A model generated the notes under the pieces. That model was not told where the DNA came from. It worked only from the letters and a program-made list of their open reading frames with translations, and made no database searches. This document shows, one piece after another, positions 1-64,000 of a stretch of 64,000 nt of DNA; the first letter of the stretch is position 1, and each line of letters starts with the position of its first letter. The translations under genes were made by a program, and so were the position numbers. Origin of the DNA: Oscillospiraceae bacterium (lineage in GTDB: Bacteria; Bacillota; Clostridia; Oscillospirales; Ruminococcaceae); contig JAAYNJ010000022.1 in the NCBI GenBank assembly GCA_012520915.1, positions 62,001-126,000 of the forward strand, written 5' to 3'.

Positions 1-873
1 GCCTCTGATTTCCCAATACTTGAACGTTCGCTGAAACCGTTAAAAGAATTCTACGGATTATATGAGCGGCTCGCAGAATGTGCAGCCGATAAGTCAATAA
101 GCGATTTGCTTACTTATGTTCTTGAAGAAACGGGCTATCTTGACATGCTTAAAGCGGATGGAGAAAAAGGACAGGTTAGAATTGAAAACGTCGGCGAATT
201 GATGTCGAGCGTGAAAATCTTCGAGGATGAACAACCTGAAGCATCTCTCAATGATTTTCTTACCGATATGTTTTTGGCGTCTGATTTGGATAATTATTCA
301 GAGGAAAATGATGCGGTAGTAATGATGACTCTACACAACTCAAAGGGTCTGGAATTTGATATTGTCTTTATGCCCGGGATGGAAGAAGGAATATTTCCCG
401 GTGATGCATCGCGATATGATGAGAAGGAAATTGAAGAGGAGAGGAGACTCTGCTATGTAGGAATGACAAGGGCGCGCAAACAGCTTTATCTGATATTTGC
501 CGAGATGCGCATGTTGTTCGGAATGACAAGAAGAAATCCGGTTTCCAGATTTATTGAAGAAATTCCGGAGGAAATGACAAATTCAATCAATACCGGAGAA
601 AAGTTTCTTACTGCAAGACAAAAAAGAGAGAGAGAAGAGAGAAGAGATCCTGCCATCTTAAAAACCTCAATTACTACTCATAGCATAGATAAGAAAAGAA
701 GCACGAAAAAAATCTTTAAAGGTGGAGACAGAATAATTCATAAAGTATTCGGGAGAGGAATTATATTAAAGGCTACTGAAATCGGTGACGATATTCTCTT
801 GGAAATAGATTTTGACGATTTCGGCAAAAAGAAGGCAATGGCAAATTATGCACCTATTCAACTTGATAAATAG
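1..873 (+). CDS. pcrA: ATP-dependent DNA helicase UvrD/PcrA family, C-terminal part
   Basis: This is the C-terminal end of a superfamily 1 DNA helicase. The frame is open from the first base of the window, so the gene starts upstream. The visible 290 codons hold helicase motif V ([10 protein letters not shown], about residue 110 of the visible part) and motif VI ([12 protein letters not shown], about 30-40 residues later), followed by a basic linker and a C-terminal domain of the kind PcrA uses to contact RNA polymerase. PcrA/UvrD helicases unwind DNA in repair and at replication-transcription conflicts. thyX follows 17 bases after the stop, probably in the same transcript. The PcrA rather than UvrD or Rep assignment rests on the Firmicute-like context. 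Confidence 0.88.
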
Positions 874-890
874 AAAAGACTGGAGAGATT

Positions 891-1661
891 ATGAAGGTAA
901 TTTTATTGTCACACACTGATAATCCTGAAAAAATAGTCGCTGCTGCGGCAAAATTGTGTTATTCTGAAGTCGGCGTGGGAGAATTGATGGATAACCTGGA
1001 AAAAGAAGAGGCAGGTAAATTCGTAGACATGCTGTTGAATGAACTCGGACATGAAAGTCCGGTAGAACATGCAAATTTTACTTTTGCAATAGAAGGGGTA
1101 AGCAGATCCTTTTTGGCACAGATAACAAGGCATAGAATTGCCAGCTACAGTGTGCAGAGCCAGAGATATGTTAAACTCGAAAACTTTCAATTTGTAATTC
1201 CCCCCTCAATAGAAAATGATAGAAACGCAAAGAAACTGTTTTTAGACTCAATGCGAAATGAAGCGGAAAGTTATCTTAAACTGACGAAACTGCTTTCTGA
1301 AAAGTATAGCGAAGAATTGATTTCTTCAGGGATTTCCGAGAAAAAGGCGGGAAGATTGTCGGAGAAAATGGCGATTGAAAATGCGAGGTTTGTTCTACCG
1401 AACGCTTGCGAAACAAAAATGATTGTAACTATGAATGCACGTTCGCTGCTGAATTTTTTCAGACAGAGATGTTGTAATCGTGCACAATGGGAAATTCGCG
1501 AGGCTGCTGAGCGGATGTTGAAATTGGTCTACAATCTGGCTCCCTCAATATTCAGAAATGCTGGTCCTCCGTGTCTGTCCGGACAGTGCCCTGAAGGTAA
1601 GATGAGCTGTGGGAAAATGGTTGAAGTGAGAAAACATTACGAAGAATTGAAGGGGAATTAG
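891..1661 (+). CDS. thyX: Flavin-dependent thymidylate synthase ThyX
   Basis: ThyX makes dTMP from dUMP with methylenetetrahydrofolate and FAD/NADPH, without releasing dihydrofolate. The 256-residue protein carries the signature RHR-x2-S-x4-S-x-R as [13 protein letters not shown] at residues 80-92, which binds dUMP and flavin. The start is ATG with GGAGAG upstream. The next gene is a thymidylate kinase, the following step in dTTP synthesis, which supports the call. ThyA is not seen in this window. Confidence 0.95.
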
Positions 1662-1665
1662 ACTT

Positions 1666-2334
1666 TTGGAAGGCAGAATACTTGTAATTGAAGGGCTTGA
1701 CGGCTCCGGGAAAGAGACGCAAAGCAATATCTTGGTTGAAAGACTGAAGTCTGAGGGAATAGACGCGATGAAACTAAGTTTCCCTAGATATGATGAGGCG
1801 AGCTCTCTGTTTGTGAAAATGTATCTAAACGGTGAATTCGGCAGCTCATCAGAAGATATAAATGCCTACACAGCGTCATTGTTCTTTGCTTTAGACAGAT
1901 ATGTAAGCTTTAAAAAATGGTGGGGTGAAGAGTATTCAAAAGGCAGGTTAATTATTTGCGATAGATACACTACCTCCAACGCGGTTTATCAAATGTCAAA
2001 ACTTTGTAAAGGGGACTGGAAAGATTTTTTTGAGTGGTTGTCCGATTTTGAATATTCAAAACTCGGAATACCAAAACCCTATGGGGTGATTTATCTCGAT
2101 GTTCCGCCTGAGGTTGGAGCAAGTCTGATGTCTGACAGATATAACGGAGACAACAGTCAAAAGGACATCCATGAAAAAGATATGGATTATCAGAAAAAAA
2201 GCAGAGAAGCAGCGCTATATTGTGCGGAAACACAAGATTGGGAAATTGTAAACTGTTGCTCTGAAACAGGAATGGCATCTATTGATGAGATAGCCAAATC
2301 AGTGTATGAGCGAGTAATTCCCATGTTATTGTAA
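1666..2334 (+). CDS. tmk: Thymidylate kinase
   Basis: The 222-residue protein has a P-loop GLDGSGK at residues 10-16, a DRYTTSNAVYQ segment typical of dTMP kinases, and a lid-like basic stretch. It phosphorylates dTMP to dTDP. The start is TTG, four bases after the thyX stop, with the AGGGG ribosome site inside the end of thyX, so translational coupling is likely. Pairing with thyX makes a compact dTMP to dTDP module. The sequence is of the divergent clostridial type, so a different nucleoside monophosphate kinase specificity is possible but less likely. Confidence 0.85.
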   Translation: MEGRILVIEGLDGSGKETQSNILVERLKSEGIDAMKLSFPRYDEASSLFVKMYLNGEFGSSSEDINAYTASLFFALDRYVSFKKWWGEEYSKGRLIICDRYTTSNAVYQMSKLCKGDWKDFFEWLSDFEYSKLGIPKPYGVIYLDVPPEVGASLMSDRYNGDNSQKDIHEKDMDYQKKSREAALYCAETQDWEIVNCCSETGMASIDEIAKSVYERVIPMLL

Positions 2335-2368
2335 TAACATTAAAATTGTTTAATTGAAGGAACTGTTT

Positions 2369-3256
2369 ATGCTCGAATTTAAGAAAGTTTCACTTGACAA
2401 TAAAATAAAGATAAAAGAAATACTGGAAGCGGAAAAAGATAGGGGGTGTGAGTACACATTCGGAAATATTTTTATTTGGAGTGACATTTATGCAACTAAG
2501 GTTGCCTTTTTTAACGGCGGATTGGCAATAAGGCATGATAAAAACGGCGTCGGATATCTTTTTCCGGTCGGGGAATACAAGTTGGAAACGGCTATTGACT
2601 TATTATTGTGTGATGCGAGAGAAGAAGGGGATGTTTTCAAAATTTATGCAGCCGACAAGGAGGATTTTAAAAGAGTAGATGATGTTTTCCCCGGATTGTT
2701 TGAGTTTAAAGAAGAAAGAGATTATGCGGAATATATATACTTGAGCAGCAATTTGATAAATCTTAAAGGGAAAAAATACCAAAAAAAGAGAAATCATATA
2801 TCGAGATTTCTTAGGGAACAACCGAACTATAAATTCCATAGAATCGATGAGTCGAACATCTCCAGAGTGCGTGAAATGAATGATGATTGGAATTTGATGT
2901 ATGGATGCGATGACAAAGGCTTGCGTGAAGAACACAAAGTTACCGTTTCAGCTCTGGACAACTTTTTTGAACTTGATTTTGATGGCGGATTTATTGAAAA
3001 TGAGGATAGAGTTCTTGCCTACTCGATTGGTGAAAGGATTAACGATGAAACCTACTGCATTCATATTGAAAAAGCTTATCATGAAATAAACGGAACGTAT
3101 GCAATTATTAACAGGGATTTTGCAAGGGAGTTCTGTAAGGATTATAAATACATAAATCGAGAAGATGACTTGGGAGTTCCCGGTTTGAGAAAGTCCAAAC
3201 TATCCTACTATCCTGAGTTTATTACTGATAAAATAACTATTAGAAAGAAACAATAG
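2369..3256 (+). CDS. DUF2156 domain protein (phosphatidylglycerol lysyltransferase C-terminal-like)
   Basis: A soluble protein of about 295 residues resembling the DUF2156 family, which shares the double-GNAT fold of the MprF lysyltransferase C-terminal domain. Visible landmarks are an N-terminal segment with TFGNIFIW and a middle GKKYQKKRNHISRF stretch followed by a conserved C-terminal half. There are no membrane segments, so it is not a full MprF; family members of this size are of unknown or aminoacyl-transfer function. The start chosen is ATG with GAAGGAA six bases upstream, in preference to a TTG five codons earlier that overlaps this ribosome site. A GNAT gene follows, possibly a functional pair. 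Confidence 0.75.
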   Translation: MLEFKKVSLDNKIKIKEILEAEKDRGCEYTFGNIFIWSDIYATKVAFFNGGLAIRHDKNGVGYLFPVGEYKLETAIDLLLCDAREEGDVFKIYAADKEDFKRVDDVFPGLFEFKEERDYAEYIYLSSNLINLKGKKYQKKRNHISRFLREQPNYKFHRIDESNISRVREMNDDWNLMYGCDDKGLREEHKVTVSALDNFFELDFDGGFIENEDRVLAYSIGERINDETYCIHIEKAYHEINGTYAIINRDFAREFCKDYKYINREDDLGVPGLRKSKLSYYPEFITDKITIRKKQ

Positions 3257-3282
3257 TAGTAATAATATTTTTGAGGATTGAA

Positions 3283-4155
3283 ATGATCAGAACGGCAACC
3301 GCTTACGATATTCCGGCATTGAAAAGGATTTGGGACAGTAGTTTCGATGATCCTATAAACTATATAGACTTCATTTTTGACAGAGTTGCAAAACCTTCAA
3401 ACGCCATAGTTTATGAAGAAAATGGAGTTGTTGTTTCTATGCTTCTTATGCTGGATACAACTTTCGTGTTTAAGGATGTATCCGTGGAAGCAGTTTATAT
3501 TCTGGGAGCTGCCACGCTGAAAAAATACCAAAACAAGGGAATAATGACATATCTTTTGGAAAATTCCGAAAATATGGCCAGAGAAGATGGGAAACAGCTC
3601 TCTGTGCTTGTGCCGGGCGACAGATTCCTTATTGAATATTACAAAAAAAGAGGATATAGCACGGACTTTAATTTAAGAACAGTAAAGATTAAGCAGGGAA
3701 TGTTGGATAATATTCCAAAACCGGATGCTGAAGTCATAGTTGATAAAGTTCCTCATAACAGGATTTTTGAAGTAAGGGAAGAGGCGCTTCTCGAGATTCC
3801 GCATATTTCGTGGAACGAAAAATACATATCATTTATTATCGAGGATGCCTTTGTGTATGGTGATCATATTGCCTTGTATGAAGGTGATAGAGGAAGCGCC
3901 TACGCTTTTTATTCTGAAAACAAGGGGAGACTTTATATTAAAGAATGTCTCGGAACTTCCTCGGATGCCCAGCTTATCCTTATAAATGAAATTGTGGAAA
4001 AAACAAGAGCAAAGAAAGCGAGGATTTCTTTGCAGGTTCAATCTCCGCTCTTTTCGTTACAGGGAAAAGTGAGTCCTTTCGGAATGTCAAAGCCGTTGAA
4101 TGTAAACAGATATTTAAGGGATTTAGTACCTTATATGAACATGATGTTTGATTAA
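3283..4155 (+). CDS. GNAT family N-acetyltransferase (Eis-like architecture)
   Basis: About 290 residues. The N-terminal GNAT domain has an acetyl-CoA loop region (LKKYQNKGIMTYLLE) and the following conserved strand with the segment YYKKRGY. The C-terminal half is longer than a single GNAT domain and resembles the Eis-type double arrangement. The substrate cannot be told from sequence. The ATG start has GAGG six bases upstream and is preferred to the TTG twelve bases earlier. It lies 26 bases after the DUF2156 gene and just before mltG. Confidence 0.75.
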   Translation: MIRTATAYDIPALKRIWDSSFDDPINYIDFIFDRVAKPSNAIVYEENGVVVSMLLMLDTTFVFKDVSVEAVYILGAATLKKYQNKGIMTYLLENSENMAREDGKQLSVLVPGDRFLIEYYKKRGYSTDFNLRTVKIKQGMLDNIPKPDAEVIVDKVPHNRIFEVREEALLEIPHISWNEKYISFIIEDAFVYGDHIALYEGDRGSAYAFYSENKGRLYIKECLGTSSDAQLILINEIVEKTRAKKARISLQVQSPLFSLQGKVSPFGMSKPLNVNRYLRDLVPYMNMMFD

Positions 4156-4177
4156 AACATATCAGGAGCTTATAAAA

Positions 4178-5314
4178 ATGGTATACAGATCATCTGAAAA
4201 AGAAATAAAAAGAAGAAAAAAAATAAAAATAGGACCTTTAATTGCACTTGTTTTTTTAATTGCAATATCCGTTTCGGCGTATGTTACGTTGAGGTATATA
4301 AAAAAAGAGGTTAACGGGGAATTTGGGGACGGCACTCAATTCGTAATAGATGTTCCCGAAGGGGCCAGTACCAATAAGATTGCAGAACTTCTCAAAAATG
4401 AAGGAATCATTAAGAATGAATTAATTTTCAGGGGATATGTGAAGTTCTTCAGTGAAAAAACTCCGAAGTTTATGTATGGCCCGCATGACGTAACGTCCGG
4501 AATGTCATATGATGAACTGATTATGGCCCTGGAAGTCCCCGCCAAAGACACAAGAGAAACTATCAGATTTACCTTTGCCGAAGGATATACTGCGCTTAGG
4601 ATGGGGTTGTATCTGGAACAAATCGGATTTTGCAGTCTCGATGAGTGGCTATCAGCCTGTAACGAAGAGACTTATGATGTTCCGTTTTGGAATGAAATTT
4701 CCGATGATGAAAATAAGTTTATAAAACTCGAGGGATTCTTATATCCGGATACATATGAGTTCTTTGAGGACGCTACTCCCGTAGATGTTGTGAAGAAGAT
4801 GCTCGAAAATTTCGAAAGTAAGGTCCTAAATGATGCCGGAATATCCGAATTGATTTCCAAAAGTGAATATTCGTTGGAAGAAATTATTATTTTTGCTTCT
4901 CTGATTGAAAAAGAATCGGGAGACGAAAATGAAATATACAAAGTATCTTCGGTGTTTCACAACAGACTTGAAGAGGGTTCCCCGTTTCCCTCTCTGCAAT
5001 CCTGTGCTACCAGAAACTATGCCGACTATGTGCTGGACTACTACTATGGAGATATTCGGGGCGAGGAAACGCCGGAAGAGATGAGATACTTATATAACAC
5101 ATACGAGTCCAGCGGACTTATGGTCGGGGCGATATGCAATCCCAGCGTGATTTCGATTAAAGCCGTACTTGTACCTGAAGATACACCGTATTACTTCTTC
5201 CTGATGGATGATACGGGCAAGACATATTACGGCGTAACCTATAATGAACACCTTGCCAATATAGCGGAGATGAGAAAGGTAAATGCCAATATGGTAAGCG
5301 GTATTGGGGAATGA
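4178..5314 (+). CDS. mltG: Endolytic transglycosylase MltG (YceG-like)
   Basis: MltG cleaves nascent peptidoglycan and is thought to terminate glycan chains. The protein has a basic N-terminus (KRRKKIK), one membrane segment at about residues 19-39, a LysM-like region, and the YceG catalytic domain with ASLIEKES; the Glu at about residue 244 matches the catalytic Glu of the family. The ATG start has AGGAG nine bases upstream; a TTG 30 bases earlier would overlap the GNAT gene. The stop overlaps the next start as ATGA. Confidence 0.88.
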   Translation: MVYRSSEKEIKRRKKIKIGPLIALVFLIAISVSAYVTLRYIKKEVNGEFGDGTQFVIDVPEGASTNKIAELLKNEGIIKNELIFRGYVKFFSEKTPKFMYGPHDVTSGMSYDELIMALEVPAKDTRETIRFTFAEGYTALRMGLYLEQIGFCSLDEWLSACNEETYDVPFWNEISDDENKFIKLEGFLYPDTYEFFEDATPVDVVKKMLENFESKVLNDAGISELISKSEYSLEEIIIFASLIEKESGDENEIYKVSSVFHNRLEEGSPFPSLQSCATRNYADYVLDYYYGDIRGEETPEEMRYLYNTYESSGLMVGAICNPSVISIKAVLVPEDTPYYFFLMDDTGKTYYGVTYNEHLANIAEMRKVNANMVSGIGE

Positions 5315-5622
5315 ACACGTTTGAAAAGATATATTCAATTGTCAGCATGATACCGCCGGGCAAAGTTGCAACCTATGGTCAGGTAGCCTTCATGGTAGGA
5401 AATCCGCGGTTGTCGAGAGTTGTAGGCTATGCTTTACACCGAAATCCCAGCCCTGAAACAATACCATGCTTCAGGGTGGTCAACAGGTTTGGAGAATGTT
5501 CAGGATCGTTTGCTTTTGGGGGAGAGGACGCACAGAGAGTGCTCTTGGAAGAAGACGGGGTTTCATTCATTGGAAATAGAGTGGATATGAAAAAATGTCA
5601 GTGGACCGGAGAAATGATTTGA
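5311..5622 (+). CDS. MGMT-like DNA-binding protein (alkyltransferase fold)
   Basis: A 103-residue protein matching the DNA-binding domain of O6-alkylguanine-DNA alkyltransferases. The PGKVATYGQVA helix-turn-helix region and the active-site loop are present, but the usual PCHR reads PCFR (Cys53 kept, the following His replaced by Phe). It lacks the N-terminal domain of Ada/Ogt. Small MGMT-family proteins of this length are common in Clostridia; alkyl transfer activity is therefore uncertain. It overlaps mltG by four bases and the acyltransferase by the TTGA overlap, indicating tight translational coupling. Confidence 0.85.
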   Translation: MNTFEKIYSIVSMIPPGKVATYGQVAFMVGNPRLSRVVGYALHRNPSPETIPCFRVVNRFGECSGSFAFGGEDAQRVLLEEDGVSFIGNRVDMKKCQWTGEMI

Positions 5623-6809
5623 AAAAGTTAAATAGCAGAGAAAAGAACATCAAAAGACACAAATCGTTATTTGCTATTTTAAAGTTTTTTTTGGGTTCGC
5701 TAATAAAGTGCAAGCTCAACCTGAAACTTGAAAAAATAAATATTACCGATAAGCCTGTTATAATACTTGCAAATCACAATAATGATTGGGATCCGATTAT
5801 TCTGGCTTTGGCCGCGAATAAACACACCTATTTTGTTGCGAGCGAACACATATACCGTTGGCCGACAGCGGGGAAGTTAATAAAATATGCATTTGATCCG
5901 ATAATAAGGATGAAAGGTCGAACCGAAGCGAGAGCGGCAGCGGAGATTATCAGAACAGTCAGAAACGGACAGAATGTTTGTGTTTTTGCTGAAGGGAACC
6001 GATCTTTCAATGGAGAAACAGGAAGAATTCTACCGTCAACCGCAAAACTGATATCTAAAAGCGGTGTGAATCTTGTAACTTACGCGTTAACAGGAGGATA
6101 TTTCACATATCCCAGGTGGGCGCGAAGCATGAGAAGGGGTGTAATAAACGGTAAGGTCATGGGAGTATATGACTCTGATGAACTTTCCAAAATGACGCAT
6201 GAAGAAATCTATGAAATAATTAAACGCGACCTGTATGTAAATGAATATGATGCCAACGAGAACGGCGTTAACTATAAAGGCGGTCACCTTGCGGAAAACA
6301 TTGAAATTTCTCTTTTTACCTGTGAAAACTGCAACAAAATTTCCACTATTAGTTCAAAGGACGATAAGTTTTACTGCGATTGCGGTCTCAAAATGAGATA
6401 TACAAAAACAGGCACCATAGAAGGGATTGACGGTTATAAGAACAGATTTAACACCATTCTTGATTGGGATAAATGGCAGTTCAAAAGAATCAAAAAGCTG
6501 ATTGAAAATGGCAAAAATGATGTATTCTTTGGTGACGGTAATCAAAAGCTTTTTCGGATAATTAAGGAAAAAGAGAGTGAGTTGATAGGGAAGGGCAGCT
6601 TCTCTGCAAAAAGAGATTGTTTTATTTTTGAAACCGATAAAGAAAAGTTGGAATTCCCGTTTGATCTAATTGAAGATGTCGATGTGATAGGGAAAATGGT
6701 GTTGACAATCGGAACAAAAGATAGAGAAAGTTATGAAATATTGTCAGATTTTCCCAGATCCGCACATAAGTATAGAGAACTCTTCAGAATGGTAAAGGCG
6801 GAAGCATAG
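5619..6809 (+). CDS. 1-acylglycerol-3-phosphate acyltransferase-like protein with C-terminal zinc-ribbon region
   Basis: The N-terminal half is a PlsC-type acyltransferase: the catalytic NHxxxxD motif appears as NHNNDWD near residues 52-58, and a FAEGNRSF block matches the second conserved motif (usually FPEGTR). After about residue 230 there is an extension with CENC...CDCG cysteines that could bind zinc, then a region unlike PlsC. Typical PlsC proteins are about 200-250 residues, so this roughly 396-residue form is fused or extended. The TTG start (GGAG seven bases before) overlaps the upstream stop; an ATG eight codons earlier is the alternative. It probably acylates a phospholipid precursor or related glycerol lipid. 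Confidence 0.78.
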   Translation: MKKLNSREKNIKRHKSLFAILKFFLGSLIKCKLNLKLEKINITDKPVIILANHNNDWDPIILALAANKHTYFVASEHIYRWPTAGKLIKYAFDPIIRMKGRTEARAAAEIIRTVRNGQNVCVFAEGNRSFNGETGRILPSTAKLISKSGVNLVTYALTGGYFTYPRWARSMRRGVINGKVMGVYDSDELSKMTHEEIYEIIKRDLYVNEYDANENGVNYKGGHLAENIEISLFTCENCNKISTISSKDDKFYCDCGLKMRYTKTGTIEGIDGYKNRFNTILDWDKWQFKRIKKLIENGKNDVFFGDGNQKLFRIIKEKESELIGKGSFSAKRDCFIFETDKEKLEFPFDLIEDVDVIGKMVLTIGTKDRESYEILSDFPRSAHKYRELFRMVKAEA

Positions 6810-6897
6810 CTGAGTATACGAATATGTTTGCAGACAATATTGATTCGCTCAATCATTGACATAATCATGTCTTTTTGTTAAAATTCACTTGTTTTGC

Positions 6898-6986
6898 GGA
6901 AAGGTGGTCGAGTTGGTTTAAGGCACCGGTCTTGAAAACCGGCGTACCTTCGGGTACCGTGGGTTCGAATCCCACCCTTTCCGCCA
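6898..6986 (+). tRNA. tRNA-Ser (anticodon TGA)
   Basis: An 89-base class II tRNA with acceptor stem GGAAAGG/CCTTTCC, discriminator G, encoded CCA, a variable arm with a TTCG loop, a T arm GTGGG-TTCGAAT-CCCAC, and an anticodon loop CTTGAAA with TGA at 6933-6935. The long variable arm supports serine identity. Confidence 0.97.
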
Positions 6987-7025
6987 TGAAAAGTGCAGAT
7001 TGAAAAATATATACACGAAATGAAA

Positions 7026-7060
7026 AACAAGACCCATGTAAAGGGGTCTTGTTTTATTTT
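7026..7060 (+). terminator. Rho-independent terminator
   Basis: The ten-base arms AACAAGACCC and GGGTCTTGTT are separated by eight bases and followed by a T-rich run. It ends the tRNA-Ser transcript. Confidence 0.8.
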
Positions 7061-7096
7061 GCCAAATAAATAATTTGATTAGTATTGAGCGAACAT

Positions 7097-7348
7097 TTAG
7101 AGCCTTATCAATTTTGCCGTCGCACCGTCCATATGGTTCAGATTATCGAGCAATTGTTGGATTTCTTCATCTTTGCCGCATACCTGGAGAATAATTACGC
7201 CGTCATTGGCGCAATAGTCGTCGCTTACCTCATGAAGCCCAAGTCTTACCTTTATATTACAACCTGACCGCGTCAAAATCTCCTGTAGATTATTTGCGTT
7301 TTGAGTTCTGCTTTCAAGCCTGATGGCAATAATGTTATAACAGCTCAC
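7097..7348 (-). CDS. TM1266-family iron-only hydrogenase system regulator (putative)
   Basis: An 83-residue ACT/NikR-like small protein resembling the TM1266 family, which is usually found beside the [FeFe]-hydrogenase maturation genes hydE, hydF and hydG. Landmarks are an N-terminal IIAIRLESR strand, the central VRLGLHEVSD segment and a C-terminal LNHMDGATAKLIRL. Here it stands alone, with no hydrogenase gene in the window. The family name suggests regulation, but a DNA-binding role has not been shown by this sequence. Confidence 0.72.
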   Translation of the reverse strand: MSCYNIIAIRLESRTQNANNLQEILTRSGCNIKVRLGLHEVSDDYCANDGVIILQVCGKDEEIQQLLDNLNHMDGATAKLIRL

Positions 7349-7411
7349 GTTAAATACCTCTCTAATCTCTTTGAATTAAACAAAAATCAACATACGATGA
7401 GAGTAAAATGA

Positions 7412-7927
7412 TTATTCCAAATACTCATCCCCCACGCGACTTGCGATATAATCCGGTACGTCCTCTATCGGAATTTCTAAAACTGCAGCGAATTCTCCAA
7501 ACAGAAGCTCTTCCGCTTTTTTCATGAATCTTCCGTCGACTACTCCGAACTTTCTGTTTTGCTCCTCTAAATTCCGTCTTTTTTCATAAAGTGACATGGT
7601 AAGCTTAATTAAATCCAGGCAACTGTGAGAACTGAAGGACTTTTCATAATGCTCGATCAATTGTGACAGCGAACTGTTATAATATGCCTTTACATCTATT
7701 GACGGTATCTTTTCAATTAACTCTTCAACCTCTTTCCTGGAGATTATCGGACGAAGTTGAACTTTGTCGGAATTGACCGGAACAAAAGCGGTACCGGGCC
7801 TGTAAAGCGGATTAAGAGCATAGTATAATACTTCTTCACCTGTTCCTTCAGGATCTATTGGCTTGATTCCTTCAACCCGACATACACCGGTTTTTCCATA
7901 AACAATCAAATCGCCGATATTATACAT
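7412..7927 (-). CDS. CarD-like transcriptional regulator
   Basis: A 171-residue protein starting MYNIGDLIVYGKTGVCRV, the Tudor-like RNA-polymerase interaction domain of CarD/CdnL/TRCF-RID proteins, followed by an all-helical C-terminal domain. CarD proteins bind the RNA polymerase beta subunit and stabilise open complexes. The ATG start is preferred because GAGGTG lies five bases upstream; the longer frame adds ten unconserved residues. Confidence 0.85.
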   Translation of the reverse strand: MYNIGDLIVYGKTGVCRVEGIKPIDPEGTGEEVLYYALNPLYRPGTAFVPVNSDKVQLRPIISRKEVEELIEKIPSIDVKAYYNSSLSQLIEHYEKSFSSHSCLDLIKLTMSLYEKRRNLEEQNRKFGVVDGRFMKKAEELLFGEFAAVLEIPIEDVPDYIASRVGDEYLE

Positions 7928-7988
7928 AAACACCTCACTGTGATAGAAGACTGTCAACCGGTAAAAAGAATCTTCTTAAACAATGCTG

Positions 7989-8016
7989 AAAGTATTGACT
8001 TAATGTAGCATGTCAA
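7989..8016 (-). promoter_or_regulatory. Possible promoter for carD-like gene
   Basis: On the minus strand a TTGACA (8011-8016) is followed after 16 bases by TACTTT (7989-7994), about 60 bases before the carD start. The -10 match is weak, so this is tentative. Confidence 0.3.
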
Positions 8017-8107
8017 GTAAAATAATCAGTTTACCAAGTACAATTCTATCATATTTCAGGCACAAATGTAAGGTGTTTATCTTTTCCGAATTCAGAAAAT
8101 AAGGTGT

Positions 8108-8971
8108 CTATACCTGTATTGAGGTTTTTTCGTTATTGCGTATATACAGTACCCCTAATGTTCCGGGACCGCAGTGACTTGATATCGTACATCCGGCCTC
8201 GGTTATTATGACATCATCAAAACCGAAATCTTTTTTTAATGATGACTCAACTTTTTCAACTATTTCTTGCGGACAGCGACAGTGGGTAAGAAATATTCTT
8301 TTTTTGTCTATACTGCCTATATCCGACATTTTATCGTTTAAATAGCGCAATATACACTGCTCAAGTCCGCCTCTGTATTTCTTGCCGACTTTCATGCTTC
8401 CTTTAACTACTTCTATTGAAGGCTTGATTTTAAGCACCTTCGCGCCAAGCAACTCTAACCCCGAACATCTGCCCCCTTTATATAAGTAATCAAGTGTATC
8501 TATGACAAAACTTGCGTCCACAAAAGGTATCATCTTCTCTACGGCAGCGCATATTTCCTCTGCGGAATGCCCTTCTTTTGCCATTAATGCGGCTGCATAA
8601 ACGAGATGACCGCTGCCGGTGGATAGATTTTTAGAGTCGATAACATAAACATTGTCAAAACTTTGCGCAGCTTGCAAGGCGTTTTGATGGCAGGAAGAAA
8701 AATCCGAGCTTATATTAATATGAACGACCCCTTCGTATTCAGCGCTGTATTTTCCAAAAACCTGCTCATAATCAAAAGCGTTGATAGCCGCGGTTTTACA
8801 TGTTTTCCCTTCTTCATCGACATAGCGGAATATATCATCGGGAGTAATATCGACACCGTCAATATATGCCTTGTCCCCTACCATTATTGTCAACGGAGTT
8901 ATTGTAATATCATAGTTCTCTACAATTTCAGCTGATAAATCGCATGTGCTGTCCGCAGTTATTTTAACCAT
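8108..8971 (-). CDS. DegV family fatty-acid-binding protein
   Basis: A 287-residue DegV/FakB-type protein. It begins MVKITADSTCDLS, the conserved nucleophile-like DST/DSxxD region, and has the inner SGSGHLVY-type and late HCGPGTLG segments of the family. FakB proteins present fatty acids to the FakA kinase for incorporation into phospholipid. No fakA/DAK gene is in the window, so this may be a secondary FakB or a DegV protein with a different ligand. Confidence 0.88.
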   Translation of the reverse strand: MVKITADSTCDLSAEIVENYDITITPLTIMVGDKAYIDGVDITPDDIFRYVDEEGKTCKTAAINAFDYEQVFGKYSAEYEGVVHINISSDFSSCHQNALQAAQSFDNVYVIDSKNLSTGSGHLVYAAALMAKEGHSAEEICAAVEKMIPFVDASFVIDTLDYLYKGGRCSGLELLGAKVLKIKPSIEVVKGSMKVGKKYRGGLEQCILRYLNDKMSDIGSIDKKRIFLTHCRCPQEIVEKVESSLKKDFGFDDVIITEAGCTISSHCGPGTLGVLYIRNNEKTSIQV

Positions 8972-9363
8972 TCCACTACCCCATAATTATCGGTTCTCTT
9001 CGATTTTCTTCATTATAGCAAATACATCGGTTAAGAGCGATATTAAAAGTGAAAAACGTATAAAACCTCCCTGACATGATATATGAATCGGGCGAGGATA
9101 TATAACTTGTAATATTTAAAATTTTGCAGAATTTGCGTTTTGCTGCGTAAAACATCGCTGTAAATTAAAACAAAAGAGCTCAATTATTGAGCTCTTTTGT
9201 TTTCGAATTAAAATTTTCTTTTTTGGAAAAGAAATCATATATTGATAGAATTTCCTCCTATGGGTGCAAATGCATAGTTGCGGTTTCAAATCAAGGGGTA
9301 CGGTTTCAAGGTGTTTTTTGCCCGGAAAAGCTGTACATCTTTGAGCGAGCAAACTGAAATTTG
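8972..9363. other. Gene-poor interval with one strong hairpin
   Basis: Nothing in these 392 bases looks like a gene. The part next to degV presumably carries its promoter, and a long inverted repeat sits at 9167-9203. Short open frames here overlap the end of the downstream catA-like gene in other frames and look non-coding. Confidence 0.5.
9167..9203. terminator. Bidirectional rho-independent terminator
   Basis: Perfect 15-base arms AAAACAAAAGAGCTC / GAGCTCTTTTGTTTT with a seven-base loop. It lies downstream of the minus-strand catA-like gene and could terminate it. Confidence 0.8.
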
Positions 9364-9987
9364 TTATCGTAATTCGTTGATTTCATTTTGAAGGTTCGCC
9401 AGAAATCTTCCCGCATGGGCACCGTCCATCTGCGTGTGATGAAACTGAAACGAAATCGGCAGGCAGTATCTGAAAAGCTTCTTTTTGTATTTTCCCCAGA
9501 TGATAAACGGGTTATTGAAAATTCCACTGTTCATACCGACTGCGCCGTCTATCTCTGCATCAACAATTGCGGATGTTCCGATCACCATGCTGTCTGAGGA
9601 CAAGTCTCTGTCTTCACAGTGTTCTGCAACCAGAGCGGTATATTTCAGATACTCTCGATTAAATATTGCCAATTCATCTGATTGCAGAATGTCACAGGAA
9701 CTTACTTCTCCTGTCTTGTTTTTTACGATTGTGTTGACAGCGATAGTATCATACTGAATCAGCTTATCGCCGACCGGAAGAATAAAGAATTCCTTTACAG
9801 ACGCAGCGGCTTTTCCAATACAATAATCAAGAAGCATATTAAACTTCAAGTTTTTCTTTTTGCTCACTCTGACTATGTTTGTCACATCTATCGTCTTGAA
9901 AAAAGTCACCATCGGGTTCGGTGCTTTCATCCATAATTCATATGCCGTAGCTCTTGCCGTATCCTGCGGTCTTATTACTTTTGCCAT
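9364..9987 (-). CDS. Chloramphenicol acetyltransferase-like O-acetyltransferase
   Basis: A 207-residue CAT-fold protein. The C-terminal HHTQMDGAH (residues 183-191) matches the catalytic HHxxxDGxH of chloramphenicol acetyltransferases, and length and overall layout fit type A CATs. It transfers acetyl from acetyl-CoA to a hydroxyl. Whether the substrate is chloramphenicol cannot be decided: many CatA-like proteins of this kind are not resistance enzymes. It lies beside a recombinase fragment and a tRNA gene, suggesting an accessory origin. Confidence 0.82.
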   Translation of the reverse strand: MAKVIRPQDTARATAYELWMKAPNPMVTFFKTIDVTNIVRVSKKKNLKFNMLLDYCIGKAAASVKEFFILPVGDKLIQYDTIAVNTIVKNKTGEVSSCDILQSDELAIFNREYLKYTALVAEHCEDRDLSSDSMVIGTSAIVDAEIDGAVGMNSGIFNNPFIIWGKYKKKLFRYCLPISFQFHHTQMDGAHAGRFLANLQNEINELR

Positions 9988-10177
9988 ATCTTACTCCATC
10001 AAATTAAAATTTATTACCGCATCAAGTTGCGGGCACATGTCTCTTTAGGTTTAGTCCCGGACCATCAACAAATGATATCTTTGCTAATTCTTGAAGTGCG
10101 GCATCACCGGATGCAAGGTTCTGCGAAACAGGAATTCTTATATTTATTGTTCCTTGTTCGAGTTTCTCAAATTAATA

Positions 10178-10186
10178 ATTATATCA
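10178..10186 (-). promoter_or_regulatory. Possible extended -10 element upstream of catA-like gene
   Basis: Minus-strand TGATATAAT forms an extended -10 (TGnTATAAT) about 190 bases before the catA-like start. No good -35 was seen, and the interval 9988-10203 holds no recognisable gene. Confidence 0.35.
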
Positions 10187-10203
10187 TACAAAAATGGATT
10201 TTT

Positions 10204-10530
10204 CTACCCAAAACGACATCCTTCAACCTCCATCCCGTTTTTGAACTGGAACAGAAGTCTGCCAGTCTTCCGTACCAGTACGCTGTCAATGACCGCAGTC
10301 CATAGTTTGCTGCCGAACTCCGTGACCGACTCATCGGTTTCGTGCAATTCAAACATGAATGCGCTGATTGAATCCGCCTGTGCCTTCCGATTTTTGCTCT
10401 GCTTCTGCAGCCCGCTCATTTTATCCTGTATGTCGATGCAGTGTTCTTTATAGCCTTTGAATCTCTTGTTCAACTGAATTTGACTCATGTTAGCTAAACA
10501 TAGAAACTCATTGATTTCAACGCTTCAAAC
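10204..10530 (-). pseudogene. C-terminal remnant of a serine recombinase
   Basis: An open frame of about 94 residues from the ATG at 10488, extending in frame a further 11-14 codons upstream to a TGA near 10530. The sequence has a coiled, charged segment followed by FGSKLWTAVIDSVLVRKTGR and a terminal FKNGMEVEG, the pattern found at the extreme C-terminus of large serine recombinases of transposons and integrative elements. The catalytic N-terminal resolvase domain and recombinase domain are missing, so it cannot be active. It abuts the tRNA-Ser(GCT) terminator, which suggests the scar of a lost mobile element that may also have brought in the neighbouring catA-like gene. Confidence 0.65.
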
Positions 10531-10540
10531 GAGGATAAAA

Positions 10541-10577
10541 AAAGGGCACCATATTCTATCAAAATATGGTGCCCTTT
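10541..10577 (-). terminator. Rho-independent terminator of tRNA-Ser(GCT)
   Basis: 15-base arms AAAGGGCACCATATT / AATATGGTGCCCTTT with a seven-base loop. On the minus strand the stem is followed by a run of seven T residues, directly downstream of the tRNA. Confidence 0.9.
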
Positions 10578-10587
10578 CTTATAAATT

Positions 10588-10679
10588 TGGCGGAGAAGGA
10601 GGGATTTGAACCCTCGCGGCAGTTTCCTACCCTACGCCCTTAGCAGGGGCGCCTCTTCGGCCAGCTTGAGTACTTCTCC
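10588..10679 (-). tRNA. tRNA-Ser (anticodon GCT)
   Basis: A 92-base class II tRNA on the minus strand with acceptor GGAGAAG/CTTCTCC, discriminator G and an encoded CCA. The anticodon stem is CGCCC/GGGCG with loop CTGCTAA (GCT, plus-strand 10642-10644), with a long variable arm. Confidence 0.97.
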
Positions 10680-10746
10680 ATGACCGTAGGTTACATAATA
10701 TTATATTATAGAGTTGTAATAATCAAGTGCCTTAAGTCAAAAAAGG

Positions 10747-11322
10747 TCAATATTTACCGCAATCCCTGAAAGCAACAGCTTTATTGATAAGCTTGTTGTA
10801 AAGATAGCAGTCGCCGTCGCTAAAATTATCGGAATTGAAAAAGTCGAAACCAAACCACTTCACGCCGCTGTTTTCATCAGGTTTTTTGACCAATTTTTCA
10901 TTTTCATTACAAACAAGGATAAATGCAACCGACAGATGAAGGTGGGCGCTGACATATTCTCCGTTTTTAAAATGCCCTTCGTTTGTCAGGATATCCAGAG
11001 AGGCAATTTCAGGAGATAGAACATCGATTCTGCCGACGCCTGTTTCCTCGCGCGCCTCTTTCACGGCGACGGATAGAAGGTCGGAATCTCCGTCGGCATG
11101 ACCGCCTGTCCATGCCCAAACATCTCTTATGTTGTGGTGTATCAAAAGTGCTTTATCTATTTCTGAGTTGACAATAAATCCTGAACTCGTAATATGAGCA
11201 ACTTTGTTTTCTCTGGTCAAAACGTCGGAACAGAGATAAGAATATTCAAGTATTATGTTTTTGTCCGACTCTTCCTGTTCGTTTAGAGGAATGTAATCTC
11301 TGATTTGATTCAAAAAATCCAT
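10747..11322 (-). CDS. Nudix hydrolase with an altered Nudix box
   Basis: A 191-residue Nudix-fold protein. The Nudix box begins GGHADGDSD and ends KEAREETGV; compared with the consensus GX5EX7REUXEEXGU, the first Glu is Ser and the Arg is Lys, while the metal-binding EE-x-G is kept. It should cleave a nucleoside-diphosphate-X type substrate, but the substrate is unknown. It sits between tRNA-Ser and pgsA on the same strand as pgsA and xth. Confidence 0.82.
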   Translation of the reverse strand: MDFLNQIRDYIPLNEQEESDKNIILEYSYLCSDVLTRENKVAHITSSGFIVNSEIDKALLIHHNIRDVWAWTGGHADGDSDLLSVAVKEAREETGVGRIDVLSPEIASLDILTNEGHFKNGEYVSAHLHLSVAFILVCNENEKLVKKPDENSGVKWFGFDFFNSDNFSDGDCYLYNKLINKAVAFRDCGKY

Positions 11323-11349
11323 TAAAGATCCTTTCCATACCGTTAGAAT

Positions 11350-11919
11350 TTAATCGTTATCAGTTTTTGGTTCGGAATCATCCCAACAGGAATTATTTGG
11401 ATCCTTTATATACCTGAAGTATTCAGGCAAATAAGCTGCCGCAGTTGCAATCGATAACAATACGGATAATGAAAGTATTGATATTTTTATCCATTCATTC
11501 ACATTCGGGAACAAAATGATAAATATCATTCCACCGTAATAAACGAAAGTGGTTGCTTTTCCGATGAACTTCGCGCCTTTGAATTTCAATCCCTGTTTTA
11601 TCATTTTTGACCCGAGCAGCAGTATAAAGAAGTCTTTGATAATTATGATGGCAAAAAAGTACCAATACTTTCTGAGAACCACAATGAGCATCACCGAGAC
11701 CGCAGACTGGGTCAGCTTGTCGGCAATCGGATCAAGCACCTTCCCGAGATCGCTTACCCAGCTGAATTTTCTTGCGAGATAACCGTCAAACAGGTCGGTC
11801 AATGAAGAAACAAGCAAAATCAAACCGGCAACTAAATTATTGCCGACTGCTATTTGCCACACAAAAAACGGAATAAGGGCAATCCTTAACAGCGTAAGAA
11901 TGTTGGGAATATTTTTCAT
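11350..11919 (-). CDS. pgsA: CDP-diacylglycerol-glycerol-3-phosphate 3-phosphatidyltransferase
   Basis: A 189-residue membrane enzyme with the CDP-alcohol phosphotransferase motif DG-x2-AR-x8-G-x3-D-x3-D starting DGYLARKFSWVSDLG near residue 44, and several hydrophobic helices. It makes phosphatidylglycerol phosphate, the precursor of PG and cardiolipin. The length and motif suit PgsA; another CDP-alcohol substrate is possible. It is followed by the Nudix gene in the same direction. Confidence 0.85.
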   Translation of the reverse strand: MKNIPNILTLLRIALIPFFVWQIAVGNNLVAGLILLVSSLTDLFDGYLARKFSWVSDLGKVLDPIADKLTQSAVSVMLIVVLRKYWYFFAIIIIKDFFILLLGSKMIKQGLKFKGAKFIGKATTFVYYGGMIFIILFPNVNEWIKISILSLSVLLSIATAAAYLPEYFRYIKDPNNSCWDDSEPKTDND

Positions 11920-11943
11920 TTAATCACCATAAGGGGTGGGAAA

Positions 11944-12702
11944 TTAATCTATAGAAATAATCAGTTCGACAGGACAATGGTCGCTTCCAAAAACACCGGG
12001 ATGTATTAGAGAATCAACTACCAATGAATTGAGCCTATTCGATACCAGAAAATAATCAAGTCGCCAACCTACATTTCTTTCCCTGGAATTTGCCCAAGGA
12101 CTCCACCAGGTATAGGCATCGGTTTTATCGGGATATAAGAATCTGAATGTGTCGGTAAATCCCGAACTCAAAAGTTCGGTCATTTTATTTCTTTCAAAAT
12201 CCGTAAAACCTGCACTCTTTCTGTTGGTATCCGGATTTTTTATATCGATTTCCTCATGAGCTACATTTAAATCTCCGCCGATTATTACGGGGTTGATTTT
12301 ATCAAGCTCTAAAAGGTACTTTCTGAAATCATCTTCCCACTTCATTCTATAATCGATTCGCTTTAGCTCCCTTTGAGAATTTGGAGTATACACATTAACG
12401 AGAATAAAATTTTCGAAAAACAGAGTAATAAGCCTGCCTTCGCGGTCATGTTCATCTATTCCCATGCCTAAAGTATATTCAAGAGGTTTTAACTTTGTAA
12501 ATATCGCTGTTCCGGAATAACCCTTTTTTTCAGCACTATTCCAGTATTCTCCGTATTCGGGCAAATCGACCTCTACCTGACCTCTCTGCATCTTTGTCTC
12601 TTGCACACAAATGATATCGGGAGAAAGTTCGCTTATTCGTTCAACAAAGCCTTTGGAGATATTAGCTCTTAATCCGTTTACGTTCCATGATAATATTTTC
12701 AT
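11944..12702 (-). CDS. xth: Exodeoxyribonuclease III / AP endonuclease
   Basis: An ExoIII-family protein of about 252 residues starting MKILSWNVNGLRA, with VCVQETKMQ-type (here ICVQETKMQ), GGDLNVAHEEID, WWSPWANSRERNVGWRLDYF and GSDHCPVEL segments that supply the metal and phosphate ligands. It cleaves at abasic sites in base excision repair. The ATG at 12702 is chosen; a GTG two codons earlier is the alternative, and the ribosome site is not clear for either. Confidence 0.93.
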   Translation of the reverse strand: MKILSWNVNGLRANISKGFVERISELSPDIICVQETKMQRGQVEVDLPEYGEYWNSAEKKGYSGTAIFTKLKPLEYTLGMGIDEHDREGRLITLFFENFILVNVYTPNSQRELKRIDYRMKWEDDFRKYLLELDKINPVIIGGDLNVAHEEIDIKNPDTNRKSAGFTDFERNKMTELLSSGFTDTFRFLYPDKTDAYTWWSPWANSRERNVGWRLDYFLVSNRLNSLVVDSLIHPGVFGSDHCPVELIISID

Positions 12703-12793
12703 ATTCACCCGGTTTTTCTGTTAGCGCTTTGTAAATATTATCACATTTCCTTCGTTGATTCCACATGGACGCCCGCTACAAATTAAAATCTTA

Positions 12794-12807
12794 CCGTAAA
12801 TTTACGG
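12794..12807. promoter_or_regulatory. Perfect 14-bp palindrome, candidate operator
   Basis: CCGTAAATTTACGG is a perfect palindrome in the intergenic space between the divergent xth and SIS genes, about 110 bases before the SIS start. It is not followed by a T run, so it is more like a dimer-binding operator than a terminator. Confidence 0.45.
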
Positions 12808-12915
12808 ACTTCGGTATAAAATCGTATTTGCTCGAACTATAGTACATATTGGAAGAAAAATATACTATAATTAAGTTATGTTTAGATAACCGTTATTCAT
12901 TAAAAGAGGTTTTAT

Positions 12916-14070
12916 ATGAACAAAAAGGATTATTCAAACCGACTTTCCGATCAGGCATACAAAGCGGCGGAAATCATCAAGGAAGTATGTGAAAAGACAG
13001 ACCACAATCTTTTAAAAGAAGTCATATCCATGAAGGAGATTCATGACATCCAGAAGGTGATAATGACCGGGTGCGGAGATAGTTGGATGGCGGGAATCGC
13101 TACAAGGGCCGTATTTGAAGCTGTGACGGGAATTGATGTTGAAGTAATGAGAAATATCGACTTTACGAGACATTTAAACAGCAGATTTCTCGGATATTCC
13201 CCTAATACCCCGCTCGTAATTGTTGTTTCGGCATCAGGTGATAAGGCGAGGCCGACAGAAGCTTTGCTAAGAGCCGGCAAGTATCATGCGAACACCATTG
13301 CATTAACAAAAAGCAAAGATTCGCCGTGCGGAAAAGCGGCAAGACATGTTTTCCCGCTTGTATTGCCTCAGGGCAACTATAATCCGGGTTCAAACAGCTA
13401 CAGCGCGGCCATTACATCGCTGATACTGCTTGCCCTAAGAATAGGCAGAGCAAGAAATGTAATATCGCACAATGAATACGAGGATATGAAAAAGGCGATA
13501 GTGGATTTTGCCGAAGAATTTTCAAACAATTTGGAAGCTCTTGACAATCTCTCTTTTGATATTGCAACAAGATGGAAAGATTTAAGGGCTTTGGACTTCA
13601 TTGGAGATGATTCCGATTATGCGACAGCTCAATTCGGATCGGCGAAAGTTCTTGAAACATACGGAGGATATACAACTTATGACGACTCCGAAGATTGGCT
13701 GCATATTAACTATTTCCTATCCGAACCCGAAACTATAGGCAGGGTCGTAATAGCTAATAAAAACACACCTTCATTCAGCCGAATCAAGGAAACGCTTCAG
13801 TCAATAAAGAGAATCGGTAGCCCGTGCATCGTGATTACGGATGCATCTGCTGATGAGTTCCCGGACGGTTTTGAGGTAATCACAACACCGGAGCCGAGAT
13901 ATTTCTGGTTAAATCCTCTAATGCAACACTATATTTTTGATATGATAGCGGGATATATCGCAGAATTGAAAGGCACCCCGTTTTTCTTTGAGGATAAACC
14001 TGAACTTATGCAGAATACTGCGGCGGCACACGGACCCCGCTTAATTGACAGTAAAATTGAAATTATTTGA
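12916..14070 (+). CDS. SIS domain sugar-isomerase-like protein 1
   Basis: A 384-residue SIS (sugar isomerase) fold protein. The N-terminal SIS half has GCGDSWMAG near residue 53 and the phosphosugar-binding-type VSASGDKARPTEAL; the C-terminal half has GSAKVLETYGG, DDSEDWLHINYF and a late PLMQHYIFDM segment. SIS enzymes isomerise or deaminate phosphosugars, but no substrate can be assigned. It is the first gene of an operon and shares much of its C-terminal half with the second SIS protein 0.4 kb downstream, so the two are paralogues. AGAGG precedes the ATG. Confidence 0.8.
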   Translation: MNKKDYSNRLSDQAYKAAEIIKEVCEKTDHNLLKEVISMKEIHDIQKVIMTGCGDSWMAGIATRAVFEAVTGIDVEVMRNIDFTRHLNSRFLGYSPNTPLVIVVSASGDKARPTEALLRAGKYHANTIALTKSKDSPCGKAARHVFPLVLPQGNYNPGSNSYSAAITSLILLALRIGRARNVISHNEYEDMKKAIVDFAEEFSNNLEALDNLSFDIATRWKDLRALDFIGDDSDYATAQFGSAKVLETYGGYTTYDDSEDWLHINYFLSEPETIGRVVIANKNTPSFSRIKETLQSIKRIGSPCIVITDASADEFPDGFEVITTPEPRYFWLNPLMQHYIFDMIAGYIAELKGTPFFFEDKPELMQNTAAAHGPRLIDSKIEII

Positions 14071-14080
14071 GGTGACGGAT

Positions 14081-14488
14081 ATGGTTTATATTGAAAAATT
14101 TGAGATTGAAACAACGAAAAATGCAGTTATATCAATCACTGAAAATGTAAAAGAAGTGCTTAATAAAAGCGGCGTTAAAAACGGTTTGCTTAGTATAGAA
14201 GTACCCCATTCAACAATTGGAGTTGTTGCGACGACAGCGTTTGTTGAAGATATTAGGATCGATATGATGGAAGAAGTAAAGAGACTGGTTCCATCAAGAA
14301 TTAATTTTAAACATGAGGATACTCCTGACGATGCTGCAGGGCACATAAAGTGTGCACTTTTCGGCACCAGCGTAACATCTATCGTAAAAGACGGCAATTT
14401 GGTTGCGGATGGGAAGCTCGGATATTTCCTTATGGAATATGACGGACCCAGAAAAAGAAACTATTATATATGTGTTTTGGGGGAATGA
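14081..14488 (+). CDS. YjbQ family protein 1 (UPF0047)
   Basis: A 135-residue protein of the YjbQ/UPF0047 family, which has a weak thiamine-phosphate-synthase-like activity in vitro but no settled cell role. Family features are the VPHSTIGV His-containing block near residue 42, the DDAAGHIK block near 87 that replaces the usual GNSDAHIK-type, and the C-terminal YDGPRKRNYYI. GAGGTGA overlaps the SIS1 stop and lies five bases before this ATG. It is paralogous to the second YjbQ gene at 15701. Confidence 0.8.
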   Translation: MVYIEKFEIETTKNAVISITENVKEVLNKSGVKNGLLSIEVPHSTIGVVATTAFVEDIRIDMMEEVKRLVPSRINFKHEDTPDDAAGHIKCALFGTSVTSIVKDGNLVADGKLGYFLMEYDGPRKRNYYICVLGE

Positions 14489-14491
14489 TTG

Positions 14492-15688
14492 ATGGAATAT
14501 TTAAAATATAACGAATACAAAAGCAATTTGCTGAGTCAAACCAGAAATAGTGTGAAAACATTAAATCTGCTCAACAACAGTGTAACTTTTGACTATTTGA
14601 GAGCCGCCGTTCCTGAAAAAAGCATTAAAAAAGCAAGATACTTCATAATAACCGGAAACGGAGACAGCTATTGCTCCGCACTTGCATCAAGACCGGTTTT
14701 TGAAAATACAGACAGGTCCAGCACGACAGGAATGGTTCCCGGAGTTGCAACGGAAACGCCGAGAGCCATTGAGTTTAGCAGATATTACAATACCTATAGA
14801 GGGTGGGATCCGACGAGAGTAGCTCAATACATGTTACTTGCGATATCTGTTGGCGGAAGCACCTCAAGATTGGTCGAAAGCATTTTGAGAATGAATGCCA
14901 TAGGCGGGCAAACGGTGGCCTTTACCCAAAATATTAACAGTGCCTTAGGAAAAGCCGGTGACTATGTTGTTGATATAAATACCCCGGAATGTGATCAACC
15001 TGCACCGTGTGTAACCTCCTACCAGGCTTCGCTTTTTGCGGCGGACATGTTCGGCCTGTATGTAGGTATGGTCAAGGGATTCCTCAAAGAAGAAGAAGCT
15101 AATGAGAGAAGAAACGCCGCTCTTGAGTATGTAAACTCCTTCGGAGGAAGGGTTATTGATGAGATTGAGGAAAAGACTTTTGAATTGAGTTGTGATTGGT
15201 TGGATAAAGGCATTGAAATTATGGATTTCATAGCTGATGGACCCGACTATGCAACCGCCTTTTTCGGTTCCGCCAAGATGGTGGAATCATTTGGAGGATT
15301 GACAACAATCGATGATACCGAAGACTGGAACCACATTAATTTCTTCAACAGACAGCCTGAGAAGTCGGGAACTTTTATAATTGCAAACACATCTTCTCCG
15401 GCATTTGGAAAAAGCCTTGAAACAATTGATACAATAACCGCTCTTGGGAGACCCTTGGTAATAATTACCGACACAAATGAGGACATTTTCCCGAAGAGTG
15501 CTACCGTGTTTTCTCTGCCGAAACCCAAATATTCATGGGCAAATGCACTGATGCAGCATATCCCGATGGACTATGTGGCCGCATATATGGGGATATTTAA
15601 GGGAGAGACGCCGTACAGGGCAAATAGCGAAGTGTTTAATGATATGGGCAGAAGAATTCGTGCCAGCGAACTTGAAATAATTGTTTAA
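14492..15688 (+). CDS. SIS domain sugar-isomerase-like protein 2
   Basis: A 398-residue SIS protein paralogous to the first (for example IADGPDYATAFFGSAKMVES and DDTEDWNHINFF align with the matching blocks). SIS motifs are GNGDSYCSALAS near residue 53 and ISVGGSTSRLVES. It has an insert after the first SIS strand (ATETPRAIEFSRYYN) and lacks any close match to GlmS active-site residues. The ATG follows the YjbQ1 stop by three bases with GGGGGA seven bases upstream; a TTG one codon earlier is possible. Function unknown; probably forms a heteromer or acts on a related phosphosugar. Confidence 0.8.
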   Translation: MEYLKYNEYKSNLLSQTRNSVKTLNLLNNSVTFDYLRAAVPEKSIKKARYFIITGNGDSYCSALASRPVFENTDRSSTTGMVPGVATETPRAIEFSRYYNTYRGWDPTRVAQYMLLAISVGGSTSRLVESILRMNAIGGQTVAFTQNINSALGKAGDYVVDINTPECDQPAPCVTSYQASLFAADMFGLYVGMVKGFLKEEEANERRNAALEYVNSFGGRVIDEIEEKTFELSCDWLDKGIEIMDFIADGPDYATAFFGSAKMVESFGGLTTIDDTEDWNHINFFNRQPEKSGTFIIANTSSPAFGKSLETIDTITALGRPLVIITDTNEDIFPKSATVFSLPKPKYSWANALMQHIPMDYVAAYMGIFKGETPYRANSEVFNDMGRRIRASELEIIV

Positions 15689-15700
15689 GAGGTAATTAAA

Positions 15701-16111
15701 ATGGCATATATGGAAAAAAGAGAGTTTAGATCCAAATTTGAAGAAATGTATGAAATCACGGATGATGTTCAGGAGATAGTCAAAAACAGCGGGGTCAAGG
15801 ACGGGTTTATAATTGTCCACTGTAATCACACAACTGCAGGTATTCTGGTAACTTCCTTTTGGGACAAAAGGGGCCATGTGGATTTTATGATTGAGATGGA
15901 TAAACTTGTACCAACAAGAAATGATTTCCTGCATACCTATGATACCCCGACGGATGCAGCGGGTCACATAAAGTCGATGCTGGTGGGAACATCACAGACC
16001 TTGATTGTTAAAGACGGAAAAGTACTTTTAGGATCTTCACAGGGAATATTTTTTGCGGAATTTGACGGCCCCAGAGACAGACAGTTTTATGTAAAAGTTG
16101 TTTCGGACTGA
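15701..16111 (+). CDS. YjbQ family protein 2 (UPF0047)
   Basis: A 136-residue YjbQ/UPF0047 protein closer to the family norm than its paralogue: CNHTTAGILVTS near residue 46, DAAGHIKSMLVGTS and FAEFDGPRDRQFYVKV at the end. AGAGG precedes the ATG by eight bases. The order SIS-YjbQ-SIS-YjbQ implies a tandem duplication of a two-gene module, followed by divergence. Confidence 0.82.
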   Translation: MAYMEKREFRSKFEEMYEITDDVQEIVKNSGVKDGFIIVHCNHTTAGILVTSFWDKRGHVDFMIEMDKLVPTRNDFLHTYDTPTDAAGHIKSMLVGTSQTLIVKDGKVLLGSSQGIFFAEFDGPRDRQFYVKVVSD

Positions 16112-16150
16112 TAGAAAACCGCATTAATATTGCTGTTTTGGGAGGCTGAG

Positions 16151-17092
16151 ATGAAATATGTTGTGTCGGGAACTTTCATTATTAACAAGATAGAATTCCC
16201 TGATGGCAGCACCATCGAAGATATAATCGGTGGCGGTAGTTTTTATGCCTATACCGGTATAAGGTTTGCTGAAAAGGATAGCCTGATTGTTTCTGCCATA
16301 GGTGAAGATTTTGAAGAATACTACGGAAAATGGTTTAGGGACAATAATATATCAAAGTCAGGGCTGATAAAAAGACTGAATCGATGCACTTATAACGGAC
16401 TTAAGTACCATCCGGATGGGAGATATGATGCCCATTCAGTATATAACGATGAAGTCGGTAAACTGTTCCCCGAGAAAGGTCATATATTGCCTTTGGAAAT
16501 GGTTCCTTTTATCACTAGGGATACCGAGGGAATGTACATGGGTGCCGAAATGACGGAGGAGATTTTTCTTCAGCTGATTGAGCTGAAAAAAATGTTTCCG
16601 AAACTTAAAATCATGTGGGAATACTACCCTGAAAAGAAAGACACAAATGTGAAATATATTGGCTTTTCAAGATTTAATGAAGTTGTGGATATCTTTTCAA
16701 TAAACAGACCCGAGAGCTTCAACCTTTTCGGTACAAAGAGTGATGAGGAATCTATAGAAAGACTTTACGAATCGGGGATGCCTACCTATTATCGGGTGGG
16801 TAAAGAAGGCGCTTACATGTTATCCAATGGCAAATCATATTTCTCCGAATCGATTAGTGTTGTTCCTGAAACCGAGGAGATTGATCCTACCGGATGTGGA
16901 AACAGTTCCACAGGTGCTGTTCTCTGGGCTTGGGTTGAAGGATATGACCCGTTGTTTTGTTGCATATGGGGAAATATGGTTGCTGCGCATACAGTACAGC
17001 AATACGGACCCTACCCTGATTTAAACAAAGAAACTTATGAAAACGCCATGAAAAAGGCAAAAGAAATTTATGACGAATTAAAGCTTAATTAA
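16151..17092 (+). CDS. PfkB-family carbohydrate kinase-like protein with GCGN in place of GAGD
   Basis: A 313-residue protein of the ribokinase/PfkB superfamily: N-terminal GGGSFYAYTGIRFAEKD, and a C-terminal signature DPTGCGNSSTGAVLWAW near residue 250. In active PfkB kinases this signature ends GAGD, where Asp is the catalytic base; here it is Asn. The read is direct (tgt gga aac). Variant PfkB proteins with GGGN are known among MAK32-like members, so this could be an altered or non-kinase member. GGAGG five bases before the ATG sets the start. It closes the SIS/YjbQ part of the operon. Confidence 0.78.
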   Translation: MKYVVSGTFIINKIEFPDGSTIEDIIGGGSFYAYTGIRFAEKDSLIVSAIGEDFEEYYGKWFRDNNISKSGLIKRLNRCTYNGLKYHPDGRYDAHSVYNDEVGKLFPEKGHILPLEMVPFITRDTEGMYMGAEMTEEIFLQLIELKKMFPKLKIMWEYYPEKKDTNVKYIGFSRFNEVVDIFSINRPESFNLFGTKSDEESIERLYESGMPTYYRVGKEGAYMLSNGKSYFSESISVVPETEEIDPTGCGNSSTGAVLWAWVEGYDPLFCCIWGNMVAAHTVQQYGPYPDLNKETYENAMKKAKEIYDELKLN

Positions 17093-17154
17093 CTGTTTGT
17101 AAACAAAAAGCCATTTATTTAAATTACTCGGATTCAAAACCAAATGGGGCTAAT

Positions 17155-17997
17155 ATGCTGCATGAGATTTCACCACGCGTGTTTAAACCTGAATACTCCC
17201 AAAGAAAGGTGGAGCATGATGATGTTGTGCTAATCTTCGAGGGAGATGAGGTTTTAATTGTTGAAAAAGAGGGAAGAAATATTTTTCCTACTTATATTGA
17301 CGTTTCCCGCCATATTGAAAATTTTGTCAGGTATCTCTTTTCAATTGATGATATTGCTTTTTTTCTTGGATTTCTCAAGGTTAAAAATCTGCCCGAAGAA
17401 TTCAATTGGTTGCCGGTGAGACTGTTCAGGGAAATGGATCCGATGTGGATGGGGTTTGCAGGTATAACCGGAAATCATCTTTCGAATTGGTATGAAGCAC
17501 ATCGTTTTTGCGGTCGTTGTTCCCGGGTTATGAATCATTCGGAGAAAGAGAGAGCATTGGTTTGTCCCGAATGCGGCATTATAGAATATCCGAAAATTTC
17601 TCCCGCAATCATGGTGGCAGTGACTAATGGTGAAAATATTTTGGTGACAAGGTATAAAGGGGGTAGTTACAAAAGATATTCGCTGGTTGCAGGCTTTGTC
17701 GAGATAGGAGAAACATTGGAAGATGCAGCGCGAAGGGAAGTGTATGAAGAGACCGGAATAAAAATCAAAAACTTGGAATACTTTAAAAGCCAACCCTGGG
17801 CGTTCTCGGGCAGCATACTTTCAGGGTTTTTTGCAGAAAGAGAGGGAGACAACGAGATAGTCATAGATGATGTTGAAATAGGGTATGCAGCCTGGATTCA
17901 TTACAGCGAAATTCCCGGCAATGAACTTTTTGACAAATCGGGATTCAGCCTTTCAAGCGCATTGATTCAAGAGTTCTACAGAAGGCTTACAGAATAA
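17155..17997 (+). CDS. nudC: NAD(+) diphosphatase / Nudix hydrolase NudC-like
   Basis: A 280-residue protein. A zinc ribbon CGRC...CPEC at about residues 119-141 is followed by a Nudix box (GFVEIGETLED...REVYEETGI) that matches the consensus fully, and by SQPWAFS, close to the SQPWPFPxS signature of NAD(H) pyrophosphatases. It would cleave NAD(H) to NMN(H) and AMP, or decap NAD-RNA. It lies 62 bases after the PfkB-like gene and may share its transcript. Confidence 0.85.
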   Translation: MLHEISPRVFKPEYSQRKVEHDDVVLIFEGDEVLIVEKEGRNIFPTYIDVSRHIENFVRYLFSIDDIAFFLGFLKVKNLPEEFNWLPVRLFREMDPMWMGFAGITGNHLSNWYEAHRFCGRCSRVMNHSEKERALVCPECGIIEYPKISPAIMVAVTNGENILVTRYKGGSYKRYSLVAGFVEIGETLEDAARREVYEETGIKIKNLEYFKSQPWAFSGSILSGFFAEREGDNEIVIDDVEIGYAAWIHYSEIPGNELFDKSGFSLSSALIQEFYRRLTE

Positions 17998-17998
17998 T

Positions 17999-18038
17999 AA
18001 AAGAGGAGTGAGCGGTTCAGTCGCTTACTCCTCTTTTA
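17999..18038. terminator. Bidirectional rho-independent terminator
   Basis: A 16-base stem AAAAGAGGAGTGAGCG / CGCTTACTCCTCTTTT (one G-T pair) with a seven-base loop, between the convergent nudC-like and lpd genes. Confidence 0.88.
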
Positions 18039-18052
18039 ATACAAAAATCAGG

Positions 18053-19447
18053 TTATCTTTTTTTGAAAGCCGTCTGCAGACTTCCTCCCAAGGCATCTTC
18101 TATTGCTTCGTAAATTCCTTCATAGAAAGTGGGGTGCGCATAAATCATGTCTCTCATATCATAAGCTGTGAGGTTGTTTGTCAGAGCAATTGATATTAAT
18201 CCTATCATGTCGGTAGCCCGGTCGCAAACAATCGAACCGCCGAGCAATTTAAGGGAACCCGCTTCGAAAATAAGCTTTACAAAACTCCTTTGAGAAGATT
18301 CGATAATGCTCATGGGATTTGATGACATTACGTACTTTCCCGCAACAAAATCGATATTGTTTTCTTTTGCCCAATCCGCGGTGATGCCGACAGATGCAAT
18401 TTCAGGTGAGGTATATATACAGGAAGGGACATAATTCATAGAGGTTGTACGGGAAGGTGTACCGCCGGAAATTTTATCTACAACGTTAAGCCCTTGTGCT
18501 GTCGCATAGTGTGCAAGCCGGACACCTCCTGACGTTATATCGCCAGCAGCATATATATTCTTTATTGATGTCATCCCGAAATCGTCGGTAATGATTCCGT
18601 TGTTAATTTTTATATCCAGGGATTTATCAAAAAGCTCTCCCGTATTCGGTGTTCTCCCTACTGCAACCAGCACTCGATCACAGGCAATATTTAAAGTTTC
18701 TTTACTTGTTTTAATTGAACACACAAGAGTGTCTTCTTTTTTTATACCTTCAACCGTTGAAGACAGGAATATTTTAATCCCGCTTTTTTTCATTATCAAC
18801 GAGAGATTCTGCGATACCTCTCTATCAATGCCCGGAAGAAGTCTTGATTCGGCTTCAACTATTGTAACATCAACACCGAAACTGTTGAGAATAAATGCAA
18901 ACTCGACCCCAACCACGCCTCCGCCTATTATTACTATGCTTTTAAAAGCTTCAAGCTTTGATGTCAGGTCGTCGCTTGTAATGACGCCCGGCAAATTTAT
19001 TCCGTCAATATTTGGGAGGTATGGTCGGGATCCTGTAGCAATCAGTATGCTCCTGGCTCCGATTTCAGAAAAACAAGGCTCTATAATTGCAATCTTTTCT
19101 TTTGAGAAGACCTTTGCCGAACCTTTTATCAGCTTTAGCTTGTCAATTTTTAGCAGAGAAGATATTCCCGATTGCATATCGGAAATTATTCGATTTTTTC
19201 GGGAATTAATTGACTCAAAATCTACGGATAATCTGCCGGCGGCTATTCCGAAATCGCCGGCTTTTTGCATAGAATTATACAATTTTGCGGAATGAACAAA
19301 TATCTTTGTAGGAATACACCCTTTATTCAGACAAACTCCTCCCAAGTCGCCCTTCTCGATCAAAACCGTATTCATACCGAGCCGAGCGGCTTTTATAGCC
19401 GCAAGATATCCGGCAGGCCCGCCGCCTATAACCGCAAGGTCATACAT
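18053..19447 (-). CDS. lpdA: Dihydrolipoyl dehydrogenase (glycine cleavage E3/L protein)
   Basis: A 464-residue FAD disulfide oxidoreductase with the N-terminal GGGPAG dinucleotide fold, the redox pair CLNKGC (Cys39, Cys44), a second NAD-binding GGGVVGVEF, and a C-terminal HPTFYEGIYEA with the catalytic His-Glu region. It reoxidises the dihydrolipoyl arm of GcvH. The ATG at 19447 is chosen because GAGGAG lies seven bases upstream; it overlaps the gcvPB stop by eight bases, so it is the last gene of the gcv operon. Confidence 0.95.
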   Translation of the reverse strand: MYDLAVIGGGPAGYLAAIKAARLGMNTVLIEKGDLGGVCLNKGCIPTKIFVHSAKLYNSMQKAGDFGIAAGRLSVDFESINSRKNRIISDMQSGISSLLKIDKLKLIKGSAKVFSKEKIAIIEPCFSEIGARSILIATGSRPYLPNIDGINLPGVITSDDLTSKLEAFKSIVIIGGGVVGVEFAFILNSFGVDVTIVEAESRLLPGIDREVSQNLSLIMKKSGIKIFLSSTVEGIKKEDTLVCSIKTSKETLNIACDRVLVAVGRTPNTGELFDKSLDIKINNGIITDDFGMTSIKNIYAAGDITSGGVRLAHYATAQGLNVVDKISGGTPSRTTSMNYVPSCIYTSPEIASVGITADWAKENNIDFVAGKYVMSSNPMSIIESSQRSFVKLIFEAGSLKLLGGSIVCDRATDMIGLISIALTNNLTAYDMRDMIYAHPTFYEGIYEAIEDALGGSLQTAFKKR

Positions 19448-20888
19448 CGACATTCTCCTCGTCATAGAAGTTGAGTACGGGTTTTCTGGCAGCAAGAACT
19501 TCATCAGGTTGGGAAATTTCCGTATTGATTGGTGCGGCTTTCGCCATTTCGGGATCGTTCATAGCAATATCGTAAATTTCCAAAAAAATCTCTGCGACTT
19601 CGTCCAGCAACTCCTTTGCCTCCGTCTCAGCCGGCTCAATCATTAAAGCTTCTTTTACGATTAAGGGAAAGTAAACGGTCGGGGGATGGATATTTCTGTC
19701 TATCAGCATTTTGGCTATGTGGTTTGCGGTTACGCCCTTGTTTTTCGCTTCATCTTTCATCGAGATCACGAACTCATGCATACAGTCGTTGGGGAAGGGT
19801 ATGTTGTATTTTTTGGACAATAAATTCTTAAAGTAATTGGAATTCAGTACCGCAGTTTTCGCGGATAGGGGAATTGATGTTTTTCCCAACGACAGAATAT
19901 AGCAGAGGGCTTTTAAATAAACGAGAAAGTTCCCGTAAAATCCCGATATCCTTCCAATGCTTTTTTCCGGTATGTCTTCGGTTTTATAAAAGTCGCTTGT
20001 GTTAAAAAAGTTCGGATACGGTAAAAACTCGGACAAAACTTCTTTACATGCCAATACACCGCTTCCGGGACCGCCTCCGCCGTGAGGAGTGGAAAAAGTT
20101 TTATGCAGGTTCAAGTGAACACAGTCAAAACCCATATCTCCCGGTCTGACCACTCCCATTATTGCATTTAGGTTAGCGCCGTCAAAATAATTCAAACCGC
20201 CCGACTTATGAATAATGTCGGTTATTTCAAGTACATCTTTTTCGAAAACCCCCAAGGTGTTCGGGTTTGTCAACATAAGTCCGGCTGTATCTTCACCCGC
20301 AACTTCTTTTAACCTGCTGATGTCAACTCTGCCTTCAGAATTGGAAGGAATGTTGATTGTTTTCATTCCGCACATGGATGCTGTTGCAGGGTTTGTGCCA
20401 TGGGCCGAGTCGGGAATAATTATTTTGTCCCTGTTGTCGTTCCGTGATTGATGATACTTTTTTATCATCATTATTCCGGTGAGTTCGCCTTGTGCACCGG
20501 CTGAGGGCTGAAGTGTCAGATTATCCATGCCGGTAATTTCCAAAAGGAGTTTCTTCAACAATTCAAGCACTTCTATGCAGCCGCTCACAGAATTGACAGG
20601 GGCAAGAGGATGTATCTCGGTAAATCCTTCGAGTTTGGCAATATCCTCATTTACTTTGGGATTGTACTTCATGGTACAGGAGCCCAGTGGGAAAAAACCG
20701 CTGTTTACACCGAATGACCTTCTTTCCAGAGAAGTGTAATGTCTGGAAAGCTCATTTTCGGAAACCTCGGGAAGTCGGGGAGGGTGCGACCTTCTTAACT
20801 CATCTCCAAGTTCAAATTCCGGAACATCATTTTTGGGGAGAGATGCACAATGTCTGCCCTCTACGCTCTTTTCAAAAATCAGTTTCAT
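19440..20888 (-). CDS. gcvPB: Glycine dehydrogenase (decarboxylating) subunit 2
   Basis: A 482-residue subunit of the P protein, which decarboxylates glycine and passes the aminomethyl group to lipoyl-GcvH. The pyridoxal phosphate Lys is in LNLHKTFSTPHGGGGPGSG (Lys263). The two-subunit form, as opposed to a single long GcvP, is usual in Firmicutes and other anaerobes. It overlaps gcvPA by four bases. Confidence 0.97.
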   Translation of the reverse strand: MKLIFEKSVEGRHCASLPKNDVPEFELGDELRRSHPPRLPEVSENELSRHYTSLERRSFGVNSGFFPLGSCTMKYNPKVNEDIAKLEGFTEIHPLAPVNSVSGCIEVLELLKKLLLEITGMDNLTLQPSAGAQGELTGIMMIKKYHQSRNDNRDKIIIPDSAHGTNPATASMCGMKTINIPSNSEGRVDISRLKEVAGEDTAGLMLTNPNTLGVFEKDVLEITDIIHKSGGLNYFDGANLNAIMGVVRPGDMGFDCVHLNLHKTFSTPHGGGGPGSGVLACKEVLSEFLPYPNFFNTSDFYKTEDIPEKSIGRISGFYGNFLVYLKALCYILSLGKTSIPLSAKTAVLNSNYFKNLLSKKYNIPFPNDCMHEFVISMKDEAKNKGVTANHIAKMLIDRNIHPPTVYFPLIVKEALMIEPAETEAKELLDEVAEIFLEIYDIAMNDPEMAKAAPINTEISQPDEVLAARKPVLNFYDEENVDV

Positions 20889-22195
20889 TTCACTACCTCA
20901 GCCAATAGAGCTACCATCCTGTCGATTTCCTGCCTTGTGTTAACCTCCGTAGCACACCACAAAATCCTGTTGCCCAATGGAAGTCCGCCGAGAATACCGT
21001 GTTTTTCGAGATGCTCCAAAACGATATTCGTCGGGACGGGGGAATATGTTAAAAATTCGTGAAAAAACTCACCTTTGTATACGGGGCTGAAACCCAAGTC
21101 AGTTAGTTTGTCCTTTAGATAGTGAGCTTTTGATAGACATTGTTTTGCAACTTCAAGCAGTCCGTTGGGGCCCATTGCAGCTAAATATGCCGATGCGGTG
21201 GTTGCACACAGTGCCTGATTGGAACATATATTCGATGTTGCTTTATCCCTTCTGATATGTTGTTCTCTTGCCTGTAAGGTAAGGACAAATGCTCTCTTGC
21301 CGTTTTTGTCCTTAGTCTGACCGACGATTCTTCCGGGAAGATTTCGGAGCAATTCTCTTTTTGAAGCCATAAAACCGAGAAACGGTCCGCCGAAAGAGAG
21401 AGGCATTCCAAGCGGCTGTCCTTCGCCTACAGCGATATCAGCTCCTACCTCGCCCGGGGTTTTAAGAATTGCCATGGCAATGGGATTGACTCCCATAATG
21501 AATTTAGCGCCGGATTTGGATATGATATCGGAAACTCTGACGCAATCTTCTATCAATCCGTAAAAATTAGGTTGTTGAATATACACGGAAGAGACGGTTT
21601 CATCCAACATTTCGACGAGTGAATCCAAATCGCTCAAACCGTCTTTTTCTCCGAAAACCACAAGTTCCGCATCAGCAGCGTCGCAATATGTTTTTATAAC
21701 ACTTATCACGCGCGGGTCAACGGTGCCGGAAATCAGTGCCTTGGTCCTCTTGTTATTTCGACACATCGAAACAGCCTCGGCGGCAGCGCTTGCGCCGTCA
21801 TACACGGAGGCATTTGAAACATCCATACCTGTCAATTCGCATATATTTGTTTGATATTCGAAAATAGACTGTAGAATTCCTTGTGATATTTCCGGCTGAT
21901 ATGGTGTATAGGCAGTTACAAAGCTTTCTTTAGAAACCGAATGTTTGACTATTGAAGGGATAAAATGCCTATATGCGCCTGCTCCTCTGAACACTGTTGC
22001 AAAGACGGTGTTTTTATTGGCGATATCCTTCATTTTAGAAACCAGTTCAAACTCGGAAATGCCTTCGGGTATATCCAGGTTCTCAACAATAAGGTGGTGG
22101 GGAACCGAACTATAAAGTTCATCTATCGATTTCAGATTAAGGGATTTTAACATCTCGGATTTCTGTGAATCCGTTGAAGGCAGATAGTTATACAA
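20885..22195 (-). CDS. gcvPA: Glycine dehydrogenase (decarboxylating) subunit 1
   Basis: The N-terminal-domain subunit of the split P protein, about 436 residues, with the conserved SVPHHL-like start region, GAGAYRHFIP and MGPNGLLEVA segments. It lacks the pyridoxal Lys, which is on GcvPB. The TTG start at 22195 fits AAGGAG seven bases upstream and falls just after the gcvH stop; the longer frame would overlap gcvH. Confidence 0.94.
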   Translation of the reverse strand: MYNYLPSTDSQKSEMLKSLNLKSIDELYSSVPHHLIVENLDIPEGISEFELVSKMKDIANKNTVFATVFRGAGAYRHFIPSIVKHSVSKESFVTAYTPYQPEISQGILQSIFEYQTNICELTGMDVSNASVYDGASAAAEAVSMCRNNKRTKALISGTVDPRVISVIKTYCDAADAELVVFGEKDGLSDLDSLVEMLDETVSSVYIQQPNFYGLIEDCVRVSDIISKSGAKFIMGVNPIAMAILKTPGEVGADIAVGEGQPLGMPLSFGGPFLGFMASKRELLRNLPGRIVGQTKDKNGKRAFVLTLQAREQHIRRDKATSNICSNQALCATTASAYLAAMGPNGLLEVAKQCLSKAHYLKDKLTDLGFSPVYKGEFFHEFLTYSPVPTNIVLEHLEKHGILGGLPLGNRILWCATEVNTRQEIDRMVALLAEVVK

Positions 22196-22196
22196 C

Positions 22197-22583
22197 TCAA
22201 CTCTCCTTTTGACAAAATTCCTCATATTCCGATGAGGTCATAAGAGTGATACTGTCATCAATCGTTGCTCCTTCAATCTCAATAAACCAGGATCCGTAAG
22301 GATCTTCGTTTATTAATTCAGGGGATGTCAGAAGCTCTTCATTTATTGCGGATACCGTACCTGAGACAGGCGAGTAGATTTCTGAAACAGCTTTTACGCT
22401 TTCCACATCTCCGATCTCGTCTCCGGCATCGAAACTATCTCCCACGGAAGGGAGGTTTATAAAAACTATGTCGCCCATGGAATGTTGTGCGAAATCGCTT
22501 ATTCCGACTTTTGCAGTGTTGTTTTCATCGATAATTATCCACTCGTGAGATTTCGAAAATCTTAGATTGTCGGGTAAATTCAT
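22197..22583 (-). CDS. gcvH: Glycine cleavage system H protein
   Basis: A 128-residue lipoyl-carrier protein. The lipoylation site is ESVKAVSEIYSPVSG, with Lys64. The length and the SKSHEWI start are typical. It carries the aminomethyl intermediate between the P, T and L proteins and needs lipoate from the ligase encoded divergently at 23.8 kb. Confidence 0.97.
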   Translation of the reverse strand: MNLPDNLRFSKSHEWIIIDENNTAKVGISDFAQHSMGDIVFINLPSVGDSFDAGDEIGDVESVKAVSEIYSPVSGTVSAINEELLTSPELINEDPYGSWFIEIEGATIDDSITLMTSSEYEEFCQKES

Positions 22584-22600
22584 ATCAGTCTCCTTATTTT

Positions 22601-23692
22601 CTATTTATTTGATTTATAAAACGGCAGTTTAACAACCTCCGCTTCAACTTTCCTTCCCCTAATATCAATTGTGACAACATCATGAATGTTGACGATGTCT
22701 TTTGACACGGAGGCCATGGCATATGCGCCCTTGAGATACGGAAGATATGTACCGGAAGTGATAGTACCGATATTTTCGCCGTTAAGCTCAACTGTATTTC
22801 CTTCTCTTGCTATACCCCGTCCGGTCACTTTCAGACCTATGCGTGAATATCTTACGGGATTGTTGATAATTGATTCTTTTCCGATAAAGAAGTCTTTGTC
22901 GGTTTTAACGGCAAAACCAAGTCCTGCTTCTATAGGAGTAATGTTCTCATTCAACTCATGGCCGTAAAGCGGGAATGCCGCTTCCAATCTGAGTGTGTCT
23001 CTGGCTGCCAGTCCGCATGGTAAAACAGAGATATCATCCGCGTTTAATAAGGAATTATAAAGCTCGGTTACTTCATGGGTTCTGCAAAGCAATTCAAACC
23101 CTCTTTCGCCGGTGTATCCGGTATATGATGCTGTCAGTTTTATTCCGGATATCTCAACATTTTCATTAAAGGAATAGTATTTTTCCGGTAGTTTTCCGTT
23201 TGTCAGAAGTCTGTCCATCAACCTATCCGATTCAGGTCCTTGGACAGCTAACAGAGCTAAACCGTCGGAAAGATCATCAATAATACAATCCCCCTTTAAG
23301 TTATCGGAAATCCATAAAAAATCTTTATCCCGATTAGCTGCGTTCACTATGAGAAGATACCTTCCCTCGGTAATACAATATACAAGCAGATCATCAATAA
23401 TGCCGCCGCTATCATTGCACATCAGAGTGTATCTAACTTTTCCGGGTTTTAATGTAGACATTTCATTTGTCATGATCCTGTTGAGATTTGCTACGGCATC
23501 ATCTCCGGAAATCAGAAATTCACCCATATGTGAGACGTCAAATACTCCACACGTTTCTCTTACGGAGAGATGTTCAGAAATTACTCCTGTAAATTCGACA
23601 GGCATATTGAATCCGGCATATTCAATCATTTTTCCGCCGAGCTCAAGGTGTGTTTCATAAAGAGGAGTTGTTTTATAATTGTTTGAATCCAT
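22601..23692 (-). CDS. gcvT: Glycine cleavage system T protein (aminomethyltransferase)
   Basis: A 363-residue T protein; the N-terminal GVFDVSHMGEFLISG, the inner LPCGLAARDTLRLEA and the C-terminal NGENIGTITSGTY blocks are diagnostic. It transfers the methylene group from aminomethyl-GcvH to tetrahydrofolate and releases ammonia. It is the first gene of the operon gcvT-gcvH-gcvPA-gcvPB-lpd. Confidence 0.97.
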   Translation of the reverse strand: MDSNNYKTTPLYETHLELGGKMIEYAGFNMPVEFTGVISEHLSVRETCGVFDVSHMGEFLISGDDAVANLNRIMTNEMSTLKPGKVRYTLMCNDSGGIIDDLLVYCITEGRYLLIVNAANRDKDFLWISDNLKGDCIIDDLSDGLALLAVQGPESDRLMDRLLTNGKLPEKYYSFNENVEISGIKLTASYTGYTGERGFELLCRTHEVTELYNSLLNADDISVLPCGLAARDTLRLEAAFPLYGHELNENITPIEAGLGFAVKTDKDFFIGKESIINNPVRYSRIGLKVTGRGIAREGNTVELNGENIGTITSGTYLPYLKGAYAMASVSKDIVNIHDVVTIDIRGRKVEAEVVKLPFYKSNK

Positions 23693-23742
23693 TGCTTCAC
23701 CTATAAAGTTGATATAATAAATAAAGACAAACAGTCACAGAA

Positions 23743-23772
23743 ATGATATCATCAGCAAACTTGGTGTGTCAA
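23743..23772 (-). promoter_or_regulatory. Candidate promoter of the gcv operon
   Basis: Minus-strand TTGACA (23767-23772), an 18-base spacer and TATCAT (23743-23748), about 50 bases before gcvT. No glycine riboswitch-like structure lies between it and the start. Confidence 0.6.
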
Positions 23773-23829
23773 CGAACCGGCAAATTCAAAAGAAAGCTAT
23801 AATAAAAGGAAAAACGGCGGTTAATAGGA

Positions 23830-24825
23830 ATGATTTATTTGGAAAGCGATAAATATTTTGCACCTTACAATCTGGCTCTGGAACAGTGGGTTTTTGAAAA
23901 CCTTAATATGGACGATTGTCTGATACTTTGGAGGAACAATAAATCGGTCATAATCGGAAAGAACCAAAACTATCGAAAAGAAGTAGATATAGAATACCTG
24001 AACTCGAAAGAAGTTCCCGTAGTAAGAAGGATGACGGGCGGCGGAGCGGTCTATCATGATTTAGGAAACATTAATTTCACTTTTATCAAAAGGTCAAAAG
24101 AAAAACCGAAGTTTGACTTCGAGTTCTACTCTAAAATCATTGTGTCTCTTTTAGAATCGTTTCGCTTGCCTGTGAGCATGTCCGGGAGAAATGACATATT
24201 GCTGGACGGAAAAAAAGTTTCGGGAAGTGCGCAAATTATTAACCGTGACGGAGTTCTTCACCATGGAACATTAATTTTTGATGTAGATTTGGAAGAAATG
24301 ACTTCTGCTTTGACGCCCGAACAGGGAAAATTAAAGCTCAGGGGCGTGGACTCGATAAGGTCGAGGGTCACTAATATCAGACCGTATCTTAAAAAAGATT
24401 CGGATACTGTGGGTTTTATGAAAAAAATAAGAAAATTCTTTTTCTCCGTTTACGATCTTCGTGAATATAAGCTGAAAACCGAAGATAAATCTGCATTAAA
24501 GCAGATACAAAATGAAAGATACGGAAACAGAGAATGGAATTTTTCGGAGTTTTCTTGTCAGAGAGGCAAAGAAATAAAAAAATATGAACGATTTGAAGGA
24601 GTCGGGGGAATAGAAGTATCTATCCTTCTTGATGAAAACGAAAGAATAACGTCAATAGACTTCAGCGGGGATTACTTCAGCGGAGATATTGATGCGATAA
24701 CCGAATCCCTTTTGGGGGCAAATCTCAAAAAGGAAGAGCTGACTGAAAGGCTAAAAGATATCGAATTGAATAGCAGAATATACAATTTGACCGTCGGACA
24801 GTTAGTGTCATTGTTATTGAAATAA
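23830..24825 (+). CDS. lplA: Lipoate-protein ligase A
   Basis: A 331-residue ligase with the lipoate-binding RRMTGGGAVYHDLGN (residues 66-80), a SGRNDILLDGKKVSGSAQ block holding the Lys, and an accessory C-terminal domain. It activates free lipoate with ATP and attaches it to GcvH. It is divergent from the gcv operon whose H protein it should modify. The ribosome site before the ATG is weak. Confidence 0.95.
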   Translation: MIYLESDKYFAPYNLALEQWVFENLNMDDCLILWRNNKSVIIGKNQNYRKEVDIEYLNSKEVPVVRRMTGGGAVYHDLGNINFTFIKRSKEKPKFDFEFYSKIIVSLLESFRLPVSMSGRNDILLDGKKVSGSAQIINRDGVLHHGTLIFDVDLEEMTSALTPEQGKLKLRGVDSIRSRVTNIRPYLKKDSDTVGFMKKIRKFFFSVYDLREYKLKTEDKSALKQIQNERYGNREWNFSEFSCQRGKEIKKYERFEGVGGIEVSILLDENERITSIDFSGDYFSGDIDAITESLLGANLKKEELTERLKDIELNSRIYNLTVGQLVSLLLK

Positions 24826-24865
24826 GAAAGAGCTGTATCACGATTGATGATACAGCCCTTTCTTT
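24826..24865. terminator. Rho-independent terminator
   Basis: A 15-base stem GAAAGAGCTGTATCA / TGATACAGCCCTTTC (one mismatch) followed by TTT, between the convergent lplA and nucleoside hydrolase genes. Confidence 0.8.
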
Positions 24866-24873
24866 AAAATTGC

Positions 24874-25815
24874 CTACTGATATCTTTTATCGAGTATATC
24901 TAATGCGTCGAACAGCATGCCTATATAGGCTTCTCTGTCTACATCCATAAGGACTTCAACATTGAGACTTTCTTTTTTAACAAACGGCCTCTGATCCGCA
25001 ACCGTCATTCCTCTGCACAAATCACCTTCGGTTTCAATGTCAATACTGAACATTTCCGACTTGAAAATTGAGGGATCTATTATTTGAAGAATGGTTGTCA
25101 GGTCATAAATCGGCGACCAGTCAATTCCCTTCGACTTCATGTTTCCGCTGAAGAAATCATATAATTCAAATACCAGCTGGGAGGCTCTTCCTCTTCCTTC
25201 GAGCTTTACATACTCTGTGTGAAGTATTCCGCCTGCGTGACATACCTCGAGCCCGCTCATAACTATCGGGACTCCGCTTCTGAAAACAATTTTTGCGCCT
25301 TCCGGATCATGCCACAAATTGAATTCCGATTTCTGCGTTACGTTTCCTGTGTAGATTCCGCCGCCCATAATGCAGATTTTTTCAATTTTTTCTTTAACTT
25401 CGGGATATGTCATAAGAAGAACGCCGATATTTGTAAGCGGTCCGATTGCCACAATCGTCAAAGGTTCATCTCTCGAAATCAATGTCTCATAAAGAAAATC
25501 AAGAGCATGTTTATCTTGGGGTTTGGATGAAGGAGGTTTGAGAACCGGACCGTCCAATCCGGTTTTGCCATGTCCCGCAGCGGGACTCGGATCTCTTCTC
25601 ATCGGAGTTGCGTAGCCTTTATAAACCGGAATATCAAACTCGAGATGATCTATTACAGATAAAATATTATTTGTAACATTATCCAAAGTGTTGTTTCCGG
25701 CGACTGTAGTTATGCCTAAAATATTGAATACCTCAGGATGTGCAACAGCAGCCAATAAAGCGACGACGTCATCGTGACCGGGATCGCAATCGAATATGAT
25801 ATCAACTTTTTTCAT
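24874..25815 (-). CDS. Inosine-uridine preferring nucleoside hydrolase
   Basis: A 313-residue IUNH-fold hydrolase. Residues 9-16 are DCDPGHDD, the calcium and ribose-binding DxDxGxDD motif, and NxxxHDPEGA (NLWHDPEGA) is in the middle. It splits ribonucleosides into base and ribose. The exact nucleoside preference (RihA, RihB or RihC) cannot be assigned. GGGGAGG precedes the ATG. Confidence 0.92.
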   Translation of the reverse strand: MKKVDIIFDCDPGHDDVVALLAAVAHPEVFNILGITTVAGNNTLDNVTNNILSVIDHLEFDIPVYKGYATPMRRDPSPAAGHGKTGLDGPVLKPPSSKPQDKHALDFLYETLISRDEPLTIVAIGPLTNIGVLLMTYPEVKEKIEKICIMGGGIYTGNVTQKSEFNLWHDPEGAKIVFRSGVPIVMSGLEVCHAGGILHTEYVKLEGRGRASQLVFELYDFFSGNMKSKGIDWSPIYDLTTILQIIDPSIFKSEMFSIDIETEGDLCRGMTVADQRPFVKKESLNVEVLMDVDREAYIGMLFDALDILDKRYQ

Positions 25816-26077
25816 GTCTACCTCCCCTAAAATATTAATTAATCAGATTGTACCATATTTTGAACAAACAATGATAACAATTGTGAAAAATCCGAAAATT
25901 AACTTCTCTCAGAGTATTTCCCTACTTATCCTTTAAAAATAAGCAATATAATAAACACTATAATCTATCTGCAAAGTAAATTAATGACAACAGCGGCCTC
26001 AACTTTTGCTGTCAAGAAGTCAGTTATGTGTTAAAATGTAGAGCGATAATGAATTGAAGAGGAATAAGGGGTATTTG

Positions 26078-26854
26078 ATGAAAAGCTTGGTGAATTTCAG
26101 AGACTTGGGAGGGGCTAAAGGATACAATGGCCTGAAGGTAAAGGGTAAAAGACTTTTAAGATCGGCTCAAGTGTCGGGGCTTTCAGCCGAAGACAGAAAA
26201 AATCTCAAAGAGGTTTATGATTTAAAAATAATAGTAGACTTCAGAACCGAAACTGAAATAATAAGAAAACCAAACGACACAATGCCGGAATTTGAGTATG
26301 TAAACATCAATCTGAGAGAAAAAAATGAAAAACGGGATATTGCGGTAGTTGCCCCCGGCGAGAGGACATTTTCTTTTGCCAAAACTCCCGACGATGTTGT
26401 TGAACATATGGTGAAGGAATATGCATGGCTTATTTCCGAGGCTGTTTCCCTGAACGGATTCAGAAAATTTTTTGATATTCTTCAAGATAATAAGTCAGGA
26501 TCTGTTTTGTTTCACTGTTATGCGGGAAAGGATAGGACAGGAATTGCGGCGGCAATAGTTTACTCATTGCTTGGGGTTTCCGACGACGACATCTTTGAAG
26601 ACTATATCCTAAGCAATTTTTTGAGAAAAAATGAGAACGAGAGGGTTGTTAACCAGGCAAGAGAAGAGGAAAAAAGCAGAGAGTTTCTTGAAGTACTCAC
26701 CGCCGTAATGAGGGTTGACTTCAGATACATCGGGAAAGCTTTTGATATTGCCCGTGAAAAAGAGGGTAGTTTTTTTAATTATGTAAAGAAGGCATTGTTT
26801 ATAAATGATAAAGAGCTGTCGGAATTCAGAAAAAATTACTTAACGGAAAGGTGA
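26078..26854 (+). CDS. Tyrosine-protein phosphatase, IphP type
   Basis: A protein of about 258 residues starting with NFRDLGGAKGY, typical of bacterial dual-specificity phosphatases, and carrying the CX5R active site HCYAGKDRTG (Cys147, Arg153). It dephosphorylates phosphotyrosine, phosphoserine or phosphoinositides. The ATG has AAGGGG six bases upstream; a TTG 24 bases earlier is disfavoured. It is followed by a NIPSNAP-like gene whose ribosome site lies inside this gene's end. Confidence 0.87.
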   Translation: MKSLVNFRDLGGAKGYNGLKVKGKRLLRSAQVSGLSAEDRKNLKEVYDLKIIVDFRTETEIIRKPNDTMPEFEYVNINLREKNEKRDIAVVAPGERTFSFAKTPDDVVEHMVKEYAWLISEAVSLNGFRKFFDILQDNKSGSVLFHCYAGKDRTGIAAAIVYSLLGVSDDDIFEDYILSNFLRKNENERVVNQAREEEKSREFLEVLTAVMRVDFRYIGKAFDIAREKEGSFFNYVKKALFINDKELSEFRKNYLTER

Positions 26855-26859
26855 ATAAT

Positions 26860-27174
26860 ATGTACGAAGTGAGAATATATCGCGCTAAAGAGGGAAAGTT
26901 CGACAAAATATGTGATAGATTTGCGGACGGAACACTGGCAATCTTTGAAAGACTCAACATAGAGGTGACCGATTTTTGGATAGACAATGATAAGGGGGTC
27001 TTGGCCTATGTGTGCAAATTCGAGAGTGTTGCCGATCAGACGGAAAAGTGGAGTCTTTTTTCCAGTGACCCCGAGTGGAAAGCCCTTAGCGTAAAATCCG
27101 AGGAAAACGGTCCCCTGCTTGAAAGCATTGAAAGCTTCAATATGGAAAGAGCCCCGTTCTTTAAATCAAAATAA
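26860..27174 (+). CDS. NIPSNAP-like protein
   Basis: A 104-residue protein starting MYEVRIYRAKEGK, with WSLFSSDPEWKAL, resembling the NIPSNAP ferredoxin-like dimer fold (about 100 residues). Such proteins have unclear roles in bacteria. GGAAAGGTGA precedes the ATG and overlaps the phosphatase stop, so the two genes form a pair. Confidence 0.68.
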   Translation: MYEVRIYRAKEGKFDKICDRFADGTLAIFERLNIEVTDFWIDNDKGVLAYVCKFESVADQTEKWSLFSSDPEWKALSVKSEENGPLLESIESFNMERAPFFKSK

Positions 27175-27222
27175 TTTTTAGAAAAGAAGACAATCTTTAA
27201 ACAATAGTCGAAATTCAATGTT

Positions 27223-27381
27223 ATGTGTAGATTATCAAAAAATAAAAAAGAGAAACTAGCGGCGCTCATAATCTTCGTTGTTTCAATTATTTTGATTGCA
27301 GTCGGTATTGCTTCGGGAGACCATGAAGATGTCATGTCAAAAGCGGTGAGAATCTGTATGGAGTGTATCGGAATTGGGTAG
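27223..27381 (+). CDS. Small membrane CXXC protein (CD1871A-like)
   Basis: A 52-residue protein with a basic N-terminus, one membrane segment (about residues 12-30) and a C-terminal CMEC at residues 45-48, ending ECIGIG. It resembles the CD1871A family of CXXC-motif proteins, which commonly precede a 4Fe-4S membrane protein, as here. The stop overlaps the putative start region of the next gene. It could carry electrons or disulfides between the two sides of the membrane with the next two genes, but that is inference. Confidence 0.75.
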   Translation: MCRLSKNKKEKLAALIIFVVSIILIAVGIASGDHEDVMSKAVRICMECIGIG

Positions 27382-27388
27382 GAAATTT

Positions 27389-28246
27389 ATGCCGAAGATA
27401 TCCAAGAGAAGAGTGGTACAGGTTTTGTCCGCCATGCTTTATAATATGAATCTCAAAGGATTTGCAAAGGGAAGTATTTATACCGGAAAGCTGAAATCCT
27501 TATGTGTACCAGGCCTTAACTGTTATTCTTGCCCCGGGGCAATATCCTCCTGCCCTCTCGGTTCGTTTCAATCCGCATTATCCGACATCAAATATAAGTT
27601 CCCTCTATATGTTTTAGGGTTGCTTGCATTATTCGGAGTTGTTTTTGCACGCGCGATTTGTTCATTCTTATGCCCATTCGGCTTGATTCAGGAACTCCTC
27701 TACAAGATTCCCGCACCAAAAATCAAAAAGAACCGGATTACCCGCAGACTGTCGGCATTTAAATACGTTGTCCTTTTTGTATTGGTGTTGATTGTTCCGA
27801 TATTAACCGCCGTCAGAGTCGGCATGCCTTTGCCATCCTTTTGTAAATATATCTGTCCTGTGGGGATTCTCGAAGGAGCTTTGCCATTGTTGAGCGTGAA
27901 CACCGCTATAAGAGAATTATTGGGAACCCTTTTTTGGTTTAAATTGTCGCTTCTTATCTTTACATTGGTTTTCTCTGTTTTTATTTATAGACCGTTTTGC
28001 AGGTTTATATGTCCCTTGGGGGCCGTATATTCTTTTTTTAATAGAATCTCAATAACCGGAATAAAAGTGGATAAAGATAAGTGCGCCGGTTGCAACGCTT
28101 GTGTAAAAAACTGCAAGATGGATGTGGCAAAAATAAATGACAGAGAATGCATAAGATGCGGTGAATGTGTAGCGGAATGCAAGTTTAACGCAATATACTT
28201 TACTCCGGAAAGGAAAGTTTTAATTTATGATAAGAAGAAAAAATAA
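27389..28246 (+). CDS. Membrane 4Fe-4S ferredoxin-type protein (NapH/YccM-like)
   Basis: A protein of about 285 residues with an N-terminal cysteine cluster (CVPGLNCYSCPGAISSC), membrane segments, repeated CxxxCP motifs (SFLCPFG, CKYICPVG, RFICPLG) and two C-terminal 4Fe-4S clusters (CAGCNACVKNC, CIRCGECVAEC). NapH-type proteins pass electrons through the membrane. The ATG has TAGGAAA six bases upstream. It sits between the CXXC protein and a TlpA-like lipoprotein, so a thiol-redox relay outside the cell is a plausible role. Confidence 0.82.
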   Translation: MPKISKRRVVQVLSAMLYNMNLKGFAKGSIYTGKLKSLCVPGLNCYSCPGAISSCPLGSFQSALSDIKYKFPLYVLGLLALFGVVFARAICSFLCPFGLIQELLYKIPAPKIKKNRITRRLSAFKYVVLFVLVLIVPILTAVRVGMPLPSFCKYICPVGILEGALPLLSVNTAIRELLGTLFWFKLSLLIFTLVFSVFIYRPFCRFICPLGAVYSFFNRISITGIKVDKDKCAGCNACVKNCKMDVAKINDRECIRCGECVAECKFNAIYFTPERKVLIYDKKKK

Positions 28247-28850
28247 CTTGATTATATCGATGAAAGCATTGTTGACGGTTATTCTCATTGTTTTAATGTC
28301 CGGTTGTTCGGTTGTAAACAAAATAACCGGAGATGAAACCGCTGGGAAACCGGAAATTGCCGAATCGAACGATGGAAAAGAAGAGCCTTCCGCGGAGGAA
28401 AGTTCAAATATCTCATATAAGGAACTCAAAGTAGGGGATACGGCTCCGGATTTTAGTGCGAAGACACTGAAAGGAGAAGAATTCACCTTGTCCGATTTGA
28501 GGGGACGGGTTGTTCTAATCAATTTCTGGGCGTCCTGGTGCTTTCCCTGTGTTTCCGAAATGCCCGAAATTCAAAAACTATATGACGAATATTCAAGAGA
28601 TGAACTTGAGATTATTGCGGTTAATGTCGGAGAAAAAGAAAATAAAGTGGAAGATTTTGCTAAGAACAATCCGGACTACAGTTTTAATATAGTAGTTGAC
28701 GAGGAGTATCTTATAAGTGAAAAATATCCGACAGCGGGGATACCTTATACCGTAATAGTTTCTCCGGACGGAGTTGTTGTCGAAATATTTTTGGGTTCGA
28801 GGACTTATGAGGCGTTTTCAAGCGCTGTAGACAAGAATCTTGACATTTAG
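28227..28850 (+). CDS. TlpA-like thioredoxin-fold lipoprotein
   Basis: A 207-residue lipoprotein with signal peptide and lipobox LMSGC (Cys27), a low-complexity Glu/Ser linker, and a C-terminal redoxin domain with WASWCFPC, a thioredoxin CxxC. It should reduce disulfides outside the membrane. The longer ATG start, overlapping the previous gene by 20 bases, keeps the basic part of the signal; an ATG 33 bases later would leave only 15 residues before the Cys. Confidence 0.88.
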   Translation: MIRRKNNLIISMKALLTVILIVLMSGCSVVNKITGDETAGKPEIAESNDGKEEPSAEESSNISYKELKVGDTAPDFSAKTLKGEEFTLSDLRGRVVLINFWASWCFPCVSEMPEIQKLYDEYSRDELEIIAVNVGEKENKVEDFAKNNPDYSFNIVVDEEYLISEKYPTAGIPYTVIVSPDGVVVEIFLGSRTYEAFSSAVDKNLDI

Positions 28851-28883
28851 CGATGCTTTACCGGAAATAAGAGAGGCTCACCA

Positions 28884-30032
28884 GTGAAAACGAATAATTT
28901 ATACAACAGATTTGCATCTTTTATCTTTTTTTTGATAGGCAGTTTTTATACCGCGAATCAGACTCTGATGGTTAGAGCAGGCAACTTCCTTAAATTGAAC
29001 AATAGCGAGATGGGGATATTGATTAGTGCGGGGTATATCGGGTCAATCACCACACTTGTATTCTTTGGAATGTATGCGGACAGATACGGAAAAAAGATTT
29101 TTAAAACGGTTGCTTCGGTATTTTCCATAGTCGGTGTCGCTCTTATTGCATTTGCATCAAATTTTTATATGATTTTTGCAGGCCACTTTTTGATGAGCGG
29201 CGGGATGTTGGGACTTGAGAACATGACAATCTCGCTTTTAGAAGATAACAACAAAGAAAAAGCCGGTAAGCAGATAGCCATAGCCAATCTCGCTTTCGGA
29301 ATCGGAGCATTTATATCACCCGCAGTTATCTCAATTGCAATCGGAAAAGACAGCTACAGACCGGTATATATTCTTATGACACTGTTAAGCACCTTTGTTT
29401 TCTGTGTTTTGCTGTTTTTTAAGAGTATTAAGAAGTTTGAAGTAAAATCAAAAGAAATTAACAGACTGGTTGATATTTTTTCTTTTCTTAAAAACAAAAT
29501 TATGCTATTAAGTGTAATCTCCATAATTGTTTATATTGCGTGTGAGGCTACAATACTGTATTGGATAAAAGGATACTTCTCACTTCTGTCGTCCCCCGGA
29601 CTGTCTGAAATTGCGGTTTCAATCTACTGGGTTATGATTTTAGTATCAAGATTTGTCGTTTCTCTTTTTAAAGATACCAAAAGCACACTTACAACCTTCG
29701 CGGCTATCGGTTCAATCGGGATTGGGATAATGGCTGTATCCGGGATACCTGCTCTCTCCCTTGTCGGAGTAGCCCTGGCCGGATTCGGATTCGGACCGAT
29801 TTACGGCGGGGTGCTTTTCCTCGGGGGCCATCAATTCCCCGAAAAATCTGCTGCCGCCTACTCTTTACTCGGATTAGCCGGAAGCTTGGGCGGAGTATTT
29901 AGCCAACCTTTAATCGGATTTGCATTGGAATTTGTCTCGGTACGGGGTGTGTATTATCTTGTTATGGCATTATCGGTAATTCTGATTTTTGCAATCGGTT
30001 CCATGATTAAACGAGAAAGAAAATCTAATTAA
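28884..30032 (+). CDS. MFS transporter
   Basis: A 382-residue multi-helix protein with the loop signature FGMYADRYGKKIFK between helices 2 and 3 and a central hydrophilic linker after helix 6. The substrate is unknown. GTG start with GAGAGG upstream. It ends the 26-30 kb plus-strand group. Confidence 0.88.
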   Translation: MKTNNLYNRFASFIFFLIGSFYTANQTLMVRAGNFLKLNNSEMGILISAGYIGSITTLVFFGMYADRYGKKIFKTVASVFSIVGVALIAFASNFYMIFAGHFLMSGGMLGLENMTISLLEDNNKEKAGKQIAIANLAFGIGAFISPAVISIAIGKDSYRPVYILMTLLSTFVFCVLLFFKSIKKFEVKSKEINRLVDIFSFLKNKIMLLSVISIIVYIACEATILYWIKGYFSLLSSPGLSEIAVSIYWVMILVSRFVVSLFKDTKSTLTTFAAIGSIGIGIMAVSGIPALSLVGVALAGFGFGPIYGGVLFLGGHQFPEKSAAAYSLLGLAGSLGGVFSQPLIGFALEFVSVRGVYYLVMALSVILIFAIGSMIKRERKSN

Positions 30033-30040
30033 AAAAAGGG

Positions 30041-30070
30041 GGGTTGCCGTGGCTAACTCCATGGCAACCC
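30041..30070. terminator. Strong hairpin (possible terminator, better on the minus strand)
   Basis: Twelve-base arms GGGTTGCCGTGG / CCATGGCAACCC with loop CTAACT. On the plus strand no T run follows; on the minus strand seven T residues do, although no minus-strand gene ends here. Confidence 0.5.
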
Positions 30071-30095
30071 TTATGTCATAAAAGGAGGAAAAAGA

Positions 30096-30152
30096 ATGCA
30101 GAATAATGAAAAAGATAAAACAACCGGAAACTTATTTGTCATTATTTTGTAA
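30096..30152 (+). CDS. Short leader ORF (18 codons)
   Basis: ATG with an AAAGGAGG site seven bases upstream encodes MQNNEKDKTTGNLFVIIL, then TAA. It precedes the hom-thrB-lysC genes by about 200 bases and includes two consecutive Thr codons and two Ile codons. This resembles a threonine-operon leader peptide only weakly, and I see no clear attenuator after it, so it may be unrelated. Confidence 0.3.
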   Translation: MQNNEKDKTTGNLFVIIL

Positions 30153-30192
30153 CTGTATTGTAACCTATTTTAATTTGTTTGTAAAGCGTTTT

Positions 30193-30221
30193 TTGAAAAT
30201 ATATTTATCTTTGTATATTAT
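30193..30221 (+). promoter_or_regulatory. Candidate promoter upstream of hom
   Basis: TTGAAA (30193-30198), 17 bases, TATTAT (30216-30221), about 130 bases before the hom start. Confidence 0.4.
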
Positions 30222-30352
30222 CTGCAAAAACCTTTAATGTTTTAGTGATTTAAACTATAATAATTCATTGCGGATTATCTGCTTCTTTTGAATTAATAAT
30301 ATAAACTTTTCTGTTGTTGGATTTGTGCAAAAAATGTCAAATTGGAGGATGT

Positions 30353-31570
30353 ATGGTTTCTGCTAAGATTGCAATAATCGGGTTTGGGAAAATAGGATCA
30401 GCTGTACTTGAATCTTTGGAAATTAATGGCGACTACCTGAGAGAAAGAACAGGTACAAATATAGAAGTCGGTGCAATTCTCGATATAAGGGATTTTTCCG
30501 ATCATCCGAAAAAGCACCTTTTTTTAAATGGAATTGACGATATAGTAGAAAATGCGGAAATCTTCTGTGTAGTTGAGACAATAGGGGGAATAGAACCGGC
30601 GTATTCTTTTATAAAAAAATGTTTGAATGCAAAGAAACATGTCATTACGGCTAACAAGGAGCTCATTGCAACGCACGGAAGCGAGCTGTTTATTGAAGCG
30701 GAAAAAAACGGTGTAAATCTCATGTTTGAGGCTTCTGTCGGCGGTGCGGCTCCTGTGATAAATACAATGACCGGTGCGTTGGCTGCAAATAAAATCGAAA
30801 AAATTGAAGGTATATTGAACGGTACGACTAATTTTATTTTGACCAGGATGTATTCAGAAGGGCTGTCATTCGAGGAAGCGCTGGACGAAGCGGTTAAGCG
30901 CGGATACGCTGAACCGCAAGACCCTTCGGAAGATATAGATGGTCTCGATGCCAAGAGGAAAATTTCAATTTTAACTTCAATTGCGAGCGGACACTATATG
31001 AACCTTGACTTTATCCCTACAAAGGGGATTTCCAAGGTAACAAAGAGCGACCTTCTGCTTGCGAAAATGTCAAACGGAACGATAAAACTGATAGCAAGTG
31101 CTGAAATTTATGATAATGGGGGTAGCGTTGCATCGGTAAGCCCCATGTTTGTGTCAAATGAAGATGAATTCTCGAAAGTTTCCGACTCCTATAACATGAT
31201 AAGATTCAGCTGTAATTTGGCAGACAGGATAGAGGTATTCGGGAGAGGAGCCGGCAGATTGCCGACGTCAGGTGCAATTTTGTCCGACATTATTGAAATT
31301 GCTACAAAAAAACAAACGAGAAAACCGCTGTGGCGTAGATCAGGTGTGGAGAAAAAGGCTATCAGTACGAAAAAATATGATTATTTTGCAACATCGTCGT
31401 CCTCATATAAAGAAAAAATTTCCGAAATGTTCAGAGTTGTCAGCACATCCGAATCTGTTGACGGCAGAATTTCTTATTTGTTGTCGGGATACACTGAGCA
31501 CGAGATGGAAGAACTTACTTTATGCTTGCTATCGGATGGAATGGAAATGTCAGTTTACAGGGTGTTTTAG
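30353..31570 (+). CDS. hom: Homoserine dehydrogenase
   Basis: A 405-residue NAD(P)-dependent enzyme with the N-terminal IIGFGKIGSAV nucleotide fold, the catalytic-region TANKELIATHG and FEASVGGAAPVINTM, and GILNGTTNFIL, all typical of Hom. It reduces aspartate semialdehyde to homoserine. GGAGG lies four to five bases before the ATG. A C-terminal ACT domain appears reduced. It heads hom-thrB-lysC, the route from aspartate to threonine and methionine precursors. Confidence 0.95.
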   Translation: MVSAKIAIIGFGKIGSAVLESLEINGDYLRERTGTNIEVGAILDIRDFSDHPKKHLFLNGIDDIVENAEIFCVVETIGGIEPAYSFIKKCLNAKKHVITANKELIATHGSELFIEAEKNGVNLMFEASVGGAAPVINTMTGALAANKIEKIEGILNGTTNFILTRMYSEGLSFEEALDEAVKRGYAEPQDPSEDIDGLDAKRKISILTSIASGHYMNLDFIPTKGISKVTKSDLLLAKMSNGTIKLIASAEIYDNGGSVASVSPMFVSNEDEFSKVSDSYNMIRFSCNLADRIEVFGRGAGRLPTSGAILSDIIEIATKKQTRKPLWRRSGVEKKAISTKKYDYFATSSSSYKEKISEMFRVVSTSESVDGRISYLLSGYTEHEMEELTLCLLSDGMEMSVYRVF

Positions 31571-31584
31571 GAAGGGTAGTTTTA

Positions 31585-32529
31585 ATGTCGGGTTTTAAAA
31601 TTGTTGTTCCGGCTACGTCTGCGAATATCGGTTCCGGATTTGACTGTACCGGACTTGCTCTCAATCTCTATAACACCGTATATATAGATACCTATGATAT
31701 CGTTGACAATATTGTCGATATTATGTCACTTGATGATGTAGCGGTGCCGACAGATGAAGACAATCTGATATATAGGACGATAAAACTGTTTTTTAACTAT
31801 TTTGGAGAAAGCGTTCCCGGTATCCTGATAAGGCAAAAAAACGACATACCCATAGCGAGGGGTCTGGGAAGCAGTTCTGCCTGCATAGTTGCCGGTTTAT
31901 TGGGTGCGAATGCAATACTTAAAGATGTGTGCGATAGAAAGAAACTGCTTGATATTGCGGCAGAAATTGAAGGACATCCGGATAATGTTGCTCCTGCTTT
32001 CTTGGGGGGGTTTTCTTCCTCGGTGATTTCGAACAAAAAAGTTTTTTCAGAACGATTTGAGGTTGAAGAGTCATTGAAGTTTTTTGCTTTTATTCCCCCG
32101 CACGAGTTGGAAACAAGCATTGCAAGAAGCGTTATACCGAAAAAAATTGATCATTGCGATGCTGTGTTTAATTTGTCGAGAAGCGCCCTGTTGACCGCGG
32201 CATTTGCAAAGAAGGATTATTCTCTTCTGAAAATTGCGGTCGAAGATCGACTGCATCAACCATATAGATTGGATATGATAAGCGGTGCAAAAGAAATATT
32301 TAAAATTGCAGACGGTTTGGGATCGATAGGAACATTTATCAGCGGAGCGGGCTCGTCGATTATGGCAATTGTATCCGGTGATAACGAGATGTTTATGAGT
32401 GAAGCTGAAAGACTCATCGCGTTAAACGAGTCTACTAAGGATTATGAAATAAAGTGTTTAAACGTAGATAATGTTGGTGCCAAAATCGAAAAATGCAGCA
32501 CCATTCCACAAATTGTTATTCAAAAATAA
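31585..32529 (+). CDS. thrB: Homoserine kinase
   Basis: A GHMP kinase of about 314 residues beginning with VPATSANIGSGFDCTGLAL and having the ATP-binding IARGLGSSSACIVAG. It phosphorylates homoserine toward threonine. ATG chosen after GGAAGGG; the longer frame overlaps hom. thrC is not in the window. Confidence 0.95.
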   Translation: MSGFKIVVPATSANIGSGFDCTGLALNLYNTVYIDTYDIVDNIVDIMSLDDVAVPTDEDNLIYRTIKLFFNYFGESVPGILIRQKNDIPIARGLGSSSACIVAGLLGANAILKDVCDRKKLLDIAAEIEGHPDNVAPAFLGGFSSSVISNKKVFSERFEVEESLKFFAFIPPHELETSIARSVIPKKIDHCDAVFNLSRSALLTAAFAKKDYSLLKIAVEDRLHQPYRLDMISGAKEIFKIADGLGSIGTFISGAGSSIMAIVSGDNEMFMSEAERLIALNESTKDYEIKCLNVDNVGAKIEKCSTIPQIVIQK

Positions 32530-32537
32530 GGAGAAAT

Positions 32538-33743
32538 ATGGCTTTACTGGTTATGAAATTTGGAGGTAGTTCGGTTTGCGATGCCGAGCGAATTTTCTCC
32601 GTGGCTTCGATTGTCAAGTCCGCTTTTGATGAGGGAAATCAGGTAGTGGTTGTTGTTTCCGCAATGGGCGACACTACGGATGATTTGATTGAAATGGCGA
32701 TGTCCATAGATAAACGTCCTTCCAAGCGAGAGATGGATATGCTCGTGTCTACGGGCGAACAGGTAAGTGCATCTCTGCTCGCCATGGCGATTAATAAAAT
32801 TGGAGGTAGAGCCAAGTCTCTTACCGGATGGCAGGCGGGTGTAGTGACGGATACCACATACTCTTCCGCAAGAATAAAAGGAGTCAACGATAGAAGGCTC
32901 ATGTCGGAACTCGGTGAAAATAATATCCTTGTTGTGACGGGATTCCAGGGAATAACCAGAACCGATGAAATAACAACTCTCGGCAGGGGGGGATCCGATA
33001 CTAGTGCGGTGGCGATTGCTGCGGCACTGCGCGCGGATAGGTGCATAATCTACACGGATGTTGACGGTGTATATACCGCTGACCCGAGAAAGGTAAAAAA
33101 TGCAGTTCTGCTGGACGAAATCAGTTATGATGAAATGTTGGAATTGTCGACTTTAGGAGCACAGGTAATGCACAACCGTTCAATCGAATTGGCAAAGAAG
33201 TACAATATAGATCTTGAAGTGAGGTCGAATACCGGAGAAAAACCGGGAACTAAGATAATGGAGGTCATCAGCGTGGAAGGAATGATAGTCAAAGGTGTTG
33301 CAAAGGATGAAAATATAGCAACCGTATCTGTTTTATCAATACCGGATAAGCCGGGAATAGCGTTTAAAATATTTTCCTTAATGGCTCAAAATAAGATAAA
33401 TGTAGATATCATACTCCAGTCGGAAGGCAGAAACGGTACACAGGATATTACATTTACGATAGCCTCAAACAATCTGGACACGGCGGTTTCGGTACTTGAA
33501 AAAAACATGGCCTCAATCGGAGGCCAAGGCCTTAAAATCTACGAAGATGTTGCAAAAGTCTCGGTAGTCGGATCCGGAATGCAGAGTAATTACGGCGTTG
33601 CATCCAGAGTTTTTGGGGCACTTGCCGGAAAAAGGATTAATATTAGAATGATATCGACAAGCGAAATAAAAATTTCGGTACTTATTGATAAAGTCGATGC
33701 CGACAAAGCGGTTTCTGCAATTCATGATGAGTTTTTCAGATAA
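32538..33743 (+). CDS. lysC: Aspartokinase
   Basis: A 401-residue aspartate kinase with MKFGGSSVCDAERI at the start, STGEQVSASL, GRGGSDTSAVAIAAA and two C-terminal ACT domains that usually bind lysine or threonine. It makes aspartyl phosphate, the first step for Lys, Thr and Met. AGGAG precedes the ATG. The length matches single-function monomeric-gene aspartokinases. Confidence 0.95.
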   Translation: MALLVMKFGGSSVCDAERIFSVASIVKSAFDEGNQVVVVVSAMGDTTDDLIEMAMSIDKRPSKREMDMLVSTGEQVSASLLAMAINKIGGRAKSLTGWQAGVVTDTTYSSARIKGVNDRRLMSELGENNILVVTGFQGITRTDEITTLGRGGSDTSAVAIAAALRADRCIIYTDVDGVYTADPRKVKNAVLLDEISYDEMLELSTLGAQVMHNRSIELAKKYNIDLEVRSNTGEKPGTKIMEVISVEGMIVKGVAKDENIATVSVLSIPDKPGIAFKIFSLMAQNKINVDIILQSEGRNGTQDITFTIASNNLDTAVSVLEKNMASIGGQGLKIYEDVAKVSVVGSGMQSNYGVASRVFGALAGKRINIRMISTSEIKISVLIDKVDADKAVSAIHDEFFR

Positions 33744-33754
33744 CAAAAATTATA

Positions 33755-35044
33755 ATGGTAAATACTTCTATCGAGAGACAGGAAATCAACAAATCCGTTT
33801 ATATAAATTCGTACAGCGGAAACTTTAAACGAAATCTGTTGTCGATAAACCTGGTTTCTGTCGCAACAAGAAAAAACATCACCACCTCATCTCTGATTCC
33901 CTACCTGTTGGAACGCGGGAGTGAAAAATATCCGGATTTAATTACAATTAGGAGAACCCTCTGTGACCTTTACGGATCGGAAATGTCATTGTCGATGAGT
34001 TCAAGGGGTGGGGAGAGGGTATTAAGCGGAAGTATAGTGGGAATTTCCGAAAGATACCTTGGAGAAGATGTTTTTGTTGATGATAAGAGGGTTGATTTAT
34101 TGTTGGATCTGATATTTAATCCTTTGACGTATGGTGATGGATTTTCCGAAACCTGGTTCAACATTGATAAAGAAAAACATCGAATAAGAATTGAATCTGA
34201 AATTGAAGATAAAAGGGATTATTGTCTGAAACTGTTGAGAGAAAGGTTTTTTAAAGGTGATGTAAGGTCGTTGCCGACAACAGGGTTTGCGGAAGATATT
34301 GACAAAATCACGCCCTCTTCGCTGTATCAGGCATATAAAGAATTTTTGAAAAACTGCAAAATTGAAGTTGTTTATGTCGGAGACAAAGTAGAAAGAGTAG
34401 TTTCCCGAATAGAATCTTTTTTTAAATTCGACGAAATTTCCGATTATATTACTGAAAGTCTTCCGGCAATTAAATACGGCGAAGAAGAACTGATAGATTT
34501 AAAACTTGAAACACAACAGACGAAAATAGCTATGGCCTATACTTCCGGAAGAAATTTAACTGAAAGGGAAAAAACGGTTTTTAGAGTTGTAAATGTCATT
34601 CTGGGAGGATCGCCGGTTTCGAGACTGTTTAAGAACCTTAGGGAAATCAATGGGCTTTGTTATTACTGCTCCAGTTTTCCGAATTTTAACTCCGGTTCTT
34701 TGATGATAGACGGTGGAATTGATAGTAACAATATCAATAAATTCAGAAATGTAGTTAACGAGGAAATTTCCGAACTGGCGTCGGGTGAAATCGATGCTAA
34801 GGAGCTGAAAAACGCAATAGATATAACCGGAAAAAGATTGAAAAAAATCTCCGATAGCCCGGTTGCAATTATCAGATGGATTTTAAATTCCGTTTTAGAC
34901 AAAGACAAGATAGAACTTCCTCTTGATGAATTTAACAGGATAATGACTGTGTCGAAACAGGAAATATCAACACTGGCGGAGCTGTTTAAAATTAAAACCA
35001 CGGTTATACTGAACCAGTCCGACGTTGAGGGACTAAATGTATAA
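33755..35044 (+). CDS. M16 family peptidase-like protein, non-catalytic partner (YfmF-like)
   Basis: A 429-residue insulinase-fold protein. The HxxEH zinc motif is not found where expected in its N-terminal half; the sequence reads SSLIPYLLERGSEKY instead. This matches YfmF-type members that pair with a catalytic partner. The partner gene overlaps it by eight bases. No obvious ribosome site precedes the ATG. Confidence 0.82.
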   Translation: MVNTSIERQEINKSVYINSYSGNFKRNLLSINLVSVATRKNITTSSLIPYLLERGSEKYPDLITIRRTLCDLYGSEMSLSMSSRGGERVLSGSIVGISERYLGEDVFVDDKRVDLLLDLIFNPLTYGDGFSETWFNIDKEKHRIRIESEIEDKRDYCLKLLRERFFKGDVRSLPTTGFAEDIDKITPSSLYQAYKEFLKNCKIEVVYVGDKVERVVSRIESFFKFDEISDYITESLPAIKYGEEELIDLKLETQQTKIAMAYTSGRNLTEREKTVFRVVNVILGGSPVSRLFKNLREINGLCYYCSSFPNFNSGSLMIDGGIDSNNINKFRNVVNEEISELASGEIDAKELKNAIDITGKRLKKISDSPVAIIRWILNSVLDKDKIELPLDEFNRIMTVSKQEISTLAELFKIKTTVILNQSDVEGLNV

Positions 35045-36311
35045 GGTTACTTCAAAAAGACTTGGGGATAGCTACTTCCAGAAGGTCATTAATGGAGTTA
35101 GAGTGTATGTCTATCCTGTTCTCGGCAGGTTTTCGACGGCTATTAACCTTTCTATAAACATCGGTTTTTCAGTTTTGGATTTCAAGCTAAACGATAATCG
35201 GATTTCTGTACGTCCGGGTACGGCTCATTTCCTTGAACACATTATGTTTGAAGATATCAAAGGCGGGAATTCGGATGACAAATTTATAAGTATAGGATCG
35301 AGTTCCAACGCATTTACTTCAGATAATAAAACGGTATATACTGCCTCTGCCACAGAAGATGTAATCGGCACGATTGAACTGTTGATTGATTTAGTGCTTA
35401 ACCCGAGCTTTTCGGAAGACAGTGTGGAGAAAGAAAAAAGCATCATTATCGAAGAGATAAAAATGTATCTTGATGACATAGAATGGACTTTAATCAGCTC
35501 TTCACTGTCGCAGATGTATTTTAATCATCCAATAAAATTTGATATCATTGGCAACATTGATTCGGTTAAAAAGCTGGAAGCCAAAGATTTAAAAAGACTG
35601 TTCGATGCGTTTTATAGACCGGAGAATATTTCAATCACCGTTGCAGGTGACATTAATCCCGCCAAAGTTTTTGAGATTTGTGAGAATAAGCTGAATTTTG
35701 AAAACTTCAACAGCTCCGTTTGTGAGACAATACCTGTTTTTGAGCCTGACATAGTCAAGTTGCCATACTCTCTCGGAAATATGCCGGTTTCAAATCCTTA
35801 TTTTTGTTTAGGATTTAAAGAGGCGCCTATCGAAAATGATCCCAAAATAAAACTAAGAAGATTGATTTCGAATAGCTTGCTTATGGAAACTATAGCAGGT
35901 GAGACCAGTAAACTGAATATGAGACTATATGACAGCGGGATAATTGATAGTGAACTCGATTACTACTCCATAAACGGAAACGGATATTTCTGCAATTTTT
36001 TGTTTGCCGGATCGAATAATTGTGAGGCTGCAATCTCGGAAATAGTTTCTGAGATTGAGGCTCTCAAAGAAACCGGAATCTGTAACAAGAGATTCGAAGA
36101 AAATAAGAGGTCACTGCTCGGATCGGCATTATCTTCATTTGACTCCATCTCATCAATTTCATCGGGACTTGCCGAAAGCTGTTTTGAGGGATATGATTTT
36201 TTTGACCCTATTGAACAAATCGAAGAGATAGATCTTGATGAAGTATCAATGGAATTGTGTAAAACATTAAGAAATAATAAAAAGGCAATTACAATAATTT
36301 ACCCGCATTAG
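35037..36311 (+). CDS. M16 family zinc peptidase (YfmH-like)
   Basis: A 424-residue insulinase-family peptidase. The zinc motif HxxEH is HFLEH at about residues 63-67, and a downstream EKSIIIEEIKMY carries the third ligand Glu. With the preceding catalytically silent relative it forms the usual two-gene M16 pair, probably cutting small peptides outside or at the membrane. Function in the cell is unknown. Confidence 0.87.
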   Translation: MYKVTSKRLGDSYFQKVINGVRVYVYPVLGRFSTAINLSINIGFSVLDFKLNDNRISVRPGTAHFLEHIMFEDIKGGNSDDKFISIGSSSNAFTSDNKTVYTASATEDVIGTIELLIDLVLNPSFSEDSVEKEKSIIIEEIKMYLDDIEWTLISSSLSQMYFNHPIKFDIIGNIDSVKKLEAKDLKRLFDAFYRPENISITVAGDINPAKVFEICENKLNFENFNSSVCETIPVFEPDIVKLPYSLGNMPVSNPYFCLGFKEAPIENDPKIKLRRLISNSLLMETIAGETSKLNMRLYDSGIIDSELDYYSINGNGYFCNFLFAGSNNCEAAISEIVSEIEALKETGICNKRFEENKRSLLGSALSSFDSISSISSGLAESCFEGYDFFDPIEQIEEIDLDEVSMELCKTLRNNKKAITIIYPH

Positions 36312-36339
36312 TCTTTGCCTTAAGAATCGGGGGTTTTTC

Positions 36340-37791
36340 ATGACAAAAGTGTTTTTTCCAAAATTGGGACTGGAATTTTCTATAAACAGGGTTGCATTTA
36401 GAATACCCTTTTTGGATTTGGAGGTGTATTGGTACGGTTTGCTGATTGCAATCGGTGCCGTAATTGCCTTTGTGTATGTATACAAAAGGTCGGATATATT
36501 TGGAGTTGACAAAGACCAGCTGTCGGATTTGGTTATTGCAGGGATAATATCCGGAGTCTTAGGGGCGAGGATTTACTATGTAGTTTTTTCTTCTCCCGGG
36601 GAAATATCGGGATTTGCTGAGATTTTTAATTTAAGACAGGGAGGCCTTGCATTTTATGGCGGTGTAATTGGCGGTGTGCTTTCAACATTTATCTACTGCA
36701 AAATTAAAAAGGTCAGATTCCTACCGGTTCTCGATATCGCTTCTTACGGCTTTTTGATTGGACAAGCTATTGGAAGATGGGGGAATTTTGTTAACCAGGA
36801 AGCGTTTGGTGTTAATACCGATTTGCCTTGGGGGATGACCAGCAGTGTGGTTGTAAATTATTTAAACAGCAATTTTGCGGAATTGAGAGAGCTGGGAATG
36901 ATTGTGGACCCGATGAAACCGGTTCATCCTACATTCTTATATGAATCTGTTTGGTGTTTTATCGGCTTTATATTTCTGCATTTTATGGCGAAACATCGAA
37001 GATTCGATGGAGAGATGTTTCTCTACTACATAGGTATTAACGGTTTAGGCAGGTTCTTCATCGAAGGACTCAGAACCGACAGTCTGTATTTTTTAGGAAT
37101 GAGGGTTTCCCAGCTCCTTGCAATTTTAGGATTTATTGCTTCGTCGATAGCGTTGATTTATATCAGGACGAGAATTAAGACATCAGATGACCCCGATTAT
37201 TTAAAGTTGTATGTAAATACGGAACAATATTTAATTGACAGGGAAAGGCTTGAGCTTAAGCGAAATAAACGAAAAGCCGACGAAGTGGAAGGTGTTGAGT
37301 TATCGGACATTAAGGAAGAAATCTCCAATTTAGATTCAGCTGGTGTGGAAGAAATTAAGGCAAGCAAATCGGATGTAACCGAAGGTGTTGCCGAAAAAGA
37401 AATAGTCCCGGAAGTCGTCCCCGAAGATGATTTTGCAGTCGGAACGGAAACAGAAAAAGATAAAGATAAAGAACCCAGAGCCTATGAAGTAATAAAAATA
37501 TCAGCTTTTAAAACCGAAAAACAAGAAACTGAAACGGAAGGCGTCTCCGGATACTATTCCGTCGATTCCGAAATTAAAATGAAAGTCGATCCCGGGTATA
37601 GCAAAAAGCTCTATACCAAAATTGAAATAGACGGAGCATCGGTATATTCAAAGATAGCTGAAAAGAACAAACCGAAATCCAACAGAAATAAAGCCTCGGG
37701 AAAAACAAAAGCAAGGTATTCTCAAAACTATAATAAAAAATACAAAAATAAAGGTTCCGGAAAAAAAGTGCAAAATGAAAACAAAGAATAA
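36340..37791 (+). CDS. lgt: Prolipoprotein diacylglyceryl transferase with a long C-terminal tail
   Basis: Residues 1 to about 290 are the membrane enzyme Lgt, with the signature GRWGNFVNQEAFG (Arg146, Asn149, Asn152, Glu154). Lgt adds diacylglycerol to the lipobox Cys of lipoproteins such as the two in this window. Typical Lgt is about 260-300 residues; here a charged, low-complexity tail of about 190 residues, rich in Glu/Lys/Asp and ending KKYKNKGSGKK, follows. The tail has no recognised domain. Confidence 0.93.
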   Translation: MTKVFFPKLGLEFSINRVAFRIPFLDLEVYWYGLLIAIGAVIAFVYVYKRSDIFGVDKDQLSDLVIAGIISGVLGARIYYVVFSSPGEISGFAEIFNLRQGGLAFYGGVIGGVLSTFIYCKIKKVRFLPVLDIASYGFLIGQAIGRWGNFVNQEAFGVNTDLPWGMTSSVVVNYLNSNFAELRELGMIVDPMKPVHPTFLYESVWCFIGFIFLHFMAKHRRFDGEMFLYYIGINGLGRFFIEGLRTDSLYFLGMRVSQLLAILGFIASSIALIYIRTRIKTSDDPDYLKLYVNTEQYLIDRERLELKRNKRKADEVEGVELSDIKEEISNLDSAGVEEIKASKSDVTEGVAEKEIVPEVVPEDDFAVGTETEKDKDKEPRAYEVIKISAFKTEKQETETEGVSGYYSVDSEIKMKVDPGYSKKLYTKIEIDGASVYSKIAEKNKPKSNRNKASGKTKARYSQNYNKKYKNKGSGKKVQNENKE

Positions 37792-37851
37792 CTTCTCTTC
37801 AATCATGTTAGAATTTATTTCATCTTAAGTGTTGTTTTAGTGAATAATTAT

Positions 37852-37880
37852 TTGACAGTAAAACAGCAATGTGATATATT
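37852..37880 (+). promoter_or_regulatory. Promoter of rplU-rpmA-obg
   Basis: TTGACA (37852-37857), a 17-base spacer, and TATATT (37875-37880): a near-consensus sigma-A promoter just before the leader. Confidence 0.85.
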
Positions 37881-37882
37881 AA

Positions 37883-37950
37883 TTCGGCGCGTAATGAAGG
37901 CTTAAGCGGCCATTAGCCCGCCTTACATTAGCGAAACTGAAAATATAAGT
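37883..37950 (+). ncRNA. Candidate ribosomal protein L21 leader RNA
   Basis: The interval between the promoter and rplU has complementary blocks (GGCG...CCCGCC, TAATG...CATTA) like the L21 leader found ahead of rplU in Firmicutes. It would let L21 regulate its own operon. Assigned by position and pairing only; a covariance search would settle it. Confidence 0.6.
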
Positions 37951-37967
37951 TAGTAGAGGTATTTAGA

Positions 37968-38282
37968 ATGTACGCTGTAATTGAAACAGGCGGGAAGCAG
38001 TATCAAGTCGCCAAAGAAGATGTTATTTATATTGAAAAACTGAATTTAAACGAAGGCGATGAAATAGTTTTCGACAAGGTGTTGGTAGCTACAGATTCAA
38101 AAAACAAGGTAAAAATCGGCAATCCTTATGTTGAAGGTGCTTCGGTAAAAGGCAAGGTAATTAAAAACGGAAAGTCCAAAAAAATTACTGTTTTTACCTA
38201 TAGACCAAAAAAAGATTCTAAAAGAAAAATGGGACACAGACAACAGTTTACAAAAGTATTAATAGAAAACATTGAATTTTAG
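37968..38282 (+). CDS. rplU: Ribosomal protein L21
   Basis: A 104-residue protein starting [18 protein letters not shown], with [19 protein letters not shown] at the end, standard for L21. It leads the rplU-rpmA-obg operon and is followed after 17 bases by rpmA. The usual prp protease gene is not between them. Confidence 0.98.
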
Positions 38283-38299
38283 GAAAGGAGGTGCTGGTT

Positions 38300-38551
38300 A
38301 TGGCACACAAAAAGGGAGTAGGTTCATCAAAAAACGGTCGTGACAGCGAAAGCAAGCGCCTCGGAATAAAAAAGTCTGACGGACAGGCGGTTTTAGCAGG
38401 GAATATTATAGTTCGCCAGCGGGGCACTAAGATTCATCCCGGGCTTAACGTGGGAATCGGTTCAGATGATACATTGTTTGCACTTGTAGACGGAAATGTT
38501 AGTTTTGAGCGAATGGGTAGAAGCAGAAAGAAAGTAAGTGTACTTCAATAG
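38300..38551 (+). CDS. rpmA: Ribosomal protein L27 (no N-terminal extension)
   Basis: An 83-residue protein starting [18 protein letters not shown], with the L27 core through [17 protein letters not shown]. The strong AAAGGAGGTG site is seven bases before ATG 38300, which gives the short, mature-type N-terminus. The MNLQFFA-like peptide that Prp removes in many Firmicutes is absent. Confidence 0.96.
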
Positions 38552-38553
38552 TT

Positions 38554-38580
38554 AAAATCCCGGTTCTCCGGGATTTTTTA
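38554..38580 (+). terminator. Rho-independent terminator after rpmA
   Basis: AAATCCCGG / CCGGGATTT with a TTCT loop and T tail, between rpmA and obg. It may separate ribosomal from obg expression. Confidence 0.75.
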
Positions 38581-38605
38581 TATTTATCTTTAGTGAGGAA
38601 TTGAT

Positions 38606-39874
38606 ATAAAAAGATTTATAGACAAGGCTAATATAATTCTAAAAGCCGGGGACGGAGGAAACGGCAGTGTGTCTTTCAGACGCGAAAAATTTGTAGCAGC
38701 CGGCGGACCTGATGGAGGAGATGGGGGAAAAGGAGCGGACATTTATATGGTTTCCGATGATAACCTGTCGAGTCTTATAGATTTCAGGTATAAAAAAAAG
38801 TTTGTTGCTGAAAACGGAATGCCGGGTCTCGGCAAAAATAAAACCGGCAGGAGCGGAGAAACTCTTGTTATAAAAGTTCCAAGAGGAACAATAGTCCGTG
38901 AACGTGAAAGCAATTCGATTATTGCCGATATATCCGGAGACGATCCCGTCTTGATTGCAAGCGGAGGAAAAGGGGGTTACGGAAACAAACGATTCGCTTC
39001 CTCTACAAGACAAATTCCGAGATTTGCAAAATCCGGTTTTCCCGGAGAAAAGCTGGATGTAATATTGGAACTCAAACTCATTGCCGATGTAGGTTTGGTT
39101 GGATTTCCTAATGTAGGAAAATCTTCCATTCTTTCAGCTATCAGTGCGGCTAATCCGAAAATTGCAAACTATCACTTTACAACATTAAGTCCTGTTTTGG
39201 GTGTAGTAAAAGTAGATTATATGGACTCTTTTGTCGTAGCGGATGTTCCCGGTTTGATAGAGGGTGCATCAAAAGGAATTGGTTTGGGACATGAGTTTCT
39301 CAGACATATAGATCGCTGCAGACTTTTACTTCATGTTGTTGATGTTTCCGGTATAGAGGGTCGGGACCCTTACGAGGATTTTTTGACTATTAACAGCGAA
39401 CTTTCGCATTTTGACGACAAACTCGCCAAAAAGCCTATGATTGTTGTTGCAAATAAATCCGACATAGCCGACAGAGAGAAGATAACCGCCTTTATACAAA
39501 AAGTTGAGCTTCTGGGATATGCCTGTCTGGCGGTGAGTGCAGCTACCGGAGAGGGATTGGAAACCGTTATAAAAACAACTGCTGCAAAGCTGAAAACACT
39601 TCCGTTGCCTCAGGTATATACTCCCGACTACAAAAGACCCGAAGCTGAAATAGGCAGAAAATTTGACATAAAAGAGATTGATAACGAGTATTATATTTAC
39701 GCTCCGTGGCTTGAACGCATTCTTGAAGGAACGGATGTTGACAATTACGAGTCGCTGATGTATTTTCAAAGGGCCATTTCCGACAGCGGTATACTGGCTG
39801 AACTTGAAAAAATGGGTGTTGCTGAGGAAGATACGGTGCATATAGGCGAATTTCAATTTGAATACATGGATTGA
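38606..39874 (+). CDS. obg: GTPase Obg, apparent ATA start
   Basis: A GTPase of about 422 residues. The Gly-rich N-terminal domain (FIDKANIILKAGDGGNGSVS...PDGGDGGKGAD) is followed by a G domain with Walker A GFPNVGKSS and DVPGLIEGA. The N-terminal frame is open from ATA at 38606 with GAGG at 38595-38598, seven bases upstream. The first standard codon, GTG at 38669, would cut off about 21 conserved residues. A TGA at 38594 bars any start further upstream. ATA (or ATT at 38600) is therefore the best supported start. Obg acts in 50S assembly and in stress. Confidence 0.88.
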   Translation: MKRFIDKANIILKAGDGGNGSVSFRREKFVAAGGPDGGDGGKGADIYMVSDDNLSSLIDFRYKKKFVAENGMPGLGKNKTGRSGETLVIKVPRGTIVRERESNSIIADISGDDPVLIASGGKGGYGNKRFASSTRQIPRFAKSGFPGEKLDVILELKLIADVGLVGFPNVGKSSILSAISAANPKIANYHFTTLSPVLGVVKVDYMDSFVVADVPGLIEGASKGIGLGHEFLRHIDRCRLLLHVVDVSGIEGRDPYEDFLTINSELSHFDDKLAKKPMIVVANKSDIADREKITAFIQKVELLGYACLAVSAATGEGLETVIKTTAAKLKTLPLPQVYTPDYKRPEAEIGRKFDIKEIDNEYYIYAPWLERILEGTDVDNYESLMYFQRAISDSGILAELEKMGVAEEDTVHIGEFQFEYMD

Positions 39875-39887
39875 TTGGAGAATTAAA

Positions 39888-40328
39888 ACGGAAAAGCAAA
39901 AAATATTACAAAAAAACCCATTATCTCTTGCCTACCTAGGTGATGCCGTATATGAAGTTATGGTTAGAGATTATATTATGAATTTCTGTGACGTCAAGAC
40001 ATCAAAAATGCATAAAATATCGGTAAATATTGTGAGTGCGCCGGCACAGAGCAAAGCTCTTGCGTTGATAAGAGATGTGTTGACAAACGAAGAAAAAATC
40101 ATAGTTAAGAAGGGTAAAAACTCAAAGTCTCCGGCCCCTAAAAATGCGACTTTTACCGAATACAGTGATGCCACGGCCCTTGAGACCCTTTTCGGCTATC
40201 TGAGTCTCTCCGGGCAGGAGGATAGGATAAAGGAATTGTTTGCAATAATTTCAAAAAATCAGATAAAATCTGAAGTCGAAAACTCGTTGAATAATCGACA
40301 AGCTTCAGAAATTAATATAAAACTGTGA
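39888..40328 (+). CDS. mrnC: Mini-ribonuclease III
   Basis: A RNase III-domain protein without dsRBD, with NPLSLAYLGDAVYEVMVRDY and later SDATALETLFGYLSL. It matures 23S rRNA ends in Firmicutes. The best ribosome site, GGAG at 39877-39880, lies seven bases before an ACG codon at 39888; the only standard start in the frame upstream is a TTG at 39858 inside obg, giving a longer N-terminus. ACG fits the usual length (about ten residues before NPLSLAY), but the start is unresolved. Confidence 0.82.
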   Translation, partial: TEKQKILQKNPLSLAYLGDAVYEVMVRDYIMNFCDVKTSKMHKISVNIVSAPAQSKALALIRDVLTNEEKIIVKKGKNSKSPAPKNATFTEYSDATALETLFGYLSLSGQEDRIKELFAIISKNQIKSEVENSLNNRQASEINIKL

Positions 40329-40363
40329 ATCTGAAAGATGTTTTTATAGAAAGGCTTTGAATT

Positions 40364-41107
40364 ATGGCAGGTCATTCCAAGTGGAGTAATATTAAAAGAA
40401 AAAAAGAAAAGACCGATGCAGCCCGTGCGAAAATATTTACTAAAATCGGCAGGGAGATTGCTGTTGCAATAAAAGAAGGGGGAAGCTCCGATCCTTCCGT
40501 CAATTCCCGTTTGCGAGATGTCATAAATAAAGCAAAATCGTTGAATGTTCCAAATGATAATATCGAAAGAATTATTAAAAAATCCGAAGATGACAAACTC
40601 CATTATGAAACGGTTGTTTACGAAGGATATGCCCCGGAAGGTGTTGCGGTAATTGTGGAGAGTTTGACTGAAAACCGAAATAGGACAGCTTCAAACATAA
40701 GATATTATTTTGATAAATATGGTGGAAATCTTGGAAGAACAGGTTGTGTCTCATTTATGTTTGAACCGAAGGGCACAATAGTAGTTGATATGAAATCCAA
40801 GGAAGAGGATGATCTTTTAGTAGCAAGCCTTGAACTGGGGGCAGAAGATGTTGAGTACAATGCTGAAGACAGAATTGCCGAAATTCATACCGGCGTCAAA
40901 GATTTCCAGACAGTTAAGGACGGGTTGGAGGAAGAAGGGTATGAGCTGATATCTGCCGACATAGAACAAATACCCAACAGAAAAGTTATCGTGAACGAAC
41001 CTGAAAATATTAAGATGATTGCCGAATTCCTGGAAAAGCTGGATGATGATGACGACGTGCAGGAATATTGGCATAATATAGAAAATGAAGAAGATTTATA
41101 TGATTGA
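40364..41107 (+). CDS. yebC: YebC/PmpR family protein
   Basis: A 247-residue protein starting MAGHSKWSNIKRKKEKTDAARAK, the invariant start of YebC/TACO1. These proteins act as transcription regulators or as translation factors easing ribosome stalling at proline stretches. It sits downstream of mrnC in a translation-related neighbourhood. Confidence 0.96.
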   Translation: MAGHSKWSNIKRKKEKTDAARAKIFTKIGREIAVAIKEGGSSDPSVNSRLRDVINKAKSLNVPNDNIERIIKKSEDDKLHYETVVYEGYAPEGVAVIVESLTENRNRTASNIRYYFDKYGGNLGRTGCVSFMFEPKGTIVVDMKSKEEDDLLVASLELGAEDVEYNAEDRIAEIHTGVKDFQTVKDGLEEEGYELISADIEQIPNRKVIVNEPENIKMIAEFLEKLDDDDDVQEYWHNIENEEDLYD

Positions 41108-41124
41108 ATTAGAGAGGTATTAAA

Positions 41125-41748
41125 ATGAAGCTTGATAAAATTACCCCTGAAAAAACTGCTGTGTTGGTAGTTGATATGCAGAATGATTTTATCTCAAAAG
41201 AAGGCTCGATGTTTAATCGAATGGGACATGCAATGGTGGATAAACTTGCCGCCTTTATCAATGCCTGCAGAGATAAGGGAATAATGATAGTGTACATAAA
41301 AACCAACATGAGGAAGGATGGCAAGGATATTGGAAAGTTTGCGGATTTTTGCCAACCCCTGAAAGATAGAAAAGCTTTGATGAAAGACACGATAGGCGGT
41401 GAAATTTATTCGGAACTGCCTGTCTTAGAAGAGGATATTATCATTGTAAAACAGAAGTACAGTGCATTTTACGGGACAAATCTTGACAATGTTTTAAGCT
41501 GCAACGGCATAGATACTGTGGTTATTACAGGCGTAAATACCGAAGCCTGTTGCCTGTCTACTGCCAGGGATGCAGGCTTCAGAAATATGGATGTTGCGTT
41601 TATAAGCGACCTTACCGGAACAATTGATTTCCCCGACATGGGATATGGCGCCATGACCGACGAAGAGATGCATCGCGCGACACTAATCAACATTGCTATG
41701 ACTTGTGCGGATGTAATGACGAGTGAAGAGTTTATAGAAAAAATATAA
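41125..41748 (+). CDS. Isochorismatase-family cysteine hydrolase
   Basis: A 207-residue hydrolase with the catalytic triad visible: Asp in VLVVDMQNDF, Lys in VKQKYSAFYGT and Cys in GVNTEACCLSTARDAG. The fold covers nicotinamidases, isochorismatases and other amidohydrolases; the substrate cannot be told. It follows yebC by 17 bases and precedes the T-box leader. Confidence 0.87.
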   Translation: MKLDKITPEKTAVLVVDMQNDFISKEGSMFNRMGHAMVDKLAAFINACRDKGIMIVYIKTNMRKDGKDIGKFADFCQPLKDRKALMKDTIGGEIYSELPVLEEDIIIVKQKYSAFYGTNLDNVLSCNGIDTVVITGVNTEACCLSTARDAGFRNMDVAFISDLTGTIDFPDMGYGAMTDEEMHRATLINIAMTCADVMTSEEFIEKI

Positions 41749-41769
41749 AGTTGACGGATAATGATACCA

Positions 41770-41798
41770 TTGACAATTGTTAATGATAATGATATCCT
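41770..41798 (+). promoter_or_regulatory. Candidate promoter of the T-box leader
   Basis: TTGACA (41770-41775), 17 bases, TATCCT (41793-41798). Start of transcription would fall just before the leader stem I. Confidence 0.5.
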
Positions 41799-41819
41799 TT
41801 CAAAAATTGAAAACGCTGT

Positions 41820-42054
41820 GAAAAGGATTAGTAGCCGTGCAAATCGATTTTAGAGAGTCACTTGTTGGTGTAATGTGATATCGAATTCACTGTGAACTCG
41901 CCTTTGAGCGGTTTGCCTGATATGTAGGGCTTGACGTATTGTTGCACGTTACAGCAACAGCTGTTTATGACAGTTAAAGTGGATGTTTTACATCAATTGA
42001 AGTGGTACCGCGGGTATTATCTCGTCTTCATTTTTGAAGGCGAGTTTATTTTTT
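41820..42054 (+). ncRNA. T-box leader, apparent Leu (CTC) specifier
   Basis: A T-box riboswitch. Stem I shows AGTA (41830-41833), AGAGAG (41852-41857) and GTTGGTG (41864-41870); GAACTCGCCTTTGAG places the specifier CTC at 41897-41899, a leucine codon. AGTGGTACCGCGG (42001-42013), the T-box bulge sequence that pairs with the tRNA acceptor end, follows, then a terminator stem CTCGTCTTCA / TGAAGGCGAG (42021-42044) and a T run. Uncharged tRNA-Leu would favour antitermination. It is the leader of an acyl-CoA synthetase gene, not of a Leu synthetase or biosynthesis gene. Confidence 0.9.
42021..42054 (+). terminator. T-box regulated terminator
   Basis: Stem CTCGTCTTCA / TGAAGGCGAG with a four-base loop and TTTATTTTTT tail. 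It competes with the antiterminator formed around the T-box sequence. Confidence 0.85.
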
Positions 42055-42083
42055 AAATTCTACTTATTATGTTGGAGGTTTTT

Positions 42084-43787
42084 GTGGGAAGTATTGGCAA
42101 AAGAAAAATGATACCGGCTTCAGAGCAGGGCAATATTGAGCTGTGGGATATCACTCTCGGTGAGATGCTGAAGGAATCATGCATAACTCATGGCGACCAT
42201 ATGATGATAGAATACACCGACAGGGATTATAAGAGAACATACAGAGAGTTTGATATTGAGAGCGATATGATAGCAAGAGGCCTTATGGCGTTGGGTATAG
42301 AAAAAGGCGATCATGTTGCGATTTGGGCTACAAACATTCCCGAATGGATAATCACACTGTATGCAACGGCAAAAATCGGGGCAATACTCGTTACGGTAAA
42401 TACGAGTTATAAAGTTTACGAACTTGAATACCTTTTGAGGCAATCCGATACGAAGATGTTGATTATGAATAAGGGATACAAAGATGCGGATTATGTGTCA
42501 ATAGTAAACGATCTTTGTCCAAGCCTAAAGGATTCTAAAATCGGAGAATTTGTCGATCCGATGCTTCCGGTTCTCGAGTTTGTTGTATTCTGCGGCGAAG
42601 AAGAAAACCCTGGAATGTTGAGTTTCGACAGACTTTATGACATAGGTTTGTCGGTGAGTGAAGAGGACCTTGAAACAAGAAAGAACAGCCTTACTTCAGA
42701 TGACACGATAAATATGCAGTATACTTCGGGGACGACAGGATTCCCTAAAGGGGTTATGTTGACTCATAAGAATATAATTAATAACGGACGCTTTATCGGA
42801 GACTGCATGAAATTTACGGATAAGGACAGACTGTGTGTCCAGGTACCGTTATTCCATTGTTTCGGACTGGTCTTAAGTTTGATGGCTTCTTTTACACATA
42901 ACTCAACGGTAGTGCCGGTTGAAGCTTTCAGCCCGAGCAGATCGCTCAAGGCGCTGTATGACGGTAAGTGTACGGCCTTGAACGGTGTGCCGACTATGTT
43001 TATAGCTATGATGGAGCACCCCGAATTTAATAATTATAAATTTTCCGGACTTAGAACAGGTATTATGGCGGGATCGCCTTGCCCGGAACCTGTAATGAAG
43101 CAGGTTGCGGAAGAATTAGGGATGAATGAAATAACAATTGTCTTTGGACAAACCGAATCTTCACCCGGTTGCACACAGACCACCACGGATGATCCGCTTG
43201 AGGTAAGAGTTTCAACGGTTGGTCGGGAACTCCCGCTTACGGAGTGCAAAATTGTTGATCCCGAAACCGGAATGGAGGTTCCTCCGGGAGTTGCAGGAGA
43301 GTTCTGTGCAAGAGGATATAATATAATGAAGGGCTATTATAAAATGCCTGAAGCGACTGCACAGGCAGTCGACAAAGACGGCTGGCTCCACACAGGCGAT
43401 CTTGCTATTAAAGATGAAGACGGTTACTATCGTATTGTTGGACGAATTAGGGATATGATTATACGTGGAGGAGAAAACATTTATCCGAAAGAGATTGAAG
43501 AATTTCTCTATACACATGATGATGTAATAGATGTCCAGGTAATAGGTGTCCCAAGCCAGATATATGGTGAAGAGGTACTTGCCTGTGTAATCAAAAAACC
43601 TTCGTCAGATATGACCGAAGATCAGCTTAAAGAGTATGTAAAATCCCGCTTGGCTCGCCATAAAGTACCCAGGTACATAGAATTTGTCGACAGCTTCCCG
43701 ATGACCGCCAGCGGCAAAATTCAAAAATATAAAATGCGGGAATGGGCAATTGAAAAATTGAATCTCCAGGACGAAGCGGATGTTTGA
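42084..43787 (+). CDS. Acyl-CoA synthetase, AMP-binding family
   Basis: A protein of about 567 residues with the AMP-binding signature MQYTSGTTGFPKGVMLTHKN, an EFCARGYNIMKGYY block, the HTGDLAIKDEDGYYRIVGR hinge region and the C-terminal SGKIQKYKMRE with its Lys. It activates a carboxylic acid as acyl-AMP and forms the CoA thioester. Layout is like medium/long-chain acyl-CoA ligases; the substrate is unknown. The GTG start has GGAGG five bases upstream. It is under the T-box leader. Confidence 0.9.
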   Translation: MGSIGKRKMIPASEQGNIELWDITLGEMLKESCITHGDHMMIEYTDRDYKRTYREFDIESDMIARGLMALGIEKGDHVAIWATNIPEWIITLYATAKIGAILVTVNTSYKVYELEYLLRQSDTKMLIMNKGYKDADYVSIVNDLCPSLKDSKIGEFVDPMLPVLEFVVFCGEEENPGMLSFDRLYDIGLSVSEEDLETRKNSLTSDDTINMQYTSGTTGFPKGVMLTHKNIINNGRFIGDCMKFTDKDRLCVQVPLFHCFGLVLSLMASFTHNSTVVPVEAFSPSRSLKALYDGKCTALNGVPTMFIAMMEHPEFNNYKFSGLRTGIMAGSPCPEPVMKQVAEELGMNEITIVFGQTESSPGCTQTTTDDPLEVRVSTVGRELPLTECKIVDPETGMEVPPGVAGEFCARGYNIMKGYYKMPEATAQAVDKDGWLHTGDLAIKDEDGYYRIVGRIRDMIIRGGENIYPKEIEEFLYTHDDVIDVQVIGVPSQIYGEEVLACVIKKPSSDMTEDQLKEYVKSRLARHKVPRYIEFVDSFPMTASGKIQKYKMREWAIEKLNLQDEADV

Positions 43788-43889
43788 ATTTGTTGTTTGC
43801 AAATTATAGAGCCATCAACTTTTCTTTTTCCTTGTATTAATCTATAATTGTATTGAGAACAGTGAATTTTTATTGTGTTTTGGAGGTTT

Positions 43890-45518
43890 ATGGAAGATAA
43901 AATTTGCATGAGTTGCATGAACAAAGTCCCCTCAAACGCGGATTCATGCCCTACATGTGGTTATAACGGAAGCCAGCAAAACCCGGAAGTGTTTCTGCCC
44001 ATCGGATATCGGCTGAACGGCAGATATGTGATTGGCAGAGTAATAGATTCCGACGGCGACAGCACTTCTTATGCCGGCTATGATATTCAGTTCGGAAGAA
44101 AAATTGAAGTTAGAGAATTTTTACCCGCGAACGGTTGTTCGCGTAATCGGAAAACCGGTCAGCTGTTGGCAAAAACCGGCGCCGAATTGCATTACAAAAC
44201 TTCTCTGATGGATTTTTGTGATCTCTTTAAAAATTTAGTGAAGTTGAATTATGAAGACGGTATCGTAAAGGTGCTTGAGTTTTTTGAACAGAACAATACC
44301 GCATATGCAATAATGGAAGACTTTGACGGTATTCCGTTAAGAGAGTTTATATCTTTGAAAAACGGTGTATTGGATTGGGAAGAATGTTACACAATAATGC
44401 AACCTGTTTTTACTGCACTCATTTCTATTCATAGCGTTAATTTGACTCACAGAGGAGTCAGCCCGGAGACGATTTTTGTCAGTAGAGATGGAAAAGTAAA
44501 ACTTTCCGGATTTGCAACAACCTCAGTCAGGACTAAAGGCACCGATGTTGCCGCAAAGTTATTTGCCGGTTATTCCGCACCGGAACAGTACTCTACTACC
44601 TCTTGGCATACTACCGCCACCGATGTATACGGGTTGTCCGCAACCATTTATAGATGTATCACGGGAACAACGCCTCAGGAAGCGGATCAAAGGAAAGTTT
44701 ATGATAATATTTCGGAACCGATAAAATTAAACTCCTCGATTCCGCCTTTTGCTTCAAAATCGTTGATGCTTGGATTATTAATCGACCAAAGCGAAAGAAT
44801 CGGGACAATAAATGAGCTGAAGCAGCGTCTTAGCAATCAGGAGTTAAGCCAACCCAAAAACAAAAAACCTGAAGAAAGCATCAAACCCGTAGCAGTATCG
44901 GATCAATCATTAAATATAATTGATGCAGACGACAAAAAGGAAAGCGGGGCAAAGGGAGAAAAAGTTGTAAAGACGGTGATGTTTGCTGCGATTTCTTTAT
45001 TTGTTCTAATGCTGCTGGTTTATTTTGTTTATTCGGGAATCAGAAAAAATATTTTTACCGAAAACGACGGCGAAATAAGGGGAGAAAAGGAAAGTCTGAT
45101 AGTTGTTCCGAATTATGCGGGAATGATGATAGATGAAGCGAGTATGAATTTTGATGTAGTCAGATTCAGCTATGTAATAGAAGATATTTATATAGGAGAA
45201 GAACCCGAAGGGATGGTAATTAATCAACAGCCTATCTATAATTCCACTGCGAAAAAGGGTGATACAATAACACTGTTTGTCAACCGTGCTAAATATGTGG
45301 AGATGATTGATTTTTCGGGTTTAACCAAAGAAAATGCGGAGCTGAAGTTAATTGAGATGGGGGTGGATCCTGCCAGTTACGAGTTTAAAAGTGAAGAGAC
45401 AACAAAAGGCTCCAATCAGACTGTATTCAAACAAAGTGTGGAGCCGGGAGTTATGTTCAACTCAAGTTCGGAAAAACTGGTTCTGACATTGGCCGTAAGA
45501 ACTGATTTATATCAATAG
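43890..45518 (+). CDS. Kinase-fold PASTA protein with zinc ribbon; likely pseudokinase
   Basis: A 542-residue protein. Order: N-terminal zinc ribbon (CMSC, CPTC, residues 6-23), a protein kinase fold, a membrane segment (about 335-358), and two PASTA domains outside. The catalytic residues are altered: the VAIK Lys aligns with Arg75, HRD is HRG (187-189), and DFG aligns with GFA (207-209), so phosphotransfer is unlikely. PASTA kinases sense muropeptides at the cell wall; this form may have only a sensing or scaffold role. ATG chosen from GGAGG just upstream. Confidence 0.82.
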   Translation: MEDKICMSCMNKVPSNADSCPTCGYNGSQQNPEVFLPIGYRLNGRYVIGRVIDSDGDSTSYAGYDIQFGRKIEVREFLPANGCSRNRKTGQLLAKTGAELHYKTSLMDFCDLFKNLVKLNYEDGIVKVLEFFEQNNTAYAIMEDFDGIPLREFISLKNGVLDWEECYTIMQPVFTALISIHSVNLTHRGVSPETIFVSRDGKVKLSGFATTSVRTKGTDVAAKLFAGYSAPEQYSTTSWHTTATDVYGLSATIYRCITGTTPQEADQRKVYDNISEPIKLNSSIPPFASKSLMLGLLIDQSERIGTINELKQRLSNQELSQPKNKKPEESIKPVAVSDQSLNIIDADDKKESGAKGEKVVKTVMFAAISLFVLMLLVYFVYSGIRKNIFTENDGEIRGEKESLIVVPNYAGMMIDEASMNFDVVRFSYVIEDIYIGEEPEGMVINQQPIYNSTAKKGDTITLFVNRAKYVEMIDFSGLTKENAELKLIEMGVDPASYEFKSEETTKGSNQTVFKQSVEPGVMFNSSSEKLVLTLAVRTDLYQ

Positions 45519-45541
45519 AGCCATTCAAAAGGAGAGGGAAA

Positions 45542-46357
45542 TTGAAACTTTGTGTATCGACGCTGTGTTGTCCTGAAATGGATTTTTTTGAGCTTTGTGC
45601 TGTTGCAAAGGATATCGGCTACAGCGGAGTGGAAATTAGAAAGCTTGGCAATGAAAGCTATGCACCTAAAATGTATCCTTTCATTCCGAGAAAATTGGAT
45701 TCCACAATAGAAAGACTGAAAAAGATCTCGATAGATATTCCTTTATTATCAAGCAAGGCGGTTATCGGAGTTCGGGGAAAAGAAGAGGATAGCTTGAAAG
45801 AAATTAATGATTACATTGATCTTGCAAGACTGATAGGGAGTAAATATATCAGAATATTTGGAGGTAAGAGCCCGCAGGGCGGGGAGTTTGATGAAAAGCT
45901 CGCAATAGAACAAATTGATAAAATATCTGATTTGTTAAAAGGAACCGATGTTGAAGTGTTAATAGAGACAAACGGGGTTTTTAACGATTCGGAGTATATG
46001 TCGGAGTTTTCAAAAAAATGCGGAGAAGGATCATTTGGAGTATTATGGGACATTAATTATCCCTATAGATATAACAACGAACCCCCTGCGAAAACTGCAG
46101 AGGTTTTAAAAGAGCTTATAAGATTTGTGCATATAAAGGATTCCAGAGAAGGTGAATACGGGACAGAGTTTTGTTTAATGGGAGAGGGTACTCTGCCTAT
46201 AGATGAAAGTTTGAAGGTTCTTTCGAAAATCGGATTTGACGGGTTTCTGTCGTTTGAATGGTCTTTAAAGTGGGGCGGTGAACTGGTGGATCCGGGAATA
46301 GTCATCTCTCATTATGCCTCATTTATGCAGCGAAAGATGAAAAAGCTTGAAATATAA
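45542..46357 (+). CDS. TIM-barrel sugar phosphate isomerase/epimerase family protein
   Basis: A 271-residue AP-endonuclease-2-like TIM barrel. LVIEVRKLG-type strand (SGVEIRKLG), a VEVLIETNGVFND strand-Glu, VLWDINYPYR and VHIKDSREGEY fit the metal-binding barrel of the xylose-isomerase-like superfamily. Reaction unknown. TTG start with GGAGAGG close upstream. Confidence 0.78.
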   Translation: MKLCVSTLCCPEMDFFELCAVAKDIGYSGVEIRKLGNESYAPKMYPFIPRKLDSTIERLKKISIDIPLLSSKAVIGVRGKEEDSLKEINDYIDLARLIGSKYIRIFGGKSPQGGEFDEKLAIEQIDKISDLLKGTDVEVLIETNGVFNDSEYMSEFSKKCGEGSFGVLWDINYPYRYNNEPPAKTAEVLKELIRFVHIKDSREGEYGTEFCLMGEGTLPIDESLKVLSKIGFDGFLSFEWSLKWGGELVDPGIVISHYASFMQRKMKKLEI

Positions 46358-46374
46358 AAAGATAAACACAAGAA

Positions 46375-46408
46375 AAAGAGACGTTCGATTTAAATCGAAC
46401 GTCTCTTT
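46375..46408. terminator. Bidirectional terminator
   Basis: A perfect palindrome AAAGAGACGTTCGATTT / AAATCGAACGTCTCTTT with flanking A and T runs, between the convergent TIM-barrel gene and rpsR. Confidence 0.85.
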
Positions 46409-46418
46409 CTTTTTGGTG

Positions 46419-46673
46419 TTAATTAACAGTATAAGGTAATAAAGCTATATGACGAGCTCTCTTAATTGCATTTGTCAATTCACGCTGGTGTTTTGCACAG
46501 GTACCGGTGACCCTTCTCGGCATTATCTTTGCCCTTTCGGAAATAAACCGGCGCAATCTGGAAACGTCTTTATAATCAATTTTTCCCCGGTCGACGCAGA
46601 ACTGACAAACTTTTCTCCTTCTCTGTCTTTGCTGCCCGCCGCGATATGATCTGTCTGCTGCATTTCTAACCAA
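46419..46673 (-). CDS. rpsR: Ribosomal protein S18
   Basis: An 84-residue S18 with [12 protein letters not shown] near residue 18 and the long conserved C-terminal part ending [16 protein letters not shown]. The cysteines CQFC recall zinc-binding S18 forms. TTG start with AAGGAGG eight bases upstream. Last gene of rpsF-ssb-rpsR. Confidence 0.96.
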
Positions 46674-46702
46674 TATTCCAGCCTCCTTGGCATATAATTT
46701 TT

Positions 46703-47158
46703 TTAAAATGGTAAATCTTCATCGTCATCAATAACCGTAAAATCGTCGGCATCTCCGGAAGAAAACGAGAGATTGAAGTTGTCCTCCTGATCAGAATAAT
46801 CATCAGATTTTGTTTCGTAAGTCGCAGATGCTGAACTTGAACGGCTCTCGGTAAAATAAACGTTATTTGCTAATATTTCGAATACTTTTCTGTACCGACC
46901 TTCTTTATCGGTATATGTTCTTGTCTGAATAGAACCCTCGACGGCCATCATTTGGCCTTTTTTAAAATATCTGCAGATAAACTCTGCGGTATTTCTCCAG
47001 GCAACAACATCAATAAAATCGGTTTGTCTTTCACCGCCCTGCTTTACATACGAACGGTTAACTGCCAATGTAAATGTAGTAACCGGAATGCTATTTGTGG
47101 TATGGCGAAGCTCGGGATCTGTCGTAAGTCTACCCATTATTGCTACCATATTCAGCAT
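46703..47158 (-). CDS. ssb: Single-stranded DNA-binding protein
   Basis: A 151-residue SSB starting [20 protein letters not shown], with an OB fold and an acidic C-terminal tip ending DDEDLPF, the standard interaction tail. It lies between rpsF and rpsR, as in most Firmicutes. Confidence 0.97.
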
Positions 47159-47287
47159 TTAGCACCTCCTATTTGAAATATATGTTCAATTTGCCTAATT
47201 GCTTTCTGTACACATCAATTGTTACAATTTATTACCTGTATAAAAATATGATACAACAAAAAATGAACAGATAGTCTTTGTTTTTGA

Positions 47288-47746
47288 TTACTCCGCAGGA
47301 TTTTCTTCAGACTCGTTTTCATCTTCATCTTCCGAATCGATATTTTCGGAAGAATCCGAGGATTCATCGTAATCATCCGTACTCTCCGCTTCTTCCTCGG
47401 AAAACTTGGCATCTTCATCATTTTCAGGAACCTTTTTTGCATCCAATTCAGGCTCGTCAAACTTGTCTCTTTTTATAACAATTGTGCGAAGAAGCGAGTC
47501 TGTAATTCTGTAAATTCGTTCAAGCTCGTTTATGAATGATGGGGGAGAAGAGAAATAAATCAAAATATAGTACCCGTCATTCTGTTTGTTTATTTCGTAT
47601 GCAAGTCTTCGTTTTCCCCAAACGTCAACCGATTCAACCACACCGTTTTCCGATATTAAATCAAGAAATCTGTTTTTCTGGAATTCAAGCTGATCTTCAT
47701 TCAGCGAGGTTGAAAATACTAAAATCGTTTCATACTTTTCCGTCAA
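47288..47746 (-). CDS. rpsF: Ribosomal protein S6 with an acidic tail
   Basis: The first 95 residues are S6 (MTEKYETILVFS, KRRLAYEINKQ, YYILIYFSS). The remainder, about 55 residues, is a Glu/Asp/Ser-rich tail with no fold. In E. coli S6 is post-translationally glutamylated at its C-terminus; here a long acidic tail is genetically encoded. TTG start with AGGAGG seven bases upstream. Confidence 0.95.
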   Translation of the reverse strand: MTEKYETILVFSTSLNEDQLEFQKNRFLDLISENGVVESVDVWGKRRLAYEINKQNDGYYILIYFSSPPSFINELERIYRITDSLLRTIVIKRDKFDEPELDAKKVPENDEDAKFSEEEAESTDDYDESSDSSENIDSEDEDENESEENPAE

Positions 47747-47834
47747 TATGTTTCCTCCTTCTGGACAATGGCCCCCTTATGGGAGCAAGGATAAATAATT
47801 TGAGTTTGCCAAACTCGACAATTACAGCTCAAAT

Positions 47835-47863
47835 ATTATAGCAATTGAGCTTTTTAAAGTCAA
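47835..47863 (-). promoter_or_regulatory. Promoter of rpsF-ssb-rpsR
   Basis: Minus-strand TTGACT (47858-47863), a 17-base spacer and TATAAT (47835-47840), about 90 bases before rpsF. Small inverted repeats downstream (around 47801-47830) might belong to an S6 leader, but I cannot assign it. Confidence 0.8.
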
Positions 47864-47879
47864 TTCTATTGAGGATTTT

Positions 47880-48746
47880 CTAATCAATTTTTAATCCGGC
47901 CAGATATTCCCTGACTTCTTCGGATATTTCCGGATGATTTAAAGCAACTTCAATATTTGCCTTTAACATGCCGAACTTATTTCCCAAGTCATACCTTGTG
48001 CCTTCAAAATCGACACCGATACATCCGTCGCGGTTCGCGATTATTTTTATTGCGTCGATTAGTTGAATTTCGCCCCCGACACCGGGAGGGAGATCTTCGA
48101 GCAAATCGAAAATTTCAGGGGTCAAAATGCATCGTCCGAGTATTGAGTACAAAGAAAGATGCTTTCCGATTTCAGGCTTCTCTACCATATCATCTACAAA
48201 AAAGATATTATCTTCAAGGTTCTTTACGGAAAGTGAAGAAAATTTTGAAATATCGCTTTCTTTGACCTCCTTGATACCGAGAGTAGTAAGTGATTTTTTT
48301 AAAAAGACATCAATCAGCTGTTTTGTTACGGGTGTTTTGGAAATTATAACATCATCTCCGAAAAGGACCGCGAAGGGTTCGTTTCCTACAAACGGACGAG
48401 CCGTAAATATGGCGTGACCGAGCCCTTTAATTTCTCTCTGTCTAAGGAAAAAAATATCTGCCAGATTTGCGCATTTCCTCACACTTTCCAGCAAATCGGT
48501 TTTTTCACTTTTTTCAAGTGCGGCTTCAAGCTCCGGCGAATAATCGAAGTGATCCTCAATTGCCTCTTTTCCGCGATTTGTAATAATCAAAATTTCTTTA
48601 ATACCGGAGTCAACAGCCTCTTCGACTATATATTGTATTGCAGGCTTATCAACAATTGGAAGCATCTCTTTCGGAATTGACTTTGAAGCAGGCAAAACCC
48701 TGGTACCAAGTCCGGCAGCGGGGATAACGGCTTTTTTTATCTTCAA
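47880..48746 (-). CDS. galU: UTP-glucose-1-phosphate uridylyltransferase
   Basis: A 288-residue nucleotidyltransferase with VIPAAGLGTRVLPASK near the start, FAVLFGDDVIISK and VEKPEIGKHLS, the UTP and glucose-1-phosphate sites of GalU. It makes UDP-glucose for wall or lipid glycans. TTG start. Confidence 0.94.
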   Translation of the reverse strand: MKIKKAVIPAAGLGTRVLPASKSIPKEMLPIVDKPAIQYIVEEAVDSGIKEILIITNRGKEAIEDHFDYSPELEAALEKSEKTDLLESVRKCANLADIFFLRQREIKGLGHAIFTARPFVGNEPFAVLFGDDVIISKTPVTKQLIDVFLKKSLTTLGIKEVKESDISKFSSLSVKNLEDNIFFVDDMVEKPEIGKHLSLYSILGRCILTPEIFDLLEDLPPGVGGEIQLIDAIKIIANRDGCIGVDFEGTRYDLGNKFGMLKANIEVALNHPEISEEVREYLAGLKID

Positions 48747-48802
48747 TTTCAGACCTCACAATCCAATAAATTTGTTTAATACAATATGTTTGTTATGCAA
48801 AT

Positions 48803-49732
48803 CTATACAATCAGCTGAAAAAAGCTTATTAAAATGGAAGAAATGAAAACCAATCCCACAATAAGACCTGCAAATATCAGCACCCCTGTTTTGGACGGTC
48901 CTGAAACACTATTCAGCTTCTGCAGATACTGATCTTGGCTTTCACTTTCAAGCTTCAGCTTCTTCATATGCCTAACGGCTTTTCGCCTGTACAGCCATAC
49001 TGCAAAAATTCCAAATAAAATATTTAAAATAAGCGAAAGGCCGGAAGACAAATTTGCAATGTTTTGCCAAACGGTGATGGAAATTCCGAAATCTATTCCG
49101 GAAGGAAGCAGCACATTTAATACTACAAACGGGATGTTAAGCAGAAAAGCGGAAACCAATGCTACCGCCGCAGCACCCCATACCCTCCTATATATAAAGT
49201 ATAAAACCGGGAAAAATGCGGCGCTCAGCGTAAACGAAGTTTTTTTGTTATTTTTATTCTGAGAAATAAAATGATAAAGATAGTAATTAAAACTCTGTCC
49301 TATATAAACGACCCATTCTTTTATAGGTATCCCGTCAATCTCGTCCACAGAATAGGCTTTTTGATGATCATCTGACAGGACTTTAAGAAAGACGGGCTCC
49401 CTTAAATCATAGACGCTTTTTTGGGAAGCTGCCGATTGTTCCGTCTTCGCCAATGTATTTCCACAATAGTTGCAATAAGTATTGTTGGGATTATTTGACC
49501 TTCCGCATCTTAAACATGTTAAATCGCCACTGACCTCTCTTGAAAGAGCATCGGTTTTTGGAGATACCCATTCGAAGCCTTCCTCATGAAGTTCGTGATT
49601 AAAGCAGATGCCGTTTGCAAAGTAACAGGACCTGTGCGAGGGAGTTCCGCAATCCGGACAGACAACAATTTCATCGTCATCAGTTATAAGTTCCCCGCAA
49701 AAGGGACAGGGTACATCGAGATAGTGTGCCAT
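48803..49732 (-). CDS. Zinc-finger membrane protein, DUF2628-like
   Basis: A protein of about 309 residues. An N-terminal CPFCGELI...CPDCGTPSHRSCY forms a RING-like zinc domain, a second zinc ribbon CLRCGRSNNPNNTYCNYCG follows, then a DUF2628-like region with about three membrane helices. Function unknown. The ATG at 49732 has AAAGG eight bases upstream. Confidence 0.75.
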   Translation of the reverse strand: MAHYLDVPCPFCGELITDDDEIVVCPDCGTPSHRSCYFANGICFNHELHEEGFEWVSPKTDALSREVSGDLTCLRCGRSNNPNNTYCNYCGNTLAKTEQSAASQKSVYDLREPVFLKVLSDDHQKAYSVDEIDGIPIKEWVVYIGQSFNYYLYHFISQNKNNKKTSFTLSAAFFPVLYFIYRRVWGAAAVALVSAFLLNIPFVVLNVLLPSGIDFGISITVWQNIANLSSGLSLILNILFGIFAVWLYRRKAVRHMKKLKLESESQDQYLQKLNSVSGPSKTGVLIFAGLIVGLVFISSILISFFQLIV

Positions 49733-49894
49733 AAAGGAGCCTTTCGTTAAAATAATTTCGATTTCAATTCTAACCCATGACGAAGCAAAAAGCAAAACAG
49801 AAATCTTTACATTAAAAGCGATTCGACTGTATAATAAAAAACGATATGAATAAAAAGAGATTTCGATTTTTAAGAAAGGCGAATAAAGTAATTA

Positions 49895-51010
49895 ATGATT
49901 ATTTTAGATGAATATAAACAGAATATAGATGAAATATCCTCACAGCTGGATGAGATTATTACAGCCTCCAATGTTCCGGAATTGGAACGGAGCCTCGACG
50001 AGATAGAAAGAAAAACATTAAATCCTGAATTTTGGACAAATCCGGATGATTCCCGCGAAATAATGACGAAAAAAAGCTCTATCGAGTCAAAGCTGGAATC
50101 TCTTCAAAAATTAAAAGATAAAAAGGAAGAACTGGAAATACTTTTGGAAATCGCCGAAACGGAAGAAGATAAAGATACCGTTGAGGAAATTTCGGAAAAG
50201 CTTGCTGTTTTCAGAAAGGCGGTTGAAGGGGAAAGACTTTCAACTTTATTCGGTGGCGAATATGACGGAAACAATGCGATAATTACACTTCACTCCGGAG
50301 CCGGAGGTACTGAGGCCCAGGACTGGGTTGAGATGCTGTACAGAATGTATACGAGATTTGCGCAGAATCACGGTTTTAAGGTTGATGTGCTCGACTTTCA
50401 GGAAGGCGATGAAGCAGGTATAAAAAGTGTTTCGGCGATGATTTCGGGGAAGAATGCCTATGGATACCTAAAATCGGAAAACGGTGTTCATCGACTCGTA
50501 AGAGTTTCTCCGTTCGACTCATCAGGGAGAAGACATACATCATTTGCATCGCTTGAGGTCGTTCCGGAAATTTCCGAAGATGTGGATGTAAAGATTAAGG
50601 ATGAGGATATCAGGGTGGATACCTACAGATCTTCCGGGGCCGGAGGACAGCATGTCAACAAAACCGAATCGGCGATTCGAATAACACATATTCCGACGGG
50701 AATTGTAGTGAGCTGTCAAAATCAAAGGAGCCAGCATCAAAACAGAGAAGTCGCAATGAAAATGCTGAAATCCAAACTAATAAAAATCAAAGAACAGGAG
50801 CATCTTGACAGAGTGGAAGACATTAAGGGAAACCAACTGGAAATAGCTTGGGGTTCACAGATAAGAAGCTACATATTCATGCCTTATACTCTGGTTAAAG
50901 ATCATAGGACAGGTTACGAGGTTGGAAATATCAATGCAGTGATGGACGGGGATATTGACGGATTTATAAGCGAATACCTAACTCAGTTGTCAAAAGGGGA
51001 GCTGGATTAA
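49895..51010 (+). CDS. prfB: Peptide chain release factor 2, single reading frame
   Basis: A 371-residue RF2 with the SPF stop-recognition motif (VSPFDSSGRRHTSFAS), GGQ (SSGAGGQHVNKTES) and the usual C-terminal region. It releases peptides at UGA and UAA. The coding frame is continuous from ATG at 49895, with no internal TGA or +1 frameshift site near codon 25. PrmC, which methylates the GGQ Gln, is encoded at 62.5 kb. Confidence 0.96.
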   Translation: MIILDEYKQNIDEISSQLDEIITASNVPELERSLDEIERKTLNPEFWTNPDDSREIMTKKSSIESKLESLQKLKDKKEELEILLEIAETEEDKDTVEEISEKLAVFRKAVEGERLSTLFGGEYDGNNAIITLHSGAGGTEAQDWVEMLYRMYTRFAQNHGFKVDVLDFQEGDEAGIKSVSAMISGKNAYGYLKSENGVHRLVRVSPFDSSGRRHTSFASLEVVPEISEDVDVKIKDEDIRVDTYRSSGAGGQHVNKTESAIRITHIPTGIVVSCQNQRSQHQNREVAMKMLKSKLIKIKEQEHLDRVEDIKGNQLEIAWGSQIRSYIFMPYTLVKDHRTGYEVGNINAVMDGDIDGFISEYLTQLSKGELD

Positions 51011-51028
51011 GATTAGTTAATTCAAAAT

Positions 51029-51069
51029 AAATAAAGGATAATCGTTTTATCGATTATCCTTTATTTTTT
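51029..51069. terminator. Bidirectional terminator overlapping the dnaI-like stop
   Basis: Perfect 16-base arms AAATAAAGGATAATCG / CGATTATCCTTTATTT with loop TTTTAT. The dnaI-like stop codon lies within the right arm. Confidence 0.88.
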
Positions 51070-52010
51070 AGTCTGATATCATCCCCGTAAAAAAACAATA
51101 ATCTGCAACAACCCGTCAATCTTGAGCTTACTTTTTCTCCGTATCTCGACTCTAAAATCGGTGATTTTGTGATGTTTGTTGTATATATTGTGGATTTTTT
51201 CTCAACGAGTCGAGTGTTTACTATATCGTATATTGCAGAAACAATGAAGCTGTTTACATATTCCGCACCAAGGTCGTCGATAATGAGCAAATCTGCAGTT
51301 TTTAGTGTGTCCAAAGTGTCTGAATTTTTGTAATCTTCAAAATATTCCGACTCGACTTTCTTAAATATGTTCGATGCGCTACAGTAAATGACATTATGTC
51401 CTTTTTTAAGAAGGGCATCGGCTATTGAAAGCGCCAGATGGGTCTTGCCTAAACCTGCATCTCCCATCATGAGAAGGTTATCGGAACTTGGAAATTTGTT
51501 TACAAACTCGATACAGGTTTCATAAACCATAATCATGTTTTCACGTGGAGACATATTAAATTTTTCATATACCTCTTTTGAATAGTATTCCAGTGAAAAA
51601 TTTGCAAATGTAGACAATTCCAAGGGGGAGGTTCGAGCGATTTCGTTTTTCCGATACTCTTTTATCAATTCTTTAGTACATGAGCAGAGATCACCTTTAA
51701 AATATCCGGTATCGCCACATTTGGGGCATAAATAGATTTTGTCGCAGGTTTTAATTTTTGACCGAACCCTGTTTTTTTTCTCTTCAAGCTCGTTCATGCG
51801 TGCTTCCACATGGTCGAGCGTTAAAACACCTGACAATATTCCTTTTACCAGATTTGCACCTGCAGAGGAAATTTCAAGATCAATACGAGCTAATTCAGGA
51901 ACCTCCTCAAACTCTTTCTCCCTGATGGAGGCTTCTTTATCTACAGCGAGAAATCTTCTCTTTTCAATTTCATCAAAAGCATATTGTCTGGCTTTGTTGT
52001 TATTTGCCAT
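51054..52010 (-). CDS. DnaI/DnaC-type primosomal ATPase
   Basis: A 318-residue protein. A zinc-finger-like CPKCGDTGYFKGDLCSC precedes an AAA+ domain with Walker A GDAGLGKTH and Walker B LLIIDDLGAEY. It resembles helicase-loader proteins of the DnaI/DnaC type. It overlaps the DnaD-like gene by 11 bases. AGGAG precedes the ATG. Confidence 0.9.
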   Translation of the reverse strand: MANNNKARQYAFDEIEKRRFLAVDKEASIREKEFEEVPELARIDLEISSAGANLVKGILSGVLTLDHVEARMNELEEKKNRVRSKIKTCDKIYLCPKCGDTGYFKGDLCSCTKELIKEYRKNEIARTSPLELSTFANFSLEYYSKEVYEKFNMSPRENMIMVYETCIEFVNKFPSSDNLLMMGDAGLGKTHLALSIADALLKKGHNVIYCSASNIFKKVESEYFEDYKNSDTLDTLKTADLLIIDDLGAEYVNSFIVSAIYDIVNTRLVEKKSTIYTTNITKSPILESRYGEKVSSRLTGCCRLLFFYGDDIRLKNKG

Positions 52011-52914
52011 TTGAACTCCTGGATTTTAATTCCTTTACTGCCATCATAATAAGCTCATCGTCATCCTTTTTTCTTTTTCGGGATGATTTTATAGGGGCAT
52101 TTGTGACTTCCTGACGAGTTTCTTTAATTGTAGCATAACCTTTTTGAAACCAGGATGCCAATATTTTGTTTATATATGATACAGAATTATTCGTTGAACG
52201 GGAGAGCGCCTCTTCGACGAATGACTCATCATACCCGTATTCTTCATACCACCTGTCAATGTATTGTCTATCCCTATATTTTAACGAATTGAATTCAACT
52301 GCAAGGACTTTTGAGATGTTTTCATATTTCTTTTTTCTATCCGCAAGTATAGATAAGTGTTTCTCAACCTTGTCACTTGTGATAAGACCCTCTTCTTTCC
52401 ATTCAGAAGCGATTCTTTCTATATAACCGAACAGATTTCTCTTTGCATTTTCTTTACTGTAGGCGACAGCCATAAGTATCACTTCAACCGGAAGTTCATC
52501 GTATTCATAAATACAAAGAAGTCTTTGACTTTCACTTTGAGTTAAGGTTCTCCCCAAAAATGATTGAACTTCCTGAAGTAACGCTGAAACTTCAGGATTG
52601 CGGAAAATCTTTGCTGTTCTTTCCGCACTCATTTTTCGTTCTTTTTTGACAGACGGTTTAACACTCCTGTTATTTTTGACCGATTCCGGGGTATCCTCTG
52701 ATAAAAGCAAACCTGCTTTATACCAAAAATCAAGCGACCTTTCAACTGTGCTTTCTGGTAAAGACAATTCAGAGGCGATTTGACTGATATCACAATTATT
52801 GCCCAACATTAAAAAAAGAGCTACTTTCAGAGCAGGACCATCTGCCGTGCGGTATCTTTCGACAAATGCAGACGGTAAACTGTCAACTATGAACTTTTCA
52901 TTCAGCTTGTACAA
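52000..52914 (-). CDS. DnaD domain protein
   Basis: A 304-residue protein with an N-terminal winged-helix-like part (SQIASELSLPESTVERSLDFWYK) and a C-terminal DnaD-like domain (NLFGYIERIASEWKEEGLIT). It likely works with the downstream DnaI-type ATPase in primosome assembly. TTG start with GAGGG upstream. Confidence 0.88.
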   Translation of the reverse strand: MYKLNEKFIVDSLPSAFVERYRTADGPALKVALFLMLGNNCDISQIASELSLPESTVERSLDFWYKAGLLLSEDTPESVKNNRSVKPSVKKERKMSAERTAKIFRNPEVSALLQEVQSFLGRTLTQSESQRLLCIYEYDELPVEVILMAVAYSKENAKRNLFGYIERIASEWKEEGLITSDKVEKHLSILADRKKKYENISKVLAVEFNSLKYRDRQYIDRWYEEYGYDESFVEEALSRSTNNSVSYINKILASWFQKGYATIKETRQEVTNAPIKSSRKRKKDDDELIMMAVKELKSRSSNGK

Positions 52915-52992
52915 TATAACCCTCGGATTTTCGCATATCAGATATACAGATTAGTGTATTAAACAAAACAGTCCGCGATATGTAAACGAACA

Positions 52993-54168
52993 CTAGCTGC
53001 TTTTGAGTCTTTTGAGCTTTGGAATTAGTATTGAGGTGTATATGGTGAAAGAAACCAGCAACATTGCACTTGCGGATAAGAACATGGCAGTATATCCGAA
53101 GTTTTGAGACACCACACCGTGGACAGCACCGCCTACGCCGTTGCCGATATCATTAAAAAGACTATAGGTGGCATTTGCTGCACCCTTTCTGTTTTCAGGA
53201 GATATTCTAAAAATAAATGAATTCAGTATCGGACTTGATGTCCCGTTTCCGAATCCGCAAAGCAGGCCGGACAATACAACCGCCACTGTCGATTTAGCAA
53301 AGGCGACGATAACGATGCCGACAAAAAATATCAATATGCCGCCGATTACCGTTCTGTTTTCGCCCAGGTTTCTTGTTAAAAAGCTTGTTACGCCTCTCGC
53401 GACAATCAAAGCTATACCGTTAAACACGAAAAATACACTTATACTTTCAATACCCCTTGAAAGTCCTGCAGCGGTCATGAAGTTGTTGATTGAACTGTTG
53501 CCCATGAAGATAAAACATGATATTACGGAAGGAATTATTACGGAGAATTCGATAAACTTTGAAATTCCCCGCCGTTCGTCATTTTCTATCGATTTTGATA
53601 CAAATTTTACGCTCTTATCCGTTCTGGTCATAAAAGCGACGAACAAACAGCCGACAATTACGATTATACTGGCTGAAATCAATAAAATATTGAAACCATA
53701 TTTTTCATATAATGATTTTCCCAGAATCGGACCTGTAACAAAACAGAGAGTACCCGAAATTCCGTAATAACCGAGCCCCTCAACCATTCTGTCTTTCGGA
53801 ACCACATCGGCAATCAGTGTAGCGGCGGAAGATGTATACAAAGCGGATGTTATTCCCTGCATAAGTCTCAAAGCAAACAGAATCTCGACTTTAACGGCGG
53901 CAAAGTAAGCTAGTGTATTTATCACATATGCGATACATCCTATGTACAATATCGGTTTTCTGCCAACCCTGTCCAACATTGAGCCCAAAATTGGCCTGCT
54001 GAACATCATTATAAGTGTCATAGAAAGTATCATTGTTCCGGTTATTGAGTTATTGCCTCCAATGTCGTTTACATAAAGCGGAAGAATAGCCTGAATGGAA
54101 ACAAAAGATGTTCCGACAAGATAGTTTGAAAAGAACATCAGAGTAAAGTCGCGATTCCATAACTTCAT
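52993..54168 (-). CDS. MFS transporter
   Basis: A major facilitator protein of about 391 residues with helix 2-3 loop MLDRVGRKPILY, a charged middle linker and about 12 membrane segments. The substrate is unknown; similar proteins export drugs or sugars. Start ATG after a GGGGGTG site. Confidence 0.88.
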   Translation of the reverse strand: MKLWNRDFTLMFFSNYLVGTSFVSIQAILPLYVNDIGGNNSITGTMILSMTLIMMFSRPILGSMLDRVGRKPILYIGCIAYVINTLAYFAAVKVEILFALRLMQGITSALYTSSAATLIADVVPKDRMVEGLGYYGISGTLCFVTGPILGKSLYEKYGFNILLISASIIVIVGCLFVAFMTRTDKSVKFVSKSIENDERRGISKFIEFSVIIPSVISCFIFMGNSSINNFMTAAGLSRGIESISVFFVFNGIALIVARGVTSFLTRNLGENRTVIGGILIFFVGIVIVAFAKSTVAVVLSGLLCGFGNGTSSPILNSFIFRISPENRKGAANATYSLFNDIGNGVGGAVHGVVSQNFGYTAMFLSASAMLLVSFTIYTSILIPKLKRLKSS

Positions 54169-54383
54169 TTGCACCCCCAAAAAGCGCTGAATTAATTGGC
54201 GAATTTCCTTAGTAAATTGTTATTATAAAAAATTCTGCCTATAATACAATAACATTTTTGATGTCTAATATAAAGCCGGATTAATTTAGTTAAAAGCAAT
54301 GTTGGAATGATAATTTATATATCGACAAATTTTCTAAAACGCGTTATGATATTCAGATACCGAGGATAATGTAAAATGAAAAT

Positions 54384-54459
54384 GCGGGTTTAGCTCATCC
54401 GGTAGAGCGTCTGCTTCCCAAGCAGAAGGTGGCGAGTTCGAGCCTCGTAACCCGCTCCA
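54384..54459 (+). tRNA. tRNA-Gly (anticodon CCC)
   Basis: A 76-base tRNA with acceptor GCGGGTT/AACCCGC, discriminator T, encoded CCA, anticodon stem TCTGC/GCAGA with loop TTCCCAA (CCC) and a normal T arm. Confidence 0.97.
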
Positions 54460-54464
54460 AGTTT

Positions 54465-54492
54465 AGCAGCAGGTTGAATTCAACCTGCTGCT
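54465..54492 (+). terminator. Hairpin after tRNA-Gly
   Basis: A perfect 28-base palindrome AGCAGCAGGTTGAA / TTCAACCTGCTGCT followed by TTTGTG. Terminator-like, although the T tail is short. Confidence 0.6.
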
Positions 54493-54554
54493 TTGTGTAA
54501 ATTGTTAGCTTTTATAAAAACTATAAAAAGAACCTTTGATTGTCTTATTTTATA

Positions 54555-55184
54555 TTATTCTTTTATCTCAACTATTCTGCCGGAAAAAGAAAGGAACAGG
54601 CAGACAATAATGGAAATAATCATTTCCGGTATGATGTACGTAGAATTATAAATAATGCTATAGATGACGGAAAGAGAGTTGCCGGTGAAGGTTGCCATAA
54701 TTGTCCTGCCGAATTCTCCGGTTTCACCGAAAAACCATTCCGCATATTCTGAAAAGAAAATATATCCGGATACAAAATGACAAAGGAATCTTAAAAAAAT
54801 TGAAACAAAAGCACCCAAAGAAAGAGCGACTCTCTTGGATTCTATTTTATACCTGAACAATCCCCCGAAACCTATCATTGTATATGCCAGAATATAGTCG
54901 AGGAATAAAATCATAATTGTAGAAAACGGCGACATACCTCCTACGCCTGATATTCCGGTAAACATATTCAGTAGGCCGAATACAAAAGCGGATATTAAGC
55001 CCCATTTTATACCTCTTCGATATGAAATGAGAATTATTGGGACCATACTGGCAAATGTAATTGAACCGCCATATGGAAGAAACTTCAACTCAAAGAGTGA
55101 CAACACAAATGCCAATGCTATAAGTAGCGAATTTTCCGTGAGAGCATTAATCCTGTTGTTTTTTTTGTTGTTGTTTTGCATCAT
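54555..55184 (-). CDS. thiT: Thiamine transporter ThiT (ECF S component)
   Basis: A hydrophobic protein of about 209 residues with around six membrane helices. Segments FRTIMATFTGNSLSV and the N-terminal ALAFVLSLFELKFLPYGGSI match ThiT. It binds thiamine and works with an ECF energising module not seen here. It is directly under a TPP riboswitch. ATG 55184 (or the next one at 55181) after AGGAG. Confidence 0.9.
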   Translation of the reverse strand: MMQNNNKKNNRINALTENSLLIALAFVLSLFELKFLPYGGSITFASMVPIILISYRRGIKWGLISAFVFGLLNMFTGISGVGGMSPFSTIMILFLDYILAYTMIGFGGLFRYKIESKRVALSLGAFVSIFLRFLCHFVSGYIFFSEYAEWFFGETGEFGRTIMATFTGNSLSVIYSIIYNSTYIIPEMIISIIVCLFLSFSGRIVEIKE

Positions 55185-55246
55185 AATCTCCTTTTGAAAA
55201 TGGGGATAAATTCTGGGAGACGAGATAAATGGTAAAATCAAGCAAC

Positions 55247-55270
55247 AAAAAAGCCTACACGGATGTAGGC
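55247..55270 (-). terminator. Riboswitch terminator
   Basis: Stem GCCTACATCCGTGTAGGC followed by six T residues on the minus strand, between the TPP aptamer and thiT. Confidence 0.85.
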
Positions 55271-55366
55271 GATTAAGAGCTATATTTACACTCCCTACGC
55301 CGGCATTATCCGGATCAGGTTCAAGGGATTAGGTAATACCTATCTCAGCCTCTCGGCACCCCTGTG
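55271..55366 (-). ncRNA. TPP riboswitch (THI element)
   Basis: Minus strand shows GGGGTGCC, GGCTGAGA, CCCTTGAACCTGATCCGG, and AATGCCGGCGTAGGGA in order, the conserved core of the TPP aptamer. It should switch off thiT when thiamine pyrophosphate is abundant, via the adjacent terminator. Confidence 0.96.
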
Positions 55367-55424
55367 TTTATATTGTTCTTTTTATACATTATTTGACAAA
55401 AAGTGTCAAGAAAACGGACTAATA

Positions 55425-56063
55425 TTAATCGATGTGAGATTTCCCGTAGGGACATATATCGGACAGAAAACAGTTGTGGCATTTAGGTGAACGCGCTGTA
55501 CAGACCGCTCTGCCGTGCAAAACAAGTCTATGGCAAAAGTCATTTGATTCTTCGGGAGGAATGATTTTTCTTAGGTCGAATTCAACGGTTTGAGGGTTTT
55601 TTGATGCAGTCAGACCCAACCTTCCCGATAACCGTATGCAGTGAGTATCTGCGACTATCGCGGGTTTTCCGAAAATATCGCCTAACAGAAGATTTGCGGA
55701 TTTTCTGCCGACCCCCGGGATTTTCAATAGTTCATCCATATCATCCGGAATCTTTTTATCGTATTTATCAATGAGCATATTCATTGAAAGGCTAATGTCC
55801 CTCGCCTTTACATTTCCAAGACCGCAGGGGCGAACTATTTCGGCAATATCTTCAACCGGAGCGCCGGCAAGCGCTTCAATGCTGGGATACTTTTTGAATA
55901 AAATTTTAGTAACTTCATTCACCCTTAAATCGGTACATTGTGCCGCGAGTCTTACCGATACCATAAGCTGCCAGGCATTATCAAAATTCAGCGTTGTTTC
56001 TGCGAGCGGATAAGCGGATTTAAGTCTTTTTATCAAAGTGCCTACATAAATTTTATTTTTCAT
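55425..56063 (-). CDS. nth: Endonuclease III
   Basis: A 212-residue glycosylase/AP lyase with helix-hairpin-helix LLKIPGVGRKSAN (catalytic Lys), the catalytic Asp in IVADTHCIRL, and the 4Fe-4S C-X6-C-X2-C-X5-C at the C-terminus (CTARSPKCHNCFLSDIC). It removes oxidised pyrimidines. Confidence 0.95.
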   Translation of the reverse strand: MKNKIYVGTLIKRLKSAYPLAETTLNFDNAWQLMVSVRLAAQCTDLRVNEVTKILFKKYPSIEALAGAPVEDIAEIVRPCGLGNVKARDISLSMNMLIDKYDKKIPDDMDELLKIPGVGRKSANLLLGDIFGKPAIVADTHCIRLSGRLGLTASKNPQTVEFDLRKIIPPEESNDFCHRLVLHGRAVCTARSPKCHNCFLSDICPYGKSHID

Positions 56064-56214
56064 TTGCTTCCCTTATTGTATCTACAGATGAAATAAATCG
56101 ATTTGGAAAATAAGAAATGTTTGCTGTATCAATAGCCTTAATGGAAAATGATGGATTTACAGCAGAATCTTTGTTATAATCGCTGAAGAAAAATTTGTTA
56201 ATTGGAGGAATAGA

Positions 56215-57468
56215 ATGTATAGCGATCACTACGACATTTTATCAGTTATCGATCGTGAGGACAATGAGTTGGCTTCGATGATTTCCAGAGAACAATTGCG
56301 TCAACATACAAATATTGAACTCATCGCATCTGAAAATATGGTTTCCCCGGCCGTAATGGCTGCGATGGGGAGCGTTTTGACCAACAAGTATGCAGAGGGA
56401 TATCCCGGGAAAAGATACTATGGCGGGTGCAAATATGTTGATGAGGTTGAAACATTAGCTATTGAAAGGGCCAAGAAGCTTTTTAGTGCTGAGCATGCCA
56501 ATGTTCAGCCCCATTCCGGAGCTCAGGCTAATATGGCTGCGTATCAAGCGCTCATTAAACCCGGGGACAAAGTGCTTGGAATGAACCTGTCACATGGAGG
56601 ACACCTTACGCACGGATCTCCTGTCAATGCTTCAGGCAAGCTATATGATTATTACCACTACGGGGTTAACATAGACACGGGATTTATCGATTATGAAGAT
56701 GTGGAGCGAAAAGCAAAAGAAATTAAACCGAGCTTGATAGTTGCGGGCGCAAGTGCATATACAAGAACTATTGATTTTGAAAAGTTTTCTCAAATTGCAA
56801 AGGAAGTGGGGGCTCTGTTTATGGTTGATATGGCGCATATTGCCGGCCTGGTTGCCACCGGACACCATCCTTCCCCCATACCATATGCAGATGTTGTGAC
56901 AACGACTACGCACAAAACACTCCGAGGTCCCAGAGGCGGAATGATTTTGTGCAGGGAAAAGTTTTCAATGGCAGTTGACAAAGCCGTGTTTCCCGGAAGC
57001 CAGGGCGGGCCGCTCATGCATGTTATTGCAGCGAAAGCGGTGTGCTTCAAAGAAGCGCTCTCAGAGAGTTTCGGTGATTATTCAAGAAGAATTATTGAAA
57101 ATGCTGCTGCGCTATCCGAATCGCTGATGAAATCCGGAATCAAACTTGTAAGCGACGGAACGGACAATCACATGATGTTGATAGACCTGAGAAAAAGCGA
57201 GGTTAGCGGAAAAGAGCTGGAATCAATGCTTGACGAAGTAAATATCACCGCAAATAAGAATTACATTCCCGGCGACACCAGAAAACCTACCGTTACAAGC
57301 GGATTGAGAGTGGGAACACCTGCCGTAACTACACGAGGTTTCGGAGAAAGGGAAATGCATTTGATAGCCGGCTTTATTGTTGAAGTTATAAATAACTTTG
57401 ATAATTCAAAAGAAAGAATTAAAAAAGAAGTTGCGGAAATTTGTAATGCTTTTCCGGTATATCGATAA
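56215..57468 (+). CDS. glyA: Serine hydroxymethyltransferase
   Basis: A 417-residue PLP enzyme with [12 protein letters not shown], the active-site Lys in [14 protein letters not shown] and a C-terminal TRGFGEREM. It interconverts serine and glycine with methylene-tetrahydrofolate, linking to the Gcv system and to ThyX. TTGGAGG precedes the ATG. Confidence 0.97.
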
Positions 57469-57472
57469 AATT

Positions 57473-57509
57473 TACCGGGTTCAAATGTTCGTGTTGAACC
57501 CGGTTTTTT
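57473..57509 (+). terminator. Rho-independent terminator of glyA
   Basis: CCGGGTTCAA / TTGAACCCGG with a nine-base loop and six T residues. Confidence 0.9.
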
Positions 57510-57521
57510 ATTGGAGGTAAA

Positions 57522-58097
57522 GTGAAAAAAGGATATAAATTTTATTTAGAAACGAAAAGGTTGATTCTTAGAAACTTTCGAAGAGATGACAGCACAGACC
57601 TTTACGAGTATCTTTCAGATAGAGAAAATGTGAAATTTGAACCTTATGATATACTGAGCCTTAAGGATTGTAAGAATGAAGCCCGGCTTCGAGAAAAGAA
57701 TTTCAGCTATATTGCATGTGAGTTAAAAGAGTCGGGGAAAATGATAGGAAATATCTATTTTAATCAGACGCTACCGTACGAGTATATGACCTGGGAGCTT
57801 GGATACATTTTTAATCCGAATTACCATAAAATGGGTTTTGCGACTGAGGCTTCGATCAAAGTGCTCGAATATGGATTTGATGTTCTTGGAGTAAGAAGAG
57901 TTATTGCCAATTGCGATGTAAAAAACCGTTCTTCTGCCAGGGTTATGGAACGACTCCAGATGAGGTTGGAAAAATGCTCCAAAGAAGAACTTTTCTTTAA
58001 GAGAGATCACACGGGACAACCAATTTATAAGGATACGCTTCAATATGCAATTCTAAAAAAAGAATTTGATGAAAAAAGAGAAGCGGGACGGTATTAA
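57522..58097 (+). CDS. GNAT family N-acetyltransferase (RimJ/RimL-like)
   Basis: A 191-residue protein: TKRLILRNFRRDDSTDLYEYL start, WELGYIFNPNYHKMGFATEAS with the acetyl-CoA loop, and NRSSARVMERLQM, as in RimJ/RimL N-acetyltransferases. Substrate unknown. GTG start with GGAGG close upstream. Confidence 0.85.
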   Translation: MKKGYKFYLETKRLILRNFRRDDSTDLYEYLSDRENVKFEPYDILSLKDCKNEARLREKNFSYIACELKESGKMIGNIYFNQTLPYEYMTWELGYIFNPNYHKMGFATEASIKVLEYGFDVLGVRRVIANCDVKNRSSARVMERLQMRLEKCSKEELFFKRDHTGQPIYKDTLQYAILKKEFDEKREAGRY

Positions 58098-58167
58098 ACT
58101 AAAAAACACCTTTAAACAGATTTTGATTGTAGAAACTCAAGGTTCATATTCATAATATATTCGGATA

Positions 58168-59439
58168 ATGAAGATAAGTACTTTTAAAAAACTGACAATT
58201 TTAGTTGCTGTTATAGCTCTTGTTCTTTCAGGATGCAGATTGCAGGTTGAGGATTTGTTAAAGGCGCCTTCCCCGACAAGTGATCAGTTGAGAATTTTGG
58301 AAGAAATCAAATCTAAGATAGGAGAGAATGTAGTTCTTCGCTATCCTTTATCCGGAAACAGGAGGGCTCCTATCCAAATGATTGATTTGGATGGCGACGG
58401 AATGCTGGAAGCTGTTGTTTTCTACACTATTCAATCGGAAAGCCCGCTAACTAATATTTCGGTGTTGAAAAATTATGGAGATGATTGGATTCTAACCGAC
58501 ACAATAGCGGGAGCCGGAGGGAATGTAAATCGCGTTAGATTATTGGAAGGCAGTAGTAAAGCAGATAGACCGATACTTGTAGAATGGATGTCGACGGATA
58601 GTCAAAGAGTGTCCGTATACAGTTATGTTTTAGGGAAACTGGTCATCGGATTTGAAGAAAATTGTTTCCAAATAATTGCAGATGACATTGACGGTGACGG
58701 ACTAATTGAATTTTGTTACATTACCGAAGCGGTTGACGGTGAAATCCCGAAGATAAAATATGTTGACGGGGTGGAAAGTTCGTTTTCCATTGTTGGTGAA
58801 AAATCTTTGGACTCCGATGTGGTGAGCAGCATAAATATGATATCCGGAAAGATCAGTGACGGTAGATATATTGTGTACGTTGATCAGTACCTTGAAGACG
58901 GCACGAATGTAACCTCTCTGTATTCCATAAGTTCAAACGGTCTGAATTCGTTTGAAACCGAAGACTATAACTTGAAATTACTGACGAAGAGGAATTCGGA
59001 TAAGCTATTGTGCGGTGTATCATCATCATCGAACAAAAAGATACTTATACCGACCGAAACGCCTCCAAGAGAAGACATTCTTTTTCCCGAAATATGGAAA
59101 TACTGGTATGATGTTTATGATGGAACGCCGAGATTTTCGTTGGCTACTTTTGTTAACAACGATTTTAACCTCAATGTGGGAATCCCTGATTCCTGGTTAA
59201 ATGAAGTAACATATTCATTTGATGAAAATGAAAAACTTTTTGTCTTTTTTGTGGCGGAAACGGGTGAAGTTTATCTGGAAATAAAAGTCCTGTCCGTAGG
59301 GGAATCCCCGGATTCATACATTGAGAAAGGTTTTGAAGCGGTGGAAACCCGAAGCGGGGCGTATAGATACTATTTGAGATGCGAAAGGATGTTTTCCGAA
59401 AAGTCGTTTATCAAGTACAACTTTTTTGCGACAGAGTGA
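58168..59439 (+). CDS. Lipoprotein with VCBS/FG-GAP-like repeats
   Basis: A 423-residue putative lipoprotein. Signal peptide with lipobox LVLSGC (Cys23). Two calcium-loop-like DLDGDGMLE and DIDGDGLIE motifs resemble FG-GAP/VCBS blades. No enzymatic motif seen. The response regulator follows 32 bases after, so it may be a membrane partner of the two-component system. Confidence 0.72.
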   Translation: MKISTFKKLTILVAVIALVLSGCRLQVEDLLKAPSPTSDQLRILEEIKSKIGENVVLRYPLSGNRRAPIQMIDLDGDGMLEAVVFYTIQSESPLTNISVLKNYGDDWILTDTIAGAGGNVNRVRLLEGSSKADRPILVEWMSTDSQRVSVYSYVLGKLVIGFEENCFQIIADDIDGDGLIEFCYITEAVDGEIPKIKYVDGVESSFSIVGEKSLDSDVVSSINMISGKISDGRYIVYVDQYLEDGTNVTSLYSISSNGLNSFETEDYNLKLLTKRNSDKLLCGVSSSSNKKILIPTETPPREDILFPEIWKYWYDVYDGTPRFSLATFVNNDFNLNVGIPDSWLNEVTYSFDENEKLFVFFVAETGEVYLEIKVLSVGESPDSYIEKGFEAVETRSGAYRYYLRCERMFSEKSFIKYNFFATE

Positions 59440-59470
59440 ATAAGGGCATAACAGACTTTGGAGGTTGACA

Positions 59471-60166
59471 ATGAAAAGGCTGCTAATAGTTGAAGATGAA
59501 CAATCAATTAGAGAATTATTGGCATTGAATCTTGAGAGAGCCGGGTTTGAAGTTGTGACTTCAAAAACAGGTGAAGAAGCGATTGACATATTGTTAAAAG
59601 ATGAAATAGGTTTTGATGTTGCAATTCTGGATGTGATGCTGCCGGGAATAAGCGGATTTGAAGTTTGCAAAGAAATTAGAATGAGCAATGATACTATAGG
59701 CATTCTGATGCTCACTGCAAAATCACAGGAATCGGATAAAATACACGGATTAGCGATAGGTGCGGATGACTACATAGTTAAACCGTTCGGTATAAATGAG
59801 TTAATTGCAAGAATCGATGCAGTATATAGAAGGACTCCCAATGCAATTAAGTCTGTAAATGATAAAAAGGGTCTGGTAAGTGGAAATTTTTGTCTTGATA
59901 TAGATTCCAGGACATTCATGAAAGGGCAAAAGCAGCTCGACCTGACCCAAGTTGAGTTCCAGATAATGGAACTGTTTTTTGAGAATCCGGGCGTAGCTCT
60001 GGACAGGGATACTATTTTGCAGAGAGTTTGGGGAGAAAATTATTATGGAGAGGTCAAAATAGTTGATGTGAATATCAGAAGGTTGAGGATGAAGATTGAA
60101 GACGAGCCTTCCAATCCGAAGAATATTTTGACTGTTTGGGGATATGGATACAGATGGAATCCCTGA
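59471..60166 (+). CDS. Response regulator, OmpR/PhoB family
   Basis: A 231-residue regulator. Receiver domain with DE near the start, phospho-acceptor Asp in VAILDVMLPG, and Lys in IVKPFG; C-terminal winged helix with GYGYRWNP. The ATG has GGAGG upstream; a TTG two codons earlier is disfavoured. It pairs with the histidine kinase 18 bases downstream. Confidence 0.95.
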   Translation: MKRLLIVEDEQSIRELLALNLERAGFEVVTSKTGEEAIDILLKDEIGFDVAILDVMLPGISGFEVCKEIRMSNDTIGILMLTAKSQESDKIHGLAIGADDYIVKPFGINELIARIDAVYRRTPNAIKSVNDKKGLVSGNFCLDIDSRTFMKGQKQLDLTQVEFQIMELFFENPGVALDRDTILQRVWGENYYGEVKIVDVNIRRLRMKIEDEPSNPKNILTVWGYGYRWNP

Positions 60167-60184
60167 AAGACTGGTAATTTCAAA

Positions 60185-61630
60185 ATGCAGAAAACTAAAA
60201 TGCAAAAAAAGAGCAGAAAACGAAGCATTGCAAAACGATGGTTTTTCGGGAGCCTCATGTGGGTTATTGCTATTCTTACTGTCGGAGGAACAGCAGTAAT
60301 AATTTCGTTGAGGGATAACTACTATAATTCAACGGCAATGGTAATGAGATATAAAATCAATTCTTTTCAGCTTCCGCCGAGCGATAGTTCGGAAATCAGT
60401 CGTGCAAGAGAGATGCAACGACTTGTTGAGGATTTTCCGGAGAAAGACAAGTTTGAGTTTATGCTGATGGGGGCATCGGGAGAGGTTATTATAACTTCAA
60501 GCGGATTTGATAAAGCTCAGGACGAAAAAATCGAGGACTATTTTCTTGCAATAGAAAGCCCCGAAAAAATAGGGGAACATTTGACATACTCCTCTACCGG
60601 CGAACATATAATGGCTGTTACAAGACTATTTCCTTACCCAATCAGCGGGAAAATCACAGGGATCCGACTTGTCACATCACTCAAAGTAATAGATGATAAA
60701 ATTGTCGAATCCGCCTATTTGGTTGCTTTAACATGTTTGATTATATTGGCGTTTTCGATTTTTTCCGGAATTTATTTTGTAAGATCAATTGCCATACCTA
60801 TTGGAAACTTAGGCAATACCGCCCAAAAAATAGCCGATGGAGACTATGATGCCAGAATAGAAAAAAAATATGACGATGAGATAGGAGATTTATGTGACAT
60901 AATCAATGACATGGCTTTTAAGCTGTCGGCAACCGAAAGAACTAAAAATGAGTTTATCTCATCCGTATCACATGAACTCAGGACTCCTCTTACATCAATT
61001 AAAGGGTGGGGAGAAACAATAGTTTCATCGGATAAAAGTGATGGTACTTTTGATAAAGGGATGAAAATAATTATCGATGAAACCGATAGATTGTCCTATC
61101 TCGTTGAAGACCTTTTGGACTTTTCTCATATGCAAAGTGGCGGAATGACAATAGAGAAAAAGGTAATAGATATAGTTGCAGAGCTGTCGGATGCAGTGCT
61201 TTCGATTGAAAATCGCGCTCAAAGAAAGAATGTTGAGATAGTTTACTGTGAGCCGGAAGAGATGATTCCGGTATTTGCCGATACGAATAGACTCAGGCAG
61301 GTTTTTGCAAATATTTTGGACAATGCCATAAAATATTCAAGATGCGGTGATAAAATTACCGTTACGGTAGAAACGGATAAGAGCACGGTCACTATTAGAG
61401 TAGCTGACCAGGGTTTAGGTATACCGAAGGACGATTTACCGAAAATAAAAGAAAAATTTTTCAAAGGTTCAAATTCTTTGAAGGGATCGGGCATCGGACT
61501 TGCAATATCCGATGAAATTATGAAGCAACACAATGGAGGCATAGAAATAACCAGCAAGCTGAATTTCGGAACCGAAGTTTTGGTTTGGCTTCCATTGGTC
61601 AATCGAAATATAAACGGTGAAAATGAATAA
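60185..61630 (+). CDS. Sensor histidine kinase
   Basis: A 481-residue kinase with two membrane segments around a short outer domain, a HAMP linker (IAIPIGNLGNTAQKIADGDYDA), the H box SHELRTPLTS, N box NILDNAIKYS and G boxes DQGLGIPKDD. Resembles the PhoR/ResE group. It probably senses wall or surface cues with the lipoprotein upstream, which is inference. Confidence 0.95.
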   Translation: MQKTKMQKKSRKRSIAKRWFFGSLMWVIAILTVGGTAVIISLRDNYYNSTAMVMRYKINSFQLPPSDSSEISRAREMQRLVEDFPEKDKFEFMLMGASGEVIITSSGFDKAQDEKIEDYFLAIESPEKIGEHLTYSSTGEHIMAVTRLFPYPISGKITGIRLVTSLKVIDDKIVESAYLVALTCLIILAFSIFSGIYFVRSIAIPIGNLGNTAQKIADGDYDARIEKKYDDEIGDLCDIINDMAFKLSATERTKNEFISSVSHELRTPLTSIKGWGETIVSSDKSDGTFDKGMKIIIDETDRLSYLVEDLLDFSHMQSGGMTIEKKVIDIVAELSDAVLSIENRAQRKNVEIVYCEPEEMIPVFADTNRLRQVFANILDNAIKYSRCGDKITVTVETDKSTVTIRVADQGLGIPKDDLPKIKEKFFKGSNSLKGSGIGLAISDEIMKQHNGGIEITSKLNFGTEVLVWLPLVNRNINGENE

Positions 61631-62549
61631 AAAGAGAAATGAAAAACCGACAGTCGGGGGACAGGCTCTTATTGAAGGAATATATATGAGAGGGCCCTAT
61701 AAAGGTTGTATCGCTGTAAGAAAGCCTGACAACAGCATTTATATTGAAACTGAAAGTTTGACTCAGGTCAAGGGTAAGAAGATACCTGTCTTGAGGGGAA
61801 TAATTGCAATGATCGAAAGTCTGAAAACAGGCTATTCATGCATTATGAAATCTGCCGACATCTCAATGGAAAGCGAATCGCAGGAAGGGAAATTCGAACT
61901 CTTTTTGAAGCGGATCTTCGGAGAAGGAGCAGCTAAGGTTATAGAAGTGTTTTCGGGGGTTTTAGGTATCCTGCTATCCGTTTTTCTTTTTATTGCACTT
62001 CCTACATATCTGTCTTCGGGAATTGACAGACTGATACCGCTTGGCGTTTTCCGAACTTTGATTGAGGGAGTAATAAAAATATTTATTTTTATAGGGTATT
62101 TGTTTTTGGCAACAAGAAACAAAGATATCAGGAGAGTGTTTGAATACCATGGCGCAGAGCATAAGTCGGTCTCATGCTATGAGGCGGGTGAAATGCTGAC
62201 AGTTGAAAATGTGAAAAAACACTCGAGATTCCATCCGCGGTGTGGAACGAGTTATATTTTTCTTGTGCTGATAGTTAGTATTTTGGTTTTTTCATTCGTT
62301 CCTATTGAAGATGCCTTGTTGAGGACAGGCTTGAAATTAGTATCCGTTCCTCTGGTAATGGGGTTGTCATACGAGATTCTGCGGTTTACCGGAAAGAATA
62401 ACGGAATCCTTTCAAAAATAATTGCCTCTCCCGGTCTTTGGGTTCAGAGATTGACGACTTTTGAACCCGATGAGTATCAAATCGAAGTAGCAATCGCGGC
62501 GCTTTGTCAGGTTATTCCGGATGAGGGGCAAATCTGTGGAAATGCTTAG
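61623..62549 (+). CDS. yqhQ: DUF1385 membrane protein YqhQ
   Basis: A protein of about 308 residues with VGGQALIEGIYMRGP at the start, several membrane helices, and EYHGAEHKSVSCYEAG, the DUF1385 signature. It overlaps the kinase end by eight bases and prmC by 14. In many Firmicutes the gene sits just before prmC and prfA, as partly here; its function is unsettled. Confidence 0.88.
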   Translation: MNKKRNEKPTVGGQALIEGIYMRGPYKGCIAVRKPDNSIYIETESLTQVKGKKIPVLRGIIAMIESLKTGYSCIMKSADISMESESQEGKFELFLKRIFGEGAAKVIEVFSGVLGILLSVFLFIALPTYLSSGIDRLIPLGVFRTLIEGVIKIFIFIGYLFLATRNKDIRRVFEYHGAEHKSVSCYEAGEMLTVENVKKHSRFHPRCGTSYIFLVLIVSILVFSFVPIEDALLRTGLKLVSVPLVMGLSYEILRFTGKNNGILSKIIASPGLWVQRLTTFEPDEYQIEVAIAALCQVIPDEGQICGNA

Positions 62550-63384
62550 GAGAGATTTATACAAAAAAATTAAAGACACCCTTCTAACTGCCGGCTTCTC
62601 GCTTATCGATGTAAGGGAAATATACAAAATTACAAGCGGTAAGAATATATTTGATACCGACTTTGATGAATTAGCCGATATACTGGAGATCGAAACTGCA
62701 AAAGAACTGACGGAAAAAAGAATGTCGGGTTATCCGATTCAATATATTTGCGGTTCCTGGCCATTTTTGGATTTTGAGCTTGAGGTAAATGAAAATGTTT
62801 TGATACCGAGGCCGGAAACGGAGTCGGTTGCAGATTGCGCAATAGAAATAATTAAAAAATTCCACATGAAGCGCAATATAAATGTCGTTGATCTTTGCAG
62901 CGGAAGCGGTTGTATTGCCATTGCAATAAGCAGAGAGATTGAGGATGCTTCGGTTACCGCTGTGGAAATTTCTATCGGTGCTTACGAAATTTTAACAAGA
63001 AATATCAAACAATTGGCGCCGAAAGTTATTCCCGTATTGGACGATATCTTTCAATATTTGGAAACCATAGAAGATTCCTGCTTGGACATGATAGTATCCA
63101 ATCCTCCTTATGTCTCTTTAAATGACTATTCCGCACTTCAAAAAGAGTTGCATTACGAACCGAGAATTGCTCTGTGCGATGAAGGAGACGGGCTCAATTA
63201 CTATCGTAAGATTTCTAAGAAATTTAAAAGAAAATTAAAAAGACAAGGGCATATTGTTTTTGAAGTTGGCGATAACATGTCAGATGATGTCGGCTCCATA
63301 TTAAAGGAAGATGGATACAAGGATATTGAGACGATTAAAGACGGATTTTTAAATCCAAGAATTGTTATTGCAGTGAACGATTGA
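62536..63384 (+). CDS. prmC: Release factor glutamine methyltransferase
   Basis: A methyltransferase of about 282 residues with VVDLCSGSGCIAIA (SAM binding) and the catalytic SNPPYVS. It methylates the GGQ Gln of RF1 and RF2. The GTG start fits GAGGGG about six bases upstream, better than ATG 62521 or 62542. Confidence 0.93.
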   Translation: MEMLRRDLYKKIKDTLLTAGFSLIDVREIYKITSGKNIFDTDFDELADILEIETAKELTEKRMSGYPIQYICGSWPFLDFELEVNENVLIPRPETESVADCAIEIIKKFHMKRNINVVDLCSGSGCIAIAISREIEDASVTAVEISIGAYEILTRNIKQLAPKVIPVLDDIFQYLETIEDSCLDMIVSNPPYVSLNDYSALQKELHYEPRIALCDEGDGLNYYRKISKKFKRKLKRQGHIVFEVGDNMSDDVGSILKEDGYKDIETIKDGFLNPRIVIAVND

Positions 63385-63464
63385 CATTATCTATTATGTG
63401 TAATTGTGATATAATATAATAGTATTGTTTTTTATTAAGCTTCGTCAGGGGAGGATTGTTTATT

Positions 63465-64000
63465 TTGGATAATCGGCAAAAGGCAATAGAAACCGCTATT
63501 GCGCAAATTGAAAAGCAATTCGGCAAGGGTGCGGTAATGAGGCTCGGTCAAAATGCGAGTATGAATGTAGAGAGCATATCTACCGGCTCGTTGACGCTTG
63601 ATCTCGCCCTAGGAATAGGCGGACTTCCCAGAGGAAGAATTGTTGAAATTTTTGGACCGGAGAGCTCAGGTAAGACCACGGTAGCATTGCATGCAGTGGC
63701 GGAAGCTCAAAAAGCAGGTGGAGATGCAGCTTTTATAGATGTTGAGCATGCGCTCGATCCCGTATATGCAAAAGCGCTTGGGGTTGACATAGATAATCTG
63801 CTGGTTGCTCAACCCGATACAGGAGAACAGGCGTTGGAAATATGTGAGGCTCTTGTAAGGTCCGGTGCGATTGATATAGTAGTGATAGATTCGGTTGCAG
63901 CAATGGTTCCCAGAGCTGAGATTGAAGGCGAAATGGGGGACAGTCATGTCGGAATACAGGCAAGGTTAATGTCTCAAGCCCTTAGAAAACTCACGGGTAT
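63465..64000 (+). CDS. recA: Recombinase RecA, N-terminal part
   Basis: The frame is open to the window end: 178 complete codons. It starts [20 protein letters not shown] (TTG), with Walker [10 protein letters not shown] and [12 protein letters not shown]. RecA binds single-stranded DNA and drives recombination and the SOS response. GGGGAGG lies ten bases before the TTG. The gene continues beyond the window. Confidence 0.96.

Follow-up and report, generated by a model that had tools for sequence, protein, structure and literature searches.

Among the described systems closest to the locus analysed here, fructoselysine use has as its core a SIS protein plus a PfkB protein, and the SIS deglycases and deaminases FrlB, FraB and NagB-II act by a Glu/His (E/H) chemistry. 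In the GlmS active site the His is supplied by the other subunit, and LacA/LacB is a heteromeric isomerase of the RpiB fold composed of two paralogous subunits encoded by adjacent genes. YjbQ (UPF0047) is widespread, with matches in 10 of 14 control genomes, and to our knowledge has no settled role.

The locus lies in a stretch of 64,000 nucleotides (the window) from an Oscillospiraceae bacterium (contig JAAYNJ010000022.1, positions 62,001 to 126,000). As the initial annotation had described, it is a closely spaced, one-strand operon of the order SIS1-YjbQ1-SIS2-YjbQ2-PfkB-like, in which the two SIS genes are paralogues, as are the two YjbQ genes: each of the five genes is intact, and all are read in one direction (Table 1), with intergenic gaps of 10, 3, 12 and 39 nt in order from SIS1 to the PfkB-like gene. 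In profile scans all five proteins scored above the curated family cut-offs (both PF01894 and TIGR00149 in the case of the two YjbQ proteins); YjbQ1, SIS2 and the PfkB-like protein were scanned starting one codon upstream of the ATGs given. A scan for promoters and terminators gave no excess relative to shuffled sequences. The NudC-like gene that follows is possibly a member of the operon; no such gene was noticed near other modules.

Table 1. Genes of the SIS-YjbQ-PfkB-like operon and the gene that follows it (positions in the window).
Feature	Position	Strand	Family score	Remarks
SIS1	12916..14070	+	PF01380 48.8 bits (gathering score 25)	GlmS-isomerase-like SIS protein, 384 aa; K244/E247 and H263
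YjbQ1 (UPF0047)	ATG 14081..14488	+	TIGR00149 91 bits	His triad intact
SIS2	ATG 14492 (or TTG 14489)..15688	+	PF01380 38 bits (gathering score 25)	SIS1 paralogue; E/H pair intact
YjbQ2 (UPF0047)	15701..16111	+	TIGR00149 115.8 bits	His triad intact
PfkB-like	ATG 16151..17092	+	PF00294 40.9 bits (cut-off 25.8)	Ribokinase-fold protein; DPTGCGN replacing the GAGD catalytic motif
NudC-like NAD(+) diphosphatase	17155..17997	+		62 nt downstream of the PfkB-like gene, same strand

The order SIS1-YjbQ1-SIS2-YjbQ2 was found again at five other loci (L009, L010, L011, L013 and L122); it is not unique to this genome, and because of this recurrence we regard it as a conserved system rather than a chance arrangement. 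The system is rare, however: among 391 sampled genomes of the class the SIS family occurred only in the window's own genome (none of the 390 others, E up to 1e-45), and the PfkB-like family was likewise confined to it among 398 genomes of the phylum (E up to 1e-50), so the idea of a system general to Clostridia was rejected. Weaker SIS matches were present in 32 of 60 relatives (E 7e-34 to 6e-21), in ORFs of 607-680 aa, a GlmS-like length, with the exception of one of 393 aa in G058; a plasmid collection yielded four weak SIS matches and none to PfkB. In carriers the system is amplified, with 4-16 SIS genes per genome in five genomes, and in five genomes 28 of the 34 YjbQ matches have a window-family SIS gene no more than 3 kb away.

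Two of the recurring modules are linked to import genes of the nucleoside type. In L011, a Bmp lipoprotein, an ABC ATPase, two permeases, the PfkB-like gene, SIS1, YjbQ1, SIS2 and YjbQ2 follow one another on one strand, and in L122 a nucleoside hydrolase and a Bmp importer precede the module, also on one strand; compared with nucleoside-use operons, importer and hydrolase are thus linked in L122 and the importer only in L011. Both modules are of the window type and come from one genome. Neighbour gene calling, which prefers the longest ORF, had taken antisense ORFs in GC-rich loci and masked the L011 importer genes and the L122 nucleoside hydrolase; these were recovered by a re-search limited to four neighbour families. 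The window copy itself directly adjoins neither a nucleoside importer nor a hydrolase, and its genome showed no enrichment of nucleoside hydrolases in proximity (0 observed vs 0.7 expected). A nucleoside hydrolase lay within 5 kb of 13 of 55 PfkB-like genes, compared with 5 of 52 SIS genes. At the genome level, 10 of the 13 genomes carrying the PfkB-like gene had 5-58 nucleoside hydrolases, compared with 0-3 in 18 genomes lacking it (G452 and G465 were excluded from the 20 listed). The three carriers with none were G461, G505 and G575, and G505 has a SIS-YjbQ-SIS-PfkB-like operon despite this absence. The genomes point to a guild that probably lives on nucleosides, its members having as many as 58 genes for nucleoside hydrolases. 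Literature searches on nucleoside hydrolases or Bittarella returned nothing on such a guild, and the accessible part of one Bittarella paper (PMC8140505) contained nothing on nucleosides.

The reading that we favour, with about even confidence, is that the operon encodes a heteromeric sugar-phosphate processing module for sugar derived from nucleosides that the cell imports or from other N-ribosides. The order and pairing of the genes, their residue patterns and neighbours and the predicted fold are observed; the heterodimer, the binding of metal, the type of reaction and the class of substrate are the parts that we infer. SIS1 and SIS2 would assemble into an obligate GlmS-isomerase-type heterodimer, with one active site to which one subunit contributes Glu247 (with Lys244) and the other His263, and which may catalyse C1-C2 proton transfer on a phosphorylated sugar, either in an aldose-ketose isomerisation or in the deglycation or deamination of an amino-sugar phosphate. 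A metal-binding hetero-oligomer of YjbQ1 and YjbQ2 would carry out an auxiliary step, which is absent from some modules. The PfkB-like protein, of nucleoside-kinase/ribokinase fold with an altered catalytic site (Glu158, Arg216, Cys250 and Asn252), would handle the riboside or ribose that enters, either as a kinase that employs a different base or in a binding role.

An unlikely alternative, yet the best placed of those considered, is a deglycase operon like frl/fra, in which the PfkB-like protein acts as kinase on an Amadori compound, with ribose or some other sugar, SIS splits the phosphorylated compound into sugar phosphate and amine, and YjbQ is accessory. As in frl, SIS adjoins PfkB, the combination that forms the fructoselysine-use core; Asp-retaining PfkB genes (GAGD or GCGD) adjoin SIS genes at L075, L087 and L090; and the predicted structure of SIS1 matches FrlB (8glr; Z 29.7, rmsd 2.8, 310 aligned) and FraB (9otl; Z 28.5, rmsd 2.6, 288 aligned). 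However, these deglycases and NagB-II, which share the fold (Z 28-34), match the model less well than GlmS isomerase domains do, the best of which (3tbf_D; Z 40.4, rmsd 2.5, 342 aligned) scored about 10 Z units above FrlB or FraB, and no FrlB, FraB or NagB-II model among the NCBIfam profiles exceeded its cut-off for the window SIS proteins. Moreover, unlike in frl/fra, the PfkB partner here has no kinase Asp, this residue being absent from all 67 aligned rows; N-ribosyl hydrolases and Bmp importers were among the recurrent neighbours, and in the part of the neighbours that was scanned no amino-acid system was prominent.

The likeness of SIS1 to GlmS extends to the catalytic pair: Glu247 and His263, which have equivalents in both window SIS proteins, align with GlmS Glu488 and His504 at the same spacing of 16, residues whose roles are described in the accessible part of PMC9272926. 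SIS1 is nevertheless no GlmS synthase, with SIS as its sole Pfam match and a glmS score of 74.4 bits vs a cut-off of 418. The window proteins differ from GlmS in the absence of a glutaminase domain, in being a retained pair of paralogues that have diverged, and in conserved Arg85 (52 of 61 SIS rows) and Arg112 (55 of 61); a Lys at the tail position equivalent to Lys603 was present in only 8 of 18 rows, in a region of poor alignment where the pLDDT is below 50 (residues 358-382).

A known counterpart of the favoured heterodimer is LacA/LacB, a paralogous two-subunit isomerase, although fold and genes differ. The tree of SIS proteins has a SIS1 clade and a SIS2 clade of ten rows each, drawn from the identical ten loci with exactly one gene of each clade per locus, and four more pair types behaved similarly, with some members occurring alone, indicating that the SIS proteins are inherited as pairs. 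His263 was lost in only 3 of the 61 rows (a set excluding three short rows, two in L099 and one in L075) and Glu247/Lys244 in another three, and one loser of each kind stands next to one of the other kind in the adjacent pairs of L077, L085 and L121, all without YjbQ. Such complementary loss is what one would expect of a single active site shared between two different subunits; judged from the tree, with one clade per partner, it is one evolutionary event, not three. It is improbable that the SIS proteins are instead independent homodimeric isomerases of different specificity, mere neighbours with YjbQ and the PfkB-like protein as unrelated passengers: 55 of the 61 rows retain both Glu247 and His263 and 15 stand outside any adjacent pair, but the strict one-to-one inheritance of partners over ten loci and the complementarity of losses in the sole pair type having losses argue against it. 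Window SIS1 and SIS2 each retain the whole E/H set, so that homodimers may form here.

The His triad of both window YjbQ proteins is intact, as aligned with 1xbf and 1vmf, and elsewhere some copies broken at the triad are kept alongside intact ones (a count omitting one L112 match, G446:C95:3178-3519). Like other UPF0047 proteins in TIGR00149 membership and triad, the module YjbQs differ in forming a clade that excludes both ordinary YjbQ rows, L008 and L092 (support 100/100; L081 row omitted), and in having lost the NE motif that follows HTTA. The duplication of a two-gene module suggested by the initial annotation is supported for the SIS half, SIS1 and SIS2 being sister clades (SH-aLRT 94), whereas the YjbQ tree did not resolve the relation of YjbQ1 to YjbQ2. 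Of the heteromers it envisaged, SIS-SIS is supported by the complementary losses and YjbQ-YjbQ more weakly by the broken copies beside intact ones; SIS-YjbQ found no support, 10 of 23 adjacent SIS pairs having no YjbQ within 3 kb.

The PfkB-like protein resembles PfkB/ribokinase-family nucleoside kinases (3kd6, MJ0406) in fold, GG motif and NxxE; its model reached Z 22-25 against many ribokinase-family chains (up to 24.8), and 3kd6 ranked first in Foldseek. It differs from them in GCGN instead of GAGD, Asn replacing the catalytic Asp, and in invariant Glu158 and Arg216, and it is not an ordinary kinase. Ten of the 76 PfkB hits were left out of the alignment, three cut short and seven weak (24-72 bits), of which six have GAGD or GCGD and one lacks the motif. 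Because GCGN, Glu158 and Arg216 are equally invariant, the protein appears retooled rather than decayed. That, rather than being an enzyme, it is a dead pseudokinase that senses sugar or scaffolds the SIS pair is likewise improbable: the Asn in every row and the stand-alone arrays near transporters or hydrolases (L007, L118) are in line with it, but the invariance of Glu158, Glu189, Arg216, Asp246 and GCGN in all 67 rows, despite an identity to the window protein of 25-43% (12-row set), exceeds the expectation for a mere binding protein. At L105, L123 and L124 the PfkB-like gene adjoins ADP-ribosylglycohydrolase genes. Synthesis of thiamine or another cofactor was set aside, no thiamine family occurring in the part of the neighbours scanned with Pfam; as to the phosphosugar or cofactor pathway first proposed, the gene surroundings suggest sugars of nucleosides or ribosides rather than a cofactor.

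In the literature as far as it was accessible, no described system of this form was found, in agreement with the initial annotation, and searches returned no report on YjbQ with a SIS domain, on a nucleoside hydrolase with a SIS domain and PfkB, on a SIS-domain heterodimer, or on a FraB deglycase together with SIS. More tentatively than the favoured reading itself, we suggest an undescribed pathway, expanded in the nucleoside-hydrolase-rich guild, in which SIS heterodimers with a shared active site, YjbQ hetero-oligomers and a PfkB-like enzyme with a new catalytic site (Glu158/Arg216/GCGN) may convert ribosides through some chemistry different from hydrolysis followed by ribokinase action. The conserved operon makes the role of YjbQ testable, tying it to paired SIS proteins, to the altered PfkB-like protein and, at two loci, to an importer of the nucleoside type. 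At the sequence level, the complementary losses among catalytic residues clearly predict an active site formed by two proteins, and from the invariant GCGN one would expect either novel chemistry or a ribokinase fold put to a new use. If the riboside pathway is true, it would be the first defined pathway for YjbQ and a new reaction for the PfkB-like protein.

The SIS1, YjbQ1, SIS2, YjbQ2 and PfkB-like genes are all intact on the plus strand of the window, separated by gaps of 10, 3, 12 and 39 nt in gene order, and all five proteins exceeded the curated Pfam scores in a Pfam scan, in agreement with the initial annotation, which had described five closely spaced genes on one strand. A gene for a NudC-like NAD diphosphatase follows 62 nt downstream; no such gene was noticed next to the module at other loci. 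In a scan with one genome per species, relatives of SIS2 were found at six loci, and at four of these, as well as at a fifth locus (L122) in the same genome as L011 (G448), a neighbourhood check found the identical order SIS1-YjbQ1-SIS2-YjbQ2 (L009, L010, L011, L013 and L122), so that the gene order proposed as a unit is conserved outside the window and the paired operon is a conserved one. The PfkB-like gene is placed first in L010, L011 and L013; the L009 contig stops about 400 bases past YjbQ2. At the remaining loci, SIS1-SIS2 occurs without YjbQ (L012) and one SIS gene occurs with a PfkB-like gene (L014).

The system is rare. SIS proteins of this family were found in one of 391 genomes of the class (E up to 1e-45), and PfkB-like proteins with GCGN in place of the GAGD catalytic motif (PfkB*) in one of 398 genomes of the phylum (E up to 1e-50), the sole carrier in both cases being the window's genome (G000). 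PfkB* occurs in 11 of the 296 genomes in the family to which G447 (Neobittarella) belongs, G447 and two genomes found earlier being among the 11. Wherever present, the system is amplified, with 9, 9, 14, 4 and 16 SIS genes in G000, G446, G447, G448 and G449, respectively, and 15, 11, 4 and 17 PfkB* genes (E up to 1e-25) in the last four. Six YjbQ domains occur in the window's genome, in which contig C14 bears another large cluster, in the order SIS, YjbQ-YjbQ fusion, SIS, YjbQ, ROK gene, opposite-strand gene, five tandem PfkB* genes, a transporter-like gene (RhaT match weak, far below cut-off), a sixth PfkB* gene and BtpA. A weak SIS match at L023 (G058:C52) has a 393-aa frame in a relative, the frames of other relatives being of GlmS length.

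Coordinates of the module and of associated or neighbouring features
Locus	Position	Strand	Feature
Window	12916-14070	+	SIS1
Window	14081-14488	+	YjbQ1
Window	14492-15688	+	SIS2
Window	15701-16111	+	YjbQ2
Window	16151-17092	+	PfkB-like
Window	18053-24825	-	Dihydrolipoyl dehydrogenase-like and glycine cleavage genes (GcvT by Pfam; P and H proteins by eye), adjoined by a plus-strand lipoate-protein ligase gene
Window	24874-25815	-	Nucleoside hydrolase gene (G000:C16:86925-87800), on the strand opposite the operon and about 8 kb away
L007	9072-9890		Two fused YjbQ domains (272 aa), each with an intact His triad, flanked by a SIS gene on either side
L007	13892-19731		C14 PfkB* array, continued in L015
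L015	1257-3015		C14 PfkB* array, continued (the two parts together: five tandem PfkB*, transporter-like, sixth PfkB*, BtpA/SgcQ)
L008	3706-8406		LacI-family regulator and ABC ATPase genes adjoining an ordinary YjbQ gene (window's genome)
L092	3830-10650	one strand	Ordinary YjbQ, radical-SAM gene, rhomboid-looking gene (by eye), normal PfkB kinase, PRA-isomerase-like gene, three PfkB*
L123	1138-7615		Five consecutive ADP-ribosylglycohydrolase genes immediately before a PfkB* gene
L075	12090-15214		BtpA/SgcQ directly next to PfkB* or SIS
L102	4684-7802		BtpA/SgcQ directly next to PfkB* or SIS

Five pair types were distinguished in a tree built from 61 SIS rows (three short rows were excluded); 23 adjacent pairs and 15 unpaired rows were counted in all. 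In the pair type of the window, the SIS1 and SIS2 clades comprise 10 rows each, both from the identical ten loci (window, L009, L010, L011, L012, L013, L081, L108, L111 and L122), and are sisters (SH-aLRT 94, by a quick tree method in which many forks are weak). SIS1 Glu247 and His263 align, with identical spacing, with Glu488 and His504 of GlmS, which together with Lys603 are listed as catalytic residues of its isomerase site in a review (PMC9272926). Glu247 and His263 are each kept in 58 of the 61 rows, and both in 55. His263 is lost in L077_6615 (Ala), L085_9440 (Arg) and L121_6711 (Arg), and the genes directly adjoining these three (L077_8061, L085_8373 and L121_7982) have lost Lys244 together with Glu247 (to Arg, Lys and Lys, respectively), showing complementary residue loss in one SIS pair type. 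Local alignment agrees, with ESEDWLHVN/ESEDYLHVN retained in the Glu247-less set and AAK..E in the His263-less set. Each loss set forms one clade, indicating a single event; the three genomes that retain it include that of the window (contig C26). His504 of GlmS comes into the active site from the opposite subunit; if the SIS histidine crosses in the same way, the L077, L085 and L121 pairs would assemble one full site from two different proteins. Both sites are intact in the window's SIS1 and SIS2, for which we also infer a heterodimer.

The YjbQ proteins of the module form one clade separate from the two ordinary YjbQ included (L008 and L092; 100/100). The His triad is partly lost in 8 of 31 YjbQ domains, and six of the seven loci with a broken copy (the exception is L081) also have an intact one, a sequence pattern suggesting that YjbQ assembles into hetero-oligomers in which one partner is non-catalytic, but decay alone may account for some of the broken copies. 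For SIS pairing YjbQ is dispensable, since 10 of the 23 adjacent SIS pairs (L012, L015, two in L076, L077, L085, L087, L101, L111 and L121) lack any YjbQ gene within 3 kb.

PfkB* proteins form a single clade on a long stem (FastTree, 99), and their motif is altered relative to ordinary PfkB kinases: Glu158, Glu189, Arg216, Gly218, Gly221, Asp246 and GlyCysGlyAsn (249-252) are invariant in all 67 aligned rows, which were selected with a score threshold of 180 bits by a profile itself containing the GCGN motif, so that a bias is possible. Seven weak PfkB matches were excluded, six with GAGD or GCGD and one without such a motif. Genes encoding PfkB proteins with GAGD or GCGD adjoin SIS genes in L075, L087 and L090, possibly the ancestral state. 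The predicted structure of PfkB* has a ribokinase fold (pLDDT 85.2); its top Foldseek match was a Chlorobium nucleoside kinase (3kd6), and VIA-align placed first a putative E. coli ribokinase (3in1, Z 24.8, rmsd 3.8, 292 aligned), several chains being tied. The sole NCBIfam match of the L103 PfkB* was a nucleoside kinase model, far below cut-off.

Recurring neighbours were nucleoside hydrolases, BtpA/SgcQ, ADP-ribosylglycohydrolases and Bmp-type importers, with at least one of these four families anywhere in the stretch at 23 of 61 fetched loci (a raw count without chance expectation). Besides L075 and L102, BtpA/SgcQ genes lie directly next to PfkB* or SIS in L089, L115 and L015. Nucleoside hydrolase genes lying no more than 5 kb from PfkB* or SIS numbered 20, versus 8.0 expected; 19 of them are in two genomes (G446 and G449), many in tandem, and the window's genome had 0 versus 0.7 expected. 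Nucleoside hydrolase matches numbered 21, 22, 58, 10 and 33 in G000 and G446 to G449, 35 in G497, 42 in G614, 7 in G525, 5 in G655, 9 in G729 and 0 in G461, G505 and G575, and 0-3 in 18 genomes without PfkB*; the genes are greatly expanded, often in tandem, in G000, G446-G449, G497 and G614 (10 to 58 each). At least five were present in 10 of 13 PfkB* genomes versus 0 of 18 without (Fisher p 6.4e-6), or 5 of 8 versus 0 of 18 without the five first-studied genomes (p 8.5e-4), and rank tests of hydrolase count against PfkB* gave p 0.001 for all genomes and 0.05 without the first five, kinship being ignored throughout. In a first look at the class sample, G000 had 20 candidates and no other genome listed had more than five, 312 genomes without a match at 1e-60 lying outside that listing.

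Bmp-family importers transport nucleosides, and the most telling loci for the riboside link are L011 and L122, which carry the window's module type in one genome (G448). L011 has the order Bmp lipoprotein, ABC ATPase, two permeases, PfkB*, SIS1, YjbQ1, SIS2, YjbQ2, with a widest gap of 129 nt, the earliest candidate start of PfkB* lying 25 nt beyond the permease. In L122, genes for Fe-ADH, nucleoside hydrolase, Bmp lipoprotein, ATPase and two permeases, in this order, precede the module across a gap of 279 nt. Some copies of the module are linked to importer and hydrolase genes; its substrates would be ribosides, and its chemistry would be that of an isomerase or deglycase.
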